Source of the DNA: Pontibacillus chungwhensis
GTDB taxonomy: Bacteria > Bacillota > Bacilli > Bacillales > BH030062
Assembly (NCBI RefSeq): GCF_030166655.1
Contig: NZ_CP126446.1
Location: 992,001 to 1,056,000, forward strand
Direction of reading: 5' to 3'
DNA length: 64,000 nucleotides
Shown here piece by piece: positions 1 to 64,000 of this stretch; the stretch's first letter is position 1, and each line of letters begins with the position of its first letter. A program made the position numbers and the translations under genes. The notes under the pieces are model-generated. The model made no database searches. It saw only the letters and a program-made list of their open reading frames with translations, and was not told where the DNA came from.

Positions 1-1857
1 GAGCACGGTTCTGCATCTCTTACTTCGCTTGTGATCGTTGTCATCGCAGCATTCCTGACGCCCATCATCCTTCATCGTTTTCGTTTAAAGGCCATCCCTG
101 TTGTGGTGGCGGAAATCATCGTTGGACTGATTATAGGTCAGAGTGGCTTTGACTTAGTTAATGAAGGTATGTGGCTTGAGACCTTGTCCACATTAGGATT
201 TATCTTCCTTATGTTCCTTAGTGGACTAGAGATTGATTTCTCCGCCTTCGCAGGAAAGAAGAAAAAAGAAACCCTCCCTGGGGGTGGAGAAGCGCCGAAT
301 ACACTCGTTGTAGCTTCAAGCATGTTCTTATTCATTCTTGTGCTCTCACTCGGCCTCTCCTATTTATTTGTGTTAGCAGGATTTATCGATAATGTCTTTC
401 TAATGACATTAATCATTTCAACGATTTCATTAGGCGTTGTCGTTCCAACATTAAAAGATGCGCAAATGCTCCGCAGTAATATTGGCCAGATCGTGTTACT
501 CGTTACGGTTATAGCAGACTTATCAACGATGATTCTGCTCGCTGTCTTTGTATCGATCTATGGCGGGGAAGATAGTTCGAGCATGTGGCTTCTGCTCATT
601 TTATTTGGAGCAGGGGTTGCGATTTACTTTATTGGGAAGTACTTTCAGAATCGCTCCTTTGTTGAGACGATGTCGAAAGGGACGATCCAAATTGATACTC
701 GTGCTGTGTTTACGATCATTCTCATCCTCGTTGGAATTTCAGAAACGGTAGGGGCTGAGAATATTCTTGGCGCCTTCTTAGCCGGGGTAGTTGTTGCTTT
801 ATTATCTCCGAATCAGGAAATGGTGAAGCGGCTTGATAGCTTTGGATATGGCTTCTTGATCCCGATCTTCTTTGTAATGGTCGGTGTCGGCATCAATATT
901 CCGAAGCTGTTCCAGGATCCGAAAATTCTGCTCCTTATGCCGCTCTTATTCATTGCCCTTGTGATTGCGAAAATGATTCCAGCGCTGATCTTACGGAAAT
1001 GGTACTCATGGAAGGAGGTCTTTGCCACAGGCTCGATCCTGACGGCGAAGCTTTCTCTTGTGATTGCTGCTGCTACGATCGGTGAAAAGATGGGGCTTAT
1101 AAGCACAAGAATGGAAGGTGCGCTCATCCTTGTTTCGGTTGTTTCCTGTCTTGTAGCGCCGGTGATCTTTAAGAAGCTTTACTCTCACGGCGAAGAAACA
1201 GAGCATGTTCAACAGGTGGCCTTTATTGGGTCAAACCGTATGACGCTTCCGGTTGTCCGTGAACTTGATCCGAAACTTTACGAAACGCATCTCTATCACA
1301 CGAAAGTGGACAAGATTGACGATAAAGTCAGTCGCTCCTGCTTTGAGATTAACGAAGTGGAAGAATATGATGCAAAACTGCTAGAAGAGCTCGGTGTGTT
1401 CAACGTGGATCTTCTCGTTGCCTCCATTGGCGATGAGCAGTTAAATGCAGAGATTGCTCTTTATGCAAAAGAACAAGGAGTTGAACGTGTCATTGCACGT
1501 GCTGAATCTCCTGAGTTAGATCAGAAACTTCGCGAAAATGGTGTAGAAGTCTTCTCGGTCTTCTTATCATCGAAGGCCCTCTTAAAAGCACTTATTATCG
1601 CACCAAACGTTGTCGATATCTTAACGAACCAGGAAAGCTATCTGTATCAGATTGAAATGAACAATGAGGACTACGATGGCATGTACATTCGAAACTTCCC
1701 GTTTACTGGGGATGTGATCATGGTACGCATATTCCGTGATAACGAATCCATCATTCCACACGGGGATACCGAATTGAAAATCGGTGACCAACTCGTTGTA
1801 ACAGGTTCTTCTGAATATGTTGAAGAATTACGATTCGATTTAGAATTCTGCGAATAA
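1..1857 (+). CDS. yjbQ: CPA2-family K+(Na+)/H+ antiporter, 5' end outside window
   Basis: Integral membrane cation:proton antiporter of the CPA2/KefB type. The reading frame is already open at base 1 and the first GTG (31) lies inside the first membrane helix, so the true start is upstream. About 380 residues of hydrophobic helices form the exchanger domain. They are followed by a cytoplasmic part that resembles a TrkA-N nucleotide-binding fold (around VAFIGSNRMTLPVVREL) and a C-terminal TrkA-C-like domain ending in GDQLVVTGSSEYVEEL. This architecture fits regulated K+ or Na+ efflux. In B. subtilis yjbQ lies upstream of the fabI-cotO region, as here, which is why I use that symbol. A terminator follows. 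The exact ion cannot be read from sequence. Confidence 0.85.
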   Translation, partial: EHGSASLTSLVIVVIAAFLTPIILHRFRLKAIPVVVAEIIVGLIIGQSGFDLVNEGMWLETLSTLGFIFLMFLSGLEIDFSAFAGKKKKETLPGGGEAPNTLVVASSMFLFILVLSLGLSYLFVLAGFIDNVFLMTLIISTISLGVVVPTLKDAQMLRSNIGQIVLLVTVIADLSTMILLAVFVSIYGGEDSSSMWLLLILFGAGVAIYFIGKYFQNRSFVETMSKGTIQIDTRAVFTIILILVGISETVGAENILGAFLAGVVVALLSPNQEMVKRLDSFGYGFLIPIFFVMVGVGINIPKLFQDPKILLLMPLLFIALVIAKMIPALILRKWYSWKEVFATGSILTAKLSLVIAAATIGEKMGLISTRMEGALILVSVVSCLVAPVIFKKLYSHGEETEHVQQVAFIGSNRMTLPVVRELDPKLYETHLYHTKVDKIDDKVSRSCFEINEVEEYDAKLLEELGVFNVDLLVASIGDEQLNAEIALYAKEQGVERVIARAESPELDQKLRENGVEVFSVFLSSKALLKALIIAPNVVDILTNQESYLYQIEMNNEDYDGMYIRNFPFTGDVIMVRIFRDNESIIPHGDTELKIGDQLVVTGSSEYVEELRFDLEFCE

Positions 1858-1865
1858 CTGAACCA

Positions 1866-1900
1866 AAAAAGCTTCGATCCAACAAGGATCGAAGCTTTTT
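1866..1900 (+). terminator. Intrinsic terminator after the antiporter gene
   Basis: A 15-bp stem (AAAAAGCTTCGATCC with its complement) closes on a five-base loop and ends in a T-run. Confidence 0.9.
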
Positions 1901-1923
1901 CTATAGCGCTTTAAAGCAGAGGA

Positions 1924-1974
1924 GGGTGTCTGACACCCTTTATTCCTTTAGCGAACGAGTGGGTGTCAGACACG
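1924..1974. repeat. Pair of GGGTGTC-N-GACACCC palindromes
   Basis: Two short palindromes, GGGTGTCTGACACCC at 1924-1938 and GGGTGTCAGACACG at 1961-1974, lie 22 bp apart in the antiporter/hom gap. A third copy with the same core is at 26843-26857. The role is unknown to me. I recall this core as common in Bacillaceae intergenic regions, but cannot count it here. Confidence 0.6.
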
Positions 1975-2121
1975 CTTTAGTTCGATGAAGTAATTGAGGA
2001 CTTTTTTTCATTTTTTTATTTGAGGTTTATGTAAGCGGTTAACTGGCTATGGGCGTTCGGGTTTGGTTGATCTTTCGCCTGAGTGATTATTGATGCTCTA
2101 TTAGGAATTTTCGGAATACGG

Positions 2122-2150
2122 TTGTGTTTAGGGGTGAGGCTCTTTATAAT
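2122..2150 (+). promoter_or_regulatory. SigA-type promoter of hom-thrC-thrB
   Basis: TTGTGT at 2122-2127 and TATAAT at 2145-2150 are 17 bp apart, leaving a leader of about 50 nt. That is too short for a T-box, and no other riboswitch-like structure is visible. The rest of the 349-bp gap holds the terminator and palindromes listed separately. Confidence 0.65.
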
Positions 2151-2206
2151 GTCTTTAATGGAAGTACATATGTACGCTTTGTGTAGACATTAAGGAGGGG
2201 AAAACG

Positions 2207-3508
2207 ATGCAAGATCAGAAATTAAACGTAGGATTATGTGGACTAGGAACTGTAGGGACTGGGGTTGTGGAGATTCTTACAAATCACCAGGAGGATATTG
2301 TGCACCAGGTGGGGTGTTCAATTGATGTGAAGCGCATCCTCGTAAGCAATCTCGATAAACCTCGCGGAGCATCGGTGGATCCTTCTTTATTAACGGATCA
2401 GGTAGATGAGCTTGTAAATGACCCGGAAATCGACATTATTGTCGAAGTGATGGGGGGAATTGAGGACACGTATCACGTCCTTGAACGAGCGGTTCAAAAT
2501 GGCAAACATGTTGTTACTGCCAATAAAGATATGATGGCTGTGCACGGTGGAAAGTTAATGGAACTTGCCAGAGAGAAGCACTGTGATATTCGCTATGAAG
2601 CGAGTGTGGCAGGTGGCATTCCTATTATCGGTTCTCTTACAAATGGTCTTGCCTCTGATCGAATTAACAAAATGATGGGGATCGTGAACGGAACGACAAA
2701 CTATATTTTAACGAAGATGGTTGATGAGAAACGAACATTTGATGACGTCTTAAAAGAAGCTCAAGATCTTGGGTTCGCAGAAGCTGACCCGACCTCAGAC
2801 GTTGAGGGATTAGATGCGGCTCGTAAGATTAGCCTTCTCTCAACTTTGGCATTTAAAATGCAAACAGAGCTTGAAGATGTAGAAGTTAGCGGCATCCGTG
2901 GCATTTCTTCTGAAGACCTTGCTTACGCCGAACAGCTTGGTTATACCATGAAGTTATTAGGCATTGCGAGCCGTGAGCATGGGAAGGTTGAAATGAGCGT
3001 GCAGCCAACGCTTGTACCAAACGCTCACCCACTTGCAAGTATTAAAGATGAATACAATGCTGTTTACGTTTACGGGGAAGCTGTTGGAGAGACAATGTTT
3101 TACGGCCCTGGAGCCGGTAAACTTCCAACAGCCACAGCAGTTGTATCAGATTTAATGGATGTGGTGAAAAATGTTCGCTTAGGTGTAACGGGTGAATCAT
3201 CTGTTTATCCACAATATGATAAACAATTAAAAGCTAAGGATGAAATCTTCTCAAAATTCTTCGTACGTTTAGAAGGAGAAGACGAGGCGGGTACATTCCT
3301 TGCCATTACACAGCAGTTTGCTAATGCAGGTGTGTCCCTTGATAAGATTTTACAGATGCCTGTTGAAGGTCATGATGCAGCAGATATTATTTTAATCACA
3401 CATAACGCGAGTCGCTTCCAAATGGATACGATTCTTGGTGCGTTGGAGGAAATTGAATCGGTTCGTTCGATCCACAGCGTGTATCGAGTAGAAGGAGAGG
3501 GGAAATAA
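2207..3508 (+). CDS. hom: Homoserine dehydrogenase
   Basis: Reduces aspartate semialdehyde to homoserine with NAD(P)H, at the branch point to threonine and methionine. The N-terminal Rossmann motif [12 protein letters not shown] (about 9-20), the segment [10 protein letters not shown] (about 101-110), the substrate-domain motif [11 protein letters not shown] (about 164-174) and [12 protein letters not shown] are all present. A C-terminal ACT domain (about 350-430) suggests feedback control by an amino acid. At 433 residues it has the usual length of the ACT-containing form. The ATG follows a strong AAGGAGGGG site. It is the first gene of the threonine operon, with two bases before thrC. Confidence 0.97.
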
Positions 3509-3510
3509 CC

Positions 3511-4572
3511 ATGTCTTGGAAAGGTCTTCTATCACACTATCAATCTCTTTTACCCGTAACAGAGGATACGCCTAAGCTTACGTTGCTCGAGGGAAATACA
3601 CCACTACTCCCTCTTCAGAAGCTATCAAAAGAATATGGCATTGATGCCTATGTGAAGATCGAAGGCGCAAATCCAACGGGCTCTTTTAAAGACCGTGGCA
3701 TGGTCATGGCGATGGCAAAAGCTGTTGAAGAAGGGGCGGAAGCCGTCATTTGCGCCTCTACAGGGAACACATCCGCTGCTGCAGCTGCCTATGCGGCAAG
3801 AGCAGGTCTTCGCTGTATTATTGTAATTCCAGACGGGAAGATTGCACAGGGGAAACTGGCTCAAGCTGTTATGTACGGAGCTGAAGTCTATGCCATTGAA
3901 GGAAACTTCGATGAAGCGCTGAAAATTGTGAAGCATCTGGCAGAAACCGATAACTATACGCTCGTGAACTCCATTAATCCGTATCGGATGGAAGGGCAGA
4001 AGACAGCTGCTTTTGAAGTGTGCGACGTATTAGGAAAAGCTCCAGACCATCTGCTGATTCCTGTCGGGAATGCGGGGAACATCACGGCTTACTGGAAAGG
4101 GTTCAAAGAGTATCACAACGCTTATAAGACAGGTCTGCCGAATATGAGAGGCTTTGAAGCAAGCGGCTCTGCTGCGATTGTTCGAGGAGAAATCATTGAA
4201 CAACCAGAAACGTTGGCAACAGCGATACGAATTGGTAATCCCGCGAGCTGGAATCAAGCGCTTGATGCATCCGGAACTTCAGGCGGTGCCATTGGAGAAG
4301 TGACGGATGAAGAGATTGTAGAAGCCTACCAGTGGCTCGCAGAGAATGAAGGCGTGTTTGCAGAACCCGCTTCTTGTGCTTCAATAGCTGGGCTATTTAA
4401 GTCCTTAAAACAAGGAGACGTACAAAAAGGTTCGCAAGTTGTATGTGTCCTAACAGGAAACGGCTTAAAGGATCCAACCACAGCGATTGAAAAAAGCGCT
4501 ATTCAACCAACGGTTCTACCAAATGACCTTGAAACGGTAACAAATGCGATCCAAAATGGGGTCTTATCATGA
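3511..4572 (+). CDS. thrC: Threonine synthase
   Basis: PLP-dependent enzyme that converts O-phosphohomoserine to threonine, the last step of the pathway. The PLP lysine is Lys60 in [25 protein letters not shown] and the phosphate-binding [12 protein letters not shown] fit the fold-type II family. At 353 residues it is the short Bacillus-type enzyme. It starts two bases after hom, with the GGAGAGG site inside the hom 3' end, and its last four bases overlap thrB (ATGA), so the three genes should be translated from one message. Confidence 0.97.
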
Positions 4573-5477
4573 TTCACGTTCGTGTTCCGGCTAGCTGCGC
4601 CAACCTCGGGCCAGGATTTGATTCGATTGGTGTAGCGTTGAATCTGTTTCTTGAAATCCAGGCAACACGAGCTCAGTCCTGGAGCTTTAAAGCTTGTTCT
4701 GTGTTTGTGAAGGGGATGCCTGAGGATGAAGAGAATGTCATCTATAAAGCTGCTCAGCTTACCGCTCACAAGTACGGCTATCATCACCTTCCACCTCACC
4801 ATGTGGAGGTAACGAGTGAAATCCCAGTCGCCCGTGGACTTGGGAGCAGTGCTTCAGCGATGGTGGCAGGAATTGAATTAGCGGATCAGATTCTTGACTT
4901 AACCCTTACAGATGAAGAAAAAATATCCATCGCCTCAGAAATGGAGGGCCACCCTGACAATGTCGCTCCTTCTGTTGTCGGCAGTGGTGTTATAGCCTAT
5001 CAGGAGGGGAAGGAAGTGAGTTGGACGACGGTCACTTTTGAGAAGGTTTGTTTCCTAGCCGCCGTTCCTTCATTTGATTTAAAAACAAGTGAAGCCAGAA
5101 ACGTCCTGCCTCCGAATCTTCCTTACAAAGAAGCAGTCGAAGGAAGCGCAATTGCGAATGTGCTCGTGGCTGCATTAGTAAAAGGGGATTGGGCCCTGGC
5201 TGGGAAGATGATGGAGAAAGATCGGTTTCATCAGCCATATCGTGGTGAACTGATGCCGCATTACGAAGAACTTCGTAGCTTTTTAAGCCTTGAGGGTGTA
5301 TATGGCACCTTTATGAGCGGCGCAGGTCCAACAATTATGAGCCTTATGCCGACGGATCAGGGAAGTCGGATTACTGAAAACGCTAAAAAAAATTATCCTG
5401 ATTTCGATTGGAAGCGTCTATCAGTTGATTATAGCGGGTCTGTCGTTACGATTCCTACTGCACAATCGAAATCATAA
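4569..5477 (+). CDS. thrB: Homoserine kinase
   Basis: GHMP-family kinase that phosphorylates homoserine for ThrC. The family ATP-binding loop [13 protein letters not shown] is at residues 86-98. The N-terminal [17 protein letters not shown] and the C-terminal glycine-rich [12 protein letters not shown] motifs are also present. The length of 302 residues is typical. The start codon overlaps the thrC stop. A strong terminator follows directly, closing the operon. Confidence 0.96.
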
Positions 5478-5479
5478 TC

Positions 5480-5510
5480 GTGTGTTCCGCTACAAGCGGA
5501 GCACACTTTT
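5480..5510 (+). terminator. Terminator of the threonine operon
   Basis: GTGTGTTCCGC pairs with GCGGAGCACAC (one G-T pair) across a TACAA loop and is followed by TTTTT. Confidence 0.9.
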
Positions 5511-5560
5511 TGCGTGAAAAGGTTTTGAATGGGTCAAAGGATGGGGATACTAGAAAGGAA

Positions 5561-5604
5561 TTGTGTTTTTATGTGATTTTGTTTAAAATAGTAGCAGGTA
5601 CTAA
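5561..5604 (+). promoter_or_regulatory. fabI promoter with FapR-like operator
   Basis: A promoter TTGTGT (5561-5566), 17 bp, TAAAAT (5584-5589) is overlapped by ATAGTAGCAGGTACTAA (5588-5604). This matches the FapR operator as I recall it (TTAGTACC, one base, GGTACTAA in the symmetric form) at all but two positions. FapR is the malonyl-CoA-responsive repressor of fatty acid synthesis genes in Bacillus, and fabI is a known target. The operator covers the -10 element and the start of the transcript, as a repressor site should. Confidence 0.7.
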
Positions 5605-5651
5605 TAACAAGTAATAACTATAGACACATTTTCTCCGAGGAGGACGAAAGA

Positions 5652-6431
5652 ATGAATATGTCATTACAAGGTCGTACATATGTTGTGATGGGAGTTGCCA
5701 ACAAGCGAAGCATTGCCTGGGGTATTGCTCAATCCCTACACAAAGCAGGAGCGCGTTTGATTTTCACATACGCTGCAGAGCGTTTTGAGAAATCAGTACG
5801 TGACCTGGCTGCCACGCTAGAGGGTGGAGAAGAATCTCTTTTCTATCAGTGTGACGTAACAGATGATGAAAATATCATGGAAACATTCCAACAAATCCAA
5901 AACGATGTAGGCGTGATCCACGGATTAGCTCACTGCATCGCTTTTGCAAACAAAGAAGAGCTAAAAGGCGACTTCTTAAATACAAGTCGTGACGGTTTCT
6001 TAACTGCTCACAATATCAGTTCTTATTCCTTAACAGCCGTATCTCGCGCTGTACAACCTCTAATGTCAGAGGGAGGCGGAATTGTAACCCTAACTTACCT
6101 TGGCGGTGAGCGCGTTGTACCAAACTACAATGTGATGGGTGTTGCCAAAGCAAGCCTTGACGCAAGTGTGAAATACCTGGCTGAAAGCCTTGGTAAACAC
6201 GGTATCCGCGTAAACGCGATTTCAGCTGGACCGATCCGCACATTGTCTGCTAAAGGTGTGGGTGACTTTAACTCGATTCTAAAAGATATCGAAGAACGTG
6301 CACCACTACGTCGTCCAACGACTCAAGAAGAAGTTGGCGACACAGCGTACTTCCTACTAAGCGACTTCTCCCGCGGTGTAACAGGTGAGATGATCCACGT
6401 AGACTCTGGTTTCCACATTATTGGACGATAA
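5652..6431 (+). CDS. fabI: Enoyl-[acyl-carrier-protein] reductase FabI
   Basis: NADH/NADPH-dependent reductase of the last step of each fatty acid elongation cycle, and the target of triclosan-type inhibitors. It is an SDR variant with the FabI-specific N-terminal VMGVANKRSIAWGIA (about 12-26) and the catalytic triad Tyr149, Tyr159, Lys166 in the Y-x6-K spacing of FabI rather than the usual Y-x3-K. At 259 residues it has the normal length. The first ATG sits nine bases after AGGAGG; MSLQG, two codons on, would be the alternative. It lies next to cotO, as in B. subtilis. Confidence 0.96.
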   Translation: MNMSLQGRTYVVMGVANKRSIAWGIAQSLHKAGARLIFTYAAERFEKSVRDLAATLEGGEESLFYQCDVTDDENIMETFQQIQNDVGVIHGLAHCIAFANKEELKGDFLNTSRDGFLTAHNISSYSLTAVSRAVQPLMSEGGGIVTLTYLGGERVVPNYNVMGVAKASLDASVKYLAESLGKHGIRVNAISAGPIRTLSAKGVGDFNSILKDIEERAPLRRPTTQEEVGDTAYFLLSDFSRGVTGEMIHVDSGFHIIGR

Positions 6432-6450
6432 GTCTTTATTCATGTAAGAA

Positions 6451-6482
6451 AAGCTCAAGGCCCTAGCCTTGGGCATTTTTGT
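6451..6482 (+). terminator. Terminator after fabI
   Basis: GCTCAAGG / CCTTGGGC stem with a six-base loop, followed by ATTTTTG. Confidence 0.85.
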
Positions 6483-6499
6483 TTTGTTTAAAAGGGGAG

Positions 6500-7065
6500 G
6501 GGAATGACGAAAGAGGTGGTTGGTATGTTGAGAGAGCTGGGCGTAGTGAAGAAAGCTGGGGCGGAGTGAAGAAAGCCGGCTGGGAATGACGAAAGAGCCC
6601 GACGGAGTGAAGAAAGAGGTGGGCGGAGTGACGAAAGCCGGTGTGGAGTGAAGAAAGAACGGGCGCAGTGAAGAAAGTCAGCTGGGAATGACGAAAGAGC
6701 CGGGCGGAGTGACGAAAGAACGGGCGGAGTGAAGAAAGCCGGCTGGGAATGACGAAAGAGCCAGGCGGAGTGAAGAAAGAGGTGGGCGGAGTGACGAAAG
6801 CCGATGCGAATTGAAGAAAGAACGGGCGGAGTGACGAAAGCCGATGCGCATTGAAGAAAGAACGGGCGGAGTGACGAAAGCCAGAGCGGAGTGAAGAAAG
6901 AACGGGCACAGTGAAGAAAGCCAGAGCGCAGTGAAGAAAGCCGATGCGCAGTGAAGAAAGAACGGGCGCAATGACGAAAGCCAGCGCGCACTGACGAAAA
7001 GGTCTACCGGTATGACGAAAGGTCCGCCCGCACTGTCGAAAGCCAGTACGGAATGTTCAAAGCGA
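6500..7065. repeat. Tandem array of ~20-21 bp degenerate units (GTGAMGAAAG core)
   Basis: About 26 head-to-tail units share the 10-base core GTGAAGAAAG or ATGACGAAAG, followed by a variable 10-11 base GC-rich part (such as AACGGGCGGA, CCGATGCGCA, AGCCGGGCGG). Spacing alternates between 20 and 21 bp. Open frames on the minus strand through the array are a by-product of missing stop codons. They have no ribosome binding site, and the 20-bp units shift the frame. The array fills the fabI-cotO gap after the fabI terminator, and I see no gene in it. Confidence 0.85.
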
Positions 7066-7152
7066 AGATGGAATGTTGTTTAATAGGGGTGTCTTATCCC
7101 GAATTACAATCCATAAAAAGAGTGCTCCAAAAATGAGTCTGAAAAACTAGGC

Positions 7153-7180
7153 ACATCTCCCACGCTTTTTGCATAGGCTA
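7153..7180 (+). promoter_or_regulatory. SigK-type promoter of cotO
   Basis: AC (7153-7154), 17 bases, CATAGGCTA (7172-7180) matches the SigK consensus AC-N16/17-CATANNNTA exactly. SigK acts late in the mother cell, when coat genes are made. Confidence 0.75.
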
Positions 7181-7219
7181 TAGTGTAAACTGATGATCAT
7201 ATAGGGGGAGTGTGTATAT

Positions 7220-8005
7220 ATGGCGAAGAAGAAAAAGGATCGTGTAAAGCAGCCGATGTTGTATATTACACAGCCTGAGTTTGACCAGGCTGCGCCGAAT
7301 ATGCAGTCTGTGTACCGCACGGAACGGAAGCCGCTCACGAAGAAAAAGGAAGATAAACCTGAGGTGGAAACAGAGCCAAAGGCAGCTTCTGAAACAGTGG
7401 AGGCTTCAAGTACACAGGAAAATGTGACGGAAGATAAGGTGAAACGTGGCCAACAGAGGCGTCGGCGTTATTCGTTAGGACTTAATGAGCCAGACCGTTC
7501 GAGACCAGCTGGATATGACCCTTTCTTAGGTCGCCGTGACCCTTTTGAAGTAGCGGGGGATCACCAGGTGTCGGATGAAACAGAAGAGGAAATTGATCTT
7601 CAGGAACCTAAGAAAGATGAAGAGCCACCAGCTCAGCTAGAAGAGCCTGGAGAAGAAGAGCAACCAAGATCGTTACAGGAAACCGAAGAGCGTGAGCCTG
7701 AATTGTCGACTGCTGAGAATGAAGAGATTGAGGAGCGGGCAGAAAAACGTCGTGTTTCTTTTACAAACCGAAATCGGCGTAGTCGATTTAAAGACATGAG
7801 CTTAGAGGATAAAGTAGACTATTTTGTGAACTTGCCTTCTCAGGTTCCGAGAATGAAATGTGAAGTTATTACAGAAGAGGAGCGATACAAAGGATGGATT
7901 GAGGAATATGAAGATGGAATTGTCTACATGAAGATTCTTCAACGCCCATTTAAGGTAGAAGTGTCGTTTGATCAGATTCAGGATATTGTGTTGAGAGGGT
8001 TTTAG
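7220..8005 (+). CDS. cotO: Spore coat protein CotO
   Basis: Mother-cell morphogenetic coat protein that, in B. subtilis, helps assemble the outer coat. The N-terminus has the CotO pattern (KKKKDRVKQPMLYITQPEF, then AAPNMQSVYRTER). The middle (about 40-180) is low-complexity and rich in Glu, Pro and Arg, and includes a GYDPFLGRRDPFEV motif. The C-terminal 80 residues (FKDMSLEDKVDYFVNLPSQ onward) form the conserved domain. It is 261 residues, longer than the B. subtilis protein because of the acidic middle. The ATG follows AGGGGGAGTG. Synteny with fabI and cotZ and the SigK promoter support the call. Confidence 0.85.
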   Translation: MAKKKKDRVKQPMLYITQPEFDQAAPNMQSVYRTERKPLTKKKEDKPEVETEPKAASETVEASSTQENVTEDKVKRGQQRRRRYSLGLNEPDRSRPAGYDPFLGRRDPFEVAGDHQVSDETEEEIDLQEPKKDEEPPAQLEEPGEEEQPRSLQETEEREPELSTAENEEIEERAEKRRVSFTNRNRRSRFKDMSLEDKVDYFVNLPSQVPRMKCEVITEEERYKGWIEEYEDGIVYMKILQRPFKVEVSFDQIQDIVLRGF

Positions 8006-8033
8006 AGCTGCTGTTCCTGCAGCTCTTTTTTTT
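8004..8033 (+). terminator. Terminator after cotO
   Basis: AGAGCTGC / GCAGCTCT stem with a seven-base loop and an eight-base T-run. Confidence 0.9.
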
Positions 8034-8071
8034 ATAGGGGATATAGATTTCCGCATTTCACCTTATGTATA

Positions 8072-8108
8072 CAAAAAGCCAGGCTCCTTTATGGGAACCT
8101 GACTTTTC
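8072..8108 (-). terminator. Terminator after cotZ
   Basis: On the minus strand an imperfect stem (AAAGTCAGGTTCCC with GGAGCCTGGCTTT) is followed by a T-run. It lies about 80 bp beyond the cotZ stop. Confidence 0.7.
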
Positions 8109-8185
8109 TGGTAGACATGTAGCTACAGCCCTGTCAACTTGCAGGATTCTGTATGTTGCTGATTAGAGGCTTATGCTTTTATTTA

Positions 8186-8644
8186 CTAAGCTCTTGCGTT
8201 GATTGCTGGTAGGCAAGTGATATGGCAGAAGCAGTTAAGGTCTACTGTGATGCAGATGCCAGTTGCGCGAAGGTTACTTGTGTCCTGATCGCTTGGTGAT
8301 TTGATGTGGCACTCTTCAGAAGACTGAGGAGTAACAAGTAGTTCAAGAAGTGCACATTCGCAATCTTCGTCTACCTCTTTTACGCGGAAGATGAAGCTTT
8401 CGCGAATCTTATCGATTTCGTTACGGCGAGCGCCGAAGCCTTTGAATGGTTTGCAATCTTTGCAGTAAAGGATGACAGGTACCGTATCTTTATTTGTACC
8501 ACGGTCCCCCATTAATTCGTTAATTGACTCTTCACAGCTGGAATTGCAATCATCTGTTACATCGTTTTGTGCGTCAACGATTTCCTTCAGGATGTCACAT
8601 ACACAACCTTCAGAAGCTGACTCAACTCTGTTTCCACAACCCAT
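8186..8644 (-). CDS. cotZ: Cysteine-rich spore crust/coat protein, CotZ/CotY family
   Basis: Structural protein of the outermost spore layer, whose B. subtilis relatives self-assemble into disulfide-linked sheets. The 152-residue protein has many cysteines (N-terminal MGCGNR, CVCDIL, then CKDCKPFKGFGARRN and DCECALLELL) and the CotY/CotZ-type ending with ICITVDLNCFCHITCLPAIN. It lies on the minus strand, convergent with cotO, whereas in B. subtilis cotO and cotZ are adjacent in a different arrangement. The ATG follows AAAGGGGAAATG-type sequence. It has its own SigK-type promoter. Only one such gene is present; cotX, cotV and cotW homologues are not seen in the window. Confidence 0.87.
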   Translation of the reverse strand: MGCGNRVESASEGCVCDILKEIVDAQNDVTDDCNSSCEESINELMGDRGTNKDTVPVILYCKDCKPFKGFGARRNEIDKIRESFIFRVKEVDEDCECALLELLVTPQSSEECHIKSPSDQDTSNLRATGICITVDLNCFCHITCLPAINARA

Positions 8645-8687
8645 GTGTCATTTCCCCTTTCTGGACGTTTTGACTTATTGTCTTTAA

Positions 8688-8824
8688 TAGAATATGTCGG
8701 GAGCCTCCATGTGTGTGGGCAGAAGCCCGTATTTTTCTGAAAGGCTTGATGAAAAAATCCAGGGCGCTTTTCTTAGGAAAGAGGGCAAGAGCCCAAACAC
8801 ACCCCATTCTTCTTACATAGGATA
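8688..8824. promoter_or_regulatory. Divergent SigK-type promoters for cotZ and the 8861 gene
   Basis: Minus strand: AC, 16 bases, CATATTCTA (complement of 8688-8696). Plus strand: AC (8797-8798), 17 bases, CATAGGATA (8816-8824). The two promoter regions are partly mirror images, with GTGTGTGGGC near 8712 and GCCCAAACACAC near 8792, so the gap reads as an imperfect inverted repeat. Both genes should be expressed together in the late mother cell. Confidence 0.7.
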
Positions 8825-8860
8825 CTAGCGAGTAAAGATTTATGAAGGAGTGGACCTACT

Positions 8861-9115
8861 GTGTCAGAGAAACGAAAAAAAGTCATCCATGTAGATGAAG
8901 TGATCATTAAAGCAGAAAACGTGGTCATCGAGCCACAACGTCCTCATCGTCGCGATCGCCATGAAGGAGGAAACTTTGACCCGTTCTTCGGCCCTCGCCG
9001 TGCGCAAGTGGAAGATGTAACGGAAGAAGAGCATGTAGAAGTTGAGGAGGAAGTAGAAGAGGTTCATGAGGAAGAAGAAGGCGAAGATCGTCGCCCTCCA
9101 TTCTCCTGGATCTAA
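8861..9115 (+). CDS. Small acidic protein, probable spore coat component
   Basis: An 84-residue protein with a basic N-terminal half (EKRKKVIHVDEVIIKAENVV, then PHRRDRHE), a GGNFDPFFGPRR motif and a highly acidic tail with runs of Glu (about 50-78), ending in RRPPFSWI. I do not recognise a family. The DPFFGPRR stretch resembles DPFLGRRDPF in CotO, and the SigK promoter and position opposite cotZ point to the spore coat. The start is ATG-like GTG at 8861 after AAGGAGTGG, read as the initiator. A terminator follows at once, so the gene is monocistronic. Confidence 0.75.
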   Translation: MSEKRKKVIHVDEVIIKAENVVIEPQRPHRRDRHEGGNFDPFFGPRRAQVEDVTEEEHVEVEEEVEEVHEEEEGEDRRPPFSWI

Positions 9116-9121
9116 TGAAGG

Positions 9122-9158
9122 AAACCTCCATTGTCTTTAGAAAGACAATGGAGGTTTT
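9122..9158 (+). terminator. Strong terminator after the 8861 gene
   Basis: A 17-bp perfect stem (AAACCTCCATTGTCTTT with its complement) has a two-base loop and a T-rich tail. The open frame of the next gene extends back across this hairpin, which argues against the early start. Confidence 0.92.
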
Positions 9159-9217
9159 ATTTTGGATTCAATTGGACAAGTCCATCATCATATACTCCAT
9201 TAAAGGATGTGATACGA

Positions 9218-9556
9218 GTGGGACTAACCTGGATCGAACTTATAATTCTAGTCTTAGCTAGCTTTCGGATTACGAGACTACTTGTCTATGACACGATTAC
9301 AGAATGGTTGAGGAGACCCTTTCACAAAGAAATCGAACAGGTGAATGGAGAGGGTGAAACAGAAATTTTCATCGAAGCAAAAGGGAGAGGGTTGCAGAAA
9401 TTTATTGGAGAATTATTGAGTTGCCATTGGTGTACAGGAGTATGGGTGTCAGCGCTCGTTTATGGAACGTTTCTGTACCTGCCAGTTCTTATTCCGTTAT
9501 GGATTGTATTTGCGATTAGCGGAGGCGCTGCTATTTTATTTAAATTTTTTGATTAG
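9218..9556 (+). CDS. yjcA: DUF1360 membrane protein, YjcA-like
   Basis: Small membrane protein of the sporulation-associated DUF1360 family; the biochemical role is unknown. From the GTG at 9218, ten bases after AAAGGA, it has 112 residues: a first helix (GLTWIELIILVLASFRITRLLVYDTI), a charged loop, the family motif LLSCHWCTGVWVSALVY (a CxxC pair inside a helix), then another helical hairpin. The frame is open back to 9131, but that segment is the preceding terminator, so I reject the longer form. In B. subtilis yjcA also follows the cot cluster. Confidence 0.8.
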   Translation: MGLTWIELIILVLASFRITRLLVYDTITEWLRRPFHKEIEQVNGEGETEIFIEAKGRGLQKFIGELLSCHWCTGVWVSALVYGTFLYLPVLIPLWIVFAISGGAAILFKFFD

Positions 9557-9642
9557 GCAGAGGTACCTACCCATACGGATAGGCCTCTTCTTTCATACGA
9601 TAAGACGAGGGCATAGTTTATGTGGAAAGGGTGGTGGAGAAG

Positions 9643-9747
9643 TTGAAAATTAAAAAAACAGCTTCACAGAATGCCTCAATTAGACCAAAACCAGCATCGC
9701 CAAAGAAAAAGAAAGGCTGCGGTTGCGGAAAGAAGAAGTCTAAATAA
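9643..9747 (+). CDS. 34-residue basic peptide with CGCG motif
   Basis: A very small gene. It starts at TTG (9643) after GGTGGAG, or possibly at in-frame GTG codons at 9622, 9631 or 9634. The product is lysine-rich, with the central stretch KPASPKKKKGCGCGKKKSK. The two cysteines could bind metal or crosslink. It ends directly before the next ATG (9748), which suggests coupled translation. No family is recognised. Short Lys/Cys/Gly-rich peptides near coat genes are often spore proteins, but that is inference. Confidence 0.5.
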   Translation: MKIKKTASQNASIRPKPASPKKKKGCGCGKKKSK

Positions 9748-9981
9748 ATGCCTCGAATTCGAATCTTTGAACCAACTTGGATGAAACCGTTCCACGATCT
9801 TCATAAACATATGGATTTAAAGGAGTCGTGGTTTCAATTTCCTGAGAAGAAGAAAGCGAAATTTGATCAGGAGTTTCAGTCTTTCCATAAGTCTCATGAT
9901 GAATGGCATAAGTCATTCCAGGAAGGCATCGGCCAGATCGAAAAAGCCATGAAGGACTTAGAGAAAAAGATGGAAGGTTAG
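9748..9981 (+). CDS. Small hypothetical protein, charged and helical
   Basis: A 77-residue soluble protein rich in Lys, Glu, Phe, His and Trp (EPTWMKPFHDLHKHMDLKES, then FQSFHKSHDEWHKSFQEG). The C-terminal helix GQIEKAMKDLEKKMEG looks amphipathic. The ATG immediately follows the stop of the 34-residue peptide gene and lacks a good ribosome binding site of its own, so expression is probably coupled. No family is recognised. Position in the coat/yjc region suggests a sporulation role without proving it. Confidence 0.6.
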   Translation: MPRIRIFEPTWMKPFHDLHKHMDLKESWFQFPEKKKAKFDQEFQSFHKSHDEWHKSFQEGIGQIEKAMKDLEKKMEG

Positions 9982-10005
9982 GTTCCTGCATAGGAGCCTT
10001 TTTTT
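9980..10005 (+). terminator. Terminator after the 9748 gene
   Basis: AGGTTCCT / AGGAGCCT stem with a T7 tail. Confidence 0.85.
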
Positions 10006-10035
10006 ATGTGGAAGGTCCGTTACCGGAAGAGTGTT

Positions 10036-10164
10036 AGGGCAGGCTTGGGGACTACTCGCTTTCCTGCGGGGAGCTGGGAAGCCTCCTCGTTCGCTATCGC
10101 TCTCTGTGGGGTCTCCCCTAGGCTCCTTACCCCGCGGGAGTCTCGCAGTCCCCAAGCCTGCCCT
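10036..10164 (+). repeat. Palindromic hairpin element, copy A
   Basis: A 129-bp element with perfect 17-bp terminal arms (AGGGCAGGCTTGGGGAC and its complement). Inside are the shared motifs CTCGCTTTCCTGCGG, GAGCTGGGAAGCCTCCTCG, GGGGTCTCC and GCGGGAGTCTCGCA. A further outer pair, GGTCCGTT (10013-10020) and AACGGACC (10179-10186), encloses it. Open frames across it are artefacts. The remaining bases up to 10360 hold nothing else I can identify. Confidence 0.88.
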
Positions 10165-10379
10165 GGCATTAAGTGGTGAACGGACCGTGCACAACCGCTT
10201 CCGAGAACCTAACAATCATAAATCTCGCGTTTCCGTTTCTCCTAATATGGCTCACCTTATTCTCAAGCACAGCAAACGGAAACTCAGCCCAATTCTGCAT
10301 ACTCCTAGAAGAACAACAGGCATATTCATCCAGGAAAGCGGGTAATGTAAGGTAAGGATCTAAAAAGGAGTGATTGTAT

Positions 10380-10679
10380 ATGGGATACATTTTGCCAATA
10401 CCGCACTACCAATATAGCGATTATCGTGAGAGAGTTGAACGCACGAAGCGTGATCCATTTCCAATTGAGCGACCATTTAAGCTAGATTTAGAACAACAGT
10501 TGGATAATCCTGAACCAAGAGAAGAAGATCGAAAAGATTATCAATATTATAGTGAACAAGTAAAAGAACAGCAGAAGACGGATTTGTATGCACCTCAATC
10601 TGTTCATGCTGGGAGAGCGCAGCATAAAATTTACTCTGAGGTGACAGGAATTGGGCGGCATTTTAACGAAAGTATTTAG
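10380..10679 (+). CDS. Hypothetical protein, Tyr/Glu/Arg-rich
   Basis: A 99-residue hydrophilic protein (GYILPIPHYQYSDYRERVER, then ERPFKLDLEQQLDNPEPREED) with no membrane segment and no family that I recognise. The ATG at 10380 is nine bases after AAAAAGGAG; the in-frame TTG two codons earlier is too close to that site. The next gene begins 23 bp downstream with its own GGAG site. The many Tyr and charged residues resemble coat-associated proteins, but this is only a compositional impression. Confidence 0.7.
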   Translation: MGYILPIPHYQYSDYRERVERTKRDPFPIERPFKLDLEQQLDNPEPREEDRKDYQYYSEQVKEQQKTDLYAPQSVHAGRAQHKIYSEVTGIGRHFNESI

Positions 10680-10702
10680 AAAATGCCGAAGGAGTCGAGA
10701 GC

Positions 10703-11608
10703 ATGAAGCTGATTCAAATCAATTCAAACTGCTATTACTTTAGCGGACCAGTCAATATTGGATATATTCATCAAGAGGAGTCGGGCATGATCGTTGATGC
10801 AGGGATCGACTCCCAGACGATGAAGAAAGTGTTAAAGAAGCTAGACGGGGAAGGGTTGCCGGTCACCCACCTCTTTATTACCCACGCTCATTCAGACCAT
10901 TATGGTGGTGGGTCGTATTTGCAGCAGGACCGGACAGTGTATACGTTTGCCCCTTACTACGAAGAGGCGATTTTACGGAATCCTTCTATTGAACCTTTGT
11001 ACTTATTTGGAGGGAACGATCCGTTGCCAGAGCTCCGCAATAAATTTTTAGAGGGCAATTCCATTTTTGTGGATGAAGTGTTGCAAGAAGGGGCGTATGA
11101 ACGGGATGGATTTAATTTCACCACGTATTTGTTGCCTGGACACAGCTACTATCAGCTTGGCCTAAAAATTCAGGATTGCTTATACGCTGGAGATGCTTAC
11201 TTTAGTGAGGAGCAGCTGCATAAGCATAAAATCCCTTTCTTAACGGATGCGCATCTTGCTATTCAATCGTTGTACAAGCTTAAAGGGATTCAAGTGAAAG
11301 GAGCGTTGCCAGGGCATGGAGAATATGAAGAGGACTTTCATGACACGGTGGATGCCAACATCGCTTATTATCATGAACTGATCCATATGCTCCGCGCTTA
11401 CATTGAAGAGGAGGAACTTGTCTCCCATGAAGATGTGGTGGCGCATATGTGTACGATGTATCAGATCAAGGTCGATCAACTATCCCAATGGTTGTTATTT
11501 CGGACAGCTGTTACAGCGTACATAATCGCATTGTTGAAACAAGAACAAGTTGGATATAAGATTCATGACTACCGTTGGGTGTTTTATATAAAAGAAGGAG
11601 AAGCTTAG
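10703..11608 (+). CDS. MBL-fold metallo-hydrolase
   Basis: Metallo-beta-lactamase-fold hydrolase, probably soluble and binding two zinc ions. The metal motif HAHSDH is at residues 61-66, followed by PGHSYYQLG (about 155), YAGDAYF (about 170) and LPGHGEYEED (about 206), which supply the other ligands. The 80-residue C-terminal helical extension is typical of glyoxalase II- or lactonase-like members. The substrate cannot be told from sequence. The ATG follows AAGGAGTCGAGAGC. The last four bases overlap the end of the convergent DUF421 gene. Confidence 0.85.
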   Translation: MKLIQINSNCYYFSGPVNIGYIHQEESGMIVDAGIDSQTMKKVLKKLDGEGLPVTHLFITHAHSDHYGGGSYLQQDRTVYTFAPYYEEAILRNPSIEPLYLFGGNDPLPELRNKFLEGNSIFVDEVLQEGAYERDGFNFTTYLLPGHSYYQLGLKIQDCLYAGDAYFSEEQLHKHKIPFLTDAHLAIQSLYKLKGIQVKGALPGHGEYEEDFHDTVDANIAYYHELIHMLRAYIEEEELVSHEDVVAHMCTMYQIKVDQLSQWLLFRTAVTAYIIALLKQEQVGYKIHDYRWVFYIKEGEA

Positions 11609-12279
11609 TATGGCACGACATACAAGGCTTCTCCTTCTTTATATTCAGCATACATTAGCTCTTTAGGGGAGTGAATGTTCTGCTGCTTGAGCTGGTGATT
11701 GAGCCACTCTTCTGTAAGGTCTGCTTCCTTAAGATTATCCCACAAAATCTCCCCATCACTTACAAGGGTGCGTGGTAAATAGACCCGTTCAGGTTTTAAG
11801 TTCAAGTCACGTCGGTTCGGTGATTGATCGAGTGACTTCTTTAGGACGGATACGGTGCCGTCTGTTTCAAGGATGGCATATTCTACCTCTTGAATCGAGA
11901 AAACATCTTTCGCTCGTAGCAAATGCTGCAGTTGATTGATATCAAGCTTACCTTTTTTTAAGAGTTCTTTTTGAATTTTTCCTTCATATATAATGATAGT
12001 AGGTCGCCCTTCGAGTAAAGCGCGTGACCCTTTGTACTTCTCTGTGATCCATTCTGTTACATAGATTAAAATCCCCCAGCAAAGAACAGCAAACAGAACT
12101 TGAAAAACGCCGACCTCTTGATCGTAAAGAGCATTTCCGACAAGTTCTCCAAGGACAAGCGCGGCTATAAAGTCAAACGCTGTAATCTGGGTGATTTGGG
12201 ATTTTCCTAGTACCTTAGTTAGGACGAATAAGCATAAAAATCCAACGATGGTCTCGACTAATATGGAACTGTAAACCAA
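11605..12279 (-). CDS. DUF421 membrane protein (YetF/YrbG family)
   Basis: 224 residues: three N-terminal membrane helices (about 5-22, 35-52, 58-76, with FDFIAALVLGELVGNALYD between them) and a cytoplasmic DUF421 domain with the characteristic GRPTIIIYEGKIQ and DVFSIQEVEYAILETDGTVSV. Bacillus relatives are linked to the spore or membrane, but their biochemical role is not established. The gene converges on the MBL hydrolase with a four-base overlap and no terminator between them. Confidence 0.85.
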   Translation of the reverse strand: MVYSSILVETIVGFLCLFVLTKVLGKSQITQITAFDFIAALVLGELVGNALYDQEVGVFQVLFAVLCWGILIYVTEWITEKYKGSRALLEGRPTIIIYEGKIQKELLKKGKLDINQLQHLLRAKDVFSIQEVEYAILETDGTVSVLKKSLDQSPNRRDLNLKPERVYLPRTLVSDGEILWDNLKEADLTEEWLNHQLKQQNIHSPKELMYAEYKEGEALYVVPY

Positions 12280-12398
12280 TCTCCCCTCATCCTTTCTTGA
12301 TTCCTTTCATAAGCATTGCCAAAAGGAGAGTGGGGTATACAAGAAAGTCTGTTAAGGGTACCATAAGGTCGAAAGATGTAGAAAATGGGGTGTTCCTA

Positions 12399-12626
12399 TT
12401 GTTATCGAAAATTCTTTTCATCATTAGTTTGGGGGCGCTCGGTCTTTATGCGTGGACGGGCAATAGAGTGATGGATGAAGATATGTTGCTAACGATTGCG
12501 ATTGGCGGGTTTGTTGTCTCTTTCTTCATTGGATTGCTTGTGAAAGTGGGGAAGTTCCTGCTTACCATAACGGCACTCTTAGTCATTGGCGTCGTAGCTT
12601 ATCAAATGGTGGGGCCTATGTTATGA
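12399..12626 (+). CDS. Small membrane protein
   Basis: A 75-residue protein with two or three hydrophobic helices (LSKILFIISLGALGLYAW, LLTIAIGGFVVSFFIGLLV, FLLTITALLVIGVVAYQMV). I place the start at TTG 12399, seven bases after GGGGTG; GTG 12390 is the alternative. The frame stays open to 12297, but that part codes for basic residues without a ribosome binding site and overlaps the likely divergent promoter region. No family is recognised. Confidence 0.6.
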   Translation: MLSKILFIISLGALGLYAWTGNRVMDEDMLLTIAIGGFVVSFFIGLLVKVGKFLLTITALLVIGVVAYQMVGPML

Positions 12627-12641
12627 GGATCAAGGCATAAT

Positions 12642-12675
12642 AAAAGCTCGGGAGCTAGTGCTTCCGAGCTTTTTG
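12642..12675. terminator. Bidirectional terminator between 12399 gene and yjcF
   Basis: AAAAGCTCGG...CCGAGCTTTTT stem serves both converging genes. Confidence 0.85.
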
Positions 12676-12683
12676 TGTACATG

Positions 12684-13106
12684 TTATAGTTCTTTAATCA
12701 TTGTGACGTGGGGAATCCCGGCATCCATAAATTCTTCCGAAACGACTTTGTATCCAAGAGATTCATAGAATCCGAGGGCTTGGATTTGGGCGTTCAGCTT
12801 ACTCTTTTTGTAGCCTTTTTCTTTCGCGTACTCTTCCATGTGAAGGATCATTTGTTTGCCGTACCCTTCGCCGCGAAAGGTTTTCAATATACAGATGCGC
12901 TCGAGTTTGGCGTACTCCTCGACAAAGCGTAAGCGGCTAGCAGAAACAGGAGCCCCCTCCGCATAGCCTGCAAAGTGAGTGGCAACCTCATCAAATTCGT
13001 CCATCTCTTCTTCTATGGATACGTTCTGTTCTTCGACGAAAACCTTTTTTCGCACGGAATAAGCGTCTTCTAATTGCTGTTTAGTTGTAACGTGTTCAAT
13101 ATTCAT
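12684..13106 (-). CDS. yjcF: GNAT-family N-acetyltransferase, YjcF-like
   Basis: 140-residue acetyltransferase that uses acetyl-CoA; the substrate is unknown. The acetyl-CoA loop is ICILKTFRGEGYGKQMILHM, followed by GFYESLGYKVVSEEFMDAGIPH. I start at MNIEHVTT (13106). The frame extends further upstream, but that part overlaps the end of yjcG in another frame and has no site as good as the AAGGG before 13106. It is the last gene of the yjcH-yjcG-yjcF order known from B. subtilis. Confidence 0.87.
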   Translation of the reverse strand: MNIEHVTTKQQLEDAYSVRKKVFVEEQNVSIEEEMDEFDEVATHFAGYAEGAPVSASRLRFVEEYAKLERICILKTFRGEGYGKQMILHMEEYAKEKGYKKSKLNAQIQALGFYESLGYKVVSEEFMDAGIPHVTMIKEL

Positions 13107-13113
13107 GTAGCGA

Positions 13114-13626
13114 TTACCCTTTCCCAAGGCGGAACGTTTCATAAACGGTCCATGATCCATTCTCAAGCTGGTATAAGAGTTGGAAGCGATCAATGGTCTC
13201 TTCAAATTCATGACTAATCATCCGTAAGCTCCCATATACATCTGAGTGCTCATCATCTGAAAGCTTCTGAGCGATCGTAATATGGGGGACAAAAGAGAAT
13301 GTTTGACCATTTGGAATGTCACTACGATGAAGCTTTTGATGTAGTTCCATTAATCCCTCTGCCGGCTCTACTTTCATGTAAATCGTGTTCGTTACTGGGG
13401 AGAAAGTACTTAGCTTGTTGATCATAAGGGTGAATGGCTGGGTGTCTTTCGCTACAGTAGAAAGTTCTTGTACGACTTCTTCAATTCTGTCTTCGTCTGC
13501 TTCAAAGGCTTCCTTTAATGTTACATGTGGTGGAATTAAAGCGTAATGTGGGTCGTATCGTTTTCTGTAAGAGTTCGCAATGTCTTGAATCTGCTTTGAT
13601 GGAAATAAAGCAATACCGTACTTCAT
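13114..13626 (-). CDS. yjcG: 2H phosphoesterase / 2'-5' RNA ligase family protein YjcG
   Basis: 170-residue member of the 2H phosphoesterase superfamily. The two catalytic H-x-T motifs are HVT at residues 34-36 ([10 protein letters not shown]) and HIT at 115-117 ([10 protein letters not shown]). The family usually acts on 2',3'-cyclic or 2'-5' linked nucleotides; the natural substrate of YjcG is not known. The start has a good AGGAGGTTCA site. yjcF begins eight bases after its stop, so the two genes are cotranscribed. Confidence 0.92.
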
Positions 13627-13736
13627 GATTGAACCTCCTATTTTATAATTTCTTAAAGAAGATGAATGGTGTCATCTTGATTAGAATACTCGTGTAAACC
13701 ATTATATCAAATTTTCTGAAATTCAGCTTTAATGAG

Positions 13737-14471
13737 TTAAGGATTTTCGCTTCCAAACATGGCAGGAAGTGCTCGTTTTAAATCTTTTTGCCAATATTTC
13801 CACGTATGTTCCCCGTCTAACTCGTGGTAGGTGTACTGCTGGCATTTTTCTTCTAAGATCTCCTGAAGCTTGCGGTTCGGGGTTAAGAAATCCTGAATCT
13901 TGCCGTCTGTAGTGGAAACCTCAGTCTCCTCATTTCCGATGGTGTGATAAATAACCATGGATGAGAGGGCGCTGCTGGTTTTTGCTTCCTCTAGTACTGT
14001 TTCATCTACATAAGGAGACTGCATAATCACTTTACCGAATGTATTCGGATATTTAAGTGCCGTCATAAGTGCCATCGTGCCGCCAAGGGAGTCCCCCATA
14101 AGTGCGCGACTTCCACCCATATGATATGTAGGAAGTTCTTCATCTAGCAAGGGAACGACTTCATTCGCTAGAAACTTCATATAAGCTGTGAATTTCTTAC
14201 CTTCTGGGTGATACTTTTCGCGACGATCATACTTATCGTTGTAATGAATCCCAACGAAAATAGTATTCTCAATCGTTTGATCACTATGGAAGCGATCGCT
14301 GAGGGTGGCGATTCGCCCAAGCTGCATGTAATCATCTCCATCTTGCATGATGCAAATGTGGTATTTATATAATGGAGAGAACGTTTCTGGTTTAAAGATC
14401 TTTAACGTTAATGTCTCGTCTAGATAGTGGCTATCTATGGTGTGGTCGGTCATGGTTCCTTTTCTGCCCAA
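13737..14471 (-). CDS. yjcH: Alpha/beta-hydrolase, YjcH-like esterase
   Basis: Enterochelin-esterase-like alpha/beta hydrolase. The nucleophile elbow is GDSLGG (in RALMGDSLGGTMALM). A late Asp/His pair is probable in the C-terminal third (LDGEHTWKYWQKDLKRALP). The best start is TTG at 14471, about eight bases after AGGAGGTG. The upstream ATG (14492) would place that site inside the gene, and MGRKGTMTDHTID fits my memory of the B. subtilis N-terminus. About 110 bp separate it from yjcG, with no clear terminator. Confidence 0.85.
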   Translation of the reverse strand: MGRKGTMTDHTIDSHYLDETLTLKIFKPETFSPLYKYHICIMQDGDDYMQLGRIATLSDRFHSDQTIENTIFVGIHYNDKYDRREKYHPEGKKFTAYMKFLANEVVPLLDEELPTYHMGGSRALMGDSLGGTMALMTALKYPNTFGKVIMQSPYVDETVLEEAKTSSALSSMVIYHTIGNEETEVSTTDGKIQDFLTPNRKLQEILEEKCQQYTYHELDGEHTWKYWQKDLKRALPAMFGSENP

Positions 14472-14741
14472 TTTTACACCTCCTATATTCATGGAAAGAG
14501 GAAACTATCCTCTTCGGTACCCTTATAGAATGAAGGATAAACGCGCTATAAAGTTAGTGTATCACAATTGTAAGAAAAAAGTGGATAAGAGGAGGGGCGT
14601 GAGTCTTAAGGACTATTTTGTTCAGGTGAGATGACACGACTTCGAAATAAGAAAAATAAATGCTATAATGATGTAAGGAAAGTTCACTTACAACGTTAAG
14701 GTTCCGAATGAATTCTAAAATTATTGTCAAAAAATTAATCA

Positions 14742-14770
14742 TTGTCTTTTCATTTGAATCCTGCTAAAAT
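14742..14770 (+). promoter_or_regulatory. SigA-type promoter of the TAXI-TRAP operon
   Basis: TTGTCT (14742-14747), 17 bp, TAAAAT (14765-14770). The preceding yjcH/TAXI gap holds nothing else I can identify. Confidence 0.6.
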
Positions 14771-14811
14771 ACACTTAGCAAAATAGAATCATTTTTAGGG
14801 GGTAAATAAAA

Positions 14812-15816
14812 ATGACAAAGAAAAGAAGTTATTTAGCCTTCATCCTTATGTTAGCGCTTTCTATGATGCTCGCAGCTTGCGGTGGCGGAAGTGCTGACAA
14901 CAATTCTGGAGACGAAGGTAGCGATGGTGGAGATGACGGTAAGAAGTTTATCTCTCTATTAACTGGTGGGACAACGGGTACATACTACCCACTAGGTGGT
15001 ACGTTCGCTCAGGTTATGAATGAGAACGTTGATGGCGTAGAAGTTTCAGCTCAATCTGCTGGTGCTTCTGTAGAGAACATGAAATCCCTATCTAAAGGGG
15101 AAGCAGAACTTGCATTTGTCCAAACAGATATTGCGGCCTATGCGGCTGAAGGTAAGTTAATGTTTGAAGACAATCAAGTTGATAATGTTCAAGCGATTGG
15201 AACGCTTTATCCAGAAACGATTCAGATTGTAACAACTAAAGATTCTGGAATTGAATCTATTGAAGATCTGAAAGGGAAAACCGTTTCTATTGGAGCCCTA
15301 GGTTCTGGTACAGCAGCAAACGCTGAAAACATTCTTGATATTCATGGCATTACTCTAGACGATATCAAGAAACGTGACCTTGCATTTGGTGAGTCTACTA
15401 GTGGAATCCAGGATGGATCCATTGATGCTGCATTCATCACTTCCGGAACACCTACTGGTGCGGTAGAAAGCTTAGCAGCAACGACAGACGTTAAGATTGT
15501 ACCAATTGCAGACGATAAGATTGATGAGCTAATTAAGGAATATCCTTATTATGCTAAAGACGAAATCAAAGCAGAAACATACAGCAAAGTAGATGAGCCT
15601 GTTACAACTGTAGCGGTTCAGGCGATGCTTGTTGCTTCTAAAGATCTAAGCGAAGATCTTGTTTATGACTTAACAAAAGCATTATTCGAAAATACAGACG
15701 CAATCTCTCATGCTAAAGGTGAGTTTATCACTGCAGATAGTGCTCTAGATGGTGTTGGAATCGACGTTCATCCAGGTGCTCAGAAGTACTTTGATGAAAA
15801 AGGTGTTAGCAAGTAA
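14812..15816 (+). CDS. TAXI-family TRAP transporter solute-binding lipoprotein
   Basis: Extracellular substrate receptor of a TRAP transporter. The signal peptide ends in a lipobox with Cys23 (SMMLAACGGG), followed by a Gly/Asp/Ser-rich linker (to about residue 42). The mature part has the TAXI pattern: LTGGTTGTYYPLGGTFAQVM, EAELAFVQTDIAAYAAEG, GSGTAANAENIL and DGSIDAAFITSGTPTGAV. TAXI receptors often take glutamate or dicarboxylate-like ligands; the ligand here is not determined. It leads an operon with a DUF1850 protein and the fused permease. A hairpin after its stop probably keeps the receptor message more abundant. Confidence 0.93.
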   Translation: MTKKRSYLAFILMLALSMMLAACGGGSADNNSGDEGSDGGDDGKKFISLLTGGTTGTYYPLGGTFAQVMNENVDGVEVSAQSAGASVENMKSLSKGEAELAFVQTDIAAYAAEGKLMFEDNQVDNVQAIGTLYPETIQIVTTKDSGIESIEDLKGKTVSIGALGSGTAANAENILDIHGITLDDIKKRDLAFGESTSGIQDGSIDAAFITSGTPTGAVESLAATTDVKIVPIADDKIDELIKEYPYYAKDEIKAETYSKVDEPVTTVAVQAMLVASKDLSEDLVYDLTKALFENTDAISHAKGEFITADSALDGVGIDVHPGAQKYFDEKGVSK

Positions 15817-15840
15817 TCAACTAAGTCACTATGGAGAAAA

Positions 15841-15872
15841 GATAGACCGGATTGTTCGGTCTATCTTTCTTC
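15841..15872 (+). terminator. Partial terminator between receptor and permease genes
   Basis: GATAGACCG / CGGTCTATC stem followed by TTTCTTC. Its position inside the operon suggests attenuation or message stabilisation for the receptor gene. Confidence 0.7.
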
Positions 15873-15891
15873 ATGAAAAGAAGGGATCAAC

Positions 15892-16422
15892 ATGAAAAAT
15901 CGACGAACCCAACTCGTAGTTGCCATTTCCCTCATCGCGGTTACGGCTCTTGCCGTTCTTATCTTTTATCCAAACCGCACGGTTATCACCTTCCAACATA
16001 TAAGATCGGGAGAGGAGTTAGCTTATCTTCCGATACATCATCAGCGTCACTTTCAAATCAATTACATTCATTCGGTTCACCTCTCAGAGGTTATTGAAGA
16101 ATTTGAGGTTCAAAAAGACAATTCAATTAAACCAAAAAAGCTTATTTATGAAGATACTGCTATCGGTATGCCTTCAAACGCCTACGGTGACGATACATTC
16201 GAGATGAAAGACGAGAAATATATCATCACAAAAGGGCCGAGTACGAAACCCTTGCCTTTCATTAATTTATCTGTTGGTCAAGTACGATCGAAGCACAGAA
16301 TTGTGTATGATGGCGAGTCCTATTTGTTAAAGGAATATGTAGGGGCTGGGACGAGTATTAAGATTGAAGCTCGAGACGTTAGTATGTGGCAGATGTGGAA
16401 AGGAGTGAAGATGAGTGAGTGA
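15892..16422 (+). CDS. DUF1850 protein of the TAXI-TRAP operon
   Basis: 176-residue protein with one N-terminal membrane anchor (about 5-23) and an exterior domain with INYIHSVHLSEVIEEFEV and YEDTAIGMPSNAYGDDTFEM, the pattern of DUF1850. Such proteins commonly sit between TAXI receptors and fused TRAP permeases, so a role in that transporter is likely, although its task is unknown. The ATG follows AGAAGGGATCAAC. Eight bases overlap the permease gene. Confidence 0.82.
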   Translation: MKNRRTQLVVAISLIAVTALAVLIFYPNRTVITFQHIRSGEELAYLPIHHQRHFQINYIHSVHLSEVIEEFEVQKDNSIKPKKLIYEDTAIGMPSNAYGDDTFEMKDEKYIITKGPSTKPLPFINLSVGQVRSKHRIVYDGESYLLKEYVGAGTSIKIEARDVSMWQMWKGVKMSE

Positions 16423-18535
16423 TAAAAACAACCAAGATCATACACTCTCGCAAGAAGACCAGGACGCACTTGTAAAGAAATACGATGTAGAATCAAGCGT
16501 CCGTGATTTATCAGGAATTGTAGGAAAAATCGTATTTTTCAGCTTATTAGCTTTTTCTCTCTATCAAATCTATTTTACTGTCATCTATCAAATACCAGCT
16601 CAAATGCACCGTTCCATCCACTTAGGATTTGCGTTAATGCTGATTTTCCTGTTATTCCCTGCAAGGAAGAAGAACTTAGAACGAGGAAAGCTCGGCTGGT
16701 ATGATTATGTTTTAGCTTTATTAAGTGTAGGAATCGGTGCTTATTGGCCGCTGAACTATGATCAAATCGTTGCTCGCGCTGGGGAAATGACGCAGGTGGA
16801 TTTCTATGTCGGAATCCTTGCGATTTTGCTTGTCCTAGAAGCGACAAGACGCGCTGTTGGAATACCGATTACGGTTATCGCAGGCTTGTTCCTTGCTTAC
16901 GCGTATTGGGGACGTCAGATGCCTGATTTCCTTATTCACCGCGGTTTGGACGTGGATACAATTGTTCAAACGATGTTCTTTACAACAGAAGGTATTTTTG
17001 GAACGCCGCTTGCGGTATCATCCACTTTCATCTTCTTATTCCTATTATTCGGTTCCTTCCTTGTGAAGACAGGCGTAGGTCAATACTTCAATGACCTTGC
17101 AGTCGCTTTAGCAGGTAAGCGTACAGGAGGTCCTGCGAAGGTAGCGATCTTCTCGAGTGCCCTTCAAGGTACGATTAGCGGAAGTTCTGTAGCGAACGTT
17201 GTAACATCCGGTTCATTCACGATTCCAATGATGAAGCGTCTCGGGTACCGCAAAGAGTTCTCAGGCGCCGTTGAAGCAGCTGCTTCTACAGGTGGACAGC
17301 TTATGCCTCCAATCATGGGTGCAGCTGCCTTCCTAATGATTGAGTTTATCGGAATTGATTACTGGTCGATTGCAAAAGCAGCAGCGATTCCAGCGATTCT
17401 TTATTTCACAGGAATTTGGATTATGACCCATTTCGAAGCCAAACGAATTGGCCTTCGTGGTCTGGATGATGATGAAATTCCAGATAAAAAAGAAGTTCTG
17501 AAGAAACTATATCTTCTACTTCCAATTGTAGCGATTGTATTCTTCTTAGCTTCTGGCTTAAGCATTATCCTATCAGCTCTTTATGGCATCTTCACAACGA
17601 TTCTGGTCGGACTTTTACGGGAAGAGAAATTCCGTAAAATCTACCCGGTCGCGTTTGGTGTTGGAGGAGTAGCCTATATCATTTATAAAGCCGTTGTAAA
17701 TGGTGGTCTTGCAGACGGCTGGTTCGTTGGTGGCCTGATTGCAGGAACGCTTACGACCATTGTCGTGAGTTACTTCTTCGATGGAAACTTTGCTGACACA
17801 ATTGATGCCCTGGTTCAGGGTGCGCGTACAGCCCTTGGCGTTGTTGCGGCTACAGCAGCTGCAGGTATGATTGTAGGGGTTGTAACGAAGACAGGTCTTG
17901 GCCTTAAATTAGCAAACAGCTTAGTAGCGCTTGCAAATGAACAGATTCTATTAACCTTATTCTTCACAATGGTAGCAGCGATCATTCTTGGTATGGGTTC
18001 ACCGACAACGGCGAACTACGTAATTACCTCTACAATCGCAGCACCTGCCATTATAGCACTAGGGGTAATGGAACTTCCGGCTCACTTGTTTGTGTTCTAC
18101 TTTGGTATTATCGCAGACATAACACCTCCTGTTGCCCTTGCAGCATTCGCGGCATCCGGGGTTTCTGGAGGAGAACCGATACGGACTGGACTCAATGCAG
18201 CCAAACTTGCCATTGCAGCCTTTATCATTCCGTATATGTTCGTCTTACAGCCTGAGTTATTAATGATCGATGCGACATTCTGGGGTCTGATCTGGATCCT
18301 GTTTACCGCGCTAGCAGGTATGATCGCAATCGGTGCAGGTATGATTGGATACTGGTACCGTAAAGTATACTGGGTTGAGAGAGTTCTTGCTGTCGCAGGC
18401 GGTTTGTCTCTTATTTATCCAGGCGTCTATTCAGATACGATCGGACTTGTTTTGTTCGGCGGAATCTTAGCTGCTCAATTCTTGTTTAAACGAGAGTTAG
18501 TAGGCCAGCCGGTGACACAAAAAAGTCGTGCGTAA
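16415..18535 (+). CDS. TRAP transporter permease, fused DctQ-DctM type
   Basis: 706-residue polytopic protein, the membrane part of a Na+- or H+-driven TRAP importer in which the small and large subunits are fused. The first 170 residues hold about four helices (DctQ-like). The large part carries DctM signatures such as GTISGSSVANVVTSGSFTIPMMKRLGY, STGGQLMPPIMGAAAFLM and GMGSPTTANYVITSTIAAPAI. The start overlaps the DUF1850 gene and uses GTG with GGAGTGAAGATGA upstream. A strong terminator closes the operon. Confidence 0.92.
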   Translation: MSDKNNQDHTLSQEDQDALVKKYDVESSVRDLSGIVGKIVFFSLLAFSLYQIYFTVIYQIPAQMHRSIHLGFALMLIFLLFPARKKNLERGKLGWYDYVLALLSVGIGAYWPLNYDQIVARAGEMTQVDFYVGILAILLVLEATRRAVGIPITVIAGLFLAYAYWGRQMPDFLIHRGLDVDTIVQTMFFTTEGIFGTPLAVSSTFIFLFLLFGSFLVKTGVGQYFNDLAVALAGKRTGGPAKVAIFSSALQGTISGSSVANVVTSGSFTIPMMKRLGYRKEFSGAVEAAASTGGQLMPPIMGAAAFLMIEFIGIDYWSIAKAAAIPAILYFTGIWIMTHFEAKRIGLRGLDDDEIPDKKEVLKKLYLLLPIVAIVFFLASGLSIILSALYGIFTTILVGLLREEKFRKIYPVAFGVGGVAYIIYKAVVNGGLADGWFVGGLIAGTLTTIVVSYFFDGNFADTIDALVQGARTALGVVAATAAAGMIVGVVTKTGLGLKLANSLVALANEQILLTLFFTMVAAIILGMGSPTTANYVITSTIAAPAIIALGVMELPAHLFVFYFGIIADITPPVALAAFAASGVSGGEPIRTGLNAAKLAIAAFIIPYMFVLQPELLMIDATFWGLIWILFTALAGMIAIGAGMIGYWYRKVYWVERVLAVAGGLSLIYPGVYSDTIGLVLFGGILAAQFLFKRELVGQPVTQKSRA

Positions 18536-18552
18536 TAGAATAATAGATGTAT

Positions 18553-18590
18553 AAAGGGAGAGATCAGAATACTGATCTCTCCCTTTTTTA
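18553..18590 (+). terminator. Terminator of the TRAP operon
   Basis: AAAGGGAGAGATCAG / CTGATCTCTCCCTTT stem with a T-run. Confidence 0.92.
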
Positions 18591-18639
18591 GTGTTTTGGT
18601 ATGAGTGAAAAGTGATGCGAGCAAGCGGGTGGCAGGGCG

Positions 18640-19055
18640 AAAGTGTCGGGACCAGCGTGGAAAGCATCAGGACGCCCGCCTCGAGCGTCAGAACCAGTCG
18701 GGAAAGTGTCAGAACGCTTGCTCCTAGCGTCGGGACCAGCTGGGAAAGCGTCAGAACACTCGACCTGACCGTCAGAACCAGTCGGAAAAGCGTCAGAACG
18801 CCCCACCAGAGCGTCGGGACCAGCTGGGAAAGCGTCAGAACACTCGACCTGAGCGTCAGAACCAGTCGGAAAAGCGTCAGAACGCCCCACCAGAGCATCA
18901 GAACCAGCCAGGAAAGCGTCAGAACACTGGTCCTAAGCGTCAGAACCAGTCGGAAAAGCGGCAGAACGCCAGCGCAGAGCATCAGAACCAGCCAGGAAAG
19001 CGTCAGAACGCCCGCCCCGAGCGTCAGAACCAGCAAGACAAGCGTCAGAACGCCT
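18640..19055. repeat. Tandem array of 21-bp units (GCGTCAGAAC core)
   Basis: About 20 units of exactly 21 bp begin with GCGTCAGAAC (variants GCGTCGGGAC, GCATCAGAAC). Variable 11-base tails alternate between two kinds: an A-ending CAGTCGGAAAA or CAGCTGGGAAA type and a GC-rich GCCCCACCAGA or ACTCGACCTGA type. Because 21 is a multiple of three, a frame with a seven-residue repeat (SVRTSRK, SVRTPHQ) stays open on the plus strand. It has no ribosome binding site and I do not call it a gene. The array fills the gap between the TRAP terminator and the end of the BCCT gene. Confidence 0.87.
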
Positions 19056-19068
19056 CACCCCCAAAACC

Positions 19069-20598
19069 CTACATACTCTTCGTCTGGTCTTGCTGACTCT
19101 TCTTGTTCTGCGGGAGTGTTTCTTTCCGGATCATCTTCAGAAACGCATACACGAAGATAAAGATAATCACGGTAAACGGAAGAGCGGATATCAAGGAAGC
19201 CGTCTGCAAAGCGTTTAATCCTCCGGCAACTAGCAGTACGGCTGAGATTGCGGCCATCAGAAGTCCCCATACAATCTTAACGAGAAGGGGCGGTTTCAAG
19301 CTTCCGTTTGTCGTCATGCTGCCTAGAATATAGGTAGCTGAGTCTGCAGATGTAACTAAAAATGTAAAGATTAACAAAATCGATAGAATCGACAAGATGT
19401 TTGTGAACGGCAGATGTTGGTATGTTTCAAATAGCGCAACCGTTACATCTTGATCGACAGCTTCTGCAATTTTTGTCCCCTCCATTAAGTCTAGGTGTAA
19501 AGCGGTTCCGCCGAATGCGGCAATCCACAGGCAAGCAATAAGCGGTGGGACAACCATAACGCCAAAGATAAACTCACGTATCGTACGTCCTCGTGATACT
19601 CGGGCGACAAACGCCCCTACAAATGGAGACCAAGCAATAACCCAGGCCCAGTAAAAGATCGTCCAGTCCCTTACCCACGTTCCTCCTTGGTACGGGGTCA
19701 GGCGAAAACTGTACTTAACGAAATTGTTAATGTAATCCCCGATACCGAGTGTAAATGTATTTAATATGAAAACGGTAGGACCAGCGATAAAGACAAATAG
19801 TAAGAGCCCTAAGCATAATCCTAGGTTCAGATTACTAAGCCACTTAATTCCTTTATTTAAGCCGGTACTCGAAGAGGTTAAGTAAATGATAACCAATACT
19901 CCGGTGATGGCTAGTTGAACGGTGGTGCTGTTTGGGATGTTGAAAACGGATTTAAGACCACCGTTCATTTGCAAAATTCCGAGCCCAAGAGAAGTAGCGA
20001 TTCCCATAACCGTTGCAATGACTGCGAGAGAATCGATGGTTGTTTTAGTCCCTTTACGACTTCCGAGTACAGGTTCCACGGCTGTTGAGATTAAGCCGTC
20101 ATTATCTTTTCTAAATTGCAAAAAGGCAATCAGTAACCCAATTATGGTAAAGACCGACCATTGACTGATGCCCCAGTGGAAGAAAGAGTACCCCATGGCA
20201 ATACGGGCGGTTTCTTCTGTTTGGGCATTTAAATCTTCAAATGGTGGGGTGAAGAAGTGGCTCATGGGTTCGGCTACACCCCAAAAGACTAAGCCGGCCC
20301 CGAATCCTGCTGAGAAAAGCATCCCAATCCACGTGAAAAAGGGGTATTCGGGTCTTGAATCTTGGGGTCCGAGTCGGATCTTTCCGTATTTACTGATCGC
20401 TAAGCCAACCAGGAAGAGAACAAACAGAAAGACAGACAAGAGATAAAACCATCCGAATTTGGTCGTGGTAAACAGAAACAAGCTCTCTGCCACGCTGCCA
20501 AATTTGTCTGGAATGATCGCCCCAATGATGACAAGGATGGAAATTGTGAGGGCTGAAATAATAAATATAGGGTTTTTTAAAGGTTGTTTTTCTTTCAT
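19069..20598 (-). CDS. BCCT-family glycine betaine/choline transporter
   Basis: Sodium- or proton-coupled uptake of a quaternary ammonium osmolyte (betaine, choline or carnitine). About 12 helices span some 509 residues. The family signature in the eighth-helix region is WTIFYWAWVIAWSPFVGAF followed by VARVSRGRTIREF, and a glycine-rich GMLFSAGFGAGLVFWGVAEP lies in helix 2. The C-terminal tail is short and charged (KKSQQDQTKSM), which may limit osmotic sensing compared with long-tailed relatives. I choose ATG 20598, nine bases after GGAG, over the ATG two codons earlier. An osmolyte importer fits a salt-living host. Confidence 0.92.
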   Translation of the reverse strand: MKEKQPLKNPIFIISALTISILVIIGAIIPDKFGSVAESLFLFTTTKFGWFYLLSVFLFVLFLVGLAISKYGKIRLGPQDSRPEYPFFTWIGMLFSAGFGAGLVFWGVAEPMSHFFTPPFEDLNAQTEETARIAMGYSFFHWGISQWSVFTIIGLLIAFLQFRKDNDGLISTAVEPVLGSRKGTKTTIDSLAVIATVMGIATSLGLGILQMNGGLKSVFNIPNSTTVQLAITGVLVIIYLTSSSTGLNKGIKWLSNLNLGLCLGLLLFVFIAGPTVFILNTFTLGIGDYINNFVKYSFRLTPYQGGTWVRDWTIFYWAWVIAWSPFVGAFVARVSRGRTIREFIFGVMVVPPLIACLWIAAFGGTALHLDLMEGTKIAEAVDQDVTVALFETYQHLPFTNILSILSILLIFTFLVTSADSATYILGSMTTNGSLKPPLLVKIVWGLLMAAISAVLLVAGGLNALQTASLISALPFTVIIFIFVYAFLKMIRKETLPQNKKSQQDQTKSM

Positions 20599-20720
20599 AC
20601 ACATCGTCTCCTTTTCATTAAAAGTGGTATGTACTCTCGATTAGGGCTCCTATAACTAATCCCATAAAATGCAAAATCTAAACATAAAAGTGAGAAGGCG
20701 ACCAGGTTCAAAGCCAAAAT

Positions 20721-20754
20721 AAAAAGGATCAAACCACATGGATTGATCCTTTTC
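20721..20754 (-). terminator. Terminator after the ferritin-like gene
   Basis: AAAAGGATCAA / TTGATCCTTTT stem read on the minus strand, with a T-rich tail. Confidence 0.85.
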
Positions 20755-20761
20755 TTGCTTC

Positions 20762-21187
20762 TTAAAGTAAACGATGAAGCGACTCAACATGACTTCTATC
20801 TTCATCAATAATTTGGTCAATGAGTTGCTTCGTTTGAGGATCTACATCGCCTTTTACAATCTCCTCTGAAAGCTCGACTGCATAATAACTTTCGGCGCGC
20901 GCTGCACTATCAATAATCTTATCCGTTTCGTCTGGCATCATGAACTTTCCGATGAATCCCTGAACAGAACCAATCAGCCCTTCATCATCTACCGGGGTTC
21001 CGTTTAGGTCCTGAATCCTTTCAGCGACTTGCTGAGCATGCTGTTTATGTTCTTGTTGAATGCGCTGGAACTCCTTTTTGATATGAGGTTCGTCGAGTTT
21101 CTGGATGTAATGTTCATAAGCGTGTACACCCATGTACTGGCCTTTTAAGAAGGTGTTTAAAGTTTTCACGATATCTTGTTGTGACAT
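20762..21187 (-). CDS. Ferritin-like (bacterioferritin-type) four-helix protein
   Basis: 141-residue helical protein of the ferritin-like superfamily. Candidate metal ligands appear as E..H patterns in two helices: GQYMGVHAYEHYIQ with EFQRIQQEHKQHAQQVAERI, and ESYYAVELSEEIVKG with IIDEDRSHVESLHRLL. It may bind iron or manganese, or act in stress protection or sporulation; no function is proven. I start at MSQQDIV, eight bases after AAAGGAG. The upstream in-frame ATG would overlap that site. Confidence 0.8.
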   Translation of the reverse strand: MSQQDIVKTLNTFLKGQYMGVHAYEHYIQKLDEPHIKKEFQRIQQEHKQHAQQVAERIQDLNGTPVDDEGLIGSVQGFIGKFMMPDETDKIIDSAARAESYYAVELSEEIVKGDVDPQTKQLIDQIIDEDRSHVESLHRLL

Positions 21188-21399
21188 CTGGATCACTCCT
21201 TTGCCCATTAGTCTTCTCTAGCTGACTAAAGGTATGTGTGCGTTGGAACAACCATTAGTCTCAGGAATTTTGATTTTTTTTACACACACCCCTCCTAAAG
21301 ACTGGTTTTGTGTTAAGAAACGGTAAAATTGGAAGTGAGCTCTCGAGAGATATGGTACTTTTACGTTGTGGTTATACAACTTAGAAGGAGTGAAGGGAC

Positions 21400-23349
21400 T
21401 TGAAGAAATCGGGGATTATTCGAATCGTTATGATTTGCTCATTAGTGCTCACATTTGTGCCTGTAAAGCAGGTAGATGCGGTTACCGAAAAAGATGTGGT
21501 CATTAGTGAGATTGCTTGGATGGGAACAACGAGTAGCTACAATGATGAATGGATAGAGCTATCTAATAACACAAGTGCTAACGTGTCTCTAGAAGGTTGG
21601 ACGTTGGAAGCTCGCGATGGTTCGCCAAGTATCTCGTTATCAGGAACAATTTCTGGTGATGGATCGTTTATCTTAGAGCGAACAGATGATACCACCGTTA
21701 CAGAGGTAGCGGCAGATATGATTTATGCAGGCTCGCTAAGCAATAGTGGTGAGGTGCTCGAGCTTCGGAATTCATCAGGTGTACTGATCGATTCTGTAGA
21801 CAAATGGTACGCAGGTGACAATTCGTCTAAATCCACCATGGAGCGAGCGAAGCTTCAAGGCAATGGAACGGATCAAGCGAGTTGGGCGGACGCAACGGAT
21901 ACATATAGTGGAGGATATGGGACCCCTTCTGTGCAAGGTGAAGAACTGCTGTGTGATTCAAAGGAGCACATCAATCAGGTATCGAATGAGGTTGGCGCGA
22001 TCAATGTATACTTTAACAAATGTGCTTATGGGAAGTATGCGACAAGTCAAAATACTGCTAATTACAATGTGAACCTGGAAGACCGATTGATACAGCGTAT
22101 TGAAGGGGCGACAGAATCAATTGACATGGCTACGTATGAGATAAATCTTCCTGGAGTCATTGACGCACTAGTCCGAAAAGCGGCTCAAGGTGTAAATGTT
22201 CGAGTGATTGCTGATGCGAAAGATGGAAGTGATCCCCATTATACAGAGCGTTATCAAACCATGCGCCTTTACCTAGAACAACTTGTCCGCGGCGAAGACG
22301 GAATAGTAGGAACCAACGATGATGTGGAGGTTTTCTCCGATTCCATTATGCTAGCTGTTGAAGACCCTGTGCTTCGTGAAGAGTTTGGGTTAACAAGTAC
22401 TCCAGTTGGTATGAAAGATGTAACCGTTGAGGTGGGTTCAGGAACGTTGTCAGGCTATAATTTAGCTGGTGGGGAAGAGAAGGCCCCTGGCAGTTTCTAT
22501 TCGCCCGGAAATCAAATGCACAATAAATTTGCTGTTATTGATGGGGAGTGGGTATTTACTGGAAGTTGGAATTTTACCGTTACAGGTTTGTATGGAACAG
22601 AAGATAATCGAAAGAATGGTGTTTTAGGTGGCAATACCCAGCACGTTGTAGAACTTCATTCGAGTGAATTAGCTGCGATTTATAAAACAGAGTTTGATGA
22701 AATGTGGGGTGCATCTGGTATGGTACCCGATCCGGCTAACTCAAACTATCATGGAAGAAAGACAGACAATACCCCGCATACCGTTACCGTTGGTGGAAGA
22801 GAAGTAGAAGTTTATTTCTCTGCAGGAGATGATGCGGTAGGCCACATGGCTGACGTTGTGAAGAATGAAGCGGACTATGGGGCATATTTCACTATATTCG
22901 CATGGTCTGATCAAACGCTTGTAAATGAACTGAAGAATAAATGGGAAGGGAGTTATAATGACTTAGAGGGGTCATTAACTGGTTTTGATGTAAAAGGGGT
23001 GTATGACGAAGGATTTTGGAATCAATGGTGGTCTGCTTCCATTGAAATGACAGGTCGTACAGCTTCTCAAACATCAACCAATAATCCTAATGTGCGCTGG
23101 AATCATGCAGCCCCAGTTTACGAGGATAATGAAGATCGTAAGCTTCACAGTAAGACGATGCTTATTGATCCTACTCACTCAGAAAGTGATCCAACAGCTA
23201 TTATTGGTTCCACGAACTGGAGCACAAATGGGAATGACATTAATGATGAGAACATGTTATTTATCCACGATGCACAGATTACGAATCAATTCCTGCAAGA
23301 GTTCTATGCTCGATATGACGCTGCAGGCGGGATACTTCCGGTTCAATAA
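21400..23349 (+). CDS. Secreted lamin-tail-domain + phospholipase D-like protein
   Basis: 649-residue exported protein: signal peptide (1-26, ending VKQVDA), then a lamin-tail (LTD) domain (about 28-150, VVISEIAWMGTTSSYNDEWI, with LEGWTLEARDG). A two-HKD phospholipase D/nuclease domain follows, with motif 1 His374-x-Lys376-x4-Asp381 (HNKFAVID) and motif 2 His583-x-Lys585-x4-Asp590 (HSKTMLID), each followed by GSWNF or GSTNWS. The likely activity is hydrolysis of phosphodiesters, in nucleic acid or phospholipid, outside the cell. The start is TTG after AGAAGGAGTG. It is monocistronic with a strong terminator. Confidence 0.88.
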   Translation: MKKSGIIRIVMICSLVLTFVPVKQVDAVTEKDVVISEIAWMGTTSSYNDEWIELSNNTSANVSLEGWTLEARDGSPSISLSGTISGDGSFILERTDDTTVTEVAADMIYAGSLSNSGEVLELRNSSGVLIDSVDKWYAGDNSSKSTMERAKLQGNGTDQASWADATDTYSGGYGTPSVQGEELLCDSKEHINQVSNEVGAINVYFNKCAYGKYATSQNTANYNVNLEDRLIQRIEGATESIDMATYEINLPGVIDALVRKAAQGVNVRVIADAKDGSDPHYTERYQTMRLYLEQLVRGEDGIVGTNDDVEVFSDSIMLAVEDPVLREEFGLTSTPVGMKDVTVEVGSGTLSGYNLAGGEEKAPGSFYSPGNQMHNKFAVIDGEWVFTGSWNFTVTGLYGTEDNRKNGVLGGNTQHVVELHSSELAAIYKTEFDEMWGASGMVPDPANSNYHGRKTDNTPHTVTVGGREVEVYFSAGDDAVGHMADVVKNEADYGAYFTIFAWSDQTLVNELKNKWEGSYNDLEGSLTGFDVKGVYDEGFWNQWWSASIEMTGRTASQTSTNNPNVRWNHAAPVYEDNEDRKLHSKTMLIDPTHSESDPTAIIGSTNWSTNGNDINDENMLFIHDAQITNQFLQEFYARYDAAGGILPVQ

Positions 23350-23360
23350 ACATCCGTAGG

Positions 23361-23396
23361 AAAGCACTTAGAGTTAAAGAACTCTAAGTGCTTTTG
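23361..23396 (+). terminator. Terminator after the LTD-PLD gene
   Basis: AAAGCACTTAGAGTT / AACTCTAAGTGCTTT stem with a four-base loop. Confidence 0.9.
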
Positions 23397-23516
23397 TTTA
23401 TGAAAACCTCCTTTCAATCGATCCTCATCATTGGTACAACCCTTATTGCTCCATCCCCTGTGGAATATTATGTTAAGATCAGAACGTAAACCGTCAAAAA
23501 AAGGAGTGTGGGGACC

Positions 23517-24047
23517 GTGATATTTGAAACGGAACGAATACGATTCAGAAAGCTTGAGAAAGATGACATGGAAATCCTTCATCGCTGGCAAAATGATACG
23601 ACTGTTCACACGAATATGAGCACGTCGATTGATCTCTATAGTATGGAAGATGTGGAAAAGTTCTATGAGAGAATGAAAGATTCCCGTAGCTATATCATTG
23701 TGGAGAAAGAAAGCGATAAGGAAATCGGGAGTATCACGCTCGTTCGCGAGAATAACCAACAGCAAAACGCTGAGTTTCTCTTGTTAATTGGAGAGAAAGA
23801 GTATTGGGGAAATGGGTATGGAAAAGAAGCCCTTCTGCTATTCCTTAATTTCGTCTTTATGGAACTGAACCTGCACCGTATCAGCCTGAAAGTCTTCTCC
23901 TTTAATGAGAAGGCGAAGGGGATGTATGAGCGTATGGGCTTTAAAGTAGAGGGGCAATTACGAGAAGCATTTTTCCGAAATGGAAAATGGCACGACCTGT
24001 TTATTATGGGAATGCTCCAGGACGAATACATGGCGTTGTATAAATAA
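23517..24047 (+). CDS. GNAT acetyltransferase, RimJ/RimL-SpeG-like
   Basis: 176-residue GNAT enzyme. N-terminal FETERIRFRKLEKDDMEILH, acetyl-CoA-binding IGEKEYWGNGYGKEALLLFL, and late LHRISLKVFSFNEKAKGMYERMGF match the RimJ/RimL/SpeG group, which acetylates protein N-termini, polyamines or antibiotics. The acceptor is not determined. I use GTG 23517, ten bases after AAGGAG; the GTG at 23508 is only one base from that site. A terminator follows. Confidence 0.88.
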   Translation: MIFETERIRFRKLEKDDMEILHRWQNDTTVHTNMSTSIDLYSMEDVEKFYERMKDSRSYIIVEKESDKEIGSITLVRENNQQQNAEFLLLIGEKEYWGNGYGKEALLLFLNFVFMELNLHRISLKVFSFNEKAKGMYERMGFKVEGQLREAFFRNGKWHDLFIMGMLQDEYMALYK

Positions 24048-24055
24048 GGCACTCG

Positions 24056-24091
24056 GCACTTTCGCGAAAGAGAAGCGAAAGTGCTTTTTTT
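24056..24091 (+). terminator. Terminator after the acetyltransferase
   Basis: GCACTTTCGC / GCGAAAGTGC stem and T7 tail. Confidence 0.9.
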
Positions 24092-24247
24092 ATTTTAGGG
24101 AAGGTACTTCTTTTCTCCGAAGTATATTTTAGAAGGGGAATAATTGGATATATATGCTAAAATGAGAGGATAAGAGCTTCTCCGTTTGGCAAGCACCAAG
24201 AGAGCATCTGATAGATTGACATATCAAGAGTATAGGAGATGGGTAAC

Positions 24248-24967
24248 ATGAGGATGGATCGATTATCGCCAGAGAAAGCGGCTGGTTTGTTTGTAGATGC
24301 ATTTTATCCAAAGTGTAAGGCTGCGTTGTTGGCTGGAAGTACGGTTCGAGGGGAGGAAACGGAGAAGTCGGATTTAGATATTATTATTTTTGATGATACG
24401 CGGCTAGCTTCGTACCGAGAATCTCTCATCGCTTATGAATGGCCTGTTGAAGTATTTGTATACAGCTTGAGTTCCTATCAATCATTTTTTGAAAGAGATG
24501 TAGAACGAGCGCGTCCGTCTTTGCCCCGAATGGTGGCGGAAGGGGTTATCATAAAAGGATGGGATGTGGTAATGCCGATCAAAGCAGAAGCAGATTATCT
24601 TTTAAATCTTGGACCGGAGAAGTGGACAGAAGAAACGATTCGAACGAAGCGTTATTTCCTCACGGATACGCTGGATGATTTCATAGGAAGTCAGGACAGG
24701 ACGGATGCCATGTGTGTATCGTGGACGCTAGCGGATAAGCTTAGTGAATTTGTGCTCCGGACGAACAGAAAATGGATTGGATCTTCTAAGTGGATGATTC
24801 GCTCTTTGAAAGACTATGATCCTCAATTTGCGACTCGTTTCATCGATGCGTTTGACCGTTTTTATACATATGGGGATAAAGAGAGCGTTATTCAGCTGAC
24901 AGAGGACGTGCTGCAGCCTTTTGGTGGCAGGCTGTTTGAAGGATTTGTGCTGGGGGAGAAGGAGTAA
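24248..24967 (+). CDS. Nucleotidyltransferase-fold protein
   Basis: 239-residue soluble protein with the polymerase-beta-type NTase signature: AGSTVRGEETEKSDLDIIIF has the GS motif and the DxD metal pair. The rest is a helical domain with no motif that I can assign. It could modify a small molecule such as an aminoglycoside, or an RNA. ATG 24248 is nine bases after GGAG; the ATG at 24239 is too close. It is the first of three closely spaced genes (21 bp to the Nudix gene), so probably an operon with the ANT(6)-like gene. Confidence 0.8.
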   Translation: MRMDRLSPEKAAGLFVDAFYPKCKAALLAGSTVRGEETEKSDLDIIIFDDTRLASYRESLIAYEWPVEVFVYSLSSYQSFFERDVERARPSLPRMVAEGVIIKGWDVVMPIKAEADYLLNLGPEKWTEETIRTKRYFLTDTLDDFIGSQDRTDAMCVSWTLADKLSEFVLRTNRKWIGSSKWMIRSLKDYDPQFATRFIDAFDRFYTYGDKESVIQLTEDVLQPFGGRLFEGFVLGEKE

Positions 24968-24987
24968 AAGAATAAAGGGGGACTAGG

Positions 24988-25506
24988 ATGTTTTATAAGG
25001 AATACCGGGAAGAAGAGGCACATGAGAAACACTACCCTGTGCGTCGCAGGAAAGCTGTACGAGCCGTGATCTTGAAGGAGGATAAAATCTTACTGATTAA
25101 GACGAATCAAGATATTTATGCTTTTCCAGGTGGCGGGGTTCAATCAGGTGAGCGAGATGATGAAGGGGTTATCCGGGAAGTGGCTGAAGAAACCGGTTAT
25201 ACTGGATGCGCGGTGCATGAGAAAGTTGGGGCGGTCGTTGAGAGTAACGTCGATCATAAAAAGACCGACCAGTTATTTGAAATGGTTTCTGACTACTATA
25301 GGTGTGAACTCATCCATGAGAAAAAGGTTCCGCAACAGTTAGAGGATTATGAGCAAGATGAAGAATACGATCCTCAGTGGGTGAAGATTGAAGATGCGCT
25401 CAGACAAAATGAATCAGAAAGAGGGGCTCAAGAGGCGCGGTGGCTCAAGCGGGAAATCTTTGTCCTTAAAATGTTACAAAAGCAGTTAACGGAGGGGACT
25501 CGATGA
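24988..25506 (+). CDS. Nudix hydrolase
   Basis: 172-residue pyrophosphohydrolase. A complete Nudix box G-x5-E-x7-REVAEETGY is present (GGVQSGERDDEGVIREV and following), just after LLIKTNQDIYAFPGGGV. The substrate is unknown; nucleoside diphosphate derivatives are usual. It has an AAAGGGGGACTAGG site. The last four bases overlap the start of the ANT(6)-like gene, indicating translational coupling. Confidence 0.92.
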   Translation: MFYKEYREEEAHEKHYPVRRRKAVRAVILKEDKILLIKTNQDIYAFPGGGVQSGERDDEGVIREVAEETGYTGCAVHEKVGAVVESNVDHKKTDQLFEMVSDYYRCELIHEKKVPQQLEDYEQDEEYDPQWVKIEDALRQNESERGAQEARWLKREIFVLKMLQKQLTEGTR

Positions 25507-26372
25507 GGAGTTATGAGGAAATGATGGCTCTCATCTTAGGACGTGCCGAAGAAGATGAGGCCATTCGACTGGTTGAGTTAAACGGTTCAAGGGCGAACCC
25601 ATGGGCAGAAGAGGACCGGTTTCAGGATTATGACATTGTCTACTACGTGGAAGAACTCGAGCCGTTCTTGCATGATCCTTCCTGGATTGACGTTTTCGGA
25701 GAGCGGATCATCATGCAAATGCCTGACTTGAACGATGGTCCTCCGCGAGACGGAAAGTGGAAGCGGTTTGCTTATTTGATGCTGTTTGAGGATGGGAACC
25801 GGATTGATTTGTCTCTAGTTTCCCTGGACCATCTTGATTCTCATCTGCAAAATAAGGACTACCGTAAGATCCTGTTAGATAAAGATAACCGTATTCAGCG
25901 TTCCGTTGATACCGTCAGCGACCCCTTTCTGATTCAAAAGCCCACCCAACAGGACTTTGACAGATGCGTCAATGAGTTCTGGTGGGTGAGCACCTATGTG
26001 GCTAAAGGGTTGTGGAGAGAAGAGCTGACGCTTTCTAAGTACCTAATGGAAGAGCCTGTCCGGGATATGCTGATCCGCATGTTGTCCTATAAAGTTGGCA
26101 TTCGGACGAACTTTCTTGTGGGGGCCGGAAAAGGTGGAAAAGACCTTCAGAAATACTTAGAGAAGGATGAGTGGACTCAGCTTGTCCACACTTATCCAGA
26201 CGGGGACTATGAAAACATGTGGCAGGGGTTATTTAGAATGTGTGACTTGTTTGAAGAAACTTCAGAAGAGGTGGCTGAGGAGCTAGGGTTTACGATCTCC
26301 ACAGAGGGGCAACGGGTCAGGCCGTATCTCGAACGTGTTCACAACCTCCCGAAAAAAGGTAGTCAGTCTTAG
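25503..26372 (+). CDS. Aminoglycoside 6-adenylyltransferase (ANT(6)/AadK-like)
   Basis: 289-residue adenylyltransferase of the family that transfers AMP from ATP to streptomycin. LNGSRANPWAEEDRFQDYDI has Gly28-Ser29 and the metal-binding Asp42-x-Asp44. GNRIDLSLVSLDHL and the tryptophan-rich ECVNEFWWVSTYVAKGLWRE-like segment (here beginning DRCVNEFWWVS) fit the family, as does the length. Chromosomal ANT(6) relatives are common in Bacillaceae and need not confer resistance. It overlaps the Nudix gene by four bases and ends at a strong terminator. No mobile-element sequence is nearby, so I see it as resident. Confidence 0.87.
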   Translation: MRSYEEMMALILGRAEEDEAIRLVELNGSRANPWAEEDRFQDYDIVYYVEELEPFLHDPSWIDVFGERIIMQMPDLNDGPPRDGKWKRFAYLMLFEDGNRIDLSLVSLDHLDSHLQNKDYRKILLDKDNRIQRSVDTVSDPFLIQKPTQQDFDRCVNEFWWVSTYVAKGLWREELTLSKYLMEEPVRDMLIRMLSYKVGIRTNFLVGAGKGGKDLQKYLEKDEWTQLVHTYPDGDYENMWQGLFRMCDLFEETSEEVAEELGFTISTEGQRVRPYLERVHNLPKKGSQS

Positions 26373-26388
26373 GCTGACTACCTTTTTT
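26352..26388 (+). terminator. Terminator after the ANT(6)-like gene
   Basis: AAAGGTAGTCAG / CTGACTACCTTT stem with T-run. Its A-rich flank would also serve the converging minus-strand lipoprotein gene. Confidence 0.9.
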
Positions 26389-26391
26389 GTA

Positions 26392-26757
26392 TTACGGGAG
26401 CTCAGTGGTCACGTTATAAAGCTTGTTCTGGTAAAGGTACCGGGCGCCATCCATCGGTTCTGTATAATAGCCAACGGTTAAAACGACACGGTCGTTCCTT
26501 GTGAAGTCGAGGTGAAGGTCCGGCATCTTCATATCTGCATTCGATACATCCTGAGTACGACTGCGGCGCAAATCCGTTAAAAGACGATCAATGGTCTCCT
26601 GATCTGTGATCGTAAACTGTAATTCCCCTTCTTCTGATCCTATTTTGTTCTCATACGCTTTAATCGATGTCGCATTCACACCCTTGAAGGCCTCATTCTG
26701 ACAAGCAGAGAGGACAAGAACACCTAGCAACAACGTAAGAAATACCCGTATCTTCAT
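26392..26757 (-). CDS. Small lipoprotein, function unknown
   Basis: 121-residue protein with a lipoprotein signal (VFLTLLLGVLVLSACQNE) and a soluble exterior domain rich in beta-type sequence (ELQFTITDQETIDRLLTDLR, HLDFTRNDRVVLTVGYYTEP). No family is recognised. I choose ATG 26757, six bases after AAGGGGG; the ATG two codons earlier abuts the ribosome site. It is monocistronic. Confidence 0.75.
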   Translation of the reverse strand: MKIRVFLTLLLGVLVLSACQNEAFKGVNATSIKAYENKIGSEEGELQFTITDQETIDRLLTDLRRSRTQDVSNADMKMPDLHLDFTRNDRVVLTVGYYTEPMDGARYLYQNKLYNVTTELP

Positions 26758-26883
26758 AAACATCCCCCTTTATTATCCCCGTTACAAGAGTAGACGAAGA
26801 AGGAAGGAGGGAAGTTACACTTTATTGCAGTACAGAAGTGCAGGGTGTCAGACACCCTTTAGTATGCTAAAGCATTTCGCTTC

Positions 26884-27423
26884 CTACGATTGTTTGGCGT
26901 CTTGGATGATCCAGTGGGCTGCGTCGTATAGGGTGGGGAAGGTGGCGTTTGCGACTCCGTATTCTTCGCCGAGGAAGACAGTTTTCGTGCCGACGTTCTG
27001 GCCTGCTTCAATATCAGGTTCCCGGTCCCCTACCATATATGAAGCGGACAGGTCGATGCCGTGTTCTTTTGCGACATCTTCAATCATTTTACTGCCAGGC
27101 TTTCTGCACGCACAACCTTCTTTTGGTTTGTGGGGGCAATAGCACACTTCGTCAATTTCAGCTCCGAGCTTCTTTAATTCATTCACCATATACTCATGAA
27201 TGTCCTGAAGCTCTTTTTCCTTCATATAGCCTAAGCCCACTCCTCCTTGATTCGTAATGACCGCAATTAAATCAAAGAGGCCTGAATCGTTCAGCATTTT
27301 AATAGCTTCTGGCACCCGGGGAAGGAAATGAAGATCCTCCCGTTTATTCACGAATTTTACACGGTCTGTCAGAACTTCGTTGATGACTCCGTCTCGGTCT
27401 AAAAATACAGCACGCTTTGGCAT
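26884..27423 (-). CDS. HAD-family heptose-bisphosphatase-like phosphatase (GmhB/HisB-N type)
   Basis: 179-residue HAD phosphatase of the IIIA subgroup. Motif I is FLDRDGVIN (DxDGV, both catalytic Asp), motif II ITNQGG, the zinc loop CYCPHKPKEGCACRKP with four Cys/His, and motif III/IV YMVGDREPDIEAG. In Gram-negatives GmhB dephosphorylates heptose 1,7-bisphosphate; in Bacillus relatives the substrate is less clear. I start at MPKRAVF (27423), after GGAGGGATCGATA, rather than at the longer frame. No other heptose genes are present. Confidence 0.88.
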   Translation of the reverse strand: MPKRAVFLDRDGVINEVLTDRVKFVNKREDLHFLPRVPEAIKMLNDSGLFDLIAVITNQGGVGLGYMKEKELQDIHEYMVNELKKLGAEIDEVCYCPHKPKEGCACRKPGSKMIEDVAKEHGIDLSASYMVGDREPDIEAGQNVGTKTVFLGEEYGVANATFPTLYDAAHWIIQDAKQS

Positions 27424-27478
27424 TATCGATCCCTCCAACTGTGGTTTACCTCGTAGTATACCCAAACCCTCCCGACAT

Positions 27479-27510
27479 AAAAAAAGCAAAGCCAGAAAAG
27501 GCTTTGCTTA
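27479..27510 (-). terminator. Terminator after the ATP-grasp gene
   Basis: AAGCAAAGCC / GGCTTTGCTT stem read on the minus strand with T7 tail. The end of the ATP-grasp gene lies inside it. Confidence 0.85.
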
Positions 27511-28467
27511 GGAAGAGGATACGGCAGTGGGATAGCGTTCTTTAAGGCGATCCCCTAAATACGTGGCAAGCTGAAGCATTCCGTATACTCCTGACACTGC
27601 TTCTGCATCACTATTGTAGTTGGTGTTCGTGTTCACGTCATACGTATAAAGATTGCCGTTATGATCTTGTATGGCTTCAATGCCAGCTACTTTAATGTTG
27701 TTTGAAAGAAGGAAGGACTCGTATGATTGGATAATGGGATCACTATACCCTTCAAGAATTTCAAACTTTGCGCCACCTGTTTCTTCAGATCCGGTTGGGC
27801 AATAGAGATCGTCAATCGTGCACGCATCAGCCGGGCACAATTCAAAGCCTTCAGACGTATCAACTTTTACTGCATAAAGGAATTTTCCTCCGACGAATTC
27901 GTGACGAACGATATAAGGTTTAGGAGCTTCGATATATTGCTGTACAAGCGTAATGCCGTCGACAGGTTCTTCAAATGAATCCCCGTACACATATTCCTGA
28001 AGAGCTTCAATAGAATGGAACAGCTGAACGCCTTGCCCTTTGCCGGCACGATTATGCTTTGTAATAAAGGGTGCCAAGTCCAGCTGTTTGGCTGCTTCAA
28101 TAATTTGATCTTTCCCGACAGCTGTGATGGTCTTCGGTGTCGTAATCCCTTCTTGGTTTAACGCCATATACTGATTTACTTTGCTGAGCTCAAGTCGCAA
28201 AGCACGGCTTCCATTTACAACCGTACGATCGTGGCGTTCGAGCCAGGCCAGAACAGCTTCTGTAAACTCCGGTGCGAAGCGGTGATCCCGAGTGTGAGAG
28301 GATGCGCTCATTCTATTGTAAAAGATGCCTTCTGGTGGTTCCTTTGAGAGATCAATCGTTCCCTGATCTAAATGCCATAATTCAAAAGGCAATTCTAGTT
28401 CTTCTAAGCGGTTCGTTAAATGATCTGTCCATTCATCATTTTCGTGTAAGACGTAAATCTTTGTCAT
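27508..28467 (-). CDS. ATP-grasp protein, RimK-like ligase
   Basis: 319-residue ATP-grasp enzyme. The order is an N-terminal pre-ATP domain (KIYVLHENDEWTDHL, with RMSASSHTRDH), then the nucleotide-binding part (PFITKHNRAGKGQGVQLF, TLVQQYIEAPKPYIVRHEF), and a metal-binding end (VAGIEAIQDHNGNLYTYDVN, NTNTNY). Such enzymes join a carboxylate to an amine or thiol through an acyl phosphate; the substrates are unknown. It overlaps the upstream flavin monooxygenase by four bases (ATGA), so it belongs to the same S-box-controlled transcript, which links it to sulfur metabolism. Confidence 0.83.
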   Translation of the reverse strand: MTKIYVLHENDEWTDHLTNRLEELELPFELWHLDQGTIDLSKEPPEGIFYNRMSASSHTRDHRFAPEFTEAVLAWLERHDRTVVNGSRALRLELSKVNQYMALNQEGITTPKTITAVGKDQIIEAAKQLDLAPFITKHNRAGKGQGVQLFHSIEALQEYVYGDSFEEPVDGITLVQQYIEAPKPYIVRHEFVGGKFLYAVKVDTSEGFELCPADACTIDDLYCPTGSEETGGAKFEILEGYSDPIIQSYESFLLSNNIKVAGIEAIQDHNGNLYTYDVNTNTNYNSDAEAVSGVYGMLQLATYLGDRLKERYPTAVSSS

Positions 28468-29525
28468 TGTGGTACCTCCTTGAAGTGTGTGCGTTTCTCT
28501 TCTACGAGTGGCATAACATCACGACTGAAGCGCTCCATTTCTTCTAGCTGCGGGGAGCATTGAAGAAGGAGAAGGTCGAGCCCAGCTTGTTCATATTGAA
28601 GGATGCGCTCAGCGATCGTTTCTGGCGTGCCGATGAGCTTCGGGCGTAGTCCTCGGTTAGAGACCGAGTAATCTTGCAGGTCTACTTGTTGCTCAAGCTG
28701 CGACTTACTCGTGAAATCCTGGTAGCCTGCATAGGCCCCTGAGTCTTTCACGTTTGTGATTCGATTTAATTCTTCAAGCGCTTCTTCTTCTGTATCTCTG
28801 CAAATGACGTAAGCGGCCATTCCAAACGATTGGAGCGGTTCATGCCCGCTTAAAGATCGCCGTTCTTTCATATCGTTAATCTTTGTTTTTATTTCATCTA
28901 CGGTGCCGCCGTGCATGACGTAGGCGTCGCAGTGATTTACGATGGTTTGTTTTCCTCTGTTGCTCTCCCCACCTGCATATAGTTTCGGATAAGGCTTTTG
29001 GATAGGCTTTGGATGAAGGTGCGTGTTCTCGATAGAATAGAAGTTGCCGTTATAGCTGACGGGTTCTTCTTCAGTCCAAAGGGATTTTAAAACCGTTAAG
29101 AATTCATCGGTTCGGTCATATCGCTCATCATGAGCGGTAAAGGAGCCTCCGTACTGTTTGGCTTCTTCCTCCCACCAGGCGGAAACGACGTTTAGTGTGA
29201 ATCGGCCACCTGAGATCCTGTCAATATTGGCGGCCATCTTAGCCGTGATGGCTGCATTGTGAAAGTTTGGCCGGACCGCTGCCATAATCTCCGTTTTCTC
29301 TGTCACAGCAGCCAAAGCTGCTGCAGTCGTCCAAGCTTCTAAGGAATCCTGATCGGTTCCTTTAATATCATTTAAATACAACTCTGCAATAAGCGTTGAA
29401 TCAAACCCTAATTGTTCGCCTTGTTGCACGACCTTTTTCGCATAATCGAATGTAGGAGGCATACTCTCATGCTCCACATTACGCAACCAGCCGCCAAAGA
29501 TCGGTAACCAATATCCGTATCTCAC
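28464..29525 (-). CDS. LLM-class flavin-dependent monooxygenase under S-box control
   Basis: 353-residue luciferase-like monooxygenase of the alkanesulfonate/dimethylsulfone type (SsuD/SfnG-like). RYGYWLPIFGGWLRNVEH at the start, AVRPNFHNAAITAKMAANID, RISGGRFTLNVVSAWWEEE and LYAGGESNRGKQT are family-typical. It likely uses FMNH2 and O2 to cleave an organosulfur compound, freeing sulfur. I start at GTG 29525, ten bases after GAGGAG, because the longer frame begins with a non-conserved stretch. It is the first gene after the SAM riboswitch, so it should be switched on when SAM is low. Confidence 0.87.
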   Translation of the reverse strand: MRYGYWLPIFGGWLRNVEHESMPPTFDYAKKVVQQGEQLGFDSTLIAELYLNDIKGTDQDSLEAWTTAAALAAVTEKTEIMAAVRPNFHNAAITAKMAANIDRISGGRFTLNVVSAWWEEEAKQYGGSFTAHDERYDRTDEFLTVLKSLWTEEEPVSYNGNFYSIENTHLHPKPIQKPYPKLYAGGESNRGKQTIVNHCDAYVMHGGTVDEIKTKINDMKERRSLSGHEPLQSFGMAAYVICRDTEEEALEELNRITNVKDSGAYAGYQDFTSKSQLEQQVDLQDYSVSNRGLRPKLIGTPETIAERILQYEQAGLDLLLLQCSPQLEEMERFSRDVMPLVEEKRTHFKEVPQ

Positions 29526-29632
29526 CTGACTCAGCTCCTCTTTGTAATAGTATATCAGATTAAACAACCCTAGTTACTCGGAATTAAGAAAAAAGCGTCT
29601 AAATTCCTTCTATATATATGAAGGAATGATTG

Positions 29633-29784
29633 AAAAAACCCCTCTACTTGTCTGATTGACGAGAAGAGGGGTTGTAAGGGTGTCCCGCTCTCTCATCTTG
29701 TTTGGAATTGGCACGGTATTCACATCAGAACCCGTTGCCGAGGTTTCAAAGGGCCAGTCCCTCCACCTCTCTTGATAAGAAGAG
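29633..29784 (-). ncRNA. SAM-I (S-box) riboswitch with terminator
   Basis: On the minus strand the aptamer (about 29784 to 29688) holds the S-box core in order: CTTATCAAGAGAGGTGGAG, GGACTGGCCC, TGAAACCTCGGCAAC, GTGCCAATTCC and AGATGAGAGAG. An intrinsic terminator (29674-29633) with a CAACCCCTCT / AGAGGGGTT stem and T6 follows. In this class, SAM binding favours the terminator, so the downstream monooxygenase and ATP-grasp genes are repressed when SAM is plentiful. Confidence 0.95.
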
Positions 29785-29812
29785 TTAATTTTCGAAATTT
29801 TTGTTGGTTATT

Positions 29813-29841
29813 ATATTACGCTGTTGTATGGAAGATGTCAA
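29813..29841 (-). promoter_or_regulatory. Promoter of the S-box transcript
   Basis: On the minus strand a perfect -35 TTGACA (complement of 29836-29841), 17 bp, TAATAT (complement of 29813-29818). The aptamer begins about 25 bases later. The 69-codon plus-strand frame over this stretch is not supported. Nothing else is seen up to 30030. Confidence 0.7.
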
Positions 29842-30049
29842 TAAAAAGGAAGTCCAATCTTTCATATTAGACGTTCGTATATTTTCAAGTACTGCTCCTA
29901 GGTATAATTTCCTATTCAAAATGGGGTCTTCCTTCCTGATTCAGGATGATGAAATGTTTGATAAACTAATACTAAGGAAATATTTTTTCAATTTTCTGCA
30001 TCTTCGTTGATCACATACAACTAGTCCACTATGGTATGGAGGAATCTGG

Positions 30050-31315
30050 GTGAACATTGGGAGAAGAATTAAATACGTAAGGCAATTACGTGGTTTATCA
30101 CAGAGTGAACTTAGTGTTGGAGTTGTTTCAGCTACTCACCTTAGCAATATTGAGTCAGGTAAGTACGTTCCGTCGAAGGATATTCTTGTGCTCTTTGCAG
30201 AACGGCTTGGGGTGGAGGAGGACTACTTGTTTAATTACGATCAGAAAGATCAGACGATAATTGATCTGATAGTAGAACTGAAAGGTGCGGTCATTATTGG
30301 TGATGCCCCTAGAGTAGGGAATCTGTTAGATCGTTTGGAATCTTTAGAGAAGCAAGTCGTTAAGGGCATGTATACTGAATTGCTATATGCACTTATTAAA
30401 GGAGCCCATCTAATGAAAACAGGAGGCAATTCAGATGAATTGTCTTCGATTCAGCTATTAGTTAATCTTTATGTAAAAGAAGATGAGAAGATAGACGATG
30501 CGGTGCTTTTGTCGTTCTATGATTACTATTACGGCTTTTATCATTTTCAACATAATCATTTACAAAAAAGCTTAAAACACTACAACAGGCTCGTAGCGCA
30601 AACTCATGATGAATTAGAAAAAGGCCTATTCTTCTACAATATCTCCTTGTTGCATAAGCACAACAGAGAGTATTATAAAGCGATTGATGCAGCGAAAGAA
30701 TGCCTTGATGTGTTCCAAAAAAAGCTCGAATGGGATCGGTTAGGCGAAACGTACAACATGATCGGGGCTATGCATTGGGAGATGGATGAGTGTGAAACGG
30801 CAATGGAGTATCTCCTTAAGGGGGAGAAGATTGTTTCCATCACGAACAATGAGAAGTTAAAAAGCCGCATTCATCATAATTGTGGACTGATTAATAAACA
30901 ACTGGGTGATTACGGGGCGGCCATCTATTATTTCAGGAAGTCGATAGAGACTAAAATAGAGAGTGGAGACCTGCACAATATCGTTCTTCCCTACCGTTCC
31001 TTAATCGGAAGTTTAATAGACCGTGATAAGATTGAAGAAGCTAAACTCGTTCTTGATCACGCACGCGAGCATTGCCAGTCTGAACAGGATCAGTACTTTT
31101 TAAAAGAATTAGAAGCCTTTATCTTTGAGAAAGAGGGAAGATTTGAAGATTTTGAACGCTGCATGAATGACTTAATAAAAGAATTAGAAAAACGCGACTA
31201 CCACTTTAAATTAAAAGGACTCTATGAACGGCTTGGTGATTATTATTATAAGAATAGGAAATATAAATTAGCTGCTTCTTATATGAAGAAAGAAATTCAG
31301 TTAAGCTCCGTCTAA
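30050..31315 (+). CDS. HTH-TPR transcription regulator, RRNPP-type peptide sensor
   Basis: 421-residue cytoplasmic regulator. An N-terminal XRE-type helix-turn-helix (about 1-60; IGRRIKYVRQLRGLSQSEL, then THLSNIESGKYVPS) is followed by a long all-helical tetratricopeptide region (about 75-415) with repeats such as LGETYNMIGAMHWEMDECET and LYERLGDYYYKNRKYKLAAS. This HTH plus TPR layout is that of PlcR, NprR and relatives, which bind an imported short peptide. The GTG start is seven bases after GGAGG. It lies just upstream of a small secreted-peptide gene and the RiPP locus, in the order typical of a regulator and its cognate signal. Confidence 0.9.
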   Translation: MNIGRRIKYVRQLRGLSQSELSVGVVSATHLSNIESGKYVPSKDILVLFAERLGVEEDYLFNYDQKDQTIIDLIVELKGAVIIGDAPRVGNLLDRLESLEKQVVKGMYTELLYALIKGAHLMKTGGNSDELSSIQLLVNLYVKEDEKIDDAVLLSFYDYYYGFYHFQHNHLQKSLKHYNRLVAQTHDELEKGLFFYNISLLHKHNREYYKAIDAAKECLDVFQKKLEWDRLGETYNMIGAMHWEMDECETAMEYLLKGEKIVSITNNEKLKSRIHHNCGLINKQLGDYGAAIYYFRKSIETKIESGDLHNIVLPYRSLIGSLIDRDKIEEAKLVLDHAREHCQSEQDQYFLKELEAFIFEKEGRFEDFERCMNDLIKELEKRDYHFKLKGLYERLGDYYYKNRKYKLAASYMKKEIQLSSV

Positions 31316-31486
31316 GCCATGTAGTGGAGTCCATTTAAGTGGATAACTATAAAGCGTTGCAAAACTTTCCCGTAAAACCGGCAATTTTATTGAGTGTTTT
31401 TGTAATGTTTTGTTTTATCTCTTTATTATTCAAAATAATCAAAAATTTATGTATGATGTTTATAGATTATTCAAGGAGGGCTTATC

Positions 31487-31618
31487 GTGAAAAAGTTAAC
31501 TACTGTAGTAGCAGCTATTCTATTGACGCTAGGTTTTGGGATCTTTCAGGGAGGATTCGATATGGCTGGTGAAGAGTCTGACGTAGCCGGGTTAAATGAC
31601 GAAGAGGTAGTTAGCTAA
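31487..31618 (+). CDS. 43-residue secreted peptide, probable RRNPP signal precursor
   Basis: Short gene starting at GTG after AAGGAGGG. The N-terminus is a signal-peptide-like stretch (Lys-Lys, then VVAAILLTLGFGIF). The C-terminal half is polar and acidic, ending AGLNDEEVVS. The size, export signal and place right behind the HTH-TPR gene match PapR/NprX/Phr-type pro-peptides, in which the C-terminal 5-10 residues are trimmed and re-imported. A well-formed terminator follows about 50 bp later. A 77-codon frame (31339-31572) overlaps it in another phase but has poorer start signals. Confidence 0.75.
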   Translation: MKKLTTVVAAILLTLGFGIFQGGFDMAGEESDVAGLNDEEVVS

Positions 31619-31664
31619 AGTCTCCCCCTTTAGCTAAGAATCAACTATAAATTATAGAGCGCAT

Positions 31665-31723
31665 AAAGGGACGCATGGTTCATAGTCAGGGTGGATCTCT
31701 GAAATGAAACCAGTCCCTTTTTT
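31665..31723 (+). terminator. Terminator after the signal-peptide gene
   Basis: AAAGGGAC and TGGTTCAT pair with ATGAAACCA and GTCCCTTT in an extended hairpin of about 55 bases, then T6. Confidence 0.8.
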
Positions 31724-31745
31724 GTTGCTCAGCTTCATTCACGTG

Positions 31746-31789
31746 AGTCTATAACTACTGTTGATCAACAGTAGTTATAGACTTTTTTA
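31746..31789. terminator. 38-bp perfect palindrome with T-run
   Basis: Positions 31746-31783 read the same on both strands (AGTCTATAACTACTGTTGA and its exact complement) and are followed by TTTTTTA. It could form a long terminator hairpin, or act as an operator for the RRNPP regulator. The preceding transcript is already terminated at 31723, so the duplication is odd. Confidence 0.75.
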
Positions 31790-31846
31790 TTTTAGAGGAA
31801 AAAAGGGGGGGATAGAGCCTGGATTTAAGCGAGGTTTTTGCATCTG

Positions 31847-31961
31847 AACCTTTGTCTGTAGACAAAGGTTCTAGCGATATTGAATGGATTAAGGGGCAAA
31901 AATCTGTAATATTCGGCATAGTAGTAAAACTATTCAAAAAAGTTAGAATATTTTGTATGAT
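31847..31961 (+). promoter_or_regulatory. Inverted repeat and candidate promoter of the peptide operon
   Basis: A perfect inverted repeat, AACCTTTGTC-TGTA-GACAAAGGTT (31847-31870), precedes a candidate promoter TTCAAA (31933-31938), 17 bp, TATGAT (31956-31961), about 65 bases before the first peptide gene. The weak -35 would fit an activator-dependent promoter, possibly bound by the HTH-TPR protein. Apart from this and the 38-bp palindrome I see nothing in the 400-bp gap. Confidence 0.45.
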
Positions 31962-32024
31962 TAAGTCAGTTCAAAAGTACAACCGATTTACATACGAGGT
32001 TGCTACTTGAAAGGAGGAGTACTC

Positions 32025-32087
32025 ATGAAAATCGAAGTGAAAAAGACTGAAAAACTTAAACCAACATTCATGCCATACGGTGGCTAA
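32025..32087 (+). CDS. RiPP-type precursor peptide 1
   Basis: 20-residue peptide: leader MKIEVKKTEKLKPT, core FMPYGG. The start follows AAGGAGG with a spacing of eight bases. The leader is nearly invariant in five tandem genes, whereas the part before PYGG varies, as in a leader/core division. The C-terminal diglycine could be the site of activation by the downstream E1-like enzyme. It was missed by length-limited gene calling. Confidence 0.85.
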   Translation: MKIEVKKTEKLKPTFMPYGG

Positions 32088-32137
32088 TCTGAAAGGGTAA
32101 TTCGCTTTACCAATCTTTAATAAAGGAGGACGTCTAC

Positions 32138-32200
32138 ATGAAAATTGAAGTCAAAAAGACTGAAAAACTTAAACCAACATTCATGCCGTACGGCGGCTAA
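32138..32200 (+). CDS. RiPP-type precursor peptide 2
   Basis: 20-residue peptide identical to copy 1 (leader MKIEVKKTEKLKPT, core FMPYGG), with synonymous changes at the DNA level. The 50-bp spacer to copy 1 and the spacer to copy 3 are close repeats, pointing to tandem duplication. The synonymous substitutions show that the protein sequence has been kept by selection. AAAGGAGGA precedes the ATG. Confidence 0.85.
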   Translation: MKIEVKKTEKLKPTFMPYGG

Positions 32201-32251
32201 TCTGAAAGGGTAATTCGCTTTATCAATCTTTTAAAAAGGAGGTTTGTCTTC

Positions 32252-32314
32252 ATGAAAATCGAAGTGAAAAAGACTGAAAAGCTTAAACCAACATTCATTC
32301 CATACGGTGGCTAA
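32252..32314 (+). CDS. RiPP-type precursor peptide 3
   Basis: 20-residue peptide with the same leader and core FIPYGG, differing from copies 1 and 2 only by Met to Ile in the core. It has an AAAAAGGAGG site. The conservative swap in the variable position and an unchanged PYGG end fit a modified core. Confidence 0.85.
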   Translation: MKIEVKKTEKLKPTFIPYGG

Positions 32315-32364
32315 ACCTTAACGCGTAGTTAGCACGACCAATCTTTATAAAGGAGGTAATCTTC

Positions 32365-32436
32365 ATGAAAATTGAAGTGAAAAAGACTGAGAAGCTTAAA
32401 CCAACTATTCTTGTTCCACCTCCGTACGGTGGCTAA
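32365..32436 (+). CDS. RiPP-type precursor peptide 4
   Basis: 23-residue peptide: leader MKIEVKKTEKLKPT, core ILVPPPYGG. The core is three residues longer and proline-rich, but keeps the PYGG end. An AAAGGAGG site lies before the ATG. Confidence 0.83.
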   Translation: MKIEVKKTEKLKPTILVPPPYGG

Positions 32437-32485
32437 TTCGAGAATATACTTAATGGCATCAAAAAAAATAAAGGAGGCGTTCTTC

Positions 32486-32554
32486 ATGAAAATCGAAGTA
32501 AAGAAGACTGAACAACTGAAGCCGACAGTTATTCCACCTCCATATGGTGGCTAA
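32486..32554 (+). CDS. RiPP-type precursor peptide 5
   Basis: 22-residue peptide: leader MKIEVKKTEQLKPT (one change, Lys to Gln), core VIPPPYGG. It has an AAAGGAGG site. It is the last of the five and lies 113 bp before the adenylating-enzyme gene. The gap contains a GGGCCGTA / TACGGCCC stem (about 32618-32642) followed by a short T-rich run, which could reduce read-through so that peptides exceed enzymes. Confidence 0.83.
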   Translation: MKIEVKKTEQLKPTVIPPPYGG

Positions 32555-32616
32555 GGCCCGCCTTGTGAAGCGGAAGGTCTCTGCTCCAGTTCAATAAATA
32601 GGAAGATCGATCACAG

Positions 32617-32648
32617 GGCCGTATATGAAAATGTACGGCCCTATTTCT
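32617..32648 (+). terminator. Attenuator-like hairpin between peptide genes and modifying enzymes
   Basis: AGGGCCGTA (32617-32625) pairs with TACGGCCCT (32634-32642) around an eight-base loop, followed by ATTTCT. The T-run is weak, so partial termination is more likely than a full stop. Confidence 0.65.
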
Positions 32649-32667
32649 ATCAATAGGAGGGGTTAGA

Positions 32668-33801
32668 ATGAATGAAGCCTTTAAAAGAACATTAAGACCG
32701 GTGGTGCAGTTAGAGGAAGCGATAGAAGTTGGGATGAATGAGCAGCGTACTGAGATCAATGATCCAGATGGATTGGTTTACCGACTAACCGAGCTTTTGG
32801 ATGGCAGTCGTACAAACGAAGAAGTTGCGACTAGGTTAGGGATTACAGAGGAAGAAGTAAATGAGGCGATCGAGGCCCTTGATGGACTTGGATTTATTGA
32901 ATCTGTTGAAGTCCCAAACTCATTTCTTGATTCTGAACTTGAGCGATATGAAGCCAACTTGAACTATTATTCGAGCTATTCGAATCTGTCAAAAAGTAAG
33001 TATGACTATCAACGTAGTTTAAAGGACGCTAAAGTAGCCGTTATTGGTCTAGGAGGCGGGTGTCTGACGACAGCTTATTTCGCAGGTCTCGGTGTAGGGG
33101 AAATTCGGGGTGTAGACTTTGACACAATCGGACGCAGCAATTTGAACCGCCAGTTTATCTTTAATGAAGAGGATGTAGGTCGGTTAAAATCAGAAGTTGC
33201 GCAGGAAAAAGTAGAAAAGATCAATCCTGATGTGAAAGTGAAGATGTATAACCGGGAAATTACGTCCCATCATGATTTGTTAGATATCATTGATGGCTGT
33301 GACATCGTTGTAAGCATGATCGACACACCTGCGATCGTGGCCAATAGATGGGTGAACGCTGCTTGTTACATAAAAGGAATTCCGTTTTATCAAGGGGGAT
33401 TCCTGAATAAAATCGTGATGTGGGAGCGGCTCGACCCTGCTAGTGGTTCTTGTTATGATTGTCGTCTTATTAACGGGCTCGCTCAGGAAGACACAGAAGA
33501 AAGCCGCTTAAGAGCCGTGTATAACCAAATTTTCTCAAGGAGGAATACCGGCTTTGCTCCCCATGTTTCGATGCTTACCGGTTTCTTTACTTCTGAAGTG
33601 GTGAAATACCTAACAGGATATGCGGCATTATCAAAGCCCTATTCTCAGTTAAATACAGAAACGATGGAACTGAAGCAGAGTGATTTTGAATTTACCAGGG
33701 TGCCGAATTGCCCTACTTGTAGTCAAGACTACATCGAGGAGATCTCAACCTTAGAAGACCTTATCGAATGCGCGAAGGAAATGAGGGTCGTCCATGGGTA
33801 A
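32668..33801 (+). CDS. ThiF/MccB-like E1 adenylating enzyme with N-terminal RRE (PqqD-like) domain
   Basis: 377-residue enzyme. Residues about 33-80 form a PqqD-like winged-helix pattern (LVYRLTELLDGSRTNEEVAT, then EEVNEAIEALDGLGFIE), which in RiPP enzymes binds the leader peptide. Residues 122-350 are an E1-type adenylation domain: nucleotide loop AVIGLGGG (125-131), Asp150/Asp152, SNLNRQF (157-163), Lys174, MIDTPAIV with Asp219, and zinc cysteine pairs Cys262-x2-Cys265 and Cys348-x2-Cys351. Relatives adenylate a C-terminal Gly (ThiS, MoaD) or Asn (MccA). The five upstream peptides ending in GG are the natural candidate substrates. It has an AGGAGGGG site and overlaps the protease gene by eight bases. 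Confidence 0.9.
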   Translation: MNEAFKRTLRPVVQLEEAIEVGMNEQRTEINDPDGLVYRLTELLDGSRTNEEVATRLGITEEEVNEAIEALDGLGFIESVEVPNSFLDSELERYEANLNYYSSYSNLSKSKYDYQRSLKDAKVAVIGLGGGCLTTAYFAGLGVGEIRGVDFDTIGRSNLNRQFIFNEEDVGRLKSEVAQEKVEKINPDVKVKMYNREITSHHDLLDIIDGCDIVVSMIDTPAIVANRWVNAACYIKGIPFYQGGFLNKIVMWERLDPASGSCYDCRLINGLAQEDTEESRLRAVYNQIFSRRNTGFAPHVSMLTGFFTSEVVKYLTGYAALSKPYSQLNTETMELKQSDFEFTRVPNCPTCSQDYIEEISTLEDLIECAKEMRVVHG

Positions 33802-34981
33802 CCTGGTGAAAGAGCATTGTCTCGATTGTACCCACTTATCCATCCAGCAGGACGGGGAGGAGTACACAATTGGCGATCCGGTCATCGGAGAGTTCATTCG
33901 TGTGCCAGAGGTAGCGGCAGATGTTGTAAGAGGGTTCGATGGGGAGAAGACGATTGAAGAAGTGAAAGAGAGTGTGGAGGCGAAATACGGTGAAGAAGTC
34001 GATGTACTCGATTTTGCTGAAACGCTCCTTGAAATGGGCCTTATACTCAAAATAAATGGTGTTTTATTAAATGAAGAAGTAGATCGTGAGGTAAATCCAG
34101 GTCTGCAGAAGGCAGGTAGCATCCTTTTTAGTAAGCCATTTATGGTGCTCTACACCTTGTCTGCCATAGCGGCTATCTTTCTCATTGCTTATTCTCCATC
34201 CCTATTCCCGAGCTTTAGAGATGTCTTCTTGTTTGAATCAGTCGGTCTCAGTGCGATGATGATCTTAATCACCATATCGGCTACAACGATTATTCATGAG
34301 TTTGCCCATGTACTAGCGGCCAATAGGTTAGGTGTAAAAACAAAGGTTCAGCTAAATTTACGCATGGTCTTCCTTGTGGCAGAAACGGATATGTCAGGAC
34401 TCTGGTCAAGGGCCAAAAAAGAACGGTATACGCCGTACTTGGCTGGGATGGCTTGGGATGGGGTTATGATTTTAACCTGTCTTTTAATAAAACTTTTCGT
34501 GCCAATCGCGTTTATCGCATCCTTTGCCCAGATGGTCACGTTCTTTCTCTTATTTGGGGTCATCAGTCAGTTTGTTATCTTCTTAAGAACGGATATGTAC
34601 TTCGTGCTGATTAACTGGGTGAACACATCAGCGCTTCATGAGCATAGTCTTGTGTTCTTACAGAAGATCTTCCTTAGTAAACGTCAAGACGAGTGGCAAC
34701 GTTTAGCCCCTCATGAGAAGAAGCATGCGAAGTGGTTTTCGTTGCTTTATATGTTCGGAGGAGCTGTAGCGACCTTTTTATTCGTTTACTTTCAGATTCT
34801 CCCGTCCCTTTACGGGTTGCAGCAGGCGTATGAGAATATTACACAGCATGCGTTAACCAACCTCTATTTCTGGGATGGAATTCTAGTCGTGGTAGCGCTC
34901 TTGATTCAAGTAGGGGCTTGGTTAATTGGACTGCGCACAGCGCGAAACGAACGCCAGGCGAATCAGGCGGTCAGTGCTTAA
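33794..34981 (+). CDS. Membrane M50-type metalloprotease with N-terminal PqqD-like domain
   Basis: 395-residue membrane protein. An N-terminal CxxC (Cys9, Cys12) is followed by a PqqD-like domain (about 22-88; YTIGDPVIGEFIRVPEVAAD, then LDFAETLLEMGLILKING). Then come about six helices with the site-2-protease zinc motif HEFAH (168-172) and a possible third ligand Asp267 in FLRTDMYFVLINW. It probably cuts the leader from the modified peptide at the membrane, and perhaps aids release, by analogy with YydH of the YydF system. The gene overlaps the E1-like gene, so the two are coupled. No ABC exporter gene follows. Confidence 0.87.
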   Translation: MGNLVKEHCLDCTHLSIQQDGEEYTIGDPVIGEFIRVPEVAADVVRGFDGEKTIEEVKESVEAKYGEEVDVLDFAETLLEMGLILKINGVLLNEEVDREVNPGLQKAGSILFSKPFMVLYTLSAIAAIFLIAYSPSLFPSFRDVFLFESVGLSAMMILITISATTIIHEFAHVLAANRLGVKTKVQLNLRMVFLVAETDMSGLWSRAKKERYTPYLAGMAWDGVMILTCLLIKLFVPIAFIASFAQMVTFFLLFGVISQFVIFLRTDMYFVLINWVNTSALHEHSLVFLQKIFLSKRQDEWQRLAPHEKKHAKWFSLLYMFGGAVATFLFVYFQILPSLYGLQQAYENITQHALTNLYFWDGILVVVALLIQVGAWLIGLRTARNERQANQAVSA

Positions 34982-34983
34982 CA

Positions 34984-35028
34984 GAAGGAGGAAGGGGCCG
35001 TTTAACCAATCGCTCCTTCCTCTTTATT
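34984..35028. terminator. Weak terminator between protease gene and 35034 gene
   Basis: AGGAGGAAGG pairs partly with CCTTCCTCTT around a long loop, with T-rich sequence after it. Genes converge here. Confidence 0.5.
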
Positions 35029-35033
35029 TATGC

Positions 35034-35564
35034 TTAAGGGGACTCTGGTAGAGTGGCCAAGAGGGAGAAATATGAGCCGATCGCTTGAACCCAGTTCCCA
35101 GTCGTTTCAAGCGTTTGTGCATCTCGCCCTTTTAACTCCTGTCCTTCAGCGATCGCCTGCAGGCTATTCCCGATCATTTGAAGGAGATCTCCGTAAACAG
35201 CATAAAGATTAAGTAGTACTCGTTCTTCGTTCAGGTCATCAGCAAGGGACGTCCCACTTCCTAAGGCTTGGAGGAGGTTCCCTTTAATAAGGAGAGTGAG
35301 GCTCGTTTCTCTCTGTACAGGGAACAACAATCCGCTCACAACTGTTGAATTCCCTGTGGCTTGAATCATGTTTCCTAGTTTATTTAACGTGAAGGATTCC
35401 TCCGTATCAGCAAGGATCGCGCTACCTGTTCCTTGAAGAACATTCCCTGTGACATCGAGATCTTTAGCGAGAGAAGAGGGAAGCTTGAGGGAAGGGGTAT
35501 TTCCAAGTGCAGCCAAAGTAGTCCCGATCGCAACGACCCAAGCTCCAAACACTTCCTTCTCCAT
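35034..35564 (-). CDS. Repetitive Gly/Leu-rich protein of the DUF6944 type
   Basis: 176-residue protein built of four to five imperfect repeats of about 35 residues. Each contains a G-N-x-L/I-Q-A-x-G core: TGNVLQGTGSAI, LGNMIQATGNST, KGNLLQALGSGT, YGDLLQMIGNSL, TGNWVQAIGSYF. I recall similar Bacillus proteins under the DUF6944 name; no function is established. No signal or clear membrane helix is seen, although it is fairly hydrophobic. The ATG at 35564 is eight bases after AAAAGGAG. Confidence 0.72.
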   Translation of the reverse strand: MEKEVFGAWVVAIGTTLAALGNTPSLKLPSSLAKDLDVTGNVLQGTGSAILADTEESFTLNKLGNMIQATGNSTVVSGLLFPVQRETSLTLLIKGNLLQALGSGTSLADDLNEERVLLNLYAVYGDLLQMIGNSLQAIAEGQELKGRDAQTLETTGNWVQAIGSYFSLLATLPESP

Positions 35565-35687
35565 ACCCCTCACTCCTTTTATAGTAGTGTAAACAGGAAG
35601 GTGTGAAGATGTGACAAGAAGCTCGTAATCTATGCATATGCGGAGGTACGCGAGGCTTTATCCCTTGGATAAATAATGAAAAAGGAG

Positions 35688-35716
35688 TTGACTTTACCTG
35701 CTAGATTTCGTATTAT
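35688..35716 (+). promoter_or_regulatory. Promoter of tRNA-Val
   Basis: TTGACT (35688-35693), 17 bp, TATTAT (35711-35716). The tRNA starts about 40 bases downstream. Confidence 0.65.
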
Positions 35717-35757
35717 AATAAGTGTCTTACCAAGTTGTAAGATTACATATGTCCCAG

Positions 35758-35830
35758 GATTCTGTAGCTCAGCTGGGAGAGCGCCACCTTGACAGGGTGG
35801 AGGTCGCTGGTTCGAGCCCAGTCAGAATCA
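35758..35830 (+). tRNA. tRNA-Val (anticodon GAC)
   Basis: A complete cloverleaf of 73 bases: acceptor GATTCTG / CAGAATC, D-arm GCTC...GAGC, anticodon stem CCACC / GGTGG with loop TTGACAG (GAC), T-arm with TTCGAGC, and discriminator A. CCA is not encoded. It stands alone, and the AT-rich accessory stretch begins directly after it, a place where islands often insert. I found no second copy of its 3' end in the window. Confidence 0.97.
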
Positions 35831-35836
35831 TACGCG

Positions 35837-35871
35837 AAATCCCTGGAGCCTCTTGGTTCTGGGGATTTTTT
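35837..35871 (+). terminator. Terminator after tRNA-Val
   Basis: AATCCCTGGAGCC pairs imperfectly with GGTTCTGGGGATT, followed by T6. Confidence 0.85.
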
Positions 35872-35882
35872 ATATGAAATAA

Positions 35883-35911
35883 GGAAGCACCAGAACTGTC
35901 CCCGCGCTTCC
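35883..35911. repeat. Short palindromic repeat GGAAGC...GCTTCC, copy 1
   Basis: GGAAGCACCAGAACTGTCCC then CGCGCTTCC. A near copy is at 41047-41074, in the same AAATAAGGAAGCACC context, and a looser one at 39104-39130. These three mark the edges of units in the accessory stretch. Confidence 0.6.
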
Positions 35912-35941
35912 ACATTACTTTTAAAGGAGCTGTATTTAAGG

Positions 35942-37090
35942 ATGGAGGAAAATAGATTTTTGAAACTAATTGGTGGTAAGACCTTTTTTTACATAGTAGC
36001 TTTCTTTCTTTTTGTTGGAGTAACCATTTATATATACACTAAAATTTCATTTATCTTTTATCCACTAGCGGTCATTTTATCTACTATAGTACCTCCAATA
36101 ATCCTGGCATTCGTAGCCTACTATTTATTAAATCCAATTGTAGATTTGCTCGAGAGGTTAAGGATTAAAAGAATTTGGGGAGTCATCATTCTTATTCTAG
36201 GCTTTAGTGGTGCTTTAACTGGAATGATCTTGTTAACTGCTCCATCTATCGAAGCGCAGATCAAAGATTTAGTTCAAACCTTCCCTGATTATCTAAAACA
36301 GCTAGGAGATACGGTGACTCAATGGGTACAAAGTTCATTTTTAGGTCCATATTATGATGATGGTTATAACTGGGTAATGGAAAGGTTAAGTGAATTGCCA
36401 CAATTAATTGGAACTTATATTTCTAATGGTTTTCAAGGGGTACAGAATGTCGCTAGTACGATTACAAATACGATTGTGTCCATTGTAACCTTTCCATTTA
36501 TCTTATTTTTCTTATTAAAGGATGGTAAAAGGTTTCAACGTTTTGTCATTAAATTATTTCCGCCGAAATTTAGAGATGATACGAAACAAATCTTAACTAA
36601 TATTGATATTCAAGTTGGGTCCTATATCCAAGGGCAGATTATTGTCGCTACTGTGATTGGCATTCTATTATTCATTGGTTACCTGATCATAGGTCTTGAT
36701 TATGCATTTACATTAGCCATTATTGCCGCAGTCACAAGTGTTGTACCCTATTTAGGACCAACAATTGCAATTATTCCAGCTGCTATCATTGCCATTGTTA
36801 GCTCCCCATTTATGTTTATAAAGCTAGTCATTGTATGGATCGCAGTCCAATTTTTAGAAGGGAATTTCGTTTCTCCGAATATCATGGGTAGAACTATGAA
36901 AATTCATCCATTAACGATCATCCTTGTTTTAATGGTTGCGGGTAATTTATTTGGTGTTGTCGGTGTGATTCTTGGTATTCCGGGCTATGCAATCGTAAAG
37001 GTAATTGGTTCTTATCTTTTCTATAAGTTTAAGCAACGATATAACCAGTATTACGGGGAAGACCGTGGATATTATGAAATGGAAGAGTAA
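35942..37090 (+). CDS. AI-2E family (DUF20) membrane transporter
   Basis: 382-residue polytopic protein of the AI-2E family, whose members export or exchange diverse solutes, including Na+(Li+)/H+ exchange in some halophile relatives. Features are N-terminal helices, a long non-membrane middle (SIEAQIKDLVQTFPDYLKQL) and the family's C-terminal core (YIQGQIIVATVIGILLFIGY, VTSVVPYLGPTIAIIPAAII, LEGNFVSPNIMGRTMKIHPL). The frame is open back through the tRNA. I choose ATG 35942, about 12 bases after AAAGGAG. It is more AT-rich than the genes before it. Confidence 0.9.
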   Translation: MEENRFLKLIGGKTFFYIVAFFLFVGVTIYIYTKISFIFYPLAVILSTIVPPIILAFVAYYLLNPIVDLLERLRIKRIWGVIILILGFSGALTGMILLTAPSIEAQIKDLVQTFPDYLKQLGDTVTQWVQSSFLGPYYDDGYNWVMERLSELPQLIGTYISNGFQGVQNVASTITNTIVSIVTFPFILFFLLKDGKRFQRFVIKLFPPKFRDDTKQILTNIDIQVGSYIQGQIIVATVIGILLFIGYLIIGLDYAFTLAIIAAVTSVVPYLGPTIAIIPAAIIAIVSSPFMFIKLVIVWIAVQFLEGNFVSPNIMGRTMKIHPLTIILVLMVAGNLFGVVGVILGIPGYAIVKVIGSYLFYKFKQRYNQYYGEDRGYYEMEE

Positions 37091-37137
37091 GTATGGTTTT
37101 TAGTAGAACCTTCCCCGTGCTTTCGGAAAGAAAAAAG

Positions 37138-37165
37138 AAAGAGCCTTATAAATAGGCTCTTTTTT
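37138..37165 (+). terminator. Terminator after the AI-2E gene
   Basis: AAAGAGCC / GGCTCTTT stem with T6. The following 160 bp hold a TTGGTCAC / GTGACCAA inverted repeat (37255-37290) of unknown role. Confidence 0.9.
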
Positions 37166-37331
37166 GTAAATTAAAAATCAAATTATTATTCATGATTTTC
37201 GTTTATAGTATACTTAGCAAAAGTTCCTCGTAACAGACTTAAGAGCAGTAATTATTGGTCACAGAATGGTCACGCCATAGTGACCAAAAGTATTATAATA
37301 ATTGTCTGAAACCATGATTCATCCATTAAAA

Positions 37332-38369
37332 TCATTCGTTCTTTACTTTATTCGCATATTTTGTTTGGTTAATGATCTCAATAGGATCCATACTACTCCA
37401 ATCTTCCACAGATACATTTGGATTCCTGCTAATGAAATCCTGCATAATCTCATATCCTAGTCTATAAGCGGACTTCTTTGGTATCATACTGTTACCTGTC
37501 TCTACAAATTCATTAAAAACGTTACGATCATTAGTTTGTCTATTTTTTATGGCCCACTCCCATATGGCATCAACTTCACGAGCTGTCAATTCCTTCGTCC
37601 ATTCTGGTTTCTGCTCTGGGTATAGCATTTGGGCAAAAGTATCTGCTTCCCCTTCCCTTAATGAGTAGATGATTAAATCAGGTTGTTGTGGTTGGCTTGA
37701 GCTATAGTGCGCTGTGTGCTGATATTCATGAGCTGTTATATATTTGATGTGATCATCGTTATCTTTTAGGTACTCAGGGTTTATAAACAACATAATGACG
37801 TTTGAGCTAGCAAGGCCATATGCTCCATCCATCTCCCTCATAAAATTAAGATAGTTTGGATTAAAAGGAATTAAATAAACGTTTGTTGTTGAGCCAACGG
37901 GTAACATTTTAGAAGATTTCTCTAAAGAATCTTTGACTAAGCTTAAAATATGATCGTATTCTTTATCTAGCATTTGAACATCGTCTTTTATTTTACTAGC
38001 ATTCCGAGGGGGCTCAAATTGTGGTTCATATTCTAAAAAAACGCCTCTTTCCTCCCCGAAAGCTTCCTCACGAAATGGCTGTAAAACCTTGGAGGAAAAC
38101 GTTTCTGATCGGCTGTCCAACGGGTTTTGTTCCATGTGATCAGCATACTTATAATAAGAGTCCAGCAAAGGGATGAATTTAAAATGCTGATTTTCCACAC
38201 TGAATTCTGAGATAGTTGTGTTTTTAATAGGGGACGTTTCTTTTTCGGTTACTTCCTTAGTGTTTTCTGTTGAGTCTAGTACAACGGGCTGGTTCTCTTC
38301 ATGTGATTCTTCACATCCTGTTAAAATGGATAAAAACACTATAAACGCTACAAAATATAATTTTTTCAC
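37332..38369 (-). CDS. DUF2268-type lipoprotein, putative zinc protease
   Basis: 345-residue lipoprotein: signal ending in the lipobox FLSILTGCEE (Cys19), an acidic Thr/Glu-rich linker (20-55), and a domain with the zinc motif HEYQHTAHY and a downstream REGEAD, which gives the usual HExxH...E arrangement. GLASSNVIMLFINPEYL just before it matches DUF2268 proteins. It is probably anchored outside the cell. No peptidase substrate is known. It faces the AI-2E gene and has AGGAGGCC upstream. Confidence 0.82.
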   Translation of the reverse strand: MKKLYFVAFIVFLSILTGCEESHEENQPVVLDSTENTKEVTEKETSPIKNTTISEFSVENQHFKFIPLLDSYYKYADHMEQNPLDSRSETFSSKVLQPFREEAFGEERGVFLEYEPQFEPPRNASKIKDDVQMLDKEYDHILSLVKDSLEKSSKMLPVGSTTNVYLIPFNPNYLNFMREMDGAYGLASSNVIMLFINPEYLKDNDDHIKYITAHEYQHTAHYSSSQPQQPDLIIYSLREGEADTFAQMLYPEQKPEWTKELTAREVDAIWEWAIKNRQTNDRNVFNEFVETGNSMIPKKSAYRLGYEIMQDFISRNPNVSVEDWSSMDPIEIINQTKYANKVKNE

Positions 38370-38604
38370 AAAAGGCCTCCTTGCCTAAAAAGGGCGGGAG
38401 CATAAGGATTGTCCTTTTGCTCCTCCGACTTTCAGAATATTCCTTACATATGTACTGTAATAGTTAAATGCTTGTAAATGAATGAATTCTATATAATACC
38501 TTTATTTTCCTTTTTATTCTAGCGAATGCAGTGGGGCTTACTTAAGAACCGGATTTCTGGTAATATGTGTATGATTAAAAGGTATTGCTTGTTAGGAGAT
38601 TATT

Positions 38605-39045
38605 ATGAGGTTTAGATTACTTGTCACCACTACCATAATGGTAACTTTACTACTCTCAGGGTGTAGTGGGGAGTTAAAGTTCGGGCCCGGTATGCAGGAC
38701 TTTGATAGGGAACTACCTAATGATTTTAGATTGTTTAAAGCTAGTGCCCATGAAATGATGATTGTTCCGAAAGAAGGTACATTCGAAGAAAATAACACAA
38801 TACCTTCTAAAGTGATAAAGCTTGGGTGGAATAAGAATTATATCATTGCAGTTCAACACCCACTTAAAGAAAATCCAGAGAAGAATAATGGTGTTGAAAT
38901 CCCTGATAAGAAAGTAGAGAATTATTGGATTATTAAACCGAGCAAAGAAATAGTAGGACCGTTATCTAAAAAGGAATTTACTCGGTATAAGGATAAATTT
39001 GAATTAGGGGATTTGGAACTTAAAAAAATAAGTGAATATGATTGA
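38605..39045 (+). CDS. Small lipoprotein, DUF3997-like
   Basis: 146-residue lipoprotein with lipobox VTLLLSGCSG (Cys20). The exterior domain contains IPSKVIKLGWNKNYIIAVQH and ENYWIIKPSKEIVGPLSKKE, which resembles DUF3997 proteins as I remember them; no function is known. It is AT-rich. A membrane-anchored protein gene follows (39190). A lipoprotein + anchored-protein pair of similar layout recurs at 40030/40404. Confidence 0.75.
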   Translation: MRFRLLVTTTIMVTLLLSGCSGELKFGPGMQDFDRELPNDFRLFKASAHEMMIVPKEGTFEENNTIPSKVIKLGWNKNYIIAVQHPLKENPEKNNGVEIPDKKVENYWIIKPSKEIVGPLSKKEFTRYKDKFELGDLELKKISEYD

Positions 39046-39103
39046 TAGTTGATGTGAAGTGATTATACCAGTATTTCTGAATAACCTTGATTTTGAATAC
39101 CTT

Positions 39104-39137
39104 GAAGCACAGGGGCAGTTCCTGTGCTTCTTTCTCT
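39104..39137 (+). terminator. Hairpin between the 38605 and 39190 genes
   Basis: GAAGCACAGG / CCTGTGCTTC stem with a seven-base loop and T-rich tail; related to the GGAAGC...GCTTCC repeat. Confidence 0.75.
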
Positions 39138-39189
39138 TTAAATGGATTCCCACGCTTCAAGTGTATACAAAAAAATAGGAGTGTTAGCA

Positions 39190-39744
39190 ATGATCAAAAT
39201 TTCGGGAAATAAAAAGATAGTTACATATCTTGGGGCTTTCCTCTTACTTGCCGTTGTTATTATTGTTTATCAATACTATAGTTATAGCTCAAAAATTAAT
39301 GAGTATAAAGAGTATATTGAAGATAGTAGTGTGAAGGAGATTGAAATAGGTTTTGCTACATTTTTTGGGTATACAAAGGTCTATGAGAATGTGTTAAGCC
39401 AAGACGCAAGACAAGAATATTATAATGAAGCCTTAAGACATTCATATTTTTTAGAAAGTTATTTTAATCGTTATGAGGAGTATATAAGCAACTCTCCTTA
39501 TTATCAGGGAAATGTAGATACTAAAAATATAAGGACGTTTATAAAGAAAATTCAAGAGAATCTTAAATTATATAAAAACAATGAATACAAATTAACTCCT
39601 GATTTAAAGAAAGCTATAGAATCCGACATAGGTGTATTGAACAAAATACAAGTTCAAACCAAAATCCCGCATTCAGATCTCAGTATAGAGAATGTAGGGC
39701 AAAAGCTTAGGACTCTAGAAGATGCGCTGCCATATGGGGGATAG
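39190..39744 (+). CDS. Membrane-anchored helical protein, unknown
   Basis: 184-residue protein: one N-terminal membrane helix (about 12-30, TYLGAFLLLAVVIIVYQYY), then an exterior, mostly helical, Tyr/Glu/Lys-rich domain (EYYNEALRHSYFLESYFNRY). I use ATG 39190, after AGGAGTGTTAGC; the earlier in-frame ATG lacks a site. It ends ALPYGG, the same last four residues as the RiPP cores, probably by chance. No family is recognised. Its layout matches the 40404 product. Confidence 0.7.
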   Translation: MIKISGNKKIVTYLGAFLLLAVVIIVYQYYSYSSKINEYKEYIEDSSVKEIEIGFATFFGYTKVYENVLSQDARQEYYNEALRHSYFLESYFNRYEEYISNSPYYQGNVDTKNIRTFIKKIQENLKLYKNNEYKLTPDLKKAIESDIGVLNKIQVQTKIPHSDLSIENVGQKLRTLEDALPYGG

Positions 39745-40029
39745 AAGGGGAGTTACTTGTCTCTCCACCCTATAAAGCTTTAACTCTTAGCCAATAAATC
39801 TAGTTATTCTTCCTCACTGGGGCTAATATTCTCCTGTGGCGAATCACCAAACTTATCTCCAATAGAAATCATGTCACTACTATCTTGGTGTCGTATATTT
39901 ACTAAAACAGTAAAGTAACTCTACAATTAATTGAGAATTAGATGAAAATAATGGAAAATAATTTACAAATGATGTTCTGTCGTGTATTTTGTAACTGTAA
40001 TCGATTACAAAATAGCGGAGGTGGAGGAC
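39745..40029. other. Intergenic stretch, no gene seen
   Basis: AT-rich 285 bp between the 39190 and 40030 genes. I find no RNA gene, repeat or sound terminator. The last 130 bases could hold the promoter of the 40030 gene. Confidence 0.5.
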
Positions 40030-40365
40030 TTGTTCCGAAACCACTTTTTATTCATAGTTTTACTTTTGATTATCATTTCAGGTTGTAGCGATCATCCCTC
40101 TCAGAAAAAAATCACTAATTATTCTATGTTATTCAAAATCGATAAAAAAGTAGAGGAAAAAAACGATGAAGGTAAGGCAATTTATATAATCGAGGGACAT
40201 AACGCAAAAGATGTTCAGCAGAAGTTTAACATTAAATTAGATAAGAATGTTTGGAACCTAACGAAAGAAGATGATGAGGTTACTTATGGAATCTCGTTTG
40301 ATATTATGGAGGGTGAAAAATTTGGAGAGCTTGTCCAAATTTATAGAGCTCCTAAGCCGGGTTAG
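40030..40365 (+). CDS. Small lipoprotein, unknown
   Basis: 111-residue lipoprotein. I start at TTG 40030, eight bases after CGGAGG, which gives FRNHFLFIVLLLIIISGCSD with the lipobox cysteine at about residue 18. The longer frame would place a charged stretch before the signal. The exterior domain (SMLFKIDKKVEEKNDEGKAI, DEVTYGISFDIMEGEKFGEL) is unassigned. It pairs with the anchored protein 39 bp downstream. Confidence 0.68.
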   Translation: MFRNHFLFIVLLLIIISGCSDHPSQKKITNYSMLFKIDKKVEEKNDEGKAIYIIEGHNAKDVQQKFNIKLDKNVWNLTKEDDEVTYGISFDIMEGEKFGELVQIYRAPKPG

Positions 40366-40403
40366 TTAGTAGTGAGTTTTTTGAAAAATTTAAGGGTGTT
40401 AGC

Positions 40404-41018
40404 ATGAAAAACAAGATGAGAACGTTCCTTATGGTTAGCGGTATTCTAGTGTTGTGTATCTTAACTGTGTTTTTCTTTATTAGAAGTAATCAATATTCGA
40501 ACTACCTGGATTATAAGGTGGACTTACATGTAAGTAACATCGTAGATGAAATTAAGTATACCAAGCCATTGTTAGAATATATAAACGCTACAGATAATCC
40601 GGATGACTATTCTAAAGAGATATTAAATAGGTCCTTAAACAGCATGTGGGACTCATTAAATGAGTTAAGAATGTTAGTTCTCAAAACAAAAAAAATGGAT
40701 CATTTAAATATGCATGCATTAAATGAAATGAAATTAAAGCTAACCAAAAATCCAGAAATTTCACACGGAGAGTATAAGGAGCAATATAAGGTTTTGCTAG
40801 AATATTTTAATGTGTTGGATGATACAGTGAATGCTGAGTTGGAAAGGTTTGAAGACCTTACATATGAAATAATCTTAATGGATCATAAGATAGAAGGGCA
40901 TCAGAATAACATTAAAGACAGGAATCCATTTGATCCTAAATTTAAATTTAATGACGACGACTGGTTTGATTTTATTAATGAACTAAGTGAGATCAATGAA
41001 AATTTCAATGGGAGATAG
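40404..41018 (+). CDS. Membrane-anchored helical protein, unknown
   Basis: 204-residue protein: one N-terminal membrane helix (about 7-26, LMVSGILVLCILTVFFFIRS), then a highly charged helical exterior domain (SLNSMWDSLNELRMLVLKTK, EYKEQYKVLLEYFNVLDD). It has the same GTGTTAGC-type context before the ATG as the 39190 gene. Its 3' end (coding NELSEINENFNGR) is echoed in a degenerate copy near 41601. No family is recognised. Confidence 0.7.
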   Translation: MKNKMRTFLMVSGILVLCILTVFFFIRSNQYSNYLDYKVDLHVSNIVDEIKYTKPLLEYINATDNPDDYSKEILNRSLNSMWDSLNELRMLVLKTKKMDHLNMHALNEMKLKLTKNPEISHGEYKEQYKVLLEYFNVLDDTVNAELERFEDLTYEIILMDHKIEGHQNNIKDRNPFDPKFKFNDDDWFDFINELSEINENFNGR

Positions 41019-41046
41019 GAAGGTGAAATGCTCTAGAACGAAATAA

Positions 41047-41074
41047 GGAAGCACCAGAACCGTCCCGTGCTTCC
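41047..41074. repeat. Short palindromic repeat GGAAGC...GCTTCC, copy 2
   Basis: GGAAGCACCAGAACCGTCCC then GTGCTTCC; nearly the same as 35883-35911, including the preceding AAATAA. Confidence 0.6.
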
Positions 41075-41191
41075 TTTAGAAACCTCTTCCCATCATTACG
41101 CAGTATGGCCATTACACGAATAAACAAAATTTTGAAACTTTATCCTTTTTAAATCGTTAAATTAATAGAATTGGAAAATGATTCAATGCAC

Positions 41192-41296
41192 ATGAATATA
41201 AAACAGGGAGGGGAAAGCCCCGTGGCCAGTGGAATGTTTTTATTAATCATTGTATTGACAACAGTTATTATTATAGGTAGACGTAAAAAAAGATAA
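41192..41296 (+). CDS. Tiny single-helix membrane peptide
   Basis: Frame of 34 codons, or 24 from GTG 41222, which has the better ribosome site (AGGGGA). The product is one hydrophobic helix (MFLLIIVLTTVIIIG) ending in RRKKR. The size and hydrophobic-then-basic layout recall holin-like type I toxins or small sporulation peptides. A GTGCTT...AAGCAC stem follows. No antitoxin RNA is evident. Tentative. Confidence 0.4.
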   Translation: MNIKQGGESPVASGMFLLIIVLTTVIIIGRRKKR

Positions 41297-41387
41297 GGAG
41301 GTGCTTGACCCCTGTTAAACAAACTTAGAAGTTGAGGGTAAAGCACTATATTTAAGTTACAGGCGGACGATGATGCATCGTAAGTAT

Positions 41388-41412
41388 AGCACCCTTTGAG
41401 GTGCATTTTTTA
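41388..41412 (+). terminator. Terminator after the tiny membrane peptide
   Basis: GCACC / GGTGC stem with T6. Upstream, GTGCTTGACCC (about 41302) can pair with GGGTAAAGCAC (about 41336). Confidence 0.7.
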
Positions 41413-41511
41413 TGCGAAAAGAGCAGTCAGAACATACTGAGTGCTTGTCTTCCATTTTTATCAATATTGATGAAATGCTTTTACAATTGTTGGTAAAATA
41501 AGGGGTAAAAA

Positions 41512-41706
41512 GTGGAAACAATGAAACGTAATGATTACAGAAAAGAATTAAATACAGATGAGGGTACTGAAGCAACGAATTTCTCAAAATGTTTTCTAAA
41601 GAACTTAGTGAGCTCAATAAAAATTTCAATGAGTCCTCAAGTTAAAGATAGATATTGTGGTAATTTCCTCCCTGAGTGTTTACTTCTACCTCCGAATGGC
41701 CACTAG
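41512..41706 (+). pseudogene. Degenerate remnant overlapping an open frame
   Basis: The 64-codon frame here has a possible AAGGGG site but no recognisable product. In another phase, 41601-41632 (coding KELSELNKNFNE) closely matches the 3' end of the 40404 gene (NELSEINENFN). I therefore read this as the decayed tail of a duplicated 40404-type gene. If the long frame is real, it is a peptide ending LLLPPNGH. Confidence 0.4.
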
Positions 41707-41729
41707 CCCTCCAATAATTTAAAGAAAAA

Positions 41730-41769
41730 AGAGATGAGGCCGGCCTGATGCTGACGTCATCTCTTTCTT
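41730..41769. terminator. Terminator, likely for the SLH-GH3 gene and upstream remnant
   Basis: AAGAGATGA / TCATCTCTT arms with a GC-rich inner part and a T-rich end on the plus strand. Confidence 0.6.
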
Positions 41770-41823
41770 TGCACGGATCGGTGCTTTTTTCGAATATGCT
41801 TGAAGTTAGAATAGCACCAAGCT

Positions 41824-43437
41824 TTATGGAAGGTACTTGTTTTTTAAATCAATAATTCGCTGAACACTACGGTTCATTCTTGCTTCTGAAATACGACCAT
41901 CTTTAACGGCTGTTTTAATTGCTTTGATGGCTGCGGTGACATTTTGTTCGTTATGAGCCACTAAGACAATGTCGCTTCCGGCTTGAACGGCTCTAACTGC
42001 CGATTCTCCGACTCCATAGTTATTCGCAATTGCGCCCATTGTCATATCATCGGACATGACAACGCCGTTGAAATCTAGTTGATCCCGTAGAATATCGCTA
42101 ATGACTGTCTCTGACATGGAAGCAGGGTAGGTGGAATCCAGTTGTTTCATTAAGATATGTGCCACCATCACGACATCTGCTCCATTATTTATAGCTTTCT
42201 TAAACGGAACAAGTTCTAGTTCTTCCAGTTGAGATAAACTTTTATTCACAGTAGGCAACTCAATATGAGAGTCTACAGATGTATCCCCGTGACCTGGGAA
42301 GTGTTTGATTACTGGAATAATGTTCTCGGATTGAATCCCTTTCATCGTCTGGATTCCCATCTCGCTTACAATTGATGCTTGATCGCCATAGGAACGGTCT
42401 CCAATTACCGGATTGTCAGGATTGCTGTTCACGTCGAGGACAGGAGCATAATCAAGGTTAAAGCCCATCGAATCTAATTGACGTCCCAATGTTTGACCAA
42501 TGGAATAGGCGTATGCTGGATCATTTCGATCACCGATGGTTTCGTTAGACGGCGTAGCTTTGACTCCTGGTAGCCTAGCCACTCGGCCTCCTTCTTGATC
42601 GACACTGATGAAAAGAGGGAGTTTGTTGATTTGGTTCGCTGCTTTTACTTCATTCACGAAGTTGATCGTTTGTTGTTGTGTCTCTAAGTTGTTGGCATAA
42701 AAGATAAAGCCACCAACGTGGTCATCTGTAATAAGCCTTTTATCAGCTGGATTTAAGGAAGTGCCATCAATCCCTGCAATCACCATCTGCCCGATCCTCT
42801 CACTTAAAGTGAGATCGCTTACATTTAATCGTTCAGAAACAAATTGCTCTGGAGAAATTATTCGTGCGAGAAATGCAGTGAATTGTTTCCGGTTCAATTC
42901 CTCATTAGGATGATAAGTGGCATCTGGATACCCCATGGCAACTCCTACGGAACGGAGGTTTGCAATGGCCTTATAAGCTTGCATATTGGGGCCTACATCT
43001 TTGAAGTATTCTAAGCCATCCACTTCACTTGAAACAAATGCTCGATCTAGAAAGATGGCCATATCAGCACGAGTGATAACCTCATCCGGACGGAAAGTAC
43101 CATCAGGAAAGCCATTAATGATGCCATCTGATGCGAGCGAAGCAACATAGCCACTAGCTCTACCATGGACATCGGGGAATTCAGTCTCCTGCTGGGCTCC
43201 ATCATAACCTAAAGCTCTGCCAATCATGATGGCGGCCTGGGCCCGGTTGATGTCTCCTTCAGGTTGGAAGGTTCCGTTTGGAAAGCCGTAAATGATCGAC
43301 TCATTCGTTAAGTACATAATTTCCTTATAGAAGCGATCTTCTTTATGTACATCAGAGAATCCCGAGGCGAACGTAACAGAAGTAAAGGTTCCACCAAACA
43401 AAAGAATAAGGACAATAGAGAAAAACAACTTCTTCAC
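41824..43437 (-). CDS. SLH-domain glycoside hydrolase family 3 (NagZ-type) enzyme
   Basis: 537-residue exported enzyme. Signal peptide (1-25), three S-layer-homology repeats (about 27-195; FSDVHKEDRFYKEIMYL, FPNGTFQPEGDINRAQAA, FPDGTFRPDEVITRADMA), then a GH3 domain (about 205-535). The GH3 domain has the NagZ marks SVDQEGGRVARLPG, IKHFPGHGDTSVDSH (histidine dyad) and the nucleophile loop VVMSDDMTMGAI. It should remove N-acetylglucosamine from peptidoglycan fragments while bound to the wall. The SLH part sits at the N-terminus. Confidence 0.93.
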   Translation of the reverse strand: MKKLFFSIVLILLFGGTFTSVTFASGFSDVHKEDRFYKEIMYLTNESIIYGFPNGTFQPEGDINRAQAAIMIGRALGYDGAQQETEFPDVHGRASGYVASLASDGIINGFPDGTFRPDEVITRADMAIFLDRAFVSSEVDGLEYFKDVGPNMQAYKAIANLRSVGVAMGYPDATYHPNEELNRKQFTAFLARIISPEQFVSERLNVSDLTLSERIGQMVIAGIDGTSLNPADKRLITDDHVGGFIFYANNLETQQQTINFVNEVKAANQINKLPLFISVDQEGGRVARLPGVKATPSNETIGDRNDPAYAYSIGQTLGRQLDSMGFNLDYAPVLDVNSNPDNPVIGDRSYGDQASIVSEMGIQTMKGIQSENIIPVIKHFPGHGDTSVDSHIELPTVNKSLSQLEELELVPFKKAINNGADVVMVAHILMKQLDSTYPASMSETVISDILRDQLDFNGVVMSDDMTMGAIANNYGVGESAVRAVQAGSDIVLVAHNEQNVTAAIKAIKTAVKDGRISEARMNRSVQRIIDLKNKYLP

Positions 43438-43536
43438 CTTACATCCTCCTCTAAATTTAGTAAGTGTGGGTTTGCGATAAGACTAGCACAAGGGGATGGC
43501 AATGTAAAAACCCCTGCATATCCTAAAGGGGGAGAG

Positions 43537-43851
43537 TTATTTGGAAGAAGCATTAAAGTTGGTTCCATCGATTATCCTTCTAAACAGTTTAATGAACATT
43601 CGCAGGACCCAATATATGATCAACATATTTATGAATAATGGAATAACTTCTATGGAAAGATTCAGCCAATTAGTCGGCCAAAAGATTAGCAGTTTATTTT
43701 GTGGGATCTCGCTAGTGGATAGGTAGGTTATGTAATGAAAAGGGTAGCCAAGCTCATAGTAGAAGGCCCCAGGTTTTTTGGTTAAGGGCATATAAATAGT
43801 TAACAAAACCAAAAATAGGCTAATGTATAAAAGTTTTCTTCTATTTTTCAT
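43537..43851 (-). CDS. Small membrane protein, unknown
   Basis: 104-residue protein with two hydrophobic helices (YISLFLVLLTIYMPL, and VIPLFINMLIIYWVLRMFI) around a Tyr/Pro-rich loop. It has a strong AAAAAGGAGAGC site seven bases before the ATG. No family is recognised. It lies between the SLH-GH3 gene and a divergent membrane protein gene. Confidence 0.65.
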   Translation of the reverse strand: MKNRRKLLYISLFLVLLTIYMPLTKKPGAFYYELGYPFHYITYLSTSEIPQNKLLIFWPTNWLNLSIEVIPLFINMLIIYWVLRMFIKLFRRIIDGTNFNASSK

Positions 43852-44055
43852 AAAATGCTCTCCTTTTTCTCTGAGCCCTTTGATTTGTTTTTTATATCCA
43901 AAAGGTTTTATGAGATTGATTAGCGAACGTGATGATAGCAGAGTTCTTGTATAACCAGAAAGTAATTTAGTAGGTGATTAATTTCTTAGAATCTACTAAT
44001 CCTGAACCCTTTAGATGCTATCTGAATCATTCATATCTTAATCGGCGGTGAAAAT

Positions 44056-44505
44056 ATGGAGTTACTCTTTAAAAAAAGCTTATTAGGAGCTGCGATCGTA
44101 TTTATCATAAACCATGGTTTATTCCATGTGACATTGCTTGTTACGGGTGGGTTTCCTTCAGGTGAAGCAAATTTTGAAGGAGGGCTGTTTGGCATGTTTT
44201 TTAATCTGCGTTCATATTTAATCTTTATCATCCTTAATGCATTAACCTATATAGGTATTCGTCAGCTTTATACTAGATGGCCTATGTGGATGAATGTATT
44301 CCTTTTATTTGTAGTTGCAAATGTCTATTTAGATAGATTTACTTTTATGACTATGGCAGTTTTATTTTATTGGTGTAGATATGCGATTGGTTTACTATGT
44401 CTGCTCTATATAGATGTCATCATTGAAAAGACTAACACTTTTGTGAAGTGCCTCATCGTATCTCTTCCTCCTATAATGTCCGTGGTAGCCCTGTTTCTGT
44501 ATTAA
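44056..44505 (+). CDS. Membrane protein, unknown
   Basis: 149-residue protein with about four helices (LGAAIVFIINHGLFHVTLLV, YLIFIILNALTYIGIRQLY, MNVFLLFVVANVYLDRF, CLIVSLPPIMSVVALFLY). No family is recognised. The ribosome site is CGGCGGTGAAAAT, which is moderate. It is AT-rich like its neighbours. Confidence 0.65.
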   Translation: MELLFKKSLLGAAIVFIINHGLFHVTLLVTGGFPSGEANFEGGLFGMFFNLRSYLIFIILNALTYIGIRQLYTRWPMWMNVFLLFVVANVYLDRFTFMTMAVLFYWCRYAIGLLCLLYIDVIIEKTNTFVKCLIVSLPPIMSVVALFLY

Positions 44506-44620
44506 GCACTACCTAGACCAACAATATAATAGTAGAATTCCTTTAAGAGACAAGCTGCTTCAATGTGTCAGTAGAAACTATACTAAATGTTAACAAACAA
44601 TGCGGTGATCTTTCTAATAA

Positions 44621-44647
44621 AAAAAGAGGCAATCATTCTGCCTCTTT
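44621..44647 (-). terminator. Terminator of the 44646 lipoprotein gene
   Basis: AAAGAGGC / GCCTCTTT stem with T7 on the minus strand. The stop codon of the gene lies in it. Confidence 0.85.
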
Positions 44648-45377
44648 ACTCACCTCTGATCGTCTTCCCGGCGTCCACAGCCATTTCAATTGTTTCCAAA
44701 GGATTATTCTTATTAGAAGTGATTTCATAGACGACATTCTCATTTTGCCATTGTATTTTTGTCTGAGAAGAGTCCCTAAATCCATTTACTTGTATAGCGC
44801 CAATTTCTTTTGGTGCAGGAAGATAGTGAGTGTCTAAATAGGTAACAATCTTTTTCGCTAGCTCTTTTTCATCAGAATTTTGCTCTACGGCATACGTTGA
44901 ATCTGTAGGATAATCGAGTCCGATCCACCAGTTTCCTTCATTCCATGATAGGTACTGATGGCCTGCCCCGGCATCTTGTAAGGCTTCTATATCATGGCCA
45001 AGGTCTAAATTCGTTTGTGTCACCTTTTGGTATCCATCGATATACGCTGAAGCTGCTTCTTTCGTTTCGAATTCTTTCATTTTTACGTTCTCAGGTAGAG
45101 AAGATGGACTAGCTTGGTCTGACGACTGTTTTTGAGTAGATTCATCCGCACCTTCACTAGTGTTAGTATCCTTTTCAGCGTCTGAGCTTTTCTCTTCTTT
45201 ATTCTCGTTAGTTGAGGATGATTGTTCCGGATTGGTGTCACCTTGATCTTGCTCTTCTGAATCGGACTGGGTTACTTCTGAGTTCGTGGAATCCGTTTCA
45301 GTCTGTTCTTTGTCATTGCATCCTGAAATGATCATCGTCCCTAAGATGAGTGTTGAAAGGATATATCTACTTTTCAT
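44646..45377 (-). CDS. Lipoprotein with Ser/Glu-rich linker, unknown
   Basis: 243-residue lipoprotein: lipobox LGTMIISGCND (Cys20), a long low-complexity linker of Ser, Thr, Glu, Asp, Gln and Asn (about 22-95), then a folded domain (about 98-243) that includes KEAASAYIDGYQKVTQTNLD, LSWNEGNWWIGLDYPTDSTY and KIVTYLDTHYLPAPKEIGAI. The linker probably spans the cell wall. No family is recognised. Confidence 0.75.
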   Translation of the reverse strand: MKSRYILSTLILGTMIISGCNDKEQTETDSTNSEVTQSDSEEQDQGDTNPEQSSSTNENKEEKSSDAEKDTNTSEGADESTQKQSSDQASPSSLPENVKMKEFETKEAASAYIDGYQKVTQTNLDLGHDIEALQDAGAGHQYLSWNEGNWWIGLDYPTDSTYAVEQNSDEKELAKKIVTYLDTHYLPAPKEIGAIQVNGFRDSSQTKIQWQNENVVYEITSNKNNPLETIEMAVDAGKTIRGE

Positions 45378-45467
45378 GTTAACATCCCCTGTTTTAAAGA
45401 TCGTCTATCATATGTACCCTATTAAAAGAAGAGTAAAGTGAAAAGGTAAATAAAAAATCGAGTCATC

Positions 45468-45644
45468 CTAATGACTCGAAATGTTCGCGTTCCTTTTATT
45501 TAGGTCGTCTAGCTGATTGAGAAGTTCATCTAAATCCTGAGAGATCTTCACAAGTTCGCTATATTCGACTGAATTATTAAAAGCCACATACATTTTTTCT
45601 CTAATCTTTTCAATCTTATGTTCCAGACATTCAATCGTATTCAT
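45468..45644 (-). CDS. Spo0E-like aspartyl-phosphate phosphatase
   Basis: 58-residue protein of two predicted helices with the Spo0E signature SQDLDELLNQ (S-x2-LD-x-L). Relatives dephosphorylate Spo0A~P and so delay sporulation. I start at MNTIECLEHKIEKIRE (45644), nine bases after GGTGGA; the GTG five codons earlier is next to its ribosome site. The size is normal for the family. Confidence 0.88.
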   Translation of the reverse strand: MNTIECLEHKIEKIREKMYVAFNNSVEYSELVKISQDLDELLNQLDDLNKRNANISSH

Positions 45645-45806
45645 AAAAGTTGCTTCCACCCTTTATCCTCCGGTCATTAACCAAAATTTAGAAAATATCT
45701 ATTGGTCTTGTACCCCTTGGTGAAATCATATTAAACGTGTTTTTTGAAAATATTTTTAAAAAGGTGAGGAGGGGGCGTTGGTGTATTGTTCAGCTGAAGG
45801 CTTATT

Positions 45807-45995
45807 TTATGTATGAACCGTGGGTACGTCGATGGGTTCGATATCCCAAAAGTTTTCCCCATCAAGTAATACGCTATTCAGCTTGCCCTTTAAAGGAACG
45901 GCATCTTCAACGTGATGAAACAACTTCTCCTGTTGGGTAATAGGGTCTTTCAGTACCTGCTTTGTACCATTAATACTTCTGATTAACCTAAACAT
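45807..45995 (-). CDS. Small hypothetical protein
   Basis: 62-residue soluble protein (MFRLIRSINGTKQVLKDPIT, HHVEDAVPLKGKLNSVLLDG). The ATG is preceded by AAGGAAGGGAGAG about 11 bases away. A frame on the opposite strand is also open, but its composition is less protein-like. No family is recognised; confidence is moderate. Confidence 0.5.
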   Translation of the reverse strand: MFRLIRSINGTKQVLKDPITQQEKLFHHVEDAVPLKGKLNSVLLDGENFWDIEPIDVPTVHT

Positions 45996-46147
45996 GACCC
46001 ATTCTCTCCCTTCCTTTGTATAAGTTATGTATAATATATTTATACCCCTTTTTGATCATATAGTCAATGACATTTTTACTTCGCACGACTGAAATAGATG
46101 ATATGGTAGGGCAATGTGCTTTCCATTTTTATTGAATGGTTTTAAAT

Positions 46148-46186
46148 AATAAAAAACTCACTTCCCAATTCGGCAAGTGAGTTTTT
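46148..46186 (-). terminator. Terminator of the feo operon
   Basis: AAAAACTCACTT / AAGTGAGTTTTT stem on an 11-base loop, T-run on the minus strand. Confidence 0.92.
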
Positions 46187-46191
46187 TGCTG

Positions 46192-47592
46192 TTAAACCAA
46201 TCCAAACCCTCGAACAACCTGTGCAATTATAAACGTAACAATTAGCGCAATGGCAGTCGGTAAAGCAAAGGCGACAAAGGTCCATTTCGGGCTTTTCGTT
46301 TCTTTATAAATGTTAATCATAGTTGTGCCACATGGGTAGTGAAGCAAGGAGAACAGCATCATGTTTAACGCGGTTAACCAGGTCCATCCATGATCTAAGA
46401 AGATTTGCTTTAACTCGGTTAGATTCGTGACTTCCACCATGGAACCTGTTGAAAGGTAACTCATGAGTAAGATCGGCAGCACAATTTCGTTAGCCGGTAA
46501 GCCTAGGATGAAGGCAAGTAAGATAAACCCATCTAATCCAATCGCCTGAGCGAACGGATCTAAGAATAAAGCCACATGCTCTAGAATGCTTAAATCTCCA
46601 ACAAAAATATTGGCTAAAATCCATGTCACGAGGGAGGCAGGAGCCGCAATGAGAACAGCCCTTTTCAGTACAAATAATGATTTATCAAGTGTTGCACGAA
46701 CAATGGTGTTCCATACTTTCGGTTTCCGGTAAGGGGGGAGTTCTAATGTATAGTGGGTCGGAACCCCTTTTAATAGTGTCTTAGATAAGCCCCAGGAAAC
46801 AAGTAGAGTCATAGCAACCCCGAATAAGACAATACCAACGACGACGCCAGCCGAAACGAACGTGTTCATTCCGCCAGAAAAACCAGCTGCCATAAACAAT
46901 CCAGCCAGCAAGATTAATAGAGGCCAGCGTCCGTTACAAGGAACGAAGTTGTTCGTTAAAATCGCAAGCATGCGCTCTCTTGGTGATTCAACGATACGAG
47001 AAGACATAACCGCTGCCGCATTACAGCCAAAGCCCATCGCCATCGTAAGAGATTGTTTCCCGTGGGCGCCAGCTTTCTTAAAGAAGCGGTCCATATTGAA
47101 GGCGACCCGTGGCAGGTAGCCGAAGTTCTCAAGTAACGCAAATAAAGGGAAGAAGATCGCCATTGGAGGCAACATCACGCTCACGACCCAAGACGTTCCT
47201 CTGTAAAGTCCTTCGACGACAATGCCGTATAACCAATCTGGTGAGTTCATCCACTGAAAGAGAACGGTAAGCCAATCTTCGACCTGAGCGAAAAGAGCGG
47301 CAATATAAACGCCAGGAATGTTAGCCCCAGCAATCGTTAAGTAGATGACAACACCTAACATGAGGAACATAATCGGGAAACCGAATGTTCTAGACGTTAA
47401 AACATTATCCAAATTTTGATCAATCCATGACATTTTTTTACCCGACTTCTCAACGGTAGCATCTGTTACATTTTGCGATGATTTATAGATGCGAGATACG
47501 ATGTGGTCGCGAACTTCATCTGTTGATCGGTGTGCGTGTTCGTTAAAGATCGCATCTAACTCTGCTAGCTTTTGATCGGTGTTAAGCTCCAT
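46192..47592 (-). CDS. feoB: FeoB permease part (nucleoside-recognition/gate domains), separate gene
   Basis: 466-residue membrane part of the ferrous iron importer FeoB, without its GTPase. About eight helices include two gate-type halves: ALLENFGYLPRVAFNMDRFF, GFGCNAAAVMSSRIVESPRE and TNNFVPCNGRWPLLILLAGL match FeoB around its conserved cysteines (Cys in GFGCN and PCNGR). LALPANE-like LGLPANEIVLPILLMSYLS follows. I start at MELNTDQ (47592), eight bases after AAGGAGG. It overlaps the end of the GTPase gene by 11 bases, so the two halves are coupled. Confidence 0.9.
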   Translation of the reverse strand: MELNTDQKLAELDAIFNEHAHRSTDEVRDHIVSRIYKSSQNVTDATVEKSGKKMSWIDQNLDNVLTSRTFGFPIMFLMLGVVIYLTIAGANIPGVYIAALFAQVEDWLTVLFQWMNSPDWLYGIVVEGLYRGTSWVVSVMLPPMAIFFPLFALLENFGYLPRVAFNMDRFFKKAGAHGKQSLTMAMGFGCNAAAVMSSRIVESPRERMLAILTNNFVPCNGRWPLLILLAGLFMAAGFSGGMNTFVSAGVVVGIVLFGVAMTLLVSWGLSKTLLKGVPTHYTLELPPYRKPKVWNTIVRATLDKSLFVLKRAVLIAAPASLVTWILANIFVGDLSILEHVALFLDPFAQAIGLDGFILLAFILGLPANEIVLPILLMSYLSTGSMVEVTNLTELKQIFLDHGWTWLTALNMMLFSLLHYPCGTTMINIYKETKSPKWTFVAFALPTAIALIVTFIIAQVVRGFGLV

Positions 47593-48313
47593 GACAACAT
47601 CCTCCTTGCGCAACCTCGCTATCTACTTTTGGTTCGTTCGGGTGTTTAACATGACGCTTCAAAGCATCTAAGAGATGTTCATCACGATCTAGTATCCGTA
47701 AGGCAATCCAACGAGAAGGAAGACTATTCCCGAAAATCTGTTTGATTTTAGGTTCCATCTCCTGGATCTGGGATTCGACTTCTAGAGAGTATTGAATTTG
47801 GTAAGGTTTCGTTTCAATTAGCCCTTCTGCCATCTGATCAATCGTCTTTAGCAATTGAATCACGCCTATTTTCTCCCGTGCTGAAATAAGAACAACTGGC
47901 ACGCCAAGATACTTCGATAATTTATCTTTATCAACCGTAACTCCTTTTCGTCTTGCTTCATCAATTAAGTTCACGCAAACAATAGCCCGGTCTGTCATCT
48001 CTAACACTTGTAGGGCTAAGTTTAAGTTTCGCTCCAATGACGTAGCGTCCACAACCACCAACGTAATATCAGGCTTTTCAAAAATAATATAGTCTCTTGC
48101 GACTTCTTCATCGGATGAATTGGAGTAAAGAGAATAAGTGCCTGGTAAATCAATGATCTTATAAGAATGACGATCGGTTTGAAGCTCTCCTTCAGCGCGC
48201 AATACCGTTTTTCCTGGCCAGTTTCCGGTGTGCTGTCTCAACCCGGTTAGAAGGTTAAAAAGCGTACTTTTCCCTGTATTCGGATTTCCTGCGAGTGCAA
48301 TCGTATGACTCAT
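47582..48313 (-). CDS. feoB: FeoB N-terminal GTPase part, separate gene
   Basis: 243-residue soluble GTPase with all G-motifs: GNPNTGKST (G1, about 8-16), T in GKTV (G2), DLPGTYS (G3), NLIDEA (G4) and SAREKIG (G5). The rest is the FeoB helical domain. It ends in GGCCHGA, a Cys-Cys-His tail. In most bacteria this is the first third of a single FeoB of about 700 residues; here it is its own protein. It follows feoA by 12 bases. Confidence 0.92.
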   Translation of the reverse strand: MSHTIALAGNPNTGKSTLFNLLTGLRQHTGNWPGKTVLRAEGELQTDRHSYKIIDLPGTYSLYSNSSDEEVARDYIIFEKPDITLVVVDATSLERNLNLALQVLEMTDRAIVCVNLIDEARRKGVTVDKDKLSKYLGVPVVLISAREKIGVIQLLKTIDQMAEGLIETKPYQIQYSLEVESQIQEMEPKIKQIFGNSLPSRWIALRILDRDEHLLDALKRHVKHPNEPKVDSEVAQGGCCHGA

Positions 48314-48325
48314 CTTGTGACCTCC

Positions 48326-48568
48326 TTAAACTCTGGTTCCCTTACCGTAAATAAGAGAACTTTCTTCTTTCCGTAAAGCAATTTGCGTTCCGCTCACTCT
48401 AAATGCAATCGGGTCTCCTAATGGACTCTTTTGAACGACCTCCACCCGAGCGCCGGGTACAAATCCTAAGTCCAGAAGGCGCCTTCTCATAACGTCTTTT
48501 AATGCAATGGATGTAATTTCAACATGGTCTCCAATGTTAAATTGATTAATCGGTTTAGCCTGATCCAT
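48326..48568 (-). CDS. feoA: FeoA ferrous iron transport accessory protein
   Basis: 80-residue SH3-like protein: DHVEITSIALKDVMRRRLLD, GFVPGARVEVVQKSPLGDPI, AFRVSGTQIALRKEESSLI. This is the whole FeoA domain. It leads the feoA-feoB operon and is thought to assist FeoB. I could not identify a clear Fur box in the upstream 200 bp, where the sequence is AT-rich. Confidence 0.93.
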   Translation of the reverse strand: MDQAKPINQFNIGDHVEITSIALKDVMRRRLLDLGFVPGARVEVVQKSPLGDPIAFRVSGTQIALRKEESSLIYGKGTRV

Positions 48569-48792
48569 CTAACCGCTCCTCTTTTGATCTAGGTATAAAA
48601 AGTTGCACCAGGTAAAGAAATAGGGTAAAAAATTTTAGGTGCTCTATACTATGTGTTATTTATATATATGTGATTTTACCGAAGTTATATATTTTGATTG
48701 TAACTCATTTTGTTTCCTTAGGGCAACTTATTCTTTTGAGTTAGGTAGTTAGGATCCGTTTCGGAAAAGTTTCTGTTATTTTGGTTGAGAGT

Positions 48793-48922
48793 AAGGAGGG
48801 CCTGGAAACCACTCGCTTTCCTGTGGGGAGCTGGTGAGCCTCCTCATCCGGCAAAGCCGGACTGCGGGGTCTCACCTAGGCTCTTCTGCCCACGGGAGTC
48901 TCGCAGTTTCCAGGCCCTCCTT
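48793..48922 (+). repeat. Palindromic hairpin element, copy B
   Basis: 130 bp with perfect 17-bp arms (AAGGAGGGCCTGGAAAC and complement). Inner motifs CTCGCTTTCCTGTGG, GAGCTGGTGAGCCTCCTC, GGGGTCTCACC and ACGGGAGTCTCGCA follow the order of copy A. An extra GGCAAAGCC turn stands at the apex. Shared outer bases GTTTCTG / CAGAAAC flank it. Confidence 0.88.
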
Positions 48923-49000
48923 TTCTATATTGGTAGAAACAGAAACGCGAAATATAGGTGTTAGAAGAATGGGATCCATTCTGTTCACTACCAAATGCCA

Positions 49001-49126
49001 GGGCTTGCTCGGGGACTGCGAGACTCCCGCGGGGGAAGGAGCCTAGGGAAGACCCCGGAATGAGCGTAGCGAATGAGGAGGCTTCCCAGCTCCCCGCAGG
49101 AAAGCGAGTTGTCCCCGAGCAAGCCC
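49001..49126 (-). repeat. Palindromic hairpin element, copy C (reverse orientation)
   Basis: 126 bp with perfect 16-bp arms (GGGCTTGCTCGGGGAC and complement). The inner motifs read on the minus strand, opposite to the other copies. It lies 78 bp after copy B, so the pair is a back-to-back arrangement in the feoA/IclR gap. No gene is seen in this 650-bp gap. Confidence 0.88.
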
Positions 49127-49221
49127 AAGCACACAAACTTCGAGGAAGCAGTGTGCACCTCATTTCGATTCATGATACATTTAAATGAAAGAACGAGTTG
49201 AACAAGATAAGGAGAATTGGG

Positions 49222-50001
49222 ATGAAACAAGAAGGCACAACCATTCAGTCCGTAAACCGGGCATTACAGATATTATCCATACTGCAATCAGAATCAGCGG
49301 GGCTTGGGGTGACAGAAATTTCGCACCGCCTTGATGTGTCAAAGAGCACGGCTCATCGCTTGCTGTCTTCTTTAAAGATGCAAGGGTTTGTTCAACAGGA
49401 TGAGACTTCTGAGTACTATCGTCTTGGCTTGAAGTTGCTTGAGCTTGGAGAAAGTGTGGCTGAGGATCTGGACATTAGGCAAGTTGCTTCTTCTTCTATT
49501 CATGCTCTTGCAGAACGAACGGGGGAGACGGTACATATTGGAGTTCGGGATCATGAGGAAGTGGTTTATATTGATAAGGTGGAGAAGTATGCTACCATCC
49601 GCATGTACTCAGCGATCGGGAAGCGCGCGCCTTTGTATTGTACAGGGATAGGGAAATTACTTCTGGCCTATGAAACAGAAGAAGAGATTCGGAAGATGTA
49701 TGCAAAAAGCGATCTAAAAGCCTACACCTCTCATACCATTACAGATGTGGATGATCTCGTTAAGCATGTAAGGAGTATCCGTGAAAACCAGCTTTCTTTG
49801 GACTGGGAAGAGCATGAAGAAGGGGTTCGCTGTGTTGCTGCACCGATCTATAACCACAGGGGAGAAGTGGTGGCTGCTGTCAGTGTGGCGGGAGCGAGTA
49901 ACCGGATGACAGAAGAGAAATTAGGTCGATGTAAGCAGGAAGTTCGTCATTCAGCCCTTGAAATTTCCCGCCAGCTAGGATATACCGGTCAGGATTTATA
50001 G
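49222..50001 (+). CDS. IclR-family transcription regulator
   Basis: 259-residue regulator: N-terminal winged helix (SVNRALQILSILQSESAGLG, DVSKSTAHRLLSSLKMQGFV) and a C-terminal effector-binding GAF-like domain (RTGETVHIGVRDHEEVVYID, YSAIGKRAPLYCTGIGKLLL, DWEEHEEGVRCVAAPIYNHR). It probably senses a sugar acid such as KDG or galactonate and controls the adjoining aldolase/kinase/dehydratase genes. ATG 49222 is seven bases after AAGGAG; the TTG 24 bases earlier has no site. Confidence 0.92.
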   Translation: MKQEGTTIQSVNRALQILSILQSESAGLGVTEISHRLDVSKSTAHRLLSSLKMQGFVQQDETSEYYRLGLKLLELGESVAEDLDIRQVASSSIHALAERTGETVHIGVRDHEEVVYIDKVEKYATIRMYSAIGKRAPLYCTGIGKLLLAYETEEEIRKMYAKSDLKAYTSHTITDVDDLVKHVRSIRENQLSLDWEEHEEGVRCVAAPIYNHRGEVVAAVSVAGASNRMTEEKLGRCKQEVRHSALEISRQLGYTGQDL

Positions 50002-50065
50002 TTGACAATTTCCAATCCAATAAGCTAGGCTCTTTTTGTAAGGGCTTTTTTTTACAACGAATAAT

Positions 50066-50090
50066 GGAACAGTGTTCCTTAATACGGAAC
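50066..50090 (+). promoter_or_regulatory. Candidate IclR-type operator upstream of eda
   Basis: GGAACAGTGTTCC (50066-50078) is palindromic about its centre. It is followed by GTTCCTTAATACGGAAC (50074-50090), sharing GTTCC. Overlapping GGAAC/GTTCC half-sites just before the gene fit an IclR-family site. The -10/-35 elements are not clear. Confidence 0.55.
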
Positions 50091-50101
50091 GGAGGGGTTC
50101 A

Positions 50102-50728
50102 ATGTCGACATTACAACAGATTGCGAAAGAAAAAGTCGTTGCGATTCTTCGCTTAGAGAATCCAGAATCGATTCTGGATGTGGCGACGTCTTTATATAAC
50201 GGCGGGGTACGAATTATTGAAGTTACTCTAAACACCCCGGGGGCGCTTGAACATATTCAGGCCATTAAACAGAGTCACCCGGACATGGTGGTGGGAGCAG
50301 GGACGGTTCTTGATGAACACCAGGCAAGTCAGTCCATTATGGCTGGTGCAGATTTTCTATTAGCGCCCACTTATAGAAAAGAGACCATAGAAGTGGGGAA
50401 TCGAAACGGGATTCCTGTCATTCCAGGTGTCTTCACGCCAACAGAGGCGTTAGAGGCGTATGAAGCTGGTGCTGAAATGGTGAAAGTATTTCCGGTACGA
50501 CATGTTGGAACAAACTATTTGAAAGACATTCAAGGGCCACTACCATTTATACAAGGGATGGCCGTTGGCGGAGTGTCTGATGAGAATATACAAGACTACT
50601 TAGCAAACGGATGGAGTTCTGTTGGTTTAGGAAGTTCACTTGTTCATCCAAATTGGATTGAACAAAAAGATTTCGACAAAATCGAAGAACAAGCCAGGAA
50701 GATCATCACGAAAGTCAAAGAAATATAA
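50102..50728 (+). CDS. eda: KDPG / KDPGal aldolase
   Basis: 208-residue class I aldolase that splits 2-keto-3-deoxy-6-phospho-gluconate or -galactonate into pyruvate and glyceraldehyde 3-phosphate. KVVAILRLENPESILDVATS, RIIEVTLNTPGALEHIQAIK (catalytic Glu), VVGAGTVLD and MVKVFPVRHVGTNYLKDIQG (Schiff-base Lys in MVKVFP) match. ATG 50102 follows GGAGGGG. With dgoK and dgoD downstream the physiological substrate is probably the galactonate derivative (dgoA-type role). Confidence 0.9.
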   Translation: MSTLQQIAKEKVVAILRLENPESILDVATSLYNGGVRIIEVTLNTPGALEHIQAIKQSHPDMVVGAGTVLDEHQASQSIMAGADFLLAPTYRKETIEVGNRNGIPVIPGVFTPTEALEAYEAGAEMVKVFPVRHVGTNYLKDIQGPLPFIQGMAVGGVSDENIQDYLANGWSSVGLGSSLVHPNWIEQKDFDKIEEQARKIITKVKEI

Positions 50729-50740
50729 GGGGTGGGAGAA

Positions 50741-51715
50741 GTGTACTTGGTTCTTGATGGGGGGACGACCCATACACGCATGCGACTGATCCGGAAAAAC
50801 CGGAAGCTGATCGATGAGAAGAAGCTCTCCCTTGGTATACGGGATGTAGCCATAGAAGGAACAAAGAAGCGTTTCATCCACGAATTAGAAAAAGAGATGA
50901 AGGCGTTTCTTGAGAAGAACGATTTCTCTGTTTCTGATGTAAGCGCTGTAGTGTCTTCGGGCATGTTAACGTCGAATCTCGGAATCTATGAAGTTCCTCA
51001 TCTAATAGCTCCCGTTACGAATGAATCGTTGGCTAAAGGAACGGTAATCACAAAGTGGGAAGGATTCGGGGATGTGCCGTTTATGTGGATCCCTGGTGTC
51101 CGAACAGAAGGGGAAGAGTTAGATCAGAAAGATGTTATGCGGGGAGAGGAAGTAGAAACGCTCGGATTGATTCAGCAGAGACCGTTAGATGGGGCGGGTC
51201 TTATGATCCTTCCAGGTTCTCATACGAAATATGTAGGTGTAACAGAGGGAACGATTAATTATAGCTACACAACTCTTGGAGGAGAAATGATGAGAGCTGT
51301 AGAGAAAGAAACGATCCTTGCTAATTCAATTGATGATACGTTAATTGAAGAGGTGGATCAGTCCTATTTGGAAGCTGGGTTCCGTGCAGCTCGGGATGTG
51401 GGCTTGCTTCGATCTCTCTTTCACATTCGCCTTCTTCACCTTGAGGGACAGGCTACAGCCAATCAGCGTGCGAACTATTTAGCGGGGGCGGTTGTCTCTG
51501 AGGATGTAAGAGTCATCGAAAAAATGGAGAAGGTCGAATGGATCATGGTAGGGGGGTCTAACCCCCTTCGAAGTGTGTTTACGCATCTTCTGCCTAACGT
51601 TGTTTCTGAAGGGATTCCGATTCTCGAAGCGGATGAATCAGAAAGTGAACGGGCTACGCTCGAAGGTGCTTTAACGATTATAGAAGAATGGAACAAACAG
51701 GAGGCATCACAATGA
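50741..51715 (+). CDS. dgoK: 2-dehydro-3-deoxygalactonokinase
   Basis: 324-residue sugar-acid kinase of the DgoK family. N-terminal phosphate loop [37 protein letters not shown]; and [16 protein letters not shown], then [16 protein letters not shown]. It phosphorylates 2-keto-3-deoxygalactonate for the aldolase upstream. GTG 50741 is about eight bases after AAGGGG; GTG 50732 is the alternative. Its end overlaps dgoD by four bases. Confidence 0.9.
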
Positions 51716-52860
51716 AAATCACAAATTACGAACTATACCAAGTACCACCTAGATGGTTATTCCTAAAGATTGAAACAGATGAAGGGATTAAAGGCTGGGG
51801 AGAACCGGTCATTGAAGGAAGAGCTCATACGGTGAAAGCGGCTGTAGAGGAGCTGATGGAATACCTAATGGGTAAAGATCCTCTTCGTATTGAAGATCAC
51901 TGGAACATGCTGTATCGTTCTGGTTTCTACCGGGGAGGTCCAATTCTAATGAGTGCACTCGCTGGTATTGATCAGGCCTTATGGGATATTAAAGGGAAGT
52001 ACTACAATGCGCCTGTCTATCAACTGCTAGGAGGAGCGTGTCGTGATTCCATTAAAGTGTATTCGTGGATTGGCGGAGATCGTCCTTCTGATGTTGGGGA
52101 AGCGGCGAAGGAAGCCGTCAGCACTGGATTCCATGCCATTAAAATGAACGGAACAGAAGAAATGCACTATATCGATTCCTACGACAAAGTCGATGCAGCC
52201 GTTGAACGGGTTCAAGCGGTACGTGAAGCTGTCGGAAATGGAGTCGGCATAGGCATTGACTTTCACGGCCGTGTGCATAAACCAATGGCGAAGGTGCTCG
52301 CTAAGGAACTTGAACCATTCCGCCCGATGTTCATTGAAGAGCCTGTACTAGCTGAAAACAATGAAGCGTTAAGAGAAATTACACGCCATACCCACATTCC
52401 AATTGCAACAGGAGAGCGCATGTATTCTCGCTGGGACTTCAAGCCGCTACTGGAATCAGGGCATGCAGATATTATCCAACCGGACCTTTCTCACGCGGGC
52501 GGGATCACAGAAGTGAAGAAAATTGCTTCCATGGCTGAAGCGTATGATGTCGCTATGGCGCCGCATTGTCCATTAGGTCCAATCGCCCTTGCTTCTTGCC
52601 TTCAGGTAGATGCCACAGCGCACAATGCCTTCATTCAAGAGCAAAGTCTTGGTATTCATTACAACAAAGAGAATGATCTACTAGATTACATTAAAGACCG
52701 TAGTGTATTTGATTATAAAGATGGCTTCGTTCAGATCCCGCAAGGACCGGGTCTTGGGATTGAAATTGACGAAGAGTATGTAAAAGAACGGGCAGAAGAA
52801 GGTCACAACTGGCGCAATCCGGTATGGCGTCATCAAGATAATAGTATTGCAGAGTGGTAA
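51712..52860 (+). CDS. dgoD: D-galactonate dehydratase
   Basis: 382-residue enolase-superfamily enzyme that dehydrates D-galactonate to KDGal. The order is a capping N-terminus ([20 protein letters not shown]), [20 protein letters not shown], the metal-ligand strand [12 protein letters not shown] (Asp, His), FIEEPVL (Glu), [12 protein letters not shown] (Glu) and [15 protein letters not shown] (His). These are the DgoD set. It has a GGAGG site, and its ATG overlaps the dgoK stop. No galactonate transporter is in the operon; GntP nearby might serve. Confidence 0.94.
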
Positions 52861-52865
52861 GGGGT

Positions 52866-52903
52866 AGGGATACAAATCTAAACGGATTTGTATCCCTTTT
52901 TTA
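52866..52903 (+). terminator. Terminator of the galactonate operon
   Basis: AGGGATACAAATC / GATTTGTATCCCT stem and T6. Confidence 0.92.
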
Positions 52904-52976
52904 TTTATAGAGAGTAGACGATGGCTGTTGTAGGTTATCGGATAAGTTTAACGTTTTGTTTACTAAAGATGAGAGG

Positions 52977-53104
52977 AAGGAGGGCCGGGGAAAACACTCG
53001 CTTTCCTGTGGACGAACTCCCGAGCTCCTCGTTCGCTACGCTCTCTGCGGGATCTCGGAAGCCCGTTTTTCCACGGGAGTCTCGCATTTTCCCCGGCCCT
53101 CCTT
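52977..53104 (+). repeat. Palindromic hairpin element, copy D
   Basis: 128 bp with perfect 18-bp arms (AAGGAGGGCCGGGGAAAA and complement). Inner motifs CTCGCTTTCCTGTGG, CCCGAGCTCCTCG, GCGGGATCTCGG and ACGGGAGTCTCGCA are in the usual order. An outer pair AACGTTTTGTTTA (52950-52962) / TAAACAAAATGTT (53119-53131), with one G-T pair, encloses it. The rest of this 412-bp gap shows nothing else. Confidence 0.88.
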
Positions 53105-53272
53105 TGCCTGAGTTAGACTAAACAAAATGTTGCCATAACTTGTGGCGGAGTCGATAATATATAATGTGGACCCCACTGATAGAGCAAATAGTACACCTTG
53201 ACAAGAATTAGAAATTGAAAAAAACTCTACAGCTATCTATTAGAAAATGATTGAAAGGGGAGGGGTGGTTAA

Positions 53273-53578
53273 ATGAGGGAATACATATACGTATTGAAGC
53301 TTATTCCTCGTTTACATGAAGAGAAAAATTGGACGGAAGCGGATGAGGCTCTCATAAGTGAACATTTTGTTAGGCTGAAGGAGTACTGTCATGAAGGGAA
53401 AGTCATCACTGCTGGTAAGACAGATAGAGAAGATGATAAAGGCTTTGGGATTGTGGTGTTTAAAGAAGAGAGTGATGATAAGGCAGAAGAATTTATGAAG
53501 GAAGATCCTGCTGTGAAACATGGAATTATGACAGCGGAAGTTTTCTCTTATAGGACAGCTCTTCAAAGTGAAAAGTAA
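53273..53578 (+). CDS. YciI-like protein
   Basis: 101-residue protein of the YciI-like ferredoxin-fold family: YIYVLKLIPRLHEEKNWTEA, HFVRLKEYCHEGKVITAGKT, GFGIVVFKEESDDKAEEFM. Such small proteins have a conserved His/Asp pair and are rarely characterised. ATG 53273 follows AAAGGGGAGGGG. It is monocistronic and shares a bidirectional terminator with the RpiR gene. Confidence 0.82.
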   Translation: MREYIYVLKLIPRLHEEKNWTEADEALISEHFVRLKEYCHEGKVITAGKTDREDDKGFGIVVFKEESDDKAEEFMKEDPAVKHGIMTAEVFSYRTALQSEK

Positions 53579-53589
53579 TCGAACATGAG

Positions 53590-53624
53590 AAAACGCTCAG
53601 AATTTTTTTCTGAGCGTTTTTTTA
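53590..53624. terminator. Bidirectional terminator between YciI-like and RpiR genes
   Basis: AAAACGCTCAGAA / TTCTGAGCGTTTT stem with A- and T-runs on both sides. Confidence 0.92.
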
Positions 53625-53628
53625 TGGT

Positions 53629-54483
53629 CTATAATCTCCGTCTTGATATCGCATCGCGCATCTTCGTTTGGGCGTGTTGTGCTTGTTCCTGATGCTTCAG
53701 GCTGTAATTGACGTATAAGGCATCGATAATTGATAGCTCTGCAATTCTTGAAGCAAGGGCCTCTGAACGATAATCGGTTTCTTGAGAAGTAGTAAACAGA
53801 CAGACGTCCACAAGTTTGCTGAACGGCGATTTGGCGAAGTTGGTAATACCGATTGTTGGTACCCCGTTTTCCTTTGCCACTTCAATGACTTCAAGAATAT
53901 CCTTATTCGAGCCGGTATGAGAAATAAATAACGCCACATCTTCAGACGTCAGCTGAGAAGCCGCCATTAATTGCAGGTGGGTATCTGTATACGCATGGCT
54001 CGGAAGACCACTTCGCATAAATTTATGCTGCCCATCAAGTGCCGTTACCCCTGACCCCCCGTTACCATAGAAGTGAATTTGACGTGCATTCACAATGTAG
54101 TCAAGTGCTTTTGAGAACGTTGCCTCCTGCTGAATGTCTTTCGTATATTGAACAGCATTCATATTCGCTTGGAATACCTTCTGTAAGATATCCATTTCAC
54201 TATCTTCTTCTGTAATCTTCTCATGAATATCCTGAATCGGGCTAACAATCTCAGAGGCCAGGGAGATCTTTAATGCCTGGTACCCTTTGTATCCTAATGT
54301 CTTACAAAACCGAAAGACCGTCGCATCGGCAACCCCAAGATCCTCTGAGACCTGGTTAATGGTCGTGTGAATAATCTTATTCGGATCTTTCAATATGTAG
54401 TCAGCGATCCGTTTCTCTTTATCACTCATGTTACGATAGTACGACTTTATTCGGTTGATGACTTGAGTAGAAGCTTCAGCCAT
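53629..54483 (-). CDS. MurR/RpiR-family regulator of the gluconate operon
   Basis: 284-residue regulator: N-terminal HTH_6 domain (VINRIKSYYRNMSDKEKRIA, HTTINQVSEDLGVADATVFR, FCKTLGYKGYQALK) and a C-terminal SIS domain (about 120-250; IHFYGNGGSGVTALDGQHKF, ALFISHTGSNKDILEVIEVA) that binds a phosphosugar. It is divergent from gluconate kinase, so 6-phosphogluconate is the probable effector. B. subtilis uses a GntR-type repressor for this job, which makes the replacement notable. It has a good GAGGGGAACG site. Confidence 0.92.
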   Translation of the reverse strand: MAEASTQVINRIKSYYRNMSDKEKRIADYILKDPNKIIHTTINQVSEDLGVADATVFRFCKTLGYKGYQALKISLASEIVSPIQDIHEKITEEDSEMDILQKVFQANMNAVQYTKDIQQEATFSKALDYIVNARQIHFYGNGGSGVTALDGQHKFMRSGLPSHAYTDTHLQLMAASQLTSEDVALFISHTGSNKDILEVIEVAKENGVPTIGITNFAKSPFSKLVDVCLFTTSQETDYRSEALASRIAELSIIDALYVNYSLKHQEQAQHAQTKMRDAISRRRL

Positions 54484-54499
54484 GTCGTTCCCCTCCGTT

Positions 54500-54710
54500 T
54501 CTTTCTACTCTCTAGTGTAAACAAAATTTTTTTCATGTAAAAGGAAATGTAAGAAAATAAATTTCATGAAAGCGGTTGATCTGAAGAAAATTTCATGTAT
54601 AATCATAGTTGCAAGAAAAAATATTTCGCACAAAGTGTTTGCGATTCTATTTTTTTGATAGAGTTGAAAGCGGTTACCACTGTTAGCACGTTCTTTGGAG
54701 GGAAAAAGCG
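54500..54710. promoter_or_regulatory. Divergent control region of RpiR and gnt genes, with cre-like and repressor-like sites
   Basis: TGAAAGCGGTTACC (54665-54678) matches the catabolite (CcpA) cre consensus at all but the last base. A weaker relative, TGAAAGCGGTTGAT, is at 54567-54580. The motif TTTCATG occurs three times (about 54530, 54562 and 54591), twice next to GAAAA, as TTTC/GAAA-rich half-sites typical for RpiR repressors. This suggests both glucose repression and local control. Confidence 0.55.
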
Positions 54711-56249
54711 ATGACAGACATCATAATAGGAATTGATATCGGAACAACAAGTACGAAAACATTGGCTTATGACCGTAATGGACAAATCTGGTCTGAGGTG
54801 GAGAAGGAATATCCCCTTTATTCTCCGGATCCAGTGAGGAAAGAACAAGACCCAGAAGAAATTAACCAAGCCGTTATGCACACACTGGCGGCTGTGGCGA
54901 AAGAAGTTCAGCAAAAGGGCGGAACGGTATCTGGAATCGGTTTCAGTGCGGCGATGCATAGCCTGCTTGCCGTTGACCAAGCCGGAAATCCTTTAACAAA
55001 TGCTTTAACCTGGGCGGACCAACGCTGTGTGGAAGAAGTTGAGGAATTAAAAGAAGGAAATGGACACGACATTTACTTACGAACCGGAACACCGCTTCAC
55101 CCAATGTCTCCGCTTCCTAAGTTAATGTGGATGAAAAAGCATGATCCTGAAACGTTCGAACAAGCACATAAATGGATTTCTTTAAAAGACTACGTTTTCT
55201 ATACATTATTTAACCGCTATATCGTCGATTATTCCATGGCATCAGCAACAGGGTTATTCAATCTTGAAAACCTTGCCTGGGATCAAGAAGCCCTGGAAGT
55301 GGCCGGCATTACAGAAGACAAGCTTCCAGAGCCTGTGCCAACGACGCACGTTGTAAGAGGATTATCTGAAGAGAAGGCTGCTTCTTTAAACCTTGATCCG
55401 GACACACCGTTTGTACTCGGTGCAAGTGATGGGGTGCTAGCGAACATTGGTGTTGGCGCGCTGAAGCCAGGTTCAATAGCGTGTACGATCGGAACAAGTG
55501 GGGCGATCCGAACTGTTGTAGACAAACCGACCGTCGATCCGAAGGGACGCATTTTCTGTTATGCGTTAACAGAAGACAAATGGGTCATTGGCGGACCGAT
55601 TAACAATGGCGGGATTTCGTTCCGCTGGGTTCGAGATAACCTCTTCCCAGATCTTAATGAAAAGGCAAAAGAAAAAGGCATCAGTGCTTATGAAGAACTG
55701 ACGGCCAGGGCTTCAAACGTAAAACCAGGTTCAAACGGCTTGTTATTCTTACCTTATCTAACAGGGGAGCGGGCGCCGTTTTGGGATGCGGATACAAAAG
55801 GAGTATTCTTCGGCTTAACGTTAGACCATAATCGTGACCATATGATCCGAAGCGCCCTAGAAGGTGTGATGTATCAAATGTACTCCGTCGCGATTGCATT
55901 AATTGAAGCTGGGGTTGAACCTACGGAATATCGAGCAGGTGGTGGCTTCGCCAAATCTAGTTTATGGCGTCAGATTATGGCGGACATCTTTGAAACAGAA
56001 ATCGTGATTCCAGAGAGTCACCAAGGCTCTTGTCTGGGGGCAGCCTGGTTAACGATGAAAGCGCTTGATATGATTGATGATTTAGAGAGTGTACAAGATG
56101 TAATCAGCACAAGAGTGAAACACGTGCCGATTCCAGAGCACGTTACAATCTATCGCAAGTTGAAACCGGTTTATTTACGACTGGCACGAACACTTCCGAG
56201 TGAATTTAAAGCGATTTCGGAAGTGCAGCGAGACCTGGCAAATCTATAG
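54711..56249 (+). CDS. gntK: Gluconokinase (FGGY family)
   Basis: 512-residue kinase that forms 6-phosphogluconate. FGGY marks: N-terminal IGIDIGTTSTKTLAYD, GIGFSAAMHSLLAVD, NALTWADQRCVEEVEEL (catalytic Asp), TGERAPFWDADTKGVFFGLT and EYRAGGGFAKSSLWRQIMAD. These match GntK of Bacillus. It has a TTGGAGGGAAAAAGCG site. First of three genes (kinase, permease, dehydrogenase) that funnel gluconate into the pentose phosphate pathway. Confidence 0.94.
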   Translation: MTDIIIGIDIGTTSTKTLAYDRNGQIWSEVEKEYPLYSPDPVRKEQDPEEINQAVMHTLAAVAKEVQQKGGTVSGIGFSAAMHSLLAVDQAGNPLTNALTWADQRCVEEVEELKEGNGHDIYLRTGTPLHPMSPLPKLMWMKKHDPETFEQAHKWISLKDYVFYTLFNRYIVDYSMASATGLFNLENLAWDQEALEVAGITEDKLPEPVPTTHVVRGLSEEKAASLNLDPDTPFVLGASDGVLANIGVGALKPGSIACTIGTSGAIRTVVDKPTVDPKGRIFCYALTEDKWVIGGPINNGGISFRWVRDNLFPDLNEKAKEKGISAYEELTARASNVKPGSNGLLFLPYLTGERAPFWDADTKGVFFGLTLDHNRDHMIRSALEGVMYQMYSVAIALIEAGVEPTEYRAGGGFAKSSLWRQIMADIFETEIVIPESHQGSCLGAAWLTMKALDMIDDLESVQDVISTRVKHVPIPEHVTIYRKLKPVYLRLARTLPSEFKAISEVQRDLANL

Positions 56250-56294
56250 AAATAAAAAAAGTATGGGAATGAAAGACAAAGGGGAGCGTTACGT

Positions 56295-57650
56295 ATGATG
56301 GAATCAACAGCAGGACTGATTATTATTGCAATCTTAGCGGTACTTGCCTTACTATTCTTAGTAATGAAGACAAAGCTTCAGGCATTTATCGCGTTACTGG
56401 CTGTCAGTATATTAGTTGGACTAGCCGTTCAAATGCCGCTAGCTGACATATTGACAACCATTGAAAAAGGAATGGGAGGCACCTTAGGATATGTCGCCGT
56501 TATTATCGGCCTAGGTGCTATGTTTGGGGAAATGCTCCGGGTATCAGGCGGAGCGGAACGACTTGCTTTAACGCTTATGGACAAATTCGGAGAGAAAAAC
56601 GTAAGCTGGGCACTAGGTTTAACAGGATTTATCGTATCGATCCCGGTATTCCTTGATGTAGCACTTGTTATTCTAATTCCGATTATTTATAGCTTATCTC
56701 AGAGAACGAAGAAATCATTATTATACTTTGGTATTCCACTTCTTGCTGGTTTAGCTGTTACACACAGCTTCATCCCACCGACACCAGGACCAATTTCCGT
56801 GGCATCGATTCTTGATGCAGACTTAGGTTGGGTTATCCTATTTGGTGTACTAGCCGGAATTCCATCTATGATTCTGGCAGGACCAGTATTTGCGAAATAC
56901 ATTTCTAAAAAGATTGACGTCGGCGTACCCGATTACATGCTAGAACAAATGAAAGACAAAGAATTTGATGAGGAGAATCTGCCAAGTTTCTTCAGTGTTG
57001 TTGGAATTATCACGTTGCCACTTGTATTAATTCTTGTTAATACACTGGCTGACCTTATATTAGATGAAGGTAATGGACTGCGTGCTGTATTAACCTTTGT
57101 TGGACACCCGTTCGTAGCATTAACAATTGCGGCATTACTGACATTCTATATCTTCGGTATTAAGAAAGGGTATACGAAAGAGCAAGTACAAGAGATTACA
57201 ACGAAAGCCCTTGAACCAGCTGGTATTATTATTCTTGTAACAGGTGCTGGTGGTGTGTTTGGTGAGATGCTGATCCAATCTGGTATTGGTGATATCCTTG
57301 CAGATGCGATGCAAACGATGCAAATGCCACTCATTGTCTTTGCCTTTGTAACCGCAACAGTTGTCCGTGTCGCACAAGGTTCTGCAACCGTATCCATGAT
57401 TACAGCAGCTGGCCTTGTTTCGCCGCTACTTGAAACGTTTGATGTAAGCGAACCAATGCTAGGTTTACTTGTAATCGCCATCGCATCAGGTGCAACAGTC
57501 GTGTCTCACGTAAACGACTCTGGTTTCTGGCTTGTGAACCGTTACTTTGGTTTAACAGAGAAGCAAACGCTACAATCTTGGACCGTCATGGAAACAATCA
57601 TTGGCCTTACCGGATTTGCTGTAGCGCTAATCATTAGCTTATTCGTATAA
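56295..57650 (+). CDS. gntP: Gluconate:H+ symporter GntP
   Basis: 451-residue permease of the GntP family with about 12 helices. GTLGYVAVIIGLGAMFGEML, VSIPVFLDVALVILIPIIYS, LAVTHSFIPPTPGPISVASI and VAQGSATVSMITAAGLVSPL are the family hallmarks. It imports gluconate, and possibly related sugar acids such as galactonate. It lies 45 bp after gntK with AAAGGGGAGCG upstream. Confidence 0.94.
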   Translation: MMESTAGLIIIAILAVLALLFLVMKTKLQAFIALLAVSILVGLAVQMPLADILTTIEKGMGGTLGYVAVIIGLGAMFGEMLRVSGGAERLALTLMDKFGEKNVSWALGLTGFIVSIPVFLDVALVILIPIIYSLSQRTKKSLLYFGIPLLAGLAVTHSFIPPTPGPISVASILDADLGWVILFGVLAGIPSMILAGPVFAKYISKKIDVGVPDYMLEQMKDKEFDEENLPSFFSVVGIITLPLVLILVNTLADLILDEGNGLRAVLTFVGHPFVALTIAALLTFYIFGIKKGYTKEQVQEITTKALEPAGIIILVTGAGGVFGEMLIQSGIGDILADAMQTMQMPLIVFAFVTATVVRVAQGSATVSMITAAGLVSPLLETFDVSEPMLGLLVIAIASGATVVSHVNDSGFWLVNRYFGLTEKQTLQSWTVMETIIGLTGFAVALIISLFV

Positions 57651-57681
57651 AGAAAACTATTAACAGAAAAGAGGATTCATT

Positions 57682-58584
57682 ATGAATATAGGTTTAATTG
57701 GACTAGGGAAAATGGGATACAATATCGGGGCTCATATGCTAGATAAAGACTATAAGGTACACGCTTACGATGTGAACCAGGAAGCTGTTGAGAAATTCCG
57801 CGGAGAAGGCGGAGAAGGCTTCTCTTCCATCAAAGACATGGTTAGCAGCCTGAACGAAGGACCACGTGTCATCTGGATGATGGTCCCAGCTGGTGAAATC
57901 ACAGACCAGGTGATCGAGGAAGTAACCCCTCTTCTAGACAAAGGCGACATCTTAATTGACGCAGGAAACTCAAACTACAAGAAGACGCTTCATCACTTCG
58001 AAACGCTACAAGAAAAAGGAATCGAGTTCTTTGACGTAGGAACAAGTGGTGGCGTATCCGGAGCCCGTAACGGAGCATGCTTCATGATCGGCGGAAATAG
58101 CGAAGTATTCCCTGTCATCCAGCCGCTATTTGATGACCTAGCTGTGACAGATGGCTATCATTTCGCTGGTAAAGGAGGAGCAGGTCACTTCCTTAAAATG
58201 ATTCACAACGGAATCGAATACGGCATGATGGCCGCAATCGGTGAAGGATTTGACTTACTAGAGAAGAGTCCATTCGATTATGACTATGAAGGAGTAGCCA
58301 AAGTATTTAACAACGGCTCTGTTATCCGCGGTTGGTTAATGGAACTGATGGAAAATGCATTTAGCAAAGACGCCAAGCTAGACGACATCCGCGGTGTGAT
58401 GAACTCCTCTGGAGAAGGCAAATGGACGGTCGAATCTGCCTTAGACTTCGAAACAGCAGCACCCGTCATCGCCCTATCTCTAATGATGCGCTACCGTTCT
58501 CAAGAAACGGACACCTTCACAGGAAAAGTCGTAGCAGCCCTACGCCACGAATTCGGCGGCCACGCTGTAGAGAAAAGCGAATAA
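57682..58584 (+). CDS. gnd: 6-phosphogluconate dehydrogenase, decarboxylating (short, NAD-type)
   Basis: 300-residue enzyme that turns 6-phosphogluconate into ribulose 5-phosphate, CO2 and NAD(P)H. Rossmann motif IGLIGLGKMGYNIGAHMLDK, then LIDAGNSNYKK, FFDVGTSGGVSGARNGACFM, and the catalytic KMIHNGIEYGMM (Lys, His, Asn). It is the short class of about 300 residues (YqeC/GndA-like), not the 470-residue GntZ of the B. subtilis gnt operon. This class prefers NAD+ in known members. It is the last gene of the operon and ends at a strong terminator. Confidence 0.92.
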   Translation: MNIGLIGLGKMGYNIGAHMLDKDYKVHAYDVNQEAVEKFRGEGGEGFSSIKDMVSSLNEGPRVIWMMVPAGEITDQVIEEVTPLLDKGDILIDAGNSNYKKTLHHFETLQEKGIEFFDVGTSGGVSGARNGACFMIGGNSEVFPVIQPLFDDLAVTDGYHFAGKGGAGHFLKMIHNGIEYGMMAAIGEGFDLLEKSPFDYDYEGVAKVFNNGSVIRGWLMELMENAFSKDAKLDDIRGVMNSSGEGKWTVESALDFETAAPVIALSLMMRYRSQETDTFTGKVVAALRHEFGGHAVEKSE

Positions 58585-58586
58585 TC

Positions 58587-58627
58587 GAAGGCCCTCTTAC
58601 CTAGCAAACAGGTAAGGGGGCTTTTTT
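58587..58627 (+). terminator. Terminator of the gluconate operon
   Basis: AAGGCCCTCTTACCT pairs with AGGTAAGGGGGCTT around a seven-base loop; T6 follows. Confidence 0.9.
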
Positions 58628-58667
58628 GTATGTGCTGATAAAGGGGCCGTTACTTTAGAAGTATGCT

Positions 58668-58792
58668 AGGGGTGGCTGGGGAACGACTCGCTTTCCACAG
58701 GCGAGCTGTCGAGCCTCCTCGGGAAAACCACCCTGCGGGGTCTCGTCGACCTCTTTCTCCTGTAGGAGTCTCCCCGTTCCCCAGCCACCCCT
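58668..58792 (+). repeat. Palindromic hairpin element, copy E
   Basis: 125 bp with perfect 17-bp arms (AGGGGTGGCTGGGGAAC and complement). Inner motifs CTCGCTTTCCACAGG, GAGCTGTCGAGCCTCCTCG, GGGGTCTCGTCGACC and TAGGAGTCTCCC are in the shared order. An outer pair GGCCGTTA (58645-58652) / TAACGGCC (58807-58814) corresponds to GGTCCGTT / AACGGACC of copy A. No gene lies in this gap. Confidence 0.88.
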
Positions 58793-58908
58793 GGCCGGAT
58801 TTTCGCTAACGGCCACGCTCCTTTAAGCTACGTAAACATTCTCCTAGCTTGTCGTTCAACCAGTTTCCTAAATATGTTATGATGGCACTAATAGCAGGAG
58901 GTGGTAGC

Positions 58909-59298
58909 GTGAGTGGAATTGTCTTATTTGACGGAGAATGTAACTTCTGTGACCAAAGCGTTCAATTCATCATAAAACGCGATCCAGAAGGATATTTCTC
59001 CTTCGCATCTCTACAAAGTGAAATCGGCCAGGAACTGCTTCATAAACATCAGATCCCTACCCATACAGATAGCTTTATATTAATCGAAGACAACCAGGCC
59101 TATACGAAATCTTCAGCCGCATTAAACGTGTGCAAGCATTTAAAAGGGGCATGGAAAGGGCTTAGAATCTTCACCCTTGTTCCAAAGTTTGTACGAGATC
59201 GGGTGTATGATGTGATTGCCAAGAATCGCTATAAGTGGTTTGGGAAGAAAGACAGCTGTATGCTGCCATCTAAGGAAATTCGGAAGCGATTTTTATAA
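58909..59298 (+). CDS. DCC-family thiol-disulfide oxidoreductase (DUF393)
   Basis: 129-residue thioredoxin-fold-like protein with the family's N-terminal VLFDGECNFCDQSVQFIIKR (DxxC-x2-C; Cys pair at about residues 11 and 14) and a late DSCMLPSKEIRKRFL. Relatives are called YuxK. Redox partner and role are unknown. GTG 58909 is preceded by AGGAGGTGG with good spacing; the frame is open further upstream without a site. Confidence 0.87.
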   Translation: MSGIVLFDGECNFCDQSVQFIIKRDPEGYFSFASLQSEIGQELLHKHQIPTHTDSFILIEDNQAYTKSSAALNVCKHLKGAWKGLRIFTLVPKFVRDRVYDVIAKNRYKWFGKKDSCMLPSKEIRKRFL

Positions 59299-59303
59299 AT
59301 GGT

Positions 59304-59336
59304 AAAGGAGAGGATGTAATATTCTCTCCTTTTTTA
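59304..59336 (+). terminator. Terminator after the DCC gene
   Basis: AAAGGAGAG / CTCTCCTTT stem and T6. Confidence 0.88.
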
Positions 59337-59492
59337 TATGCTGGGAAGTGCATTGTTGTAAAATTCTTATTTAACCAAAAAAGGGGTTATTTGTGCTACA
59401 ATATAAGTCTTAATACCTATACTTAATGAAGTGCATTTAGTTTTACTTCCTTATAAATAAGACGAAATGGCTCAAGGAAAAGGGGGAAATAA

Positions 59493-60383
59493 ATGAATTA
59501 TTGCTCAGCTTCTATTGAAGAAAAGAAAAGCTTTACAATCTTTCCTAGCCTTCCGGATTTTGATGGATCAACCCACAAACATACATATCCAAAAGATAAG
59601 CCAGGCATCCAAACGTATTTAAGGGACATTAGAAGATTGCGAAGGGAAAGTCCAATTCGAGACTGGGAAACTGATACAGAAATTGAAGCATTTAAACAGG
59701 TGGAAAAAGGTGATGAGGAGATAAAGAAATTAATTTTTCTAAAATTTTTACCACTCGTTCCTTCTGTAGTCAGATATTATGCGGATGATTGTTTACGCTT
59801 AGAAGATTTAATACAAGAAGGAAACCTAGCACTAATGGATGCGATAGACAGTTTCGATTACAGAAAAGGTTACAGATTTTCCTCTCATGCTATATGGAGG
59901 ATTCGTAGGGTGGTAAGAAGGAAAATCGCATTCTACATATCTCCTTTTACAATCCCTTCTGACTCCCTGGCCGTATTAGCTAAAGGAAATCGTTTGTATG
60001 AAGATGGGGGGTATTCTTCTGTTGAAGACGCGTTTCGTCAATCGATGCCTAATCGGGAACTTCACCTTTATTATACTAGTCAGTACCAATCATTAAGTGA
60101 TTTTTCCTTAGAACAACAAGAAACTTTTTGTGATTTGTCTTCGTTGGATATAGAAGAATGTGTAATGACTAAAAGTTTATTAGAGGATGTGAAAATCCGG
60201 CTCAAAAGAAATTTTTCGTATAGAGAACAAACAATAATGGGTTTGATATACGGATTTGAAGACGGTAGGAGTAGAAGTTTGAGCGAAGTAGGGAAGGTTT
60301 TTGGGATATCCAGAGAAAGAGTGAGACAGATTCACACAAGTGTGGTGAATAGACTTCAAAATTTGTACGTTGAAAAAGTATAA
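59493..60383 (+). CDS. Divergent RpoD-like sigma-70 factor
   Basis: 296-residue sigma factor with region 1.2 (GIQTYLRDIRRLRRESPIRD, WETDTEIEAFKQVEKGDEE), region 2 (LIQEGNLALMDAIDSFDYRK, GYRFSSHAIWRIRRVVRRKI) and region 4 (YREQTIMGLIYGFEDGRSRS, LSEVGKVFGISRERVRQIHT). Region 3 (about 150-215) is poorly conserved. It lacks region 1.1 and is not the housekeeping SigA. Its base composition is AT-rich, unlike the gluconate genes beside it. It has an AAAGGGGGAAAT site. The promoter set it reads is unknown. Confidence 0.85.
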   Translation: MNYCSASIEEKKSFTIFPSLPDFDGSTHKHTYPKDKPGIQTYLRDIRRLRRESPIRDWETDTEIEAFKQVEKGDEEIKKLIFLKFLPLVPSVVRYYADDCLRLEDLIQEGNLALMDAIDSFDYRKGYRFSSHAIWRIRRVVRRKIAFYISPFTIPSDSLAVLAKGNRLYEDGGYSSVEDAFRQSMPNRELHLYYTSQYQSLSDFSLEQQETFCDLSSLDIEECVMTKSLLEDVKIRLKRNFSYREQTIMGLIYGFEDGRSRSLSEVGKVFGISRERVRQIHTSVVNRLQNLYVEKV

Positions 60384-60401
60384 AGTAAAAGAGATAGTAA
60401 T

Positions 60402-60434
60402 CTCTGAATCACGATAACCGCCCGTGATTCAGAG
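60402..60434. terminator. Inverted repeat between sigma factor and SDR genes
   Basis: CTCTGAATCACG / CGTGATTCAGAG stem of 12 bp with a nine-base loop. No strong T-run is seen on either strand, so it is a weak terminator or a protective hairpin for converging genes. Confidence 0.55.
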
Positions 60435-60445
60435 GACGTCTCATC

Positions 60446-61201
60446 CTAACTTCCAAACGTATTGCCTCCATTCACATTCATGTTCTGCCCGGTAATAAAG
60501 GAAGCTTCTTCACTGGCAAGATAGGCAACCATGCTTGCAATATCTTCTGGTTTCCCTAATCGCTTCATAGGTACCTGGTCTACATAGTCACGGGCGCTTT
60601 CTTCTGTAACCTCACCATGCCGTTCAACAGGTGTGAAGCCAGGGTGAACAGCATTGACTGTAATCCCGTATTCCCCGAGTTCATTTGCCCATGAACGGGT
60701 CATTCCAATGACGGAAGATTTGGCCGTTACGTAGTTCGAAAAATGACTGTTTCCTAATCCGACGACTTCACTGCCAATATTAATAATGCGTCCCCACTGA
60801 TTCTCCTTCATACTGCCCATCACTTCTTTTGTTAATAGAAGAGGGGATTTGACCGAGAAGTGCAATTGATCAAGGTAATCCTCCCATGTCACTTCTTCTA
60901 AGGATAATTCAGGCTGAGGCCCAGTCGCGTTGTTGACTAGTATATCAATGGGTTGTGAAAAGGCATGCTCAGCATTCCTCACAAGTTTCTGTACGTCAGC
61001 TTCGTCCGTTACATCCGCTTGAAGCTTAATAGCTTCTCCGCCTTCATTCTTAATTTCTTCCACAACACGGTTAGCATTTTCAGCGTTATTCGCATAATTT
61101 ACAATCACTTTTCCGCCCATCTTAGCAAACTTCTGGGCTATACATTTCCCTAATCCTTTTGAACTTCCTGTTACTAATACAACTTTATTGGTAAGGGTCA
61201 T
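60446..61201 (-). CDS. SDR oxidoreductase, FabG-like
   Basis: 251-residue short-chain dehydrogenase. Cofactor motif VTGSSKGLGKCIAQKFAKMG (TGxxxGxG), NNAT (ILVNNATGPQ), catalytic Ser in INIGSEVVG and YVTAK (Tyr, Lys), and a C-terminal ITGQNMNVNGGNTFGS end. NADPH preference is likely. The substrate is not known; it resembles 3-oxoacyl-ACP reductase but stands alone. A 14-bp hairpin lies upstream (61242-61281). Confidence 0.9.
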   Translation of the reverse strand: MTLTNKVVLVTGSSKGLGKCIAQKFAKMGGKVIVNYANNAENANRVVEEIKNEGGEAIKLQADVTDEADVQKLVRNAEHAFSQPIDILVNNATGPQPELSLEEVTWEDYLDQLHFSVKSPLLLTKEVMGSMKENQWGRIINIGSEVVGLGNSHFSNYVTAKSSVIGMTRSWANELGEYGITVNAVHPGFTPVERHGEVTEESARDYVDQVPMKRLGKPEDIASMVAYLASEEASFITGQNMNVNGGNTFGS

Positions 61202-61241
61202 TTGAATATCACTTCTTCCTTTCTTAAGAAATAAGGGAGGA

Positions 61242-61281
61242 TTAGACTCCTTTTATAAATTCCTTCATAAAAGGAGTCTAA
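61242..61281. promoter_or_regulatory. Strong inverted repeat upstream of the SDR gene
   Basis: TTAGACTCCTTTTA and its exact complement TAAAAGGAGTCTAA are separated by 12 bases. It may be an operator, or an RNA hairpin in the SDR leader. The 3' side contains AAAGGAG, which resembles a ribosome site but is on the plus strand. No T-run is seen. Confidence 0.5.
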
Positions 61282-61319
61282 ATCATGATACGTACTCAGT
61301 TAGCCTTACTATGTTATGA

Positions 61320-61547
61320 CTAACGAAATAGAAAGAACTTTCTCGAATGGTTTTCATCATAACAAATGATGTGCGGCTTAATCTCAAATGGGTAATATTC
61401 TAATTTTACTGGATTGATTCTCATAAATTTTAATAACTGATCATTAGATGTGAAAGCTACCAGGTCAGAGAACTCCCATTCGTTGTGTTCATTGTAGAAA
61501 CTTATTTTAGTAAAACGTTCTTCTTTTAATTGTTGTAAAAGCTCCAC
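61320..61547 (-). CDS. Small hypothetical protein
   Basis: 75-residue soluble protein (ELLQQLKEERFTKISFYNEH, FSDLVAFTSNDQLLKFMRIN, ending SRKFFLFR). GTG 61547 is seven bases after AGGGGG; TTG two codons earlier is too close. No family is recognised. It is AT-rich like the sigma factor gene. Confidence 0.6.
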   Translation of the reverse strand: MELLQQLKEERFTKISFYNEHNEWEFSDLVAFTSNDQLLKFMRINPVKLEYYPFEIKPHIICYDENHSRKFFLFR

Positions 61548-61829
61548 TATCAATCCCCCTGAGAAAATCTTTACCCTTATAAGTGTATAAAGAAACTAAG
61601 GCTCCAAAGAAGTGCCAACTAATTTTCTTGATATAGCAATGATGTTTGTCCTTATTATAACGGCTTCCTTGTTATTTGTCTTAATAACTTATAGAGAGGA
61701 TTATTTTTTTAACAGGTAAGAACAAGGCGCCAGACGCTCATTTCCCACGATTCCGTTTACAAATAGGTTTCATCTTGCTCTGAAATGGAAAATGGTTTAT
61801 ATAGAAACAATTGGCAAAGGAGTGAGGGT

Positions 61830-62027
61830 ATGAAGAAGAAGTTGCGAGTTGGCGGTATTGTTGCCATGGTCATTGGTTTACTCGCATTCTTTATTGGCAT
61901 ACCGCTTTTCAAAGGGAATGGTGAGCCTACTTTGGGAGACGGACTTGTCATATTGGTTAGCTTCTTATTCGTGTTTGCCTTTGGGCTTTGCCTCACGGTT
62001 GTCAGTAAGTTTATGAGAGAACAATAG
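61830..62027 (+). CDS. Small two-helix membrane protein
   Basis: 65-residue protein: basic N-terminus (MKKKLRVG), helix GIVAMVIGLLAFFIGIPLF, a short loop, helix GLVILVSFLFVFAFGLCLTV, and a short basic tail. ATG 61830 follows AAAGGAGTGAGGGT; the upstream in-frame GTG has no site. No family is recognised. Confidence 0.7.
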   Translation: MKKKLRVGGIVAMVIGLLAFFIGIPLFKGNGEPTLGDGLVILVSFLFVFAFGLCLTVVSKFMREQ

Positions 62028-62110
62028 AGGTTTCATTAAACCGTATTCATATTGGTAGTCATAGAAGCATACACTTATTGTGCTTGCTTAAATTTTGGGG
62101 AGGGGTACGA

Positions 62111-63154
62111 ATGAGGAGAACGACGAAGTGGAAAGGACTAAAGAGTCTTATTAGTATAACGGCATTCTTTCTTCTGCTAATTGGAACTCAAGTAGCAACA
62201 GCAGCTGAGAAAGAATGGACAGGCAGTGGCAAAGAGGTGCCAGCCGATAAAGAGTGGACGATTACATTTAATACATCTGTTGAATATGATGAACTAAGTG
62301 AAAGTATCACTGTAAAAGATCAAAGTGGTGAAAAAGTAAAAGTGACTGTTGAGAAAGTGAATGATCAAATGTTAAAGGTTCTTCCGCCGCAAGAAGGATA
62401 TAAAGTTGGAGAATCTTATGCGTTACGAGTTGGAGAGATTGCTTCAAACCGTAAAGTCATGATGAAAGATGGCATTACGATGAAATTTACAATTGCTGAG
62501 CCGGTGAAGCAAGATCCATCTTCTTACCAAGAGCTCGTGAGATCGATTAACCCTGAGATTCGTGATCTGCTTGTAAGTGGATGGGATGAAGAGGCGTTTA
62601 AGCCAGGTGATTTCAAAAACATAGAAGAAGACCTGAAGAAGGTTGCTACTGATTCATTTGTTCAAAATACATTAAAACCTTACTTTGAAGAGACCATGTG
62701 TCATCCATGTGATTCATCCATGTTTCCGTTTCAGATCGCACCAGAACTTCATTTTGAAGTGATGAAAGATACAGAGGATGAACGAGTGTTTCAAACGGCA
62801 GAGCTTTCAAATGACCTCTCAATGGGAAGTCTTGTAACCTATACGTTTACCAAACAAAAGGATACTTGGTTGCTAGATGATTACCAGAGAGAGAGGTTTA
62901 GTGGTAAGGGGCTAGACGTTAGCAAAGAGGAAGCCAGTGCCTATCTTAAAGAGGATTACTTAAGCGATCCTCATTATGGATTTGAAAGCGTCGATGTAAC
63001 GTTTTTAGCTGAAGGAACAGAAGAGAAATACGATCCGTATACAGAGAAACGCCACGATCGTACTTATTATGTGTTTGAAGTGAAGACAGATAAAGAAACG
63101 TTCAAGCGTAAATTCTACCCGTTTGATGGGTACGTTGAATATATTGCGGATTAA
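62111..63154 (+). CDS. Secreted protein with N-terminal Ig-like (SbsA-type) domain
   Basis: 347-residue exported protein: signal peptide (about 1-31, LISITAFFLLLIGTQVATAA), an Ig-like domain (about 33-115; VPADKEWTITFNTSVEYDEL, ESITVKDQSGEKVKVTVEKV, YALRVGEIASNRKVMMKDG) like those of S-layer proteins, then an unassigned domain with a Cys pair (ETMCHPCDSS) and VTYTFTKQKDTWLLDDYQRE. It may be a wall or envelope protein; the enzyme role, if any, is unknown. ATG 62111 follows GGGGAGGGG. Confidence 0.78.
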   Translation: MRRTTKWKGLKSLISITAFFLLLIGTQVATAAEKEWTGSGKEVPADKEWTITFNTSVEYDELSESITVKDQSGEKVKVTVEKVNDQMLKVLPPQEGYKVGESYALRVGEIASNRKVMMKDGITMKFTIAEPVKQDPSSYQELVRSINPEIRDLLVSGWDEEAFKPGDFKNIEEDLKKVATDSFVQNTLKPYFEETMCHPCDSSMFPFQIAPELHFEVMKDTEDERVFQTAELSNDLSMGSLVTYTFTKQKDTWLLDDYQRERFSGKGLDVSKEEASAYLKEDYLSDPHYGFESVDVTFLAEGTEEKYDPYTEKRHDRTYYVFEVKTDKETFKRKFYPFDGYVEYIAD

Positions 63155-63160
63155 GATGAG

Positions 63161-63190
63161 AAAAGCCTGAGGTGAGCCTCAGGCTTTTTC
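63161..63190 (+). terminator. Terminator after the 62111 gene
   Basis: AAAAGCCTGAGG / CCTCAGGCTTTT stem with T5. Confidence 0.9.
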
Positions 63191-63197
63191 TATTTTG

Positions 63198-63247
63198 TTG
63201 ACCTCTTCCTGAATCTGTTATATAATTATCTTGAATTCGAGATAATT
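63198..63247 (+). promoter_or_regulatory. Promoter with MhqR-like operator
   Basis: A strong promoter TTGACC (63198-63203), 17 bp, TATAAT (63221-63226) overlaps AATTATCTTGAATTCGAGAT then AATT (63224-63247), a 24-bp palindrome with one pair mismatched. Its inner ATCTTGAATTCGAGAT corresponds to the MhqR operator TATCTCGAATTCGAGATA as I recall it. In B. subtilis MhqR represses quinone-detoxifying dioxygenases. Confidence 0.78.
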
Positions 63248-63280
63248 AATCAATCTATTCTATAAAAAGGTGGTTCGAAT

Positions 63281-64000
63281 ATGAATTTATTAGGTATTCA
63301 TCACGTTTCGATATTAACGGGGAAAGCGGAGAAGAACTTTGAATTTTACACGAAAATCTTAGGTATGCGCCTTGTGAAAAAAGGCGTCAATCAGGACGAT
63401 ACGACTTCGTATCACTTATTTTACGGGGATGCAAAAGGGAACCCAGGCACGGAGCTGACCTTCTTTGATATCCCGATGCTCGCAAAGACTCATCCAGGAG
63501 TATCAAGCATTACAAGTACTTCGCTAAGGGTGAAAAGCTCAGCTTCCCTGGAGTATTGGAAGGAGCGTTTCCAGCAATTCGGAGTGGAGCATGAAGAGAT
63601 TAAGAAGCGGGCGAACCGTAGCACGTTGGCTTTTGAAGATTTCGAAGGAACAAAGTTGATCCTGGTCGCAGATGACAATGAGGAAGGGGTAGCGCCAGGT
63701 GAAGCCTGGAGTGAAACAGATATTCCTGTAGAACACGGGATTGTAGGACTTGGTGCTGTTCTTCTACGTGTCCGTGACCAGCAGCCGACAGCTCATGTTT
63801 TAACAAATATCTTAGGTTTTGAACATGTTGGTTCGTACCCTTCTGTTGATGGGGAAGGGTTGCCGGATGTCGACGTGTTCTCAACAGGTGAAGGCGGAGT
63901 TGGAGCAGAGGTCCATATCCAAGAGCGCAAAGATTTACCGAAAGAACGGATCGGAAGAGGTGGGGTGCACCATGTGGCCTTCCGTATCCCGAATGAAGAA
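63281..64000 (+). CDS. mhqO: VOC-family ring-cleaving dioxygenase, MhqO-like, truncated by window end
   Basis: 240 residues are visible and the frame runs off the right edge. It is a glyoxalase/extradiol dioxygenase-fold protein: LGIHHVSILTGKAEKNFEFY at the start gives the first metal His. VKKGVNQDDTTSYHLFYGD and GTELTFFDIP follow, and GGVHHVAFRIPNEE begins the second half with another His. Members degrade hydroquinone-type compounds with Fe2+. The AAAAGGTGG site and the MhqR-like operator upstream support a role in quinone stress. Which of MhqA, MhqE or MhqO it equals cannot be settled. Confidence 0.82.
   Translation, partial: MNLLGIHHVSILTGKAEKNFEFYTKILGMRLVKKGVNQDDTTSYHLFYGDAKGNPGTELTFFDIPMLAKTHPGVSSITSTSLRVKSSASLEYWKERFQQFGVEHEEIKKRANRSTLAFEDFEGTKLILVADDNEEGVAPGEAWSETDIPVEHGIVGLGAVLLRVRDQQPTAHVLTNILGFEHVGSYPSVDGEGLPDVDVFSTGEGGVGAEVHIQERKDLPKERIGRGGVHHVAFRIPNEE

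Follow-up and report, generated by a model that had tools for sequence, protein, structure and literature searches.

A probable ThiF-type RiPP locus coupled to an M50 protease in Pontibacillus chungwhensis and related gene sets in other Bacilli

The window analysed here is a stretch of 64,000 nucleotides of the salt-loving bacterium Pontibacillus chungwhensis (contig NZ_CP126446.1, positions 992,001 to 1,056,000) and carries, on the + strand, five tandem precursor genes followed by the gene of an RRE-E1 enzyme and then by that of an M50 protease. The precursor genes lie at 32025-32087, 32138-32200, 32252-32314, 32365-32436 and 32486-32554, are 20, 20, 20, 23 and 22 codons long, and are each preceded by an AAGGAGG-type ribosome site. 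The leader of 14 residues is near-identical in all five. With the leader/core boundary assumed to fall after residue 14, the cores are FMPYGG in precursors 1 and 2, FIPYGG in precursor 3, ILVPPPYGG in precursor 4 and VIPPPYGG in precursor 5 (full proteins of precursors 1 and 5: MKIEVKKTEKLKPTFMPYGG and MKIEVKKTEQLKPTVIPPPYGG). Precursors 1 and 2 encode the same protein, and therefore there are four distinct peptides and cores. A hairpin with a weak T tail (32615-32642, + strand) separates the precursors from the E1 gene (32668-33801); it is a possible attenuator and only suggestive, because terminator-like sites number 4 against a shuffle mean of 3.0. The first-pass annotation had described five tandem short genes with near-identical leaders and variable cores, followed by overlapping E1 and M50 genes. 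The tandem genes are borne out by the ORFs, the ribosome sites and the codon selection described below, and the overlap by its 8 nt, while the cores vary but make up four distinct ones rather than five. The span it gave, 32025-34981, holds the five peptides, E1 and M50 but omits a regulator gene (30050-31315) and a Phr-like gene (31487-31618), which are counted as part of the locus. The precursor-E1-M50 operon contains no exporter gene. An AI-2E family transporter gene at 35942-37090, beyond a divergent gene and a tRNA, is not counted into the locus, and the transporter may have a role in the system.

Protein-level selection acts on the leaders. The codon comparison used 14 leader copies (5 from the window, 4 from L005 and 5 from L006), and over all pairs the 14 codons gave 401 synonymous versus 37 non-synonymous differences, distributed 37/0/408 by codon position; only 24 of the 126 single changes possible in the first leader are synonymous. 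The precursor ORFs are not chance occurrences, because the leader codon differences are overwhelmingly synonymous.

The regulator is an RRNPP-like protein of 421 aa (30050-31315, + strand), in which Pfam HTH_3 (4.8e-11) and TPR_12 (2.1e-10) were matched and RNPP_C was not (Pfam, E up to 1). The Phr-like gene (31487-31618, + strand) encodes 43 aa with a hydrophobic N-terminus and no Pfam match, and the C-terminus of the peptide, DVAGLNDEEVVS, is kept in three species. The arrangement is that of an RRNPP pair, an HTH and TPR regulator adjoining a small, predicted secreted peptide gene, and the Phr-like peptide is a candidate pheromone whose secretion is predicted from its hydrophobic start. Regulator orthologues (81-100% identity) occur in exactly those three of the eight genomes of the genus that have the E1, and a fourth genome holds a match of only 25%; since the three are close relatives, this co-occurrence stands for few events. 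Elsewhere, an RNPP_C regulator (Pfam) directly follows the M50 gene in L053 and an ORF with a near-identical start is found in L114-L116; a search for a PapR-like gene after the regulator in these loci gave no convincing candidate.

The Phr-like gene and the precursor operon share a promoter/operator element, ATTATTCAAAATAAT-N12-TATGAT, with one copy before the former (31425-31457, + strand) and the other upstream of the latter (31929-31961, + strand). At up to 2 mismatches the pattern has only two sites genome-wide and its reversed control 0, and refinding both sites is no test because the pattern was written from them; L005 and L006 each have exactly one occurrence of it. The paired 15-mer of the element is the best among 662 -10-like sites of the window (12/15, next best 10). 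A general promoter scan alone gives no support, because its 8 sites compare with an average of 7.0 in shuffled sequence. The gap between the Phr-like gene and the operon also holds an intrinsic terminator-like hairpin of 18 pairs followed by a T tract (31745-31784, + strand), from a scan whose count of such sites is not above shuffles. The RRNPP-like regulator may act on both promoters, and together with the Phr-like peptide it would control expression via the shared element. Quorum-sensing-linked ThiF RiPPs are a precedent for such regulator coupling.

The same neighbourhood admits another reading, in which the mini-peptides themselves are pheromones of the regulator, cut by an Eep-like M50 and capped by E1. 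SHP pheromones end in GG and make use of the metalloprotease Eep (PMC13361665), and an RRNPP-like gene does adjoin the operon. A separate Phr-like gene, which has a copy of the element to itself, stands between the regulator and the operon, however. The leader found here is charged, which SHP precursors are not known to be, and we regard the mini-peptides as unlikely pheromones.

The RRE-E1 enzyme is a ThiF-like adenylyltransferase of 377 aa (32668-33801, + strand; Pfam ThiF 6.3e-46). A profile of 18 E1 relatives matches MccB at 2.3e-54 and, over profile positions 2-348, PaaA at 3e-48, the best PDB match is MccB, and R161, K174, D219 and C262/C265/C348/C351 are invariant in the 18 sequences. 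The E1 N-terminus aligns with that of a Pantoea plasmid protein (L143) at an hhalign probability of 95.7%, which, like the other hhalign values here, is a single comparison with no decoy set; the Pantoea protein carries no annotation beyond ThiF family, and we take it to be PaaA-like. These matches support the view of the window E1 as an E1-like adenylation domain of the MccB/PaaA kind with an RRE fused to it, in agreement with the ThiF/MccB-like RRE-E1 proposed from the sequence at first. An AlphaFold2 model (window and two Pontibacillus sequences) had a mean pLDDT of 42.0, and no inference was drawn from it. A defence-system reading of E1 was rejected, since the PADLOC E1-E2 models match the common E1 core alone (about residues 98-244).

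All five window cores end in PYGG, as had been noted, but this ending is not kept in relatives, whose precursors end in AG, IS, TS, YR, NW, HA and others. In the E1 clade of the window, whose support is modest (93/76, not starred), the last residue is G, S, V, A, I, N, R or W. The first-pass annotation had placed activation at the C-terminal Gly; Gly is not required, because the last residue varies across the clade. Tyr or His third from the C-terminus is better conserved than the C-terminal Gly, being present in 20 of the 23 distinct precursors of the 20-row E1 clade versus 8/133 at other core positions (raw counts; a binomial p would ignore relatedness and is not used). The three precursors that depart from this rule all belong to locus L123, and outside the clade only 2/14 distinct M50-coupled precursors follow it. 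Activation at the precursor C-terminus, whatever its last residue, is still the best inference.

Two readings of E1 are weakened by the C-termini. In the first, E1 adds a nucleotide to the peptide C-terminus to give a Trojan-horse antibiotic, as in microcin C. MccB is indeed the best structural match, but its chemistry uses a C-terminal Asn, which is found in 0/5 window precursors and in one of the 23 distinct clade precursors, and the 15 window proteins scanned include no recognisable MccD- or MccF-like product, a GNAT gene at 23508 lying 9 kb off; such a product is very improbable. In the second, the E1 fold and the PYGG tails are taken as signs that a GG tail is activated in the manner of ubiquitin-like or ThiS/SAMP proteins, to be used in conjugation or in the transfer of sulfur. 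This is hardly credible: the peptides, at 20-23 aa, are no beta-grasp proteins, relatives do not keep the GG, E1 has an RRE-like N-terminus, and what the E1-E2 models of PADLOC match is the common E1 core.

The third component of the operon is an M50 intramembrane protease of 395 aa (33794-34981, + strand). M50 leader peptidases are characterised by HExxH and an Asp as third zinc ligand; HExxH (168-172) and D267 are invariant in 12 M50 sequences, and hydropathy together with these residues gives the window protein the features of a membrane M50 leader peptidase. Over these sequences PqqD was matched in 9/12 and M50 in 9/12 at E up to 0.01, both below the Pfam cut-off in the window protein, and the M50 N-terminus scored 89.4% in hhalign against the E1 N-terminus, yet 1.6% against that of the Pantoea protein, again with no decoy set. 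The RRE-M50 protease of the first-pass annotation therefore holds for its catalytic residues, while the N-terminal, PqqD-like RRE is only probable. The NCBIfam model daptide_HExxH matches the protein weakly (9.5e-7, 28 bits, cut-off 300), and no inference was drawn from an AlphaFold2 model (window and two Pontibacillus sequences; mean pLDDT 43.3). As claimed earlier, radical SAM, YcaO and lanthipeptide enzymes were not found among the 15 window proteins scanned with Pfam, a selection of the ORFs between 23.5 and 40 kb. The partner enzyme of the epipeptide pathway is a radical SAM epimerase, and none was found in that set.

The M50 might also act in a pearlin-style scaffold, trimming a short activated or modified stretch from the C-terminus so that the leader is reused. 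The M50 proteases TglG and TmoG do act on a C-terminal residue (PMC10885120). In the present case no PEARL-like gene was found among the 15 window proteins scanned, and several varied precursors occur in some loci (more than one in 8/45 M50-coupled places), which suggests the core as the product; a scaffold role is accordingly considered quite improbable.

The gene set recurs in other Bacilli. With the window E1 at set thresholds, 57 E1 places were found in Bacilli genomes, in a sample that favours close relatives. The M50 lies downstream in 45/57 (43 genomes, 20 genera), and 39/57 have both a downstream M50 and a leader-like mini-precursor. Leader peptides beside ThiF and M50 genes, for which the first-pass annotation had recommended a genome search, are present in other genomes, though what is conserved beside the enzymes is the leader-like precursor and not the PYGG ending. 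The counts leave out four plasmid rows and one MoeB/ThiF-like row (L002), and the E1 tree leaves out L097, whose E1 frame is broken. Among the 47 places counted as having a peptide, L127 is probably a false positive, a likelier precursor for it having been seen separately; the count of 39 is unaffected because L127 is without M50. No precursor was found in the survey at 6/45 M50-coupled places (L119, L121, L091, L126, L094 and L097), of which L121 is located at the end of a contig, while a candidate precursor without a ribosome site is present at L097. L122, a clade member, has precursors and no M50 downstream. M50 homology alone reaches 59/397 genomes and was not used as locus evidence, because M50 genes without E1 adjoin other genes: five such loci (L067-L071), with a MASE12-HD protein in L070 and an AAA protein in L067, are treated as a different system. 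These related gene sets suggest a widespread branch of a known class of peptide natural products.

Of 72,556 plasmid records 88 match, all at <60% identity, and E1 is matched by 7/50,697 phage records, none covering 80% of it (four annotated ThiF or MoeB, three unannotated); partial matches turned up at 2 loci when viral contigs were scanned. Over residues 29-356, E1 is matched at 4.9e-43 by one PHROG family whose function is not assigned, and related E1s therefore occur in some phage genomes. No sign of a phage-borne locus was found, and a phage origin was rejected.

We consider it probable that the locus belongs to the ThiF-type (E1-like) RiPPs and represents a new, M50-coupled branch of them. 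It is a new branch and not the new RiPP type first supposed, because RRE-ThiF RiPPs are a described class (PMC12250964). The RRE of E1 would bind the leader MKIEVKKTEKLKPT, and E1, judging from homology and conserved residues, would adenylate the C-terminal carboxylate of the precursor with ATP. The acyl-adenylate might then be captured irrespective of the last side chain and in register with the C-terminus. Intramolecular capture, through the side chain of Tyr/His(-3) or the backbone near it, would be the likeliest form, with a small amine as the other candidate. The M50, probably with its own RRE, would cut the leader in the membrane so that a 6-9-residue product is released, and the regulator with its Phr-like peptide would set the expression. 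M50 proteases such as EpeP, TglG and TmoG act in RiPP pathways (PMC10885120). In a more specific and distinctly doubtful form of this proposal, E1 would join the C-terminal carboxylate to the -3 residue in a ring (Tyr ester, His-mediated or backbone imide), the RRE-guided intramembrane M50 would cut the leader and set the ring of 6-9 residues free with no dedicated exporter, and the products would be quorum-controlled, strain-variable signals or toxins in many Bacilli.

The branch is compact, consisting of a 20-aa substrate and two enzymes, and was found with the M50 in 20 genera among the sampled genomes. It tolerates very different C-termini and couples E1 with an intramembrane protease, and the C-terminus-registered Tyr/His rule predicts the site of chemistry. 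The substrates are small enough to synthesise, and the reaction is therefore directly testable. Should release of the product also be the work of the M50, RiPP maturation would proceed here without a dedicated exporter.

The review of ThiF RiPPs devotes chapters to the microcin C, pantocin, GRC and enterofaecin types (PMC12250964), and the linkages made by such enzymes differ from one another (PMC12250964; PMC12150305). The term M50 occurs zero times in that review, and its matches in PMC7157772 (both) and PMC12643537 (one) are parts of reference numbers; in the titles and abstract beginnings listed by searches of the open-licence literature, no description of a RiPP E1 paired with an M50 was found. 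A close likeness is enterofaecin (EnfA/EnfB), with a very short precursor (21 aa), a V-[KR]-K leader motif, an RRE-E1 and a quorum-sensing neighbourhood, and the spacing of R161/K174/D219 (13, 45) equals that of Arg167/Lys180/Asp225 in EnfB (PMC12250964). Related leaders are moreover found on a WWIIF-type precursor in the sampled E1 set (L066) and on a WWIII-type precursor from Niallia (L142), and -3 is the residue whose backbone N reportedly attacks in EnfA (PMC12250964). The window locus might make a C-terminal imide, macrocycle or amide, as proposed for EnfB, with a different protease and core, which would be a special case of the M50-coupled ThiF-type reading. Enterofaecin, unlike the window locus, has the core WWIVI and four transporter proteins (PMC12250964), and its exact structure still needs detailed NMR (PMC12150305). 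The window has varied cores, an M50, several precursors and no operon exporter; a WW-hydrophobic C-terminal core is absent from its precursors, as is the A that follows the leader motif in enterofaecin, (V/I)RKA. An EnfB-like product is possible, if less than probable.

The indolylamide (ind) cluster with IndF likewise combines an RRE-ThiF enzyme, a protease and C-terminal activation (PMC12150305), whereas its Trp at -4, M16 protease and transporter are replaced here by Tyr/His at -3, an M50 and no operon transporter. MccB (microcin C) and PaaA (pantocin) are the closest solved RiPP relatives of E1, but they have other partner genes, and the C-terminal Asn of MccB is not kept here. The epipeptide protease EpeP, the pearlin proteases TglG/TmoG and the daptide M50s share with the window locus a membrane M50 in a RiPP pathway (PMC10885120); their partners are a radical SAM epimerase, the PEARL system and the daptide set, respectively, whereas the partner in the window is an E1.

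The five precursor genes, the RRE-E1 gene (32668-33801, plus strand) and the M50 protease gene (33794-34981, plus strand) lie where the first-pass annotation had placed them, as re-reading of the window's open reading frames confirmed. Two of the five precursors encode an identical protein, leaving four distinct cores. When 14 leader copies (those of the window together with P. chungwhensis and P. salipaludis) are compared, pairwise differences at the three codon positions sum to 37, 0 and 408, nearly all at the third, and codon differences to 401 synonymous against 37 non-synonymous. This third-position bias makes it very probable that the leaders are translated and maintained at the protein level.

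The E1 matches Pfam ThiF (6.3e-46), and a profile of 18 E1 relatives matches MccB, the microcin C E1, at 2.3e-54 and PaaA, the pantocin E1, at 3e-48; the PaaA match spans profile positions 2-348 and thus includes the RRE region. All 18 sequences keep R161, K174, D219 and four zinc-type cysteines. The window E1 is also matched by phrog_19840 (4.9e-43), to which PHROG assigns no function; judging by this match, RRE-E1 relatives are present in some phage or prophage genomes. In the protease, HExxH and Asp267 are invariant across 12 sequences, nine of which have a PqqD match. Its N-terminus aligned with that of the E1 (89.4%, N-terminus alignment), yet not with that of a Pantoea plasmid ThiF-family protein (1.6%), so an N-terminal RRE on the M50 is graded as probable.

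The E1 was found in 3/8 genus genomes, and one further family member searched was negative. Matches were obtained in 18/397 genomes of the order and 28/398 of the class (E up to 1e-35), in 7/392 of the order of genome G611 (E up to 1e-60), and in 7/80, 4/7, 2/2 and 1/4 in smaller family searches; these sets overlap and pool to 57 E1 places. An M50 gene lies within 1200 nt downstream at 45 of them (43 genomes, 20 genera), a leader-like peptide at 47 and an MFS gene at five. The check proposed by the first-pass annotation, a search for the leader beside ThiF and M50 genes elsewhere, gave M50 and a leader-like peptide together at 39/57 places. Locus L125 (3038-8163, minus strand) is an expanded version of the window-type system: eight leader-like precursors come with one E1, followed by a ninth precursor, another E1 and the M50.

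In the 61-row E1 tree, MFS rows form a single clade (100/100) and M50 rows fall mostly within two large groups; across the whole tree the label changes four times. The window belongs to a 20-row clade (93/76, not starred). Next to the window's group, on a long branch, stands the WWIIF-type locus L066 (82/88, not starred).

Among the 23 distinct precursors of this clade, 20 carry Tyr (11) or His (9) at -3, against 8/133 at other core positions; the only ones without it are the three precursors of L123. When positions are numbered from the start of the core, Tyr or His reaches 12/23 at best, which is less regular. Since core length after residue 14 varies from 5 to 10 residues while -3 stays regular, the register is tied to the C-terminus. 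This is as expected from C-terminal activation with a fixed partner, and recognition alone would give the same register. A His acceptor would give a labile bond, so recognition or backbone capture appears favoured for the His types. Outside the clade, His stands at -3 in 2/14 distinct M50-coupled precursors. In L117 (5144-5224, minus strand) the precursor MKIKAKKVEKIKPTVAAGCCCCCGCC, which has a Cys-rich core, stands beside an E1 and an M50 of these types. The 18-aa precursor MKIQAKKVESVRTTAVAA is identical in ten genomes of a single genus, g156 (L081-L086, L088-L090, L093), unlike the variable cores elsewhere. An enterofaecin-like precursor, MKKVTVRRATKVEATTWWIII, lies at about 3715-3790 of L142, a Niallia taxi megaplasmid locus.

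Upstream of the precursors are a regulator with HTH and TPR domains (Pfam) and a 43-aa Phr-like gene. The three genus genomes that have the E1, close relatives of one another, are also exactly those with an orthologue of the regulator. The element AYTATTCAAAAWART-N12-TATGAT precedes both the Phr-like gene and the precursors, and no further site was found in the genome at up to 2 mismatches; in the two other species the copy ahead of the precursors is exact and the one ahead of the Phr-like gene altered. In another lineage, an RNPP_C regulator (Pfam) lies 3' of the M50 in L053, and L114-L116 contain ORFs with a near-identical start. Together, these features suggest that quorum control of the locus is likely.

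The nearest recognised transporter-like gene is of the AI-2E family (35942-37090), past a divergent gene and a tRNA; some other E1 lineages have an MFS or ABC gene where the M50 would stand. An alpha/beta hydrolase gene (Abhydrolase_1, Pfam) overlaps the M50 end in L054 (9721-10566), as does a similar ORF in L055 (9604-10449). RRE-like M50 homologues lacking an E1 (L067-L071), with neighbours such as MASE12-HD (L070) and an AAA protein (L067), are probably a separate system. Elsewhere in the window lie a luciferase-like monooxygenase gene (28464-29567, minus strand) with a SAM riboswitch (29690-29781, minus strand) upstream, a Pfam streptomycin adenylyltransferase family gene (25503-26372, plus strand; E 9.5e-109) and, near the latter, a weakly nucleotidyltransferase-like gene (24239-24967).

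In the proposed pathway, the RRE would hold the leader, the E1 would adenylate the precursor C-terminus, the activated end might be captured near -3 or by an amine, and the M50 would then remove the leader. The literature search found no description of the M50-coupled branch, its leader family, the -3 rule or the RRNPP-pair link. In E1-like RiPP enzymes a carboxylate is activated by adenylation, and different nucleophiles then attack it (PMC12150305). The new RiPP type first suggested was not borne out, the ThiF/E1-like class being already known; the locus is an M50-coupled branch within it. The R-K-D spacing equals that given for the enterofaecin E1 EnfB (PMC12250964), and EpeP offers a precedent for an M50 that is believed both to cleave and to export a RiPP (PMC10885120).
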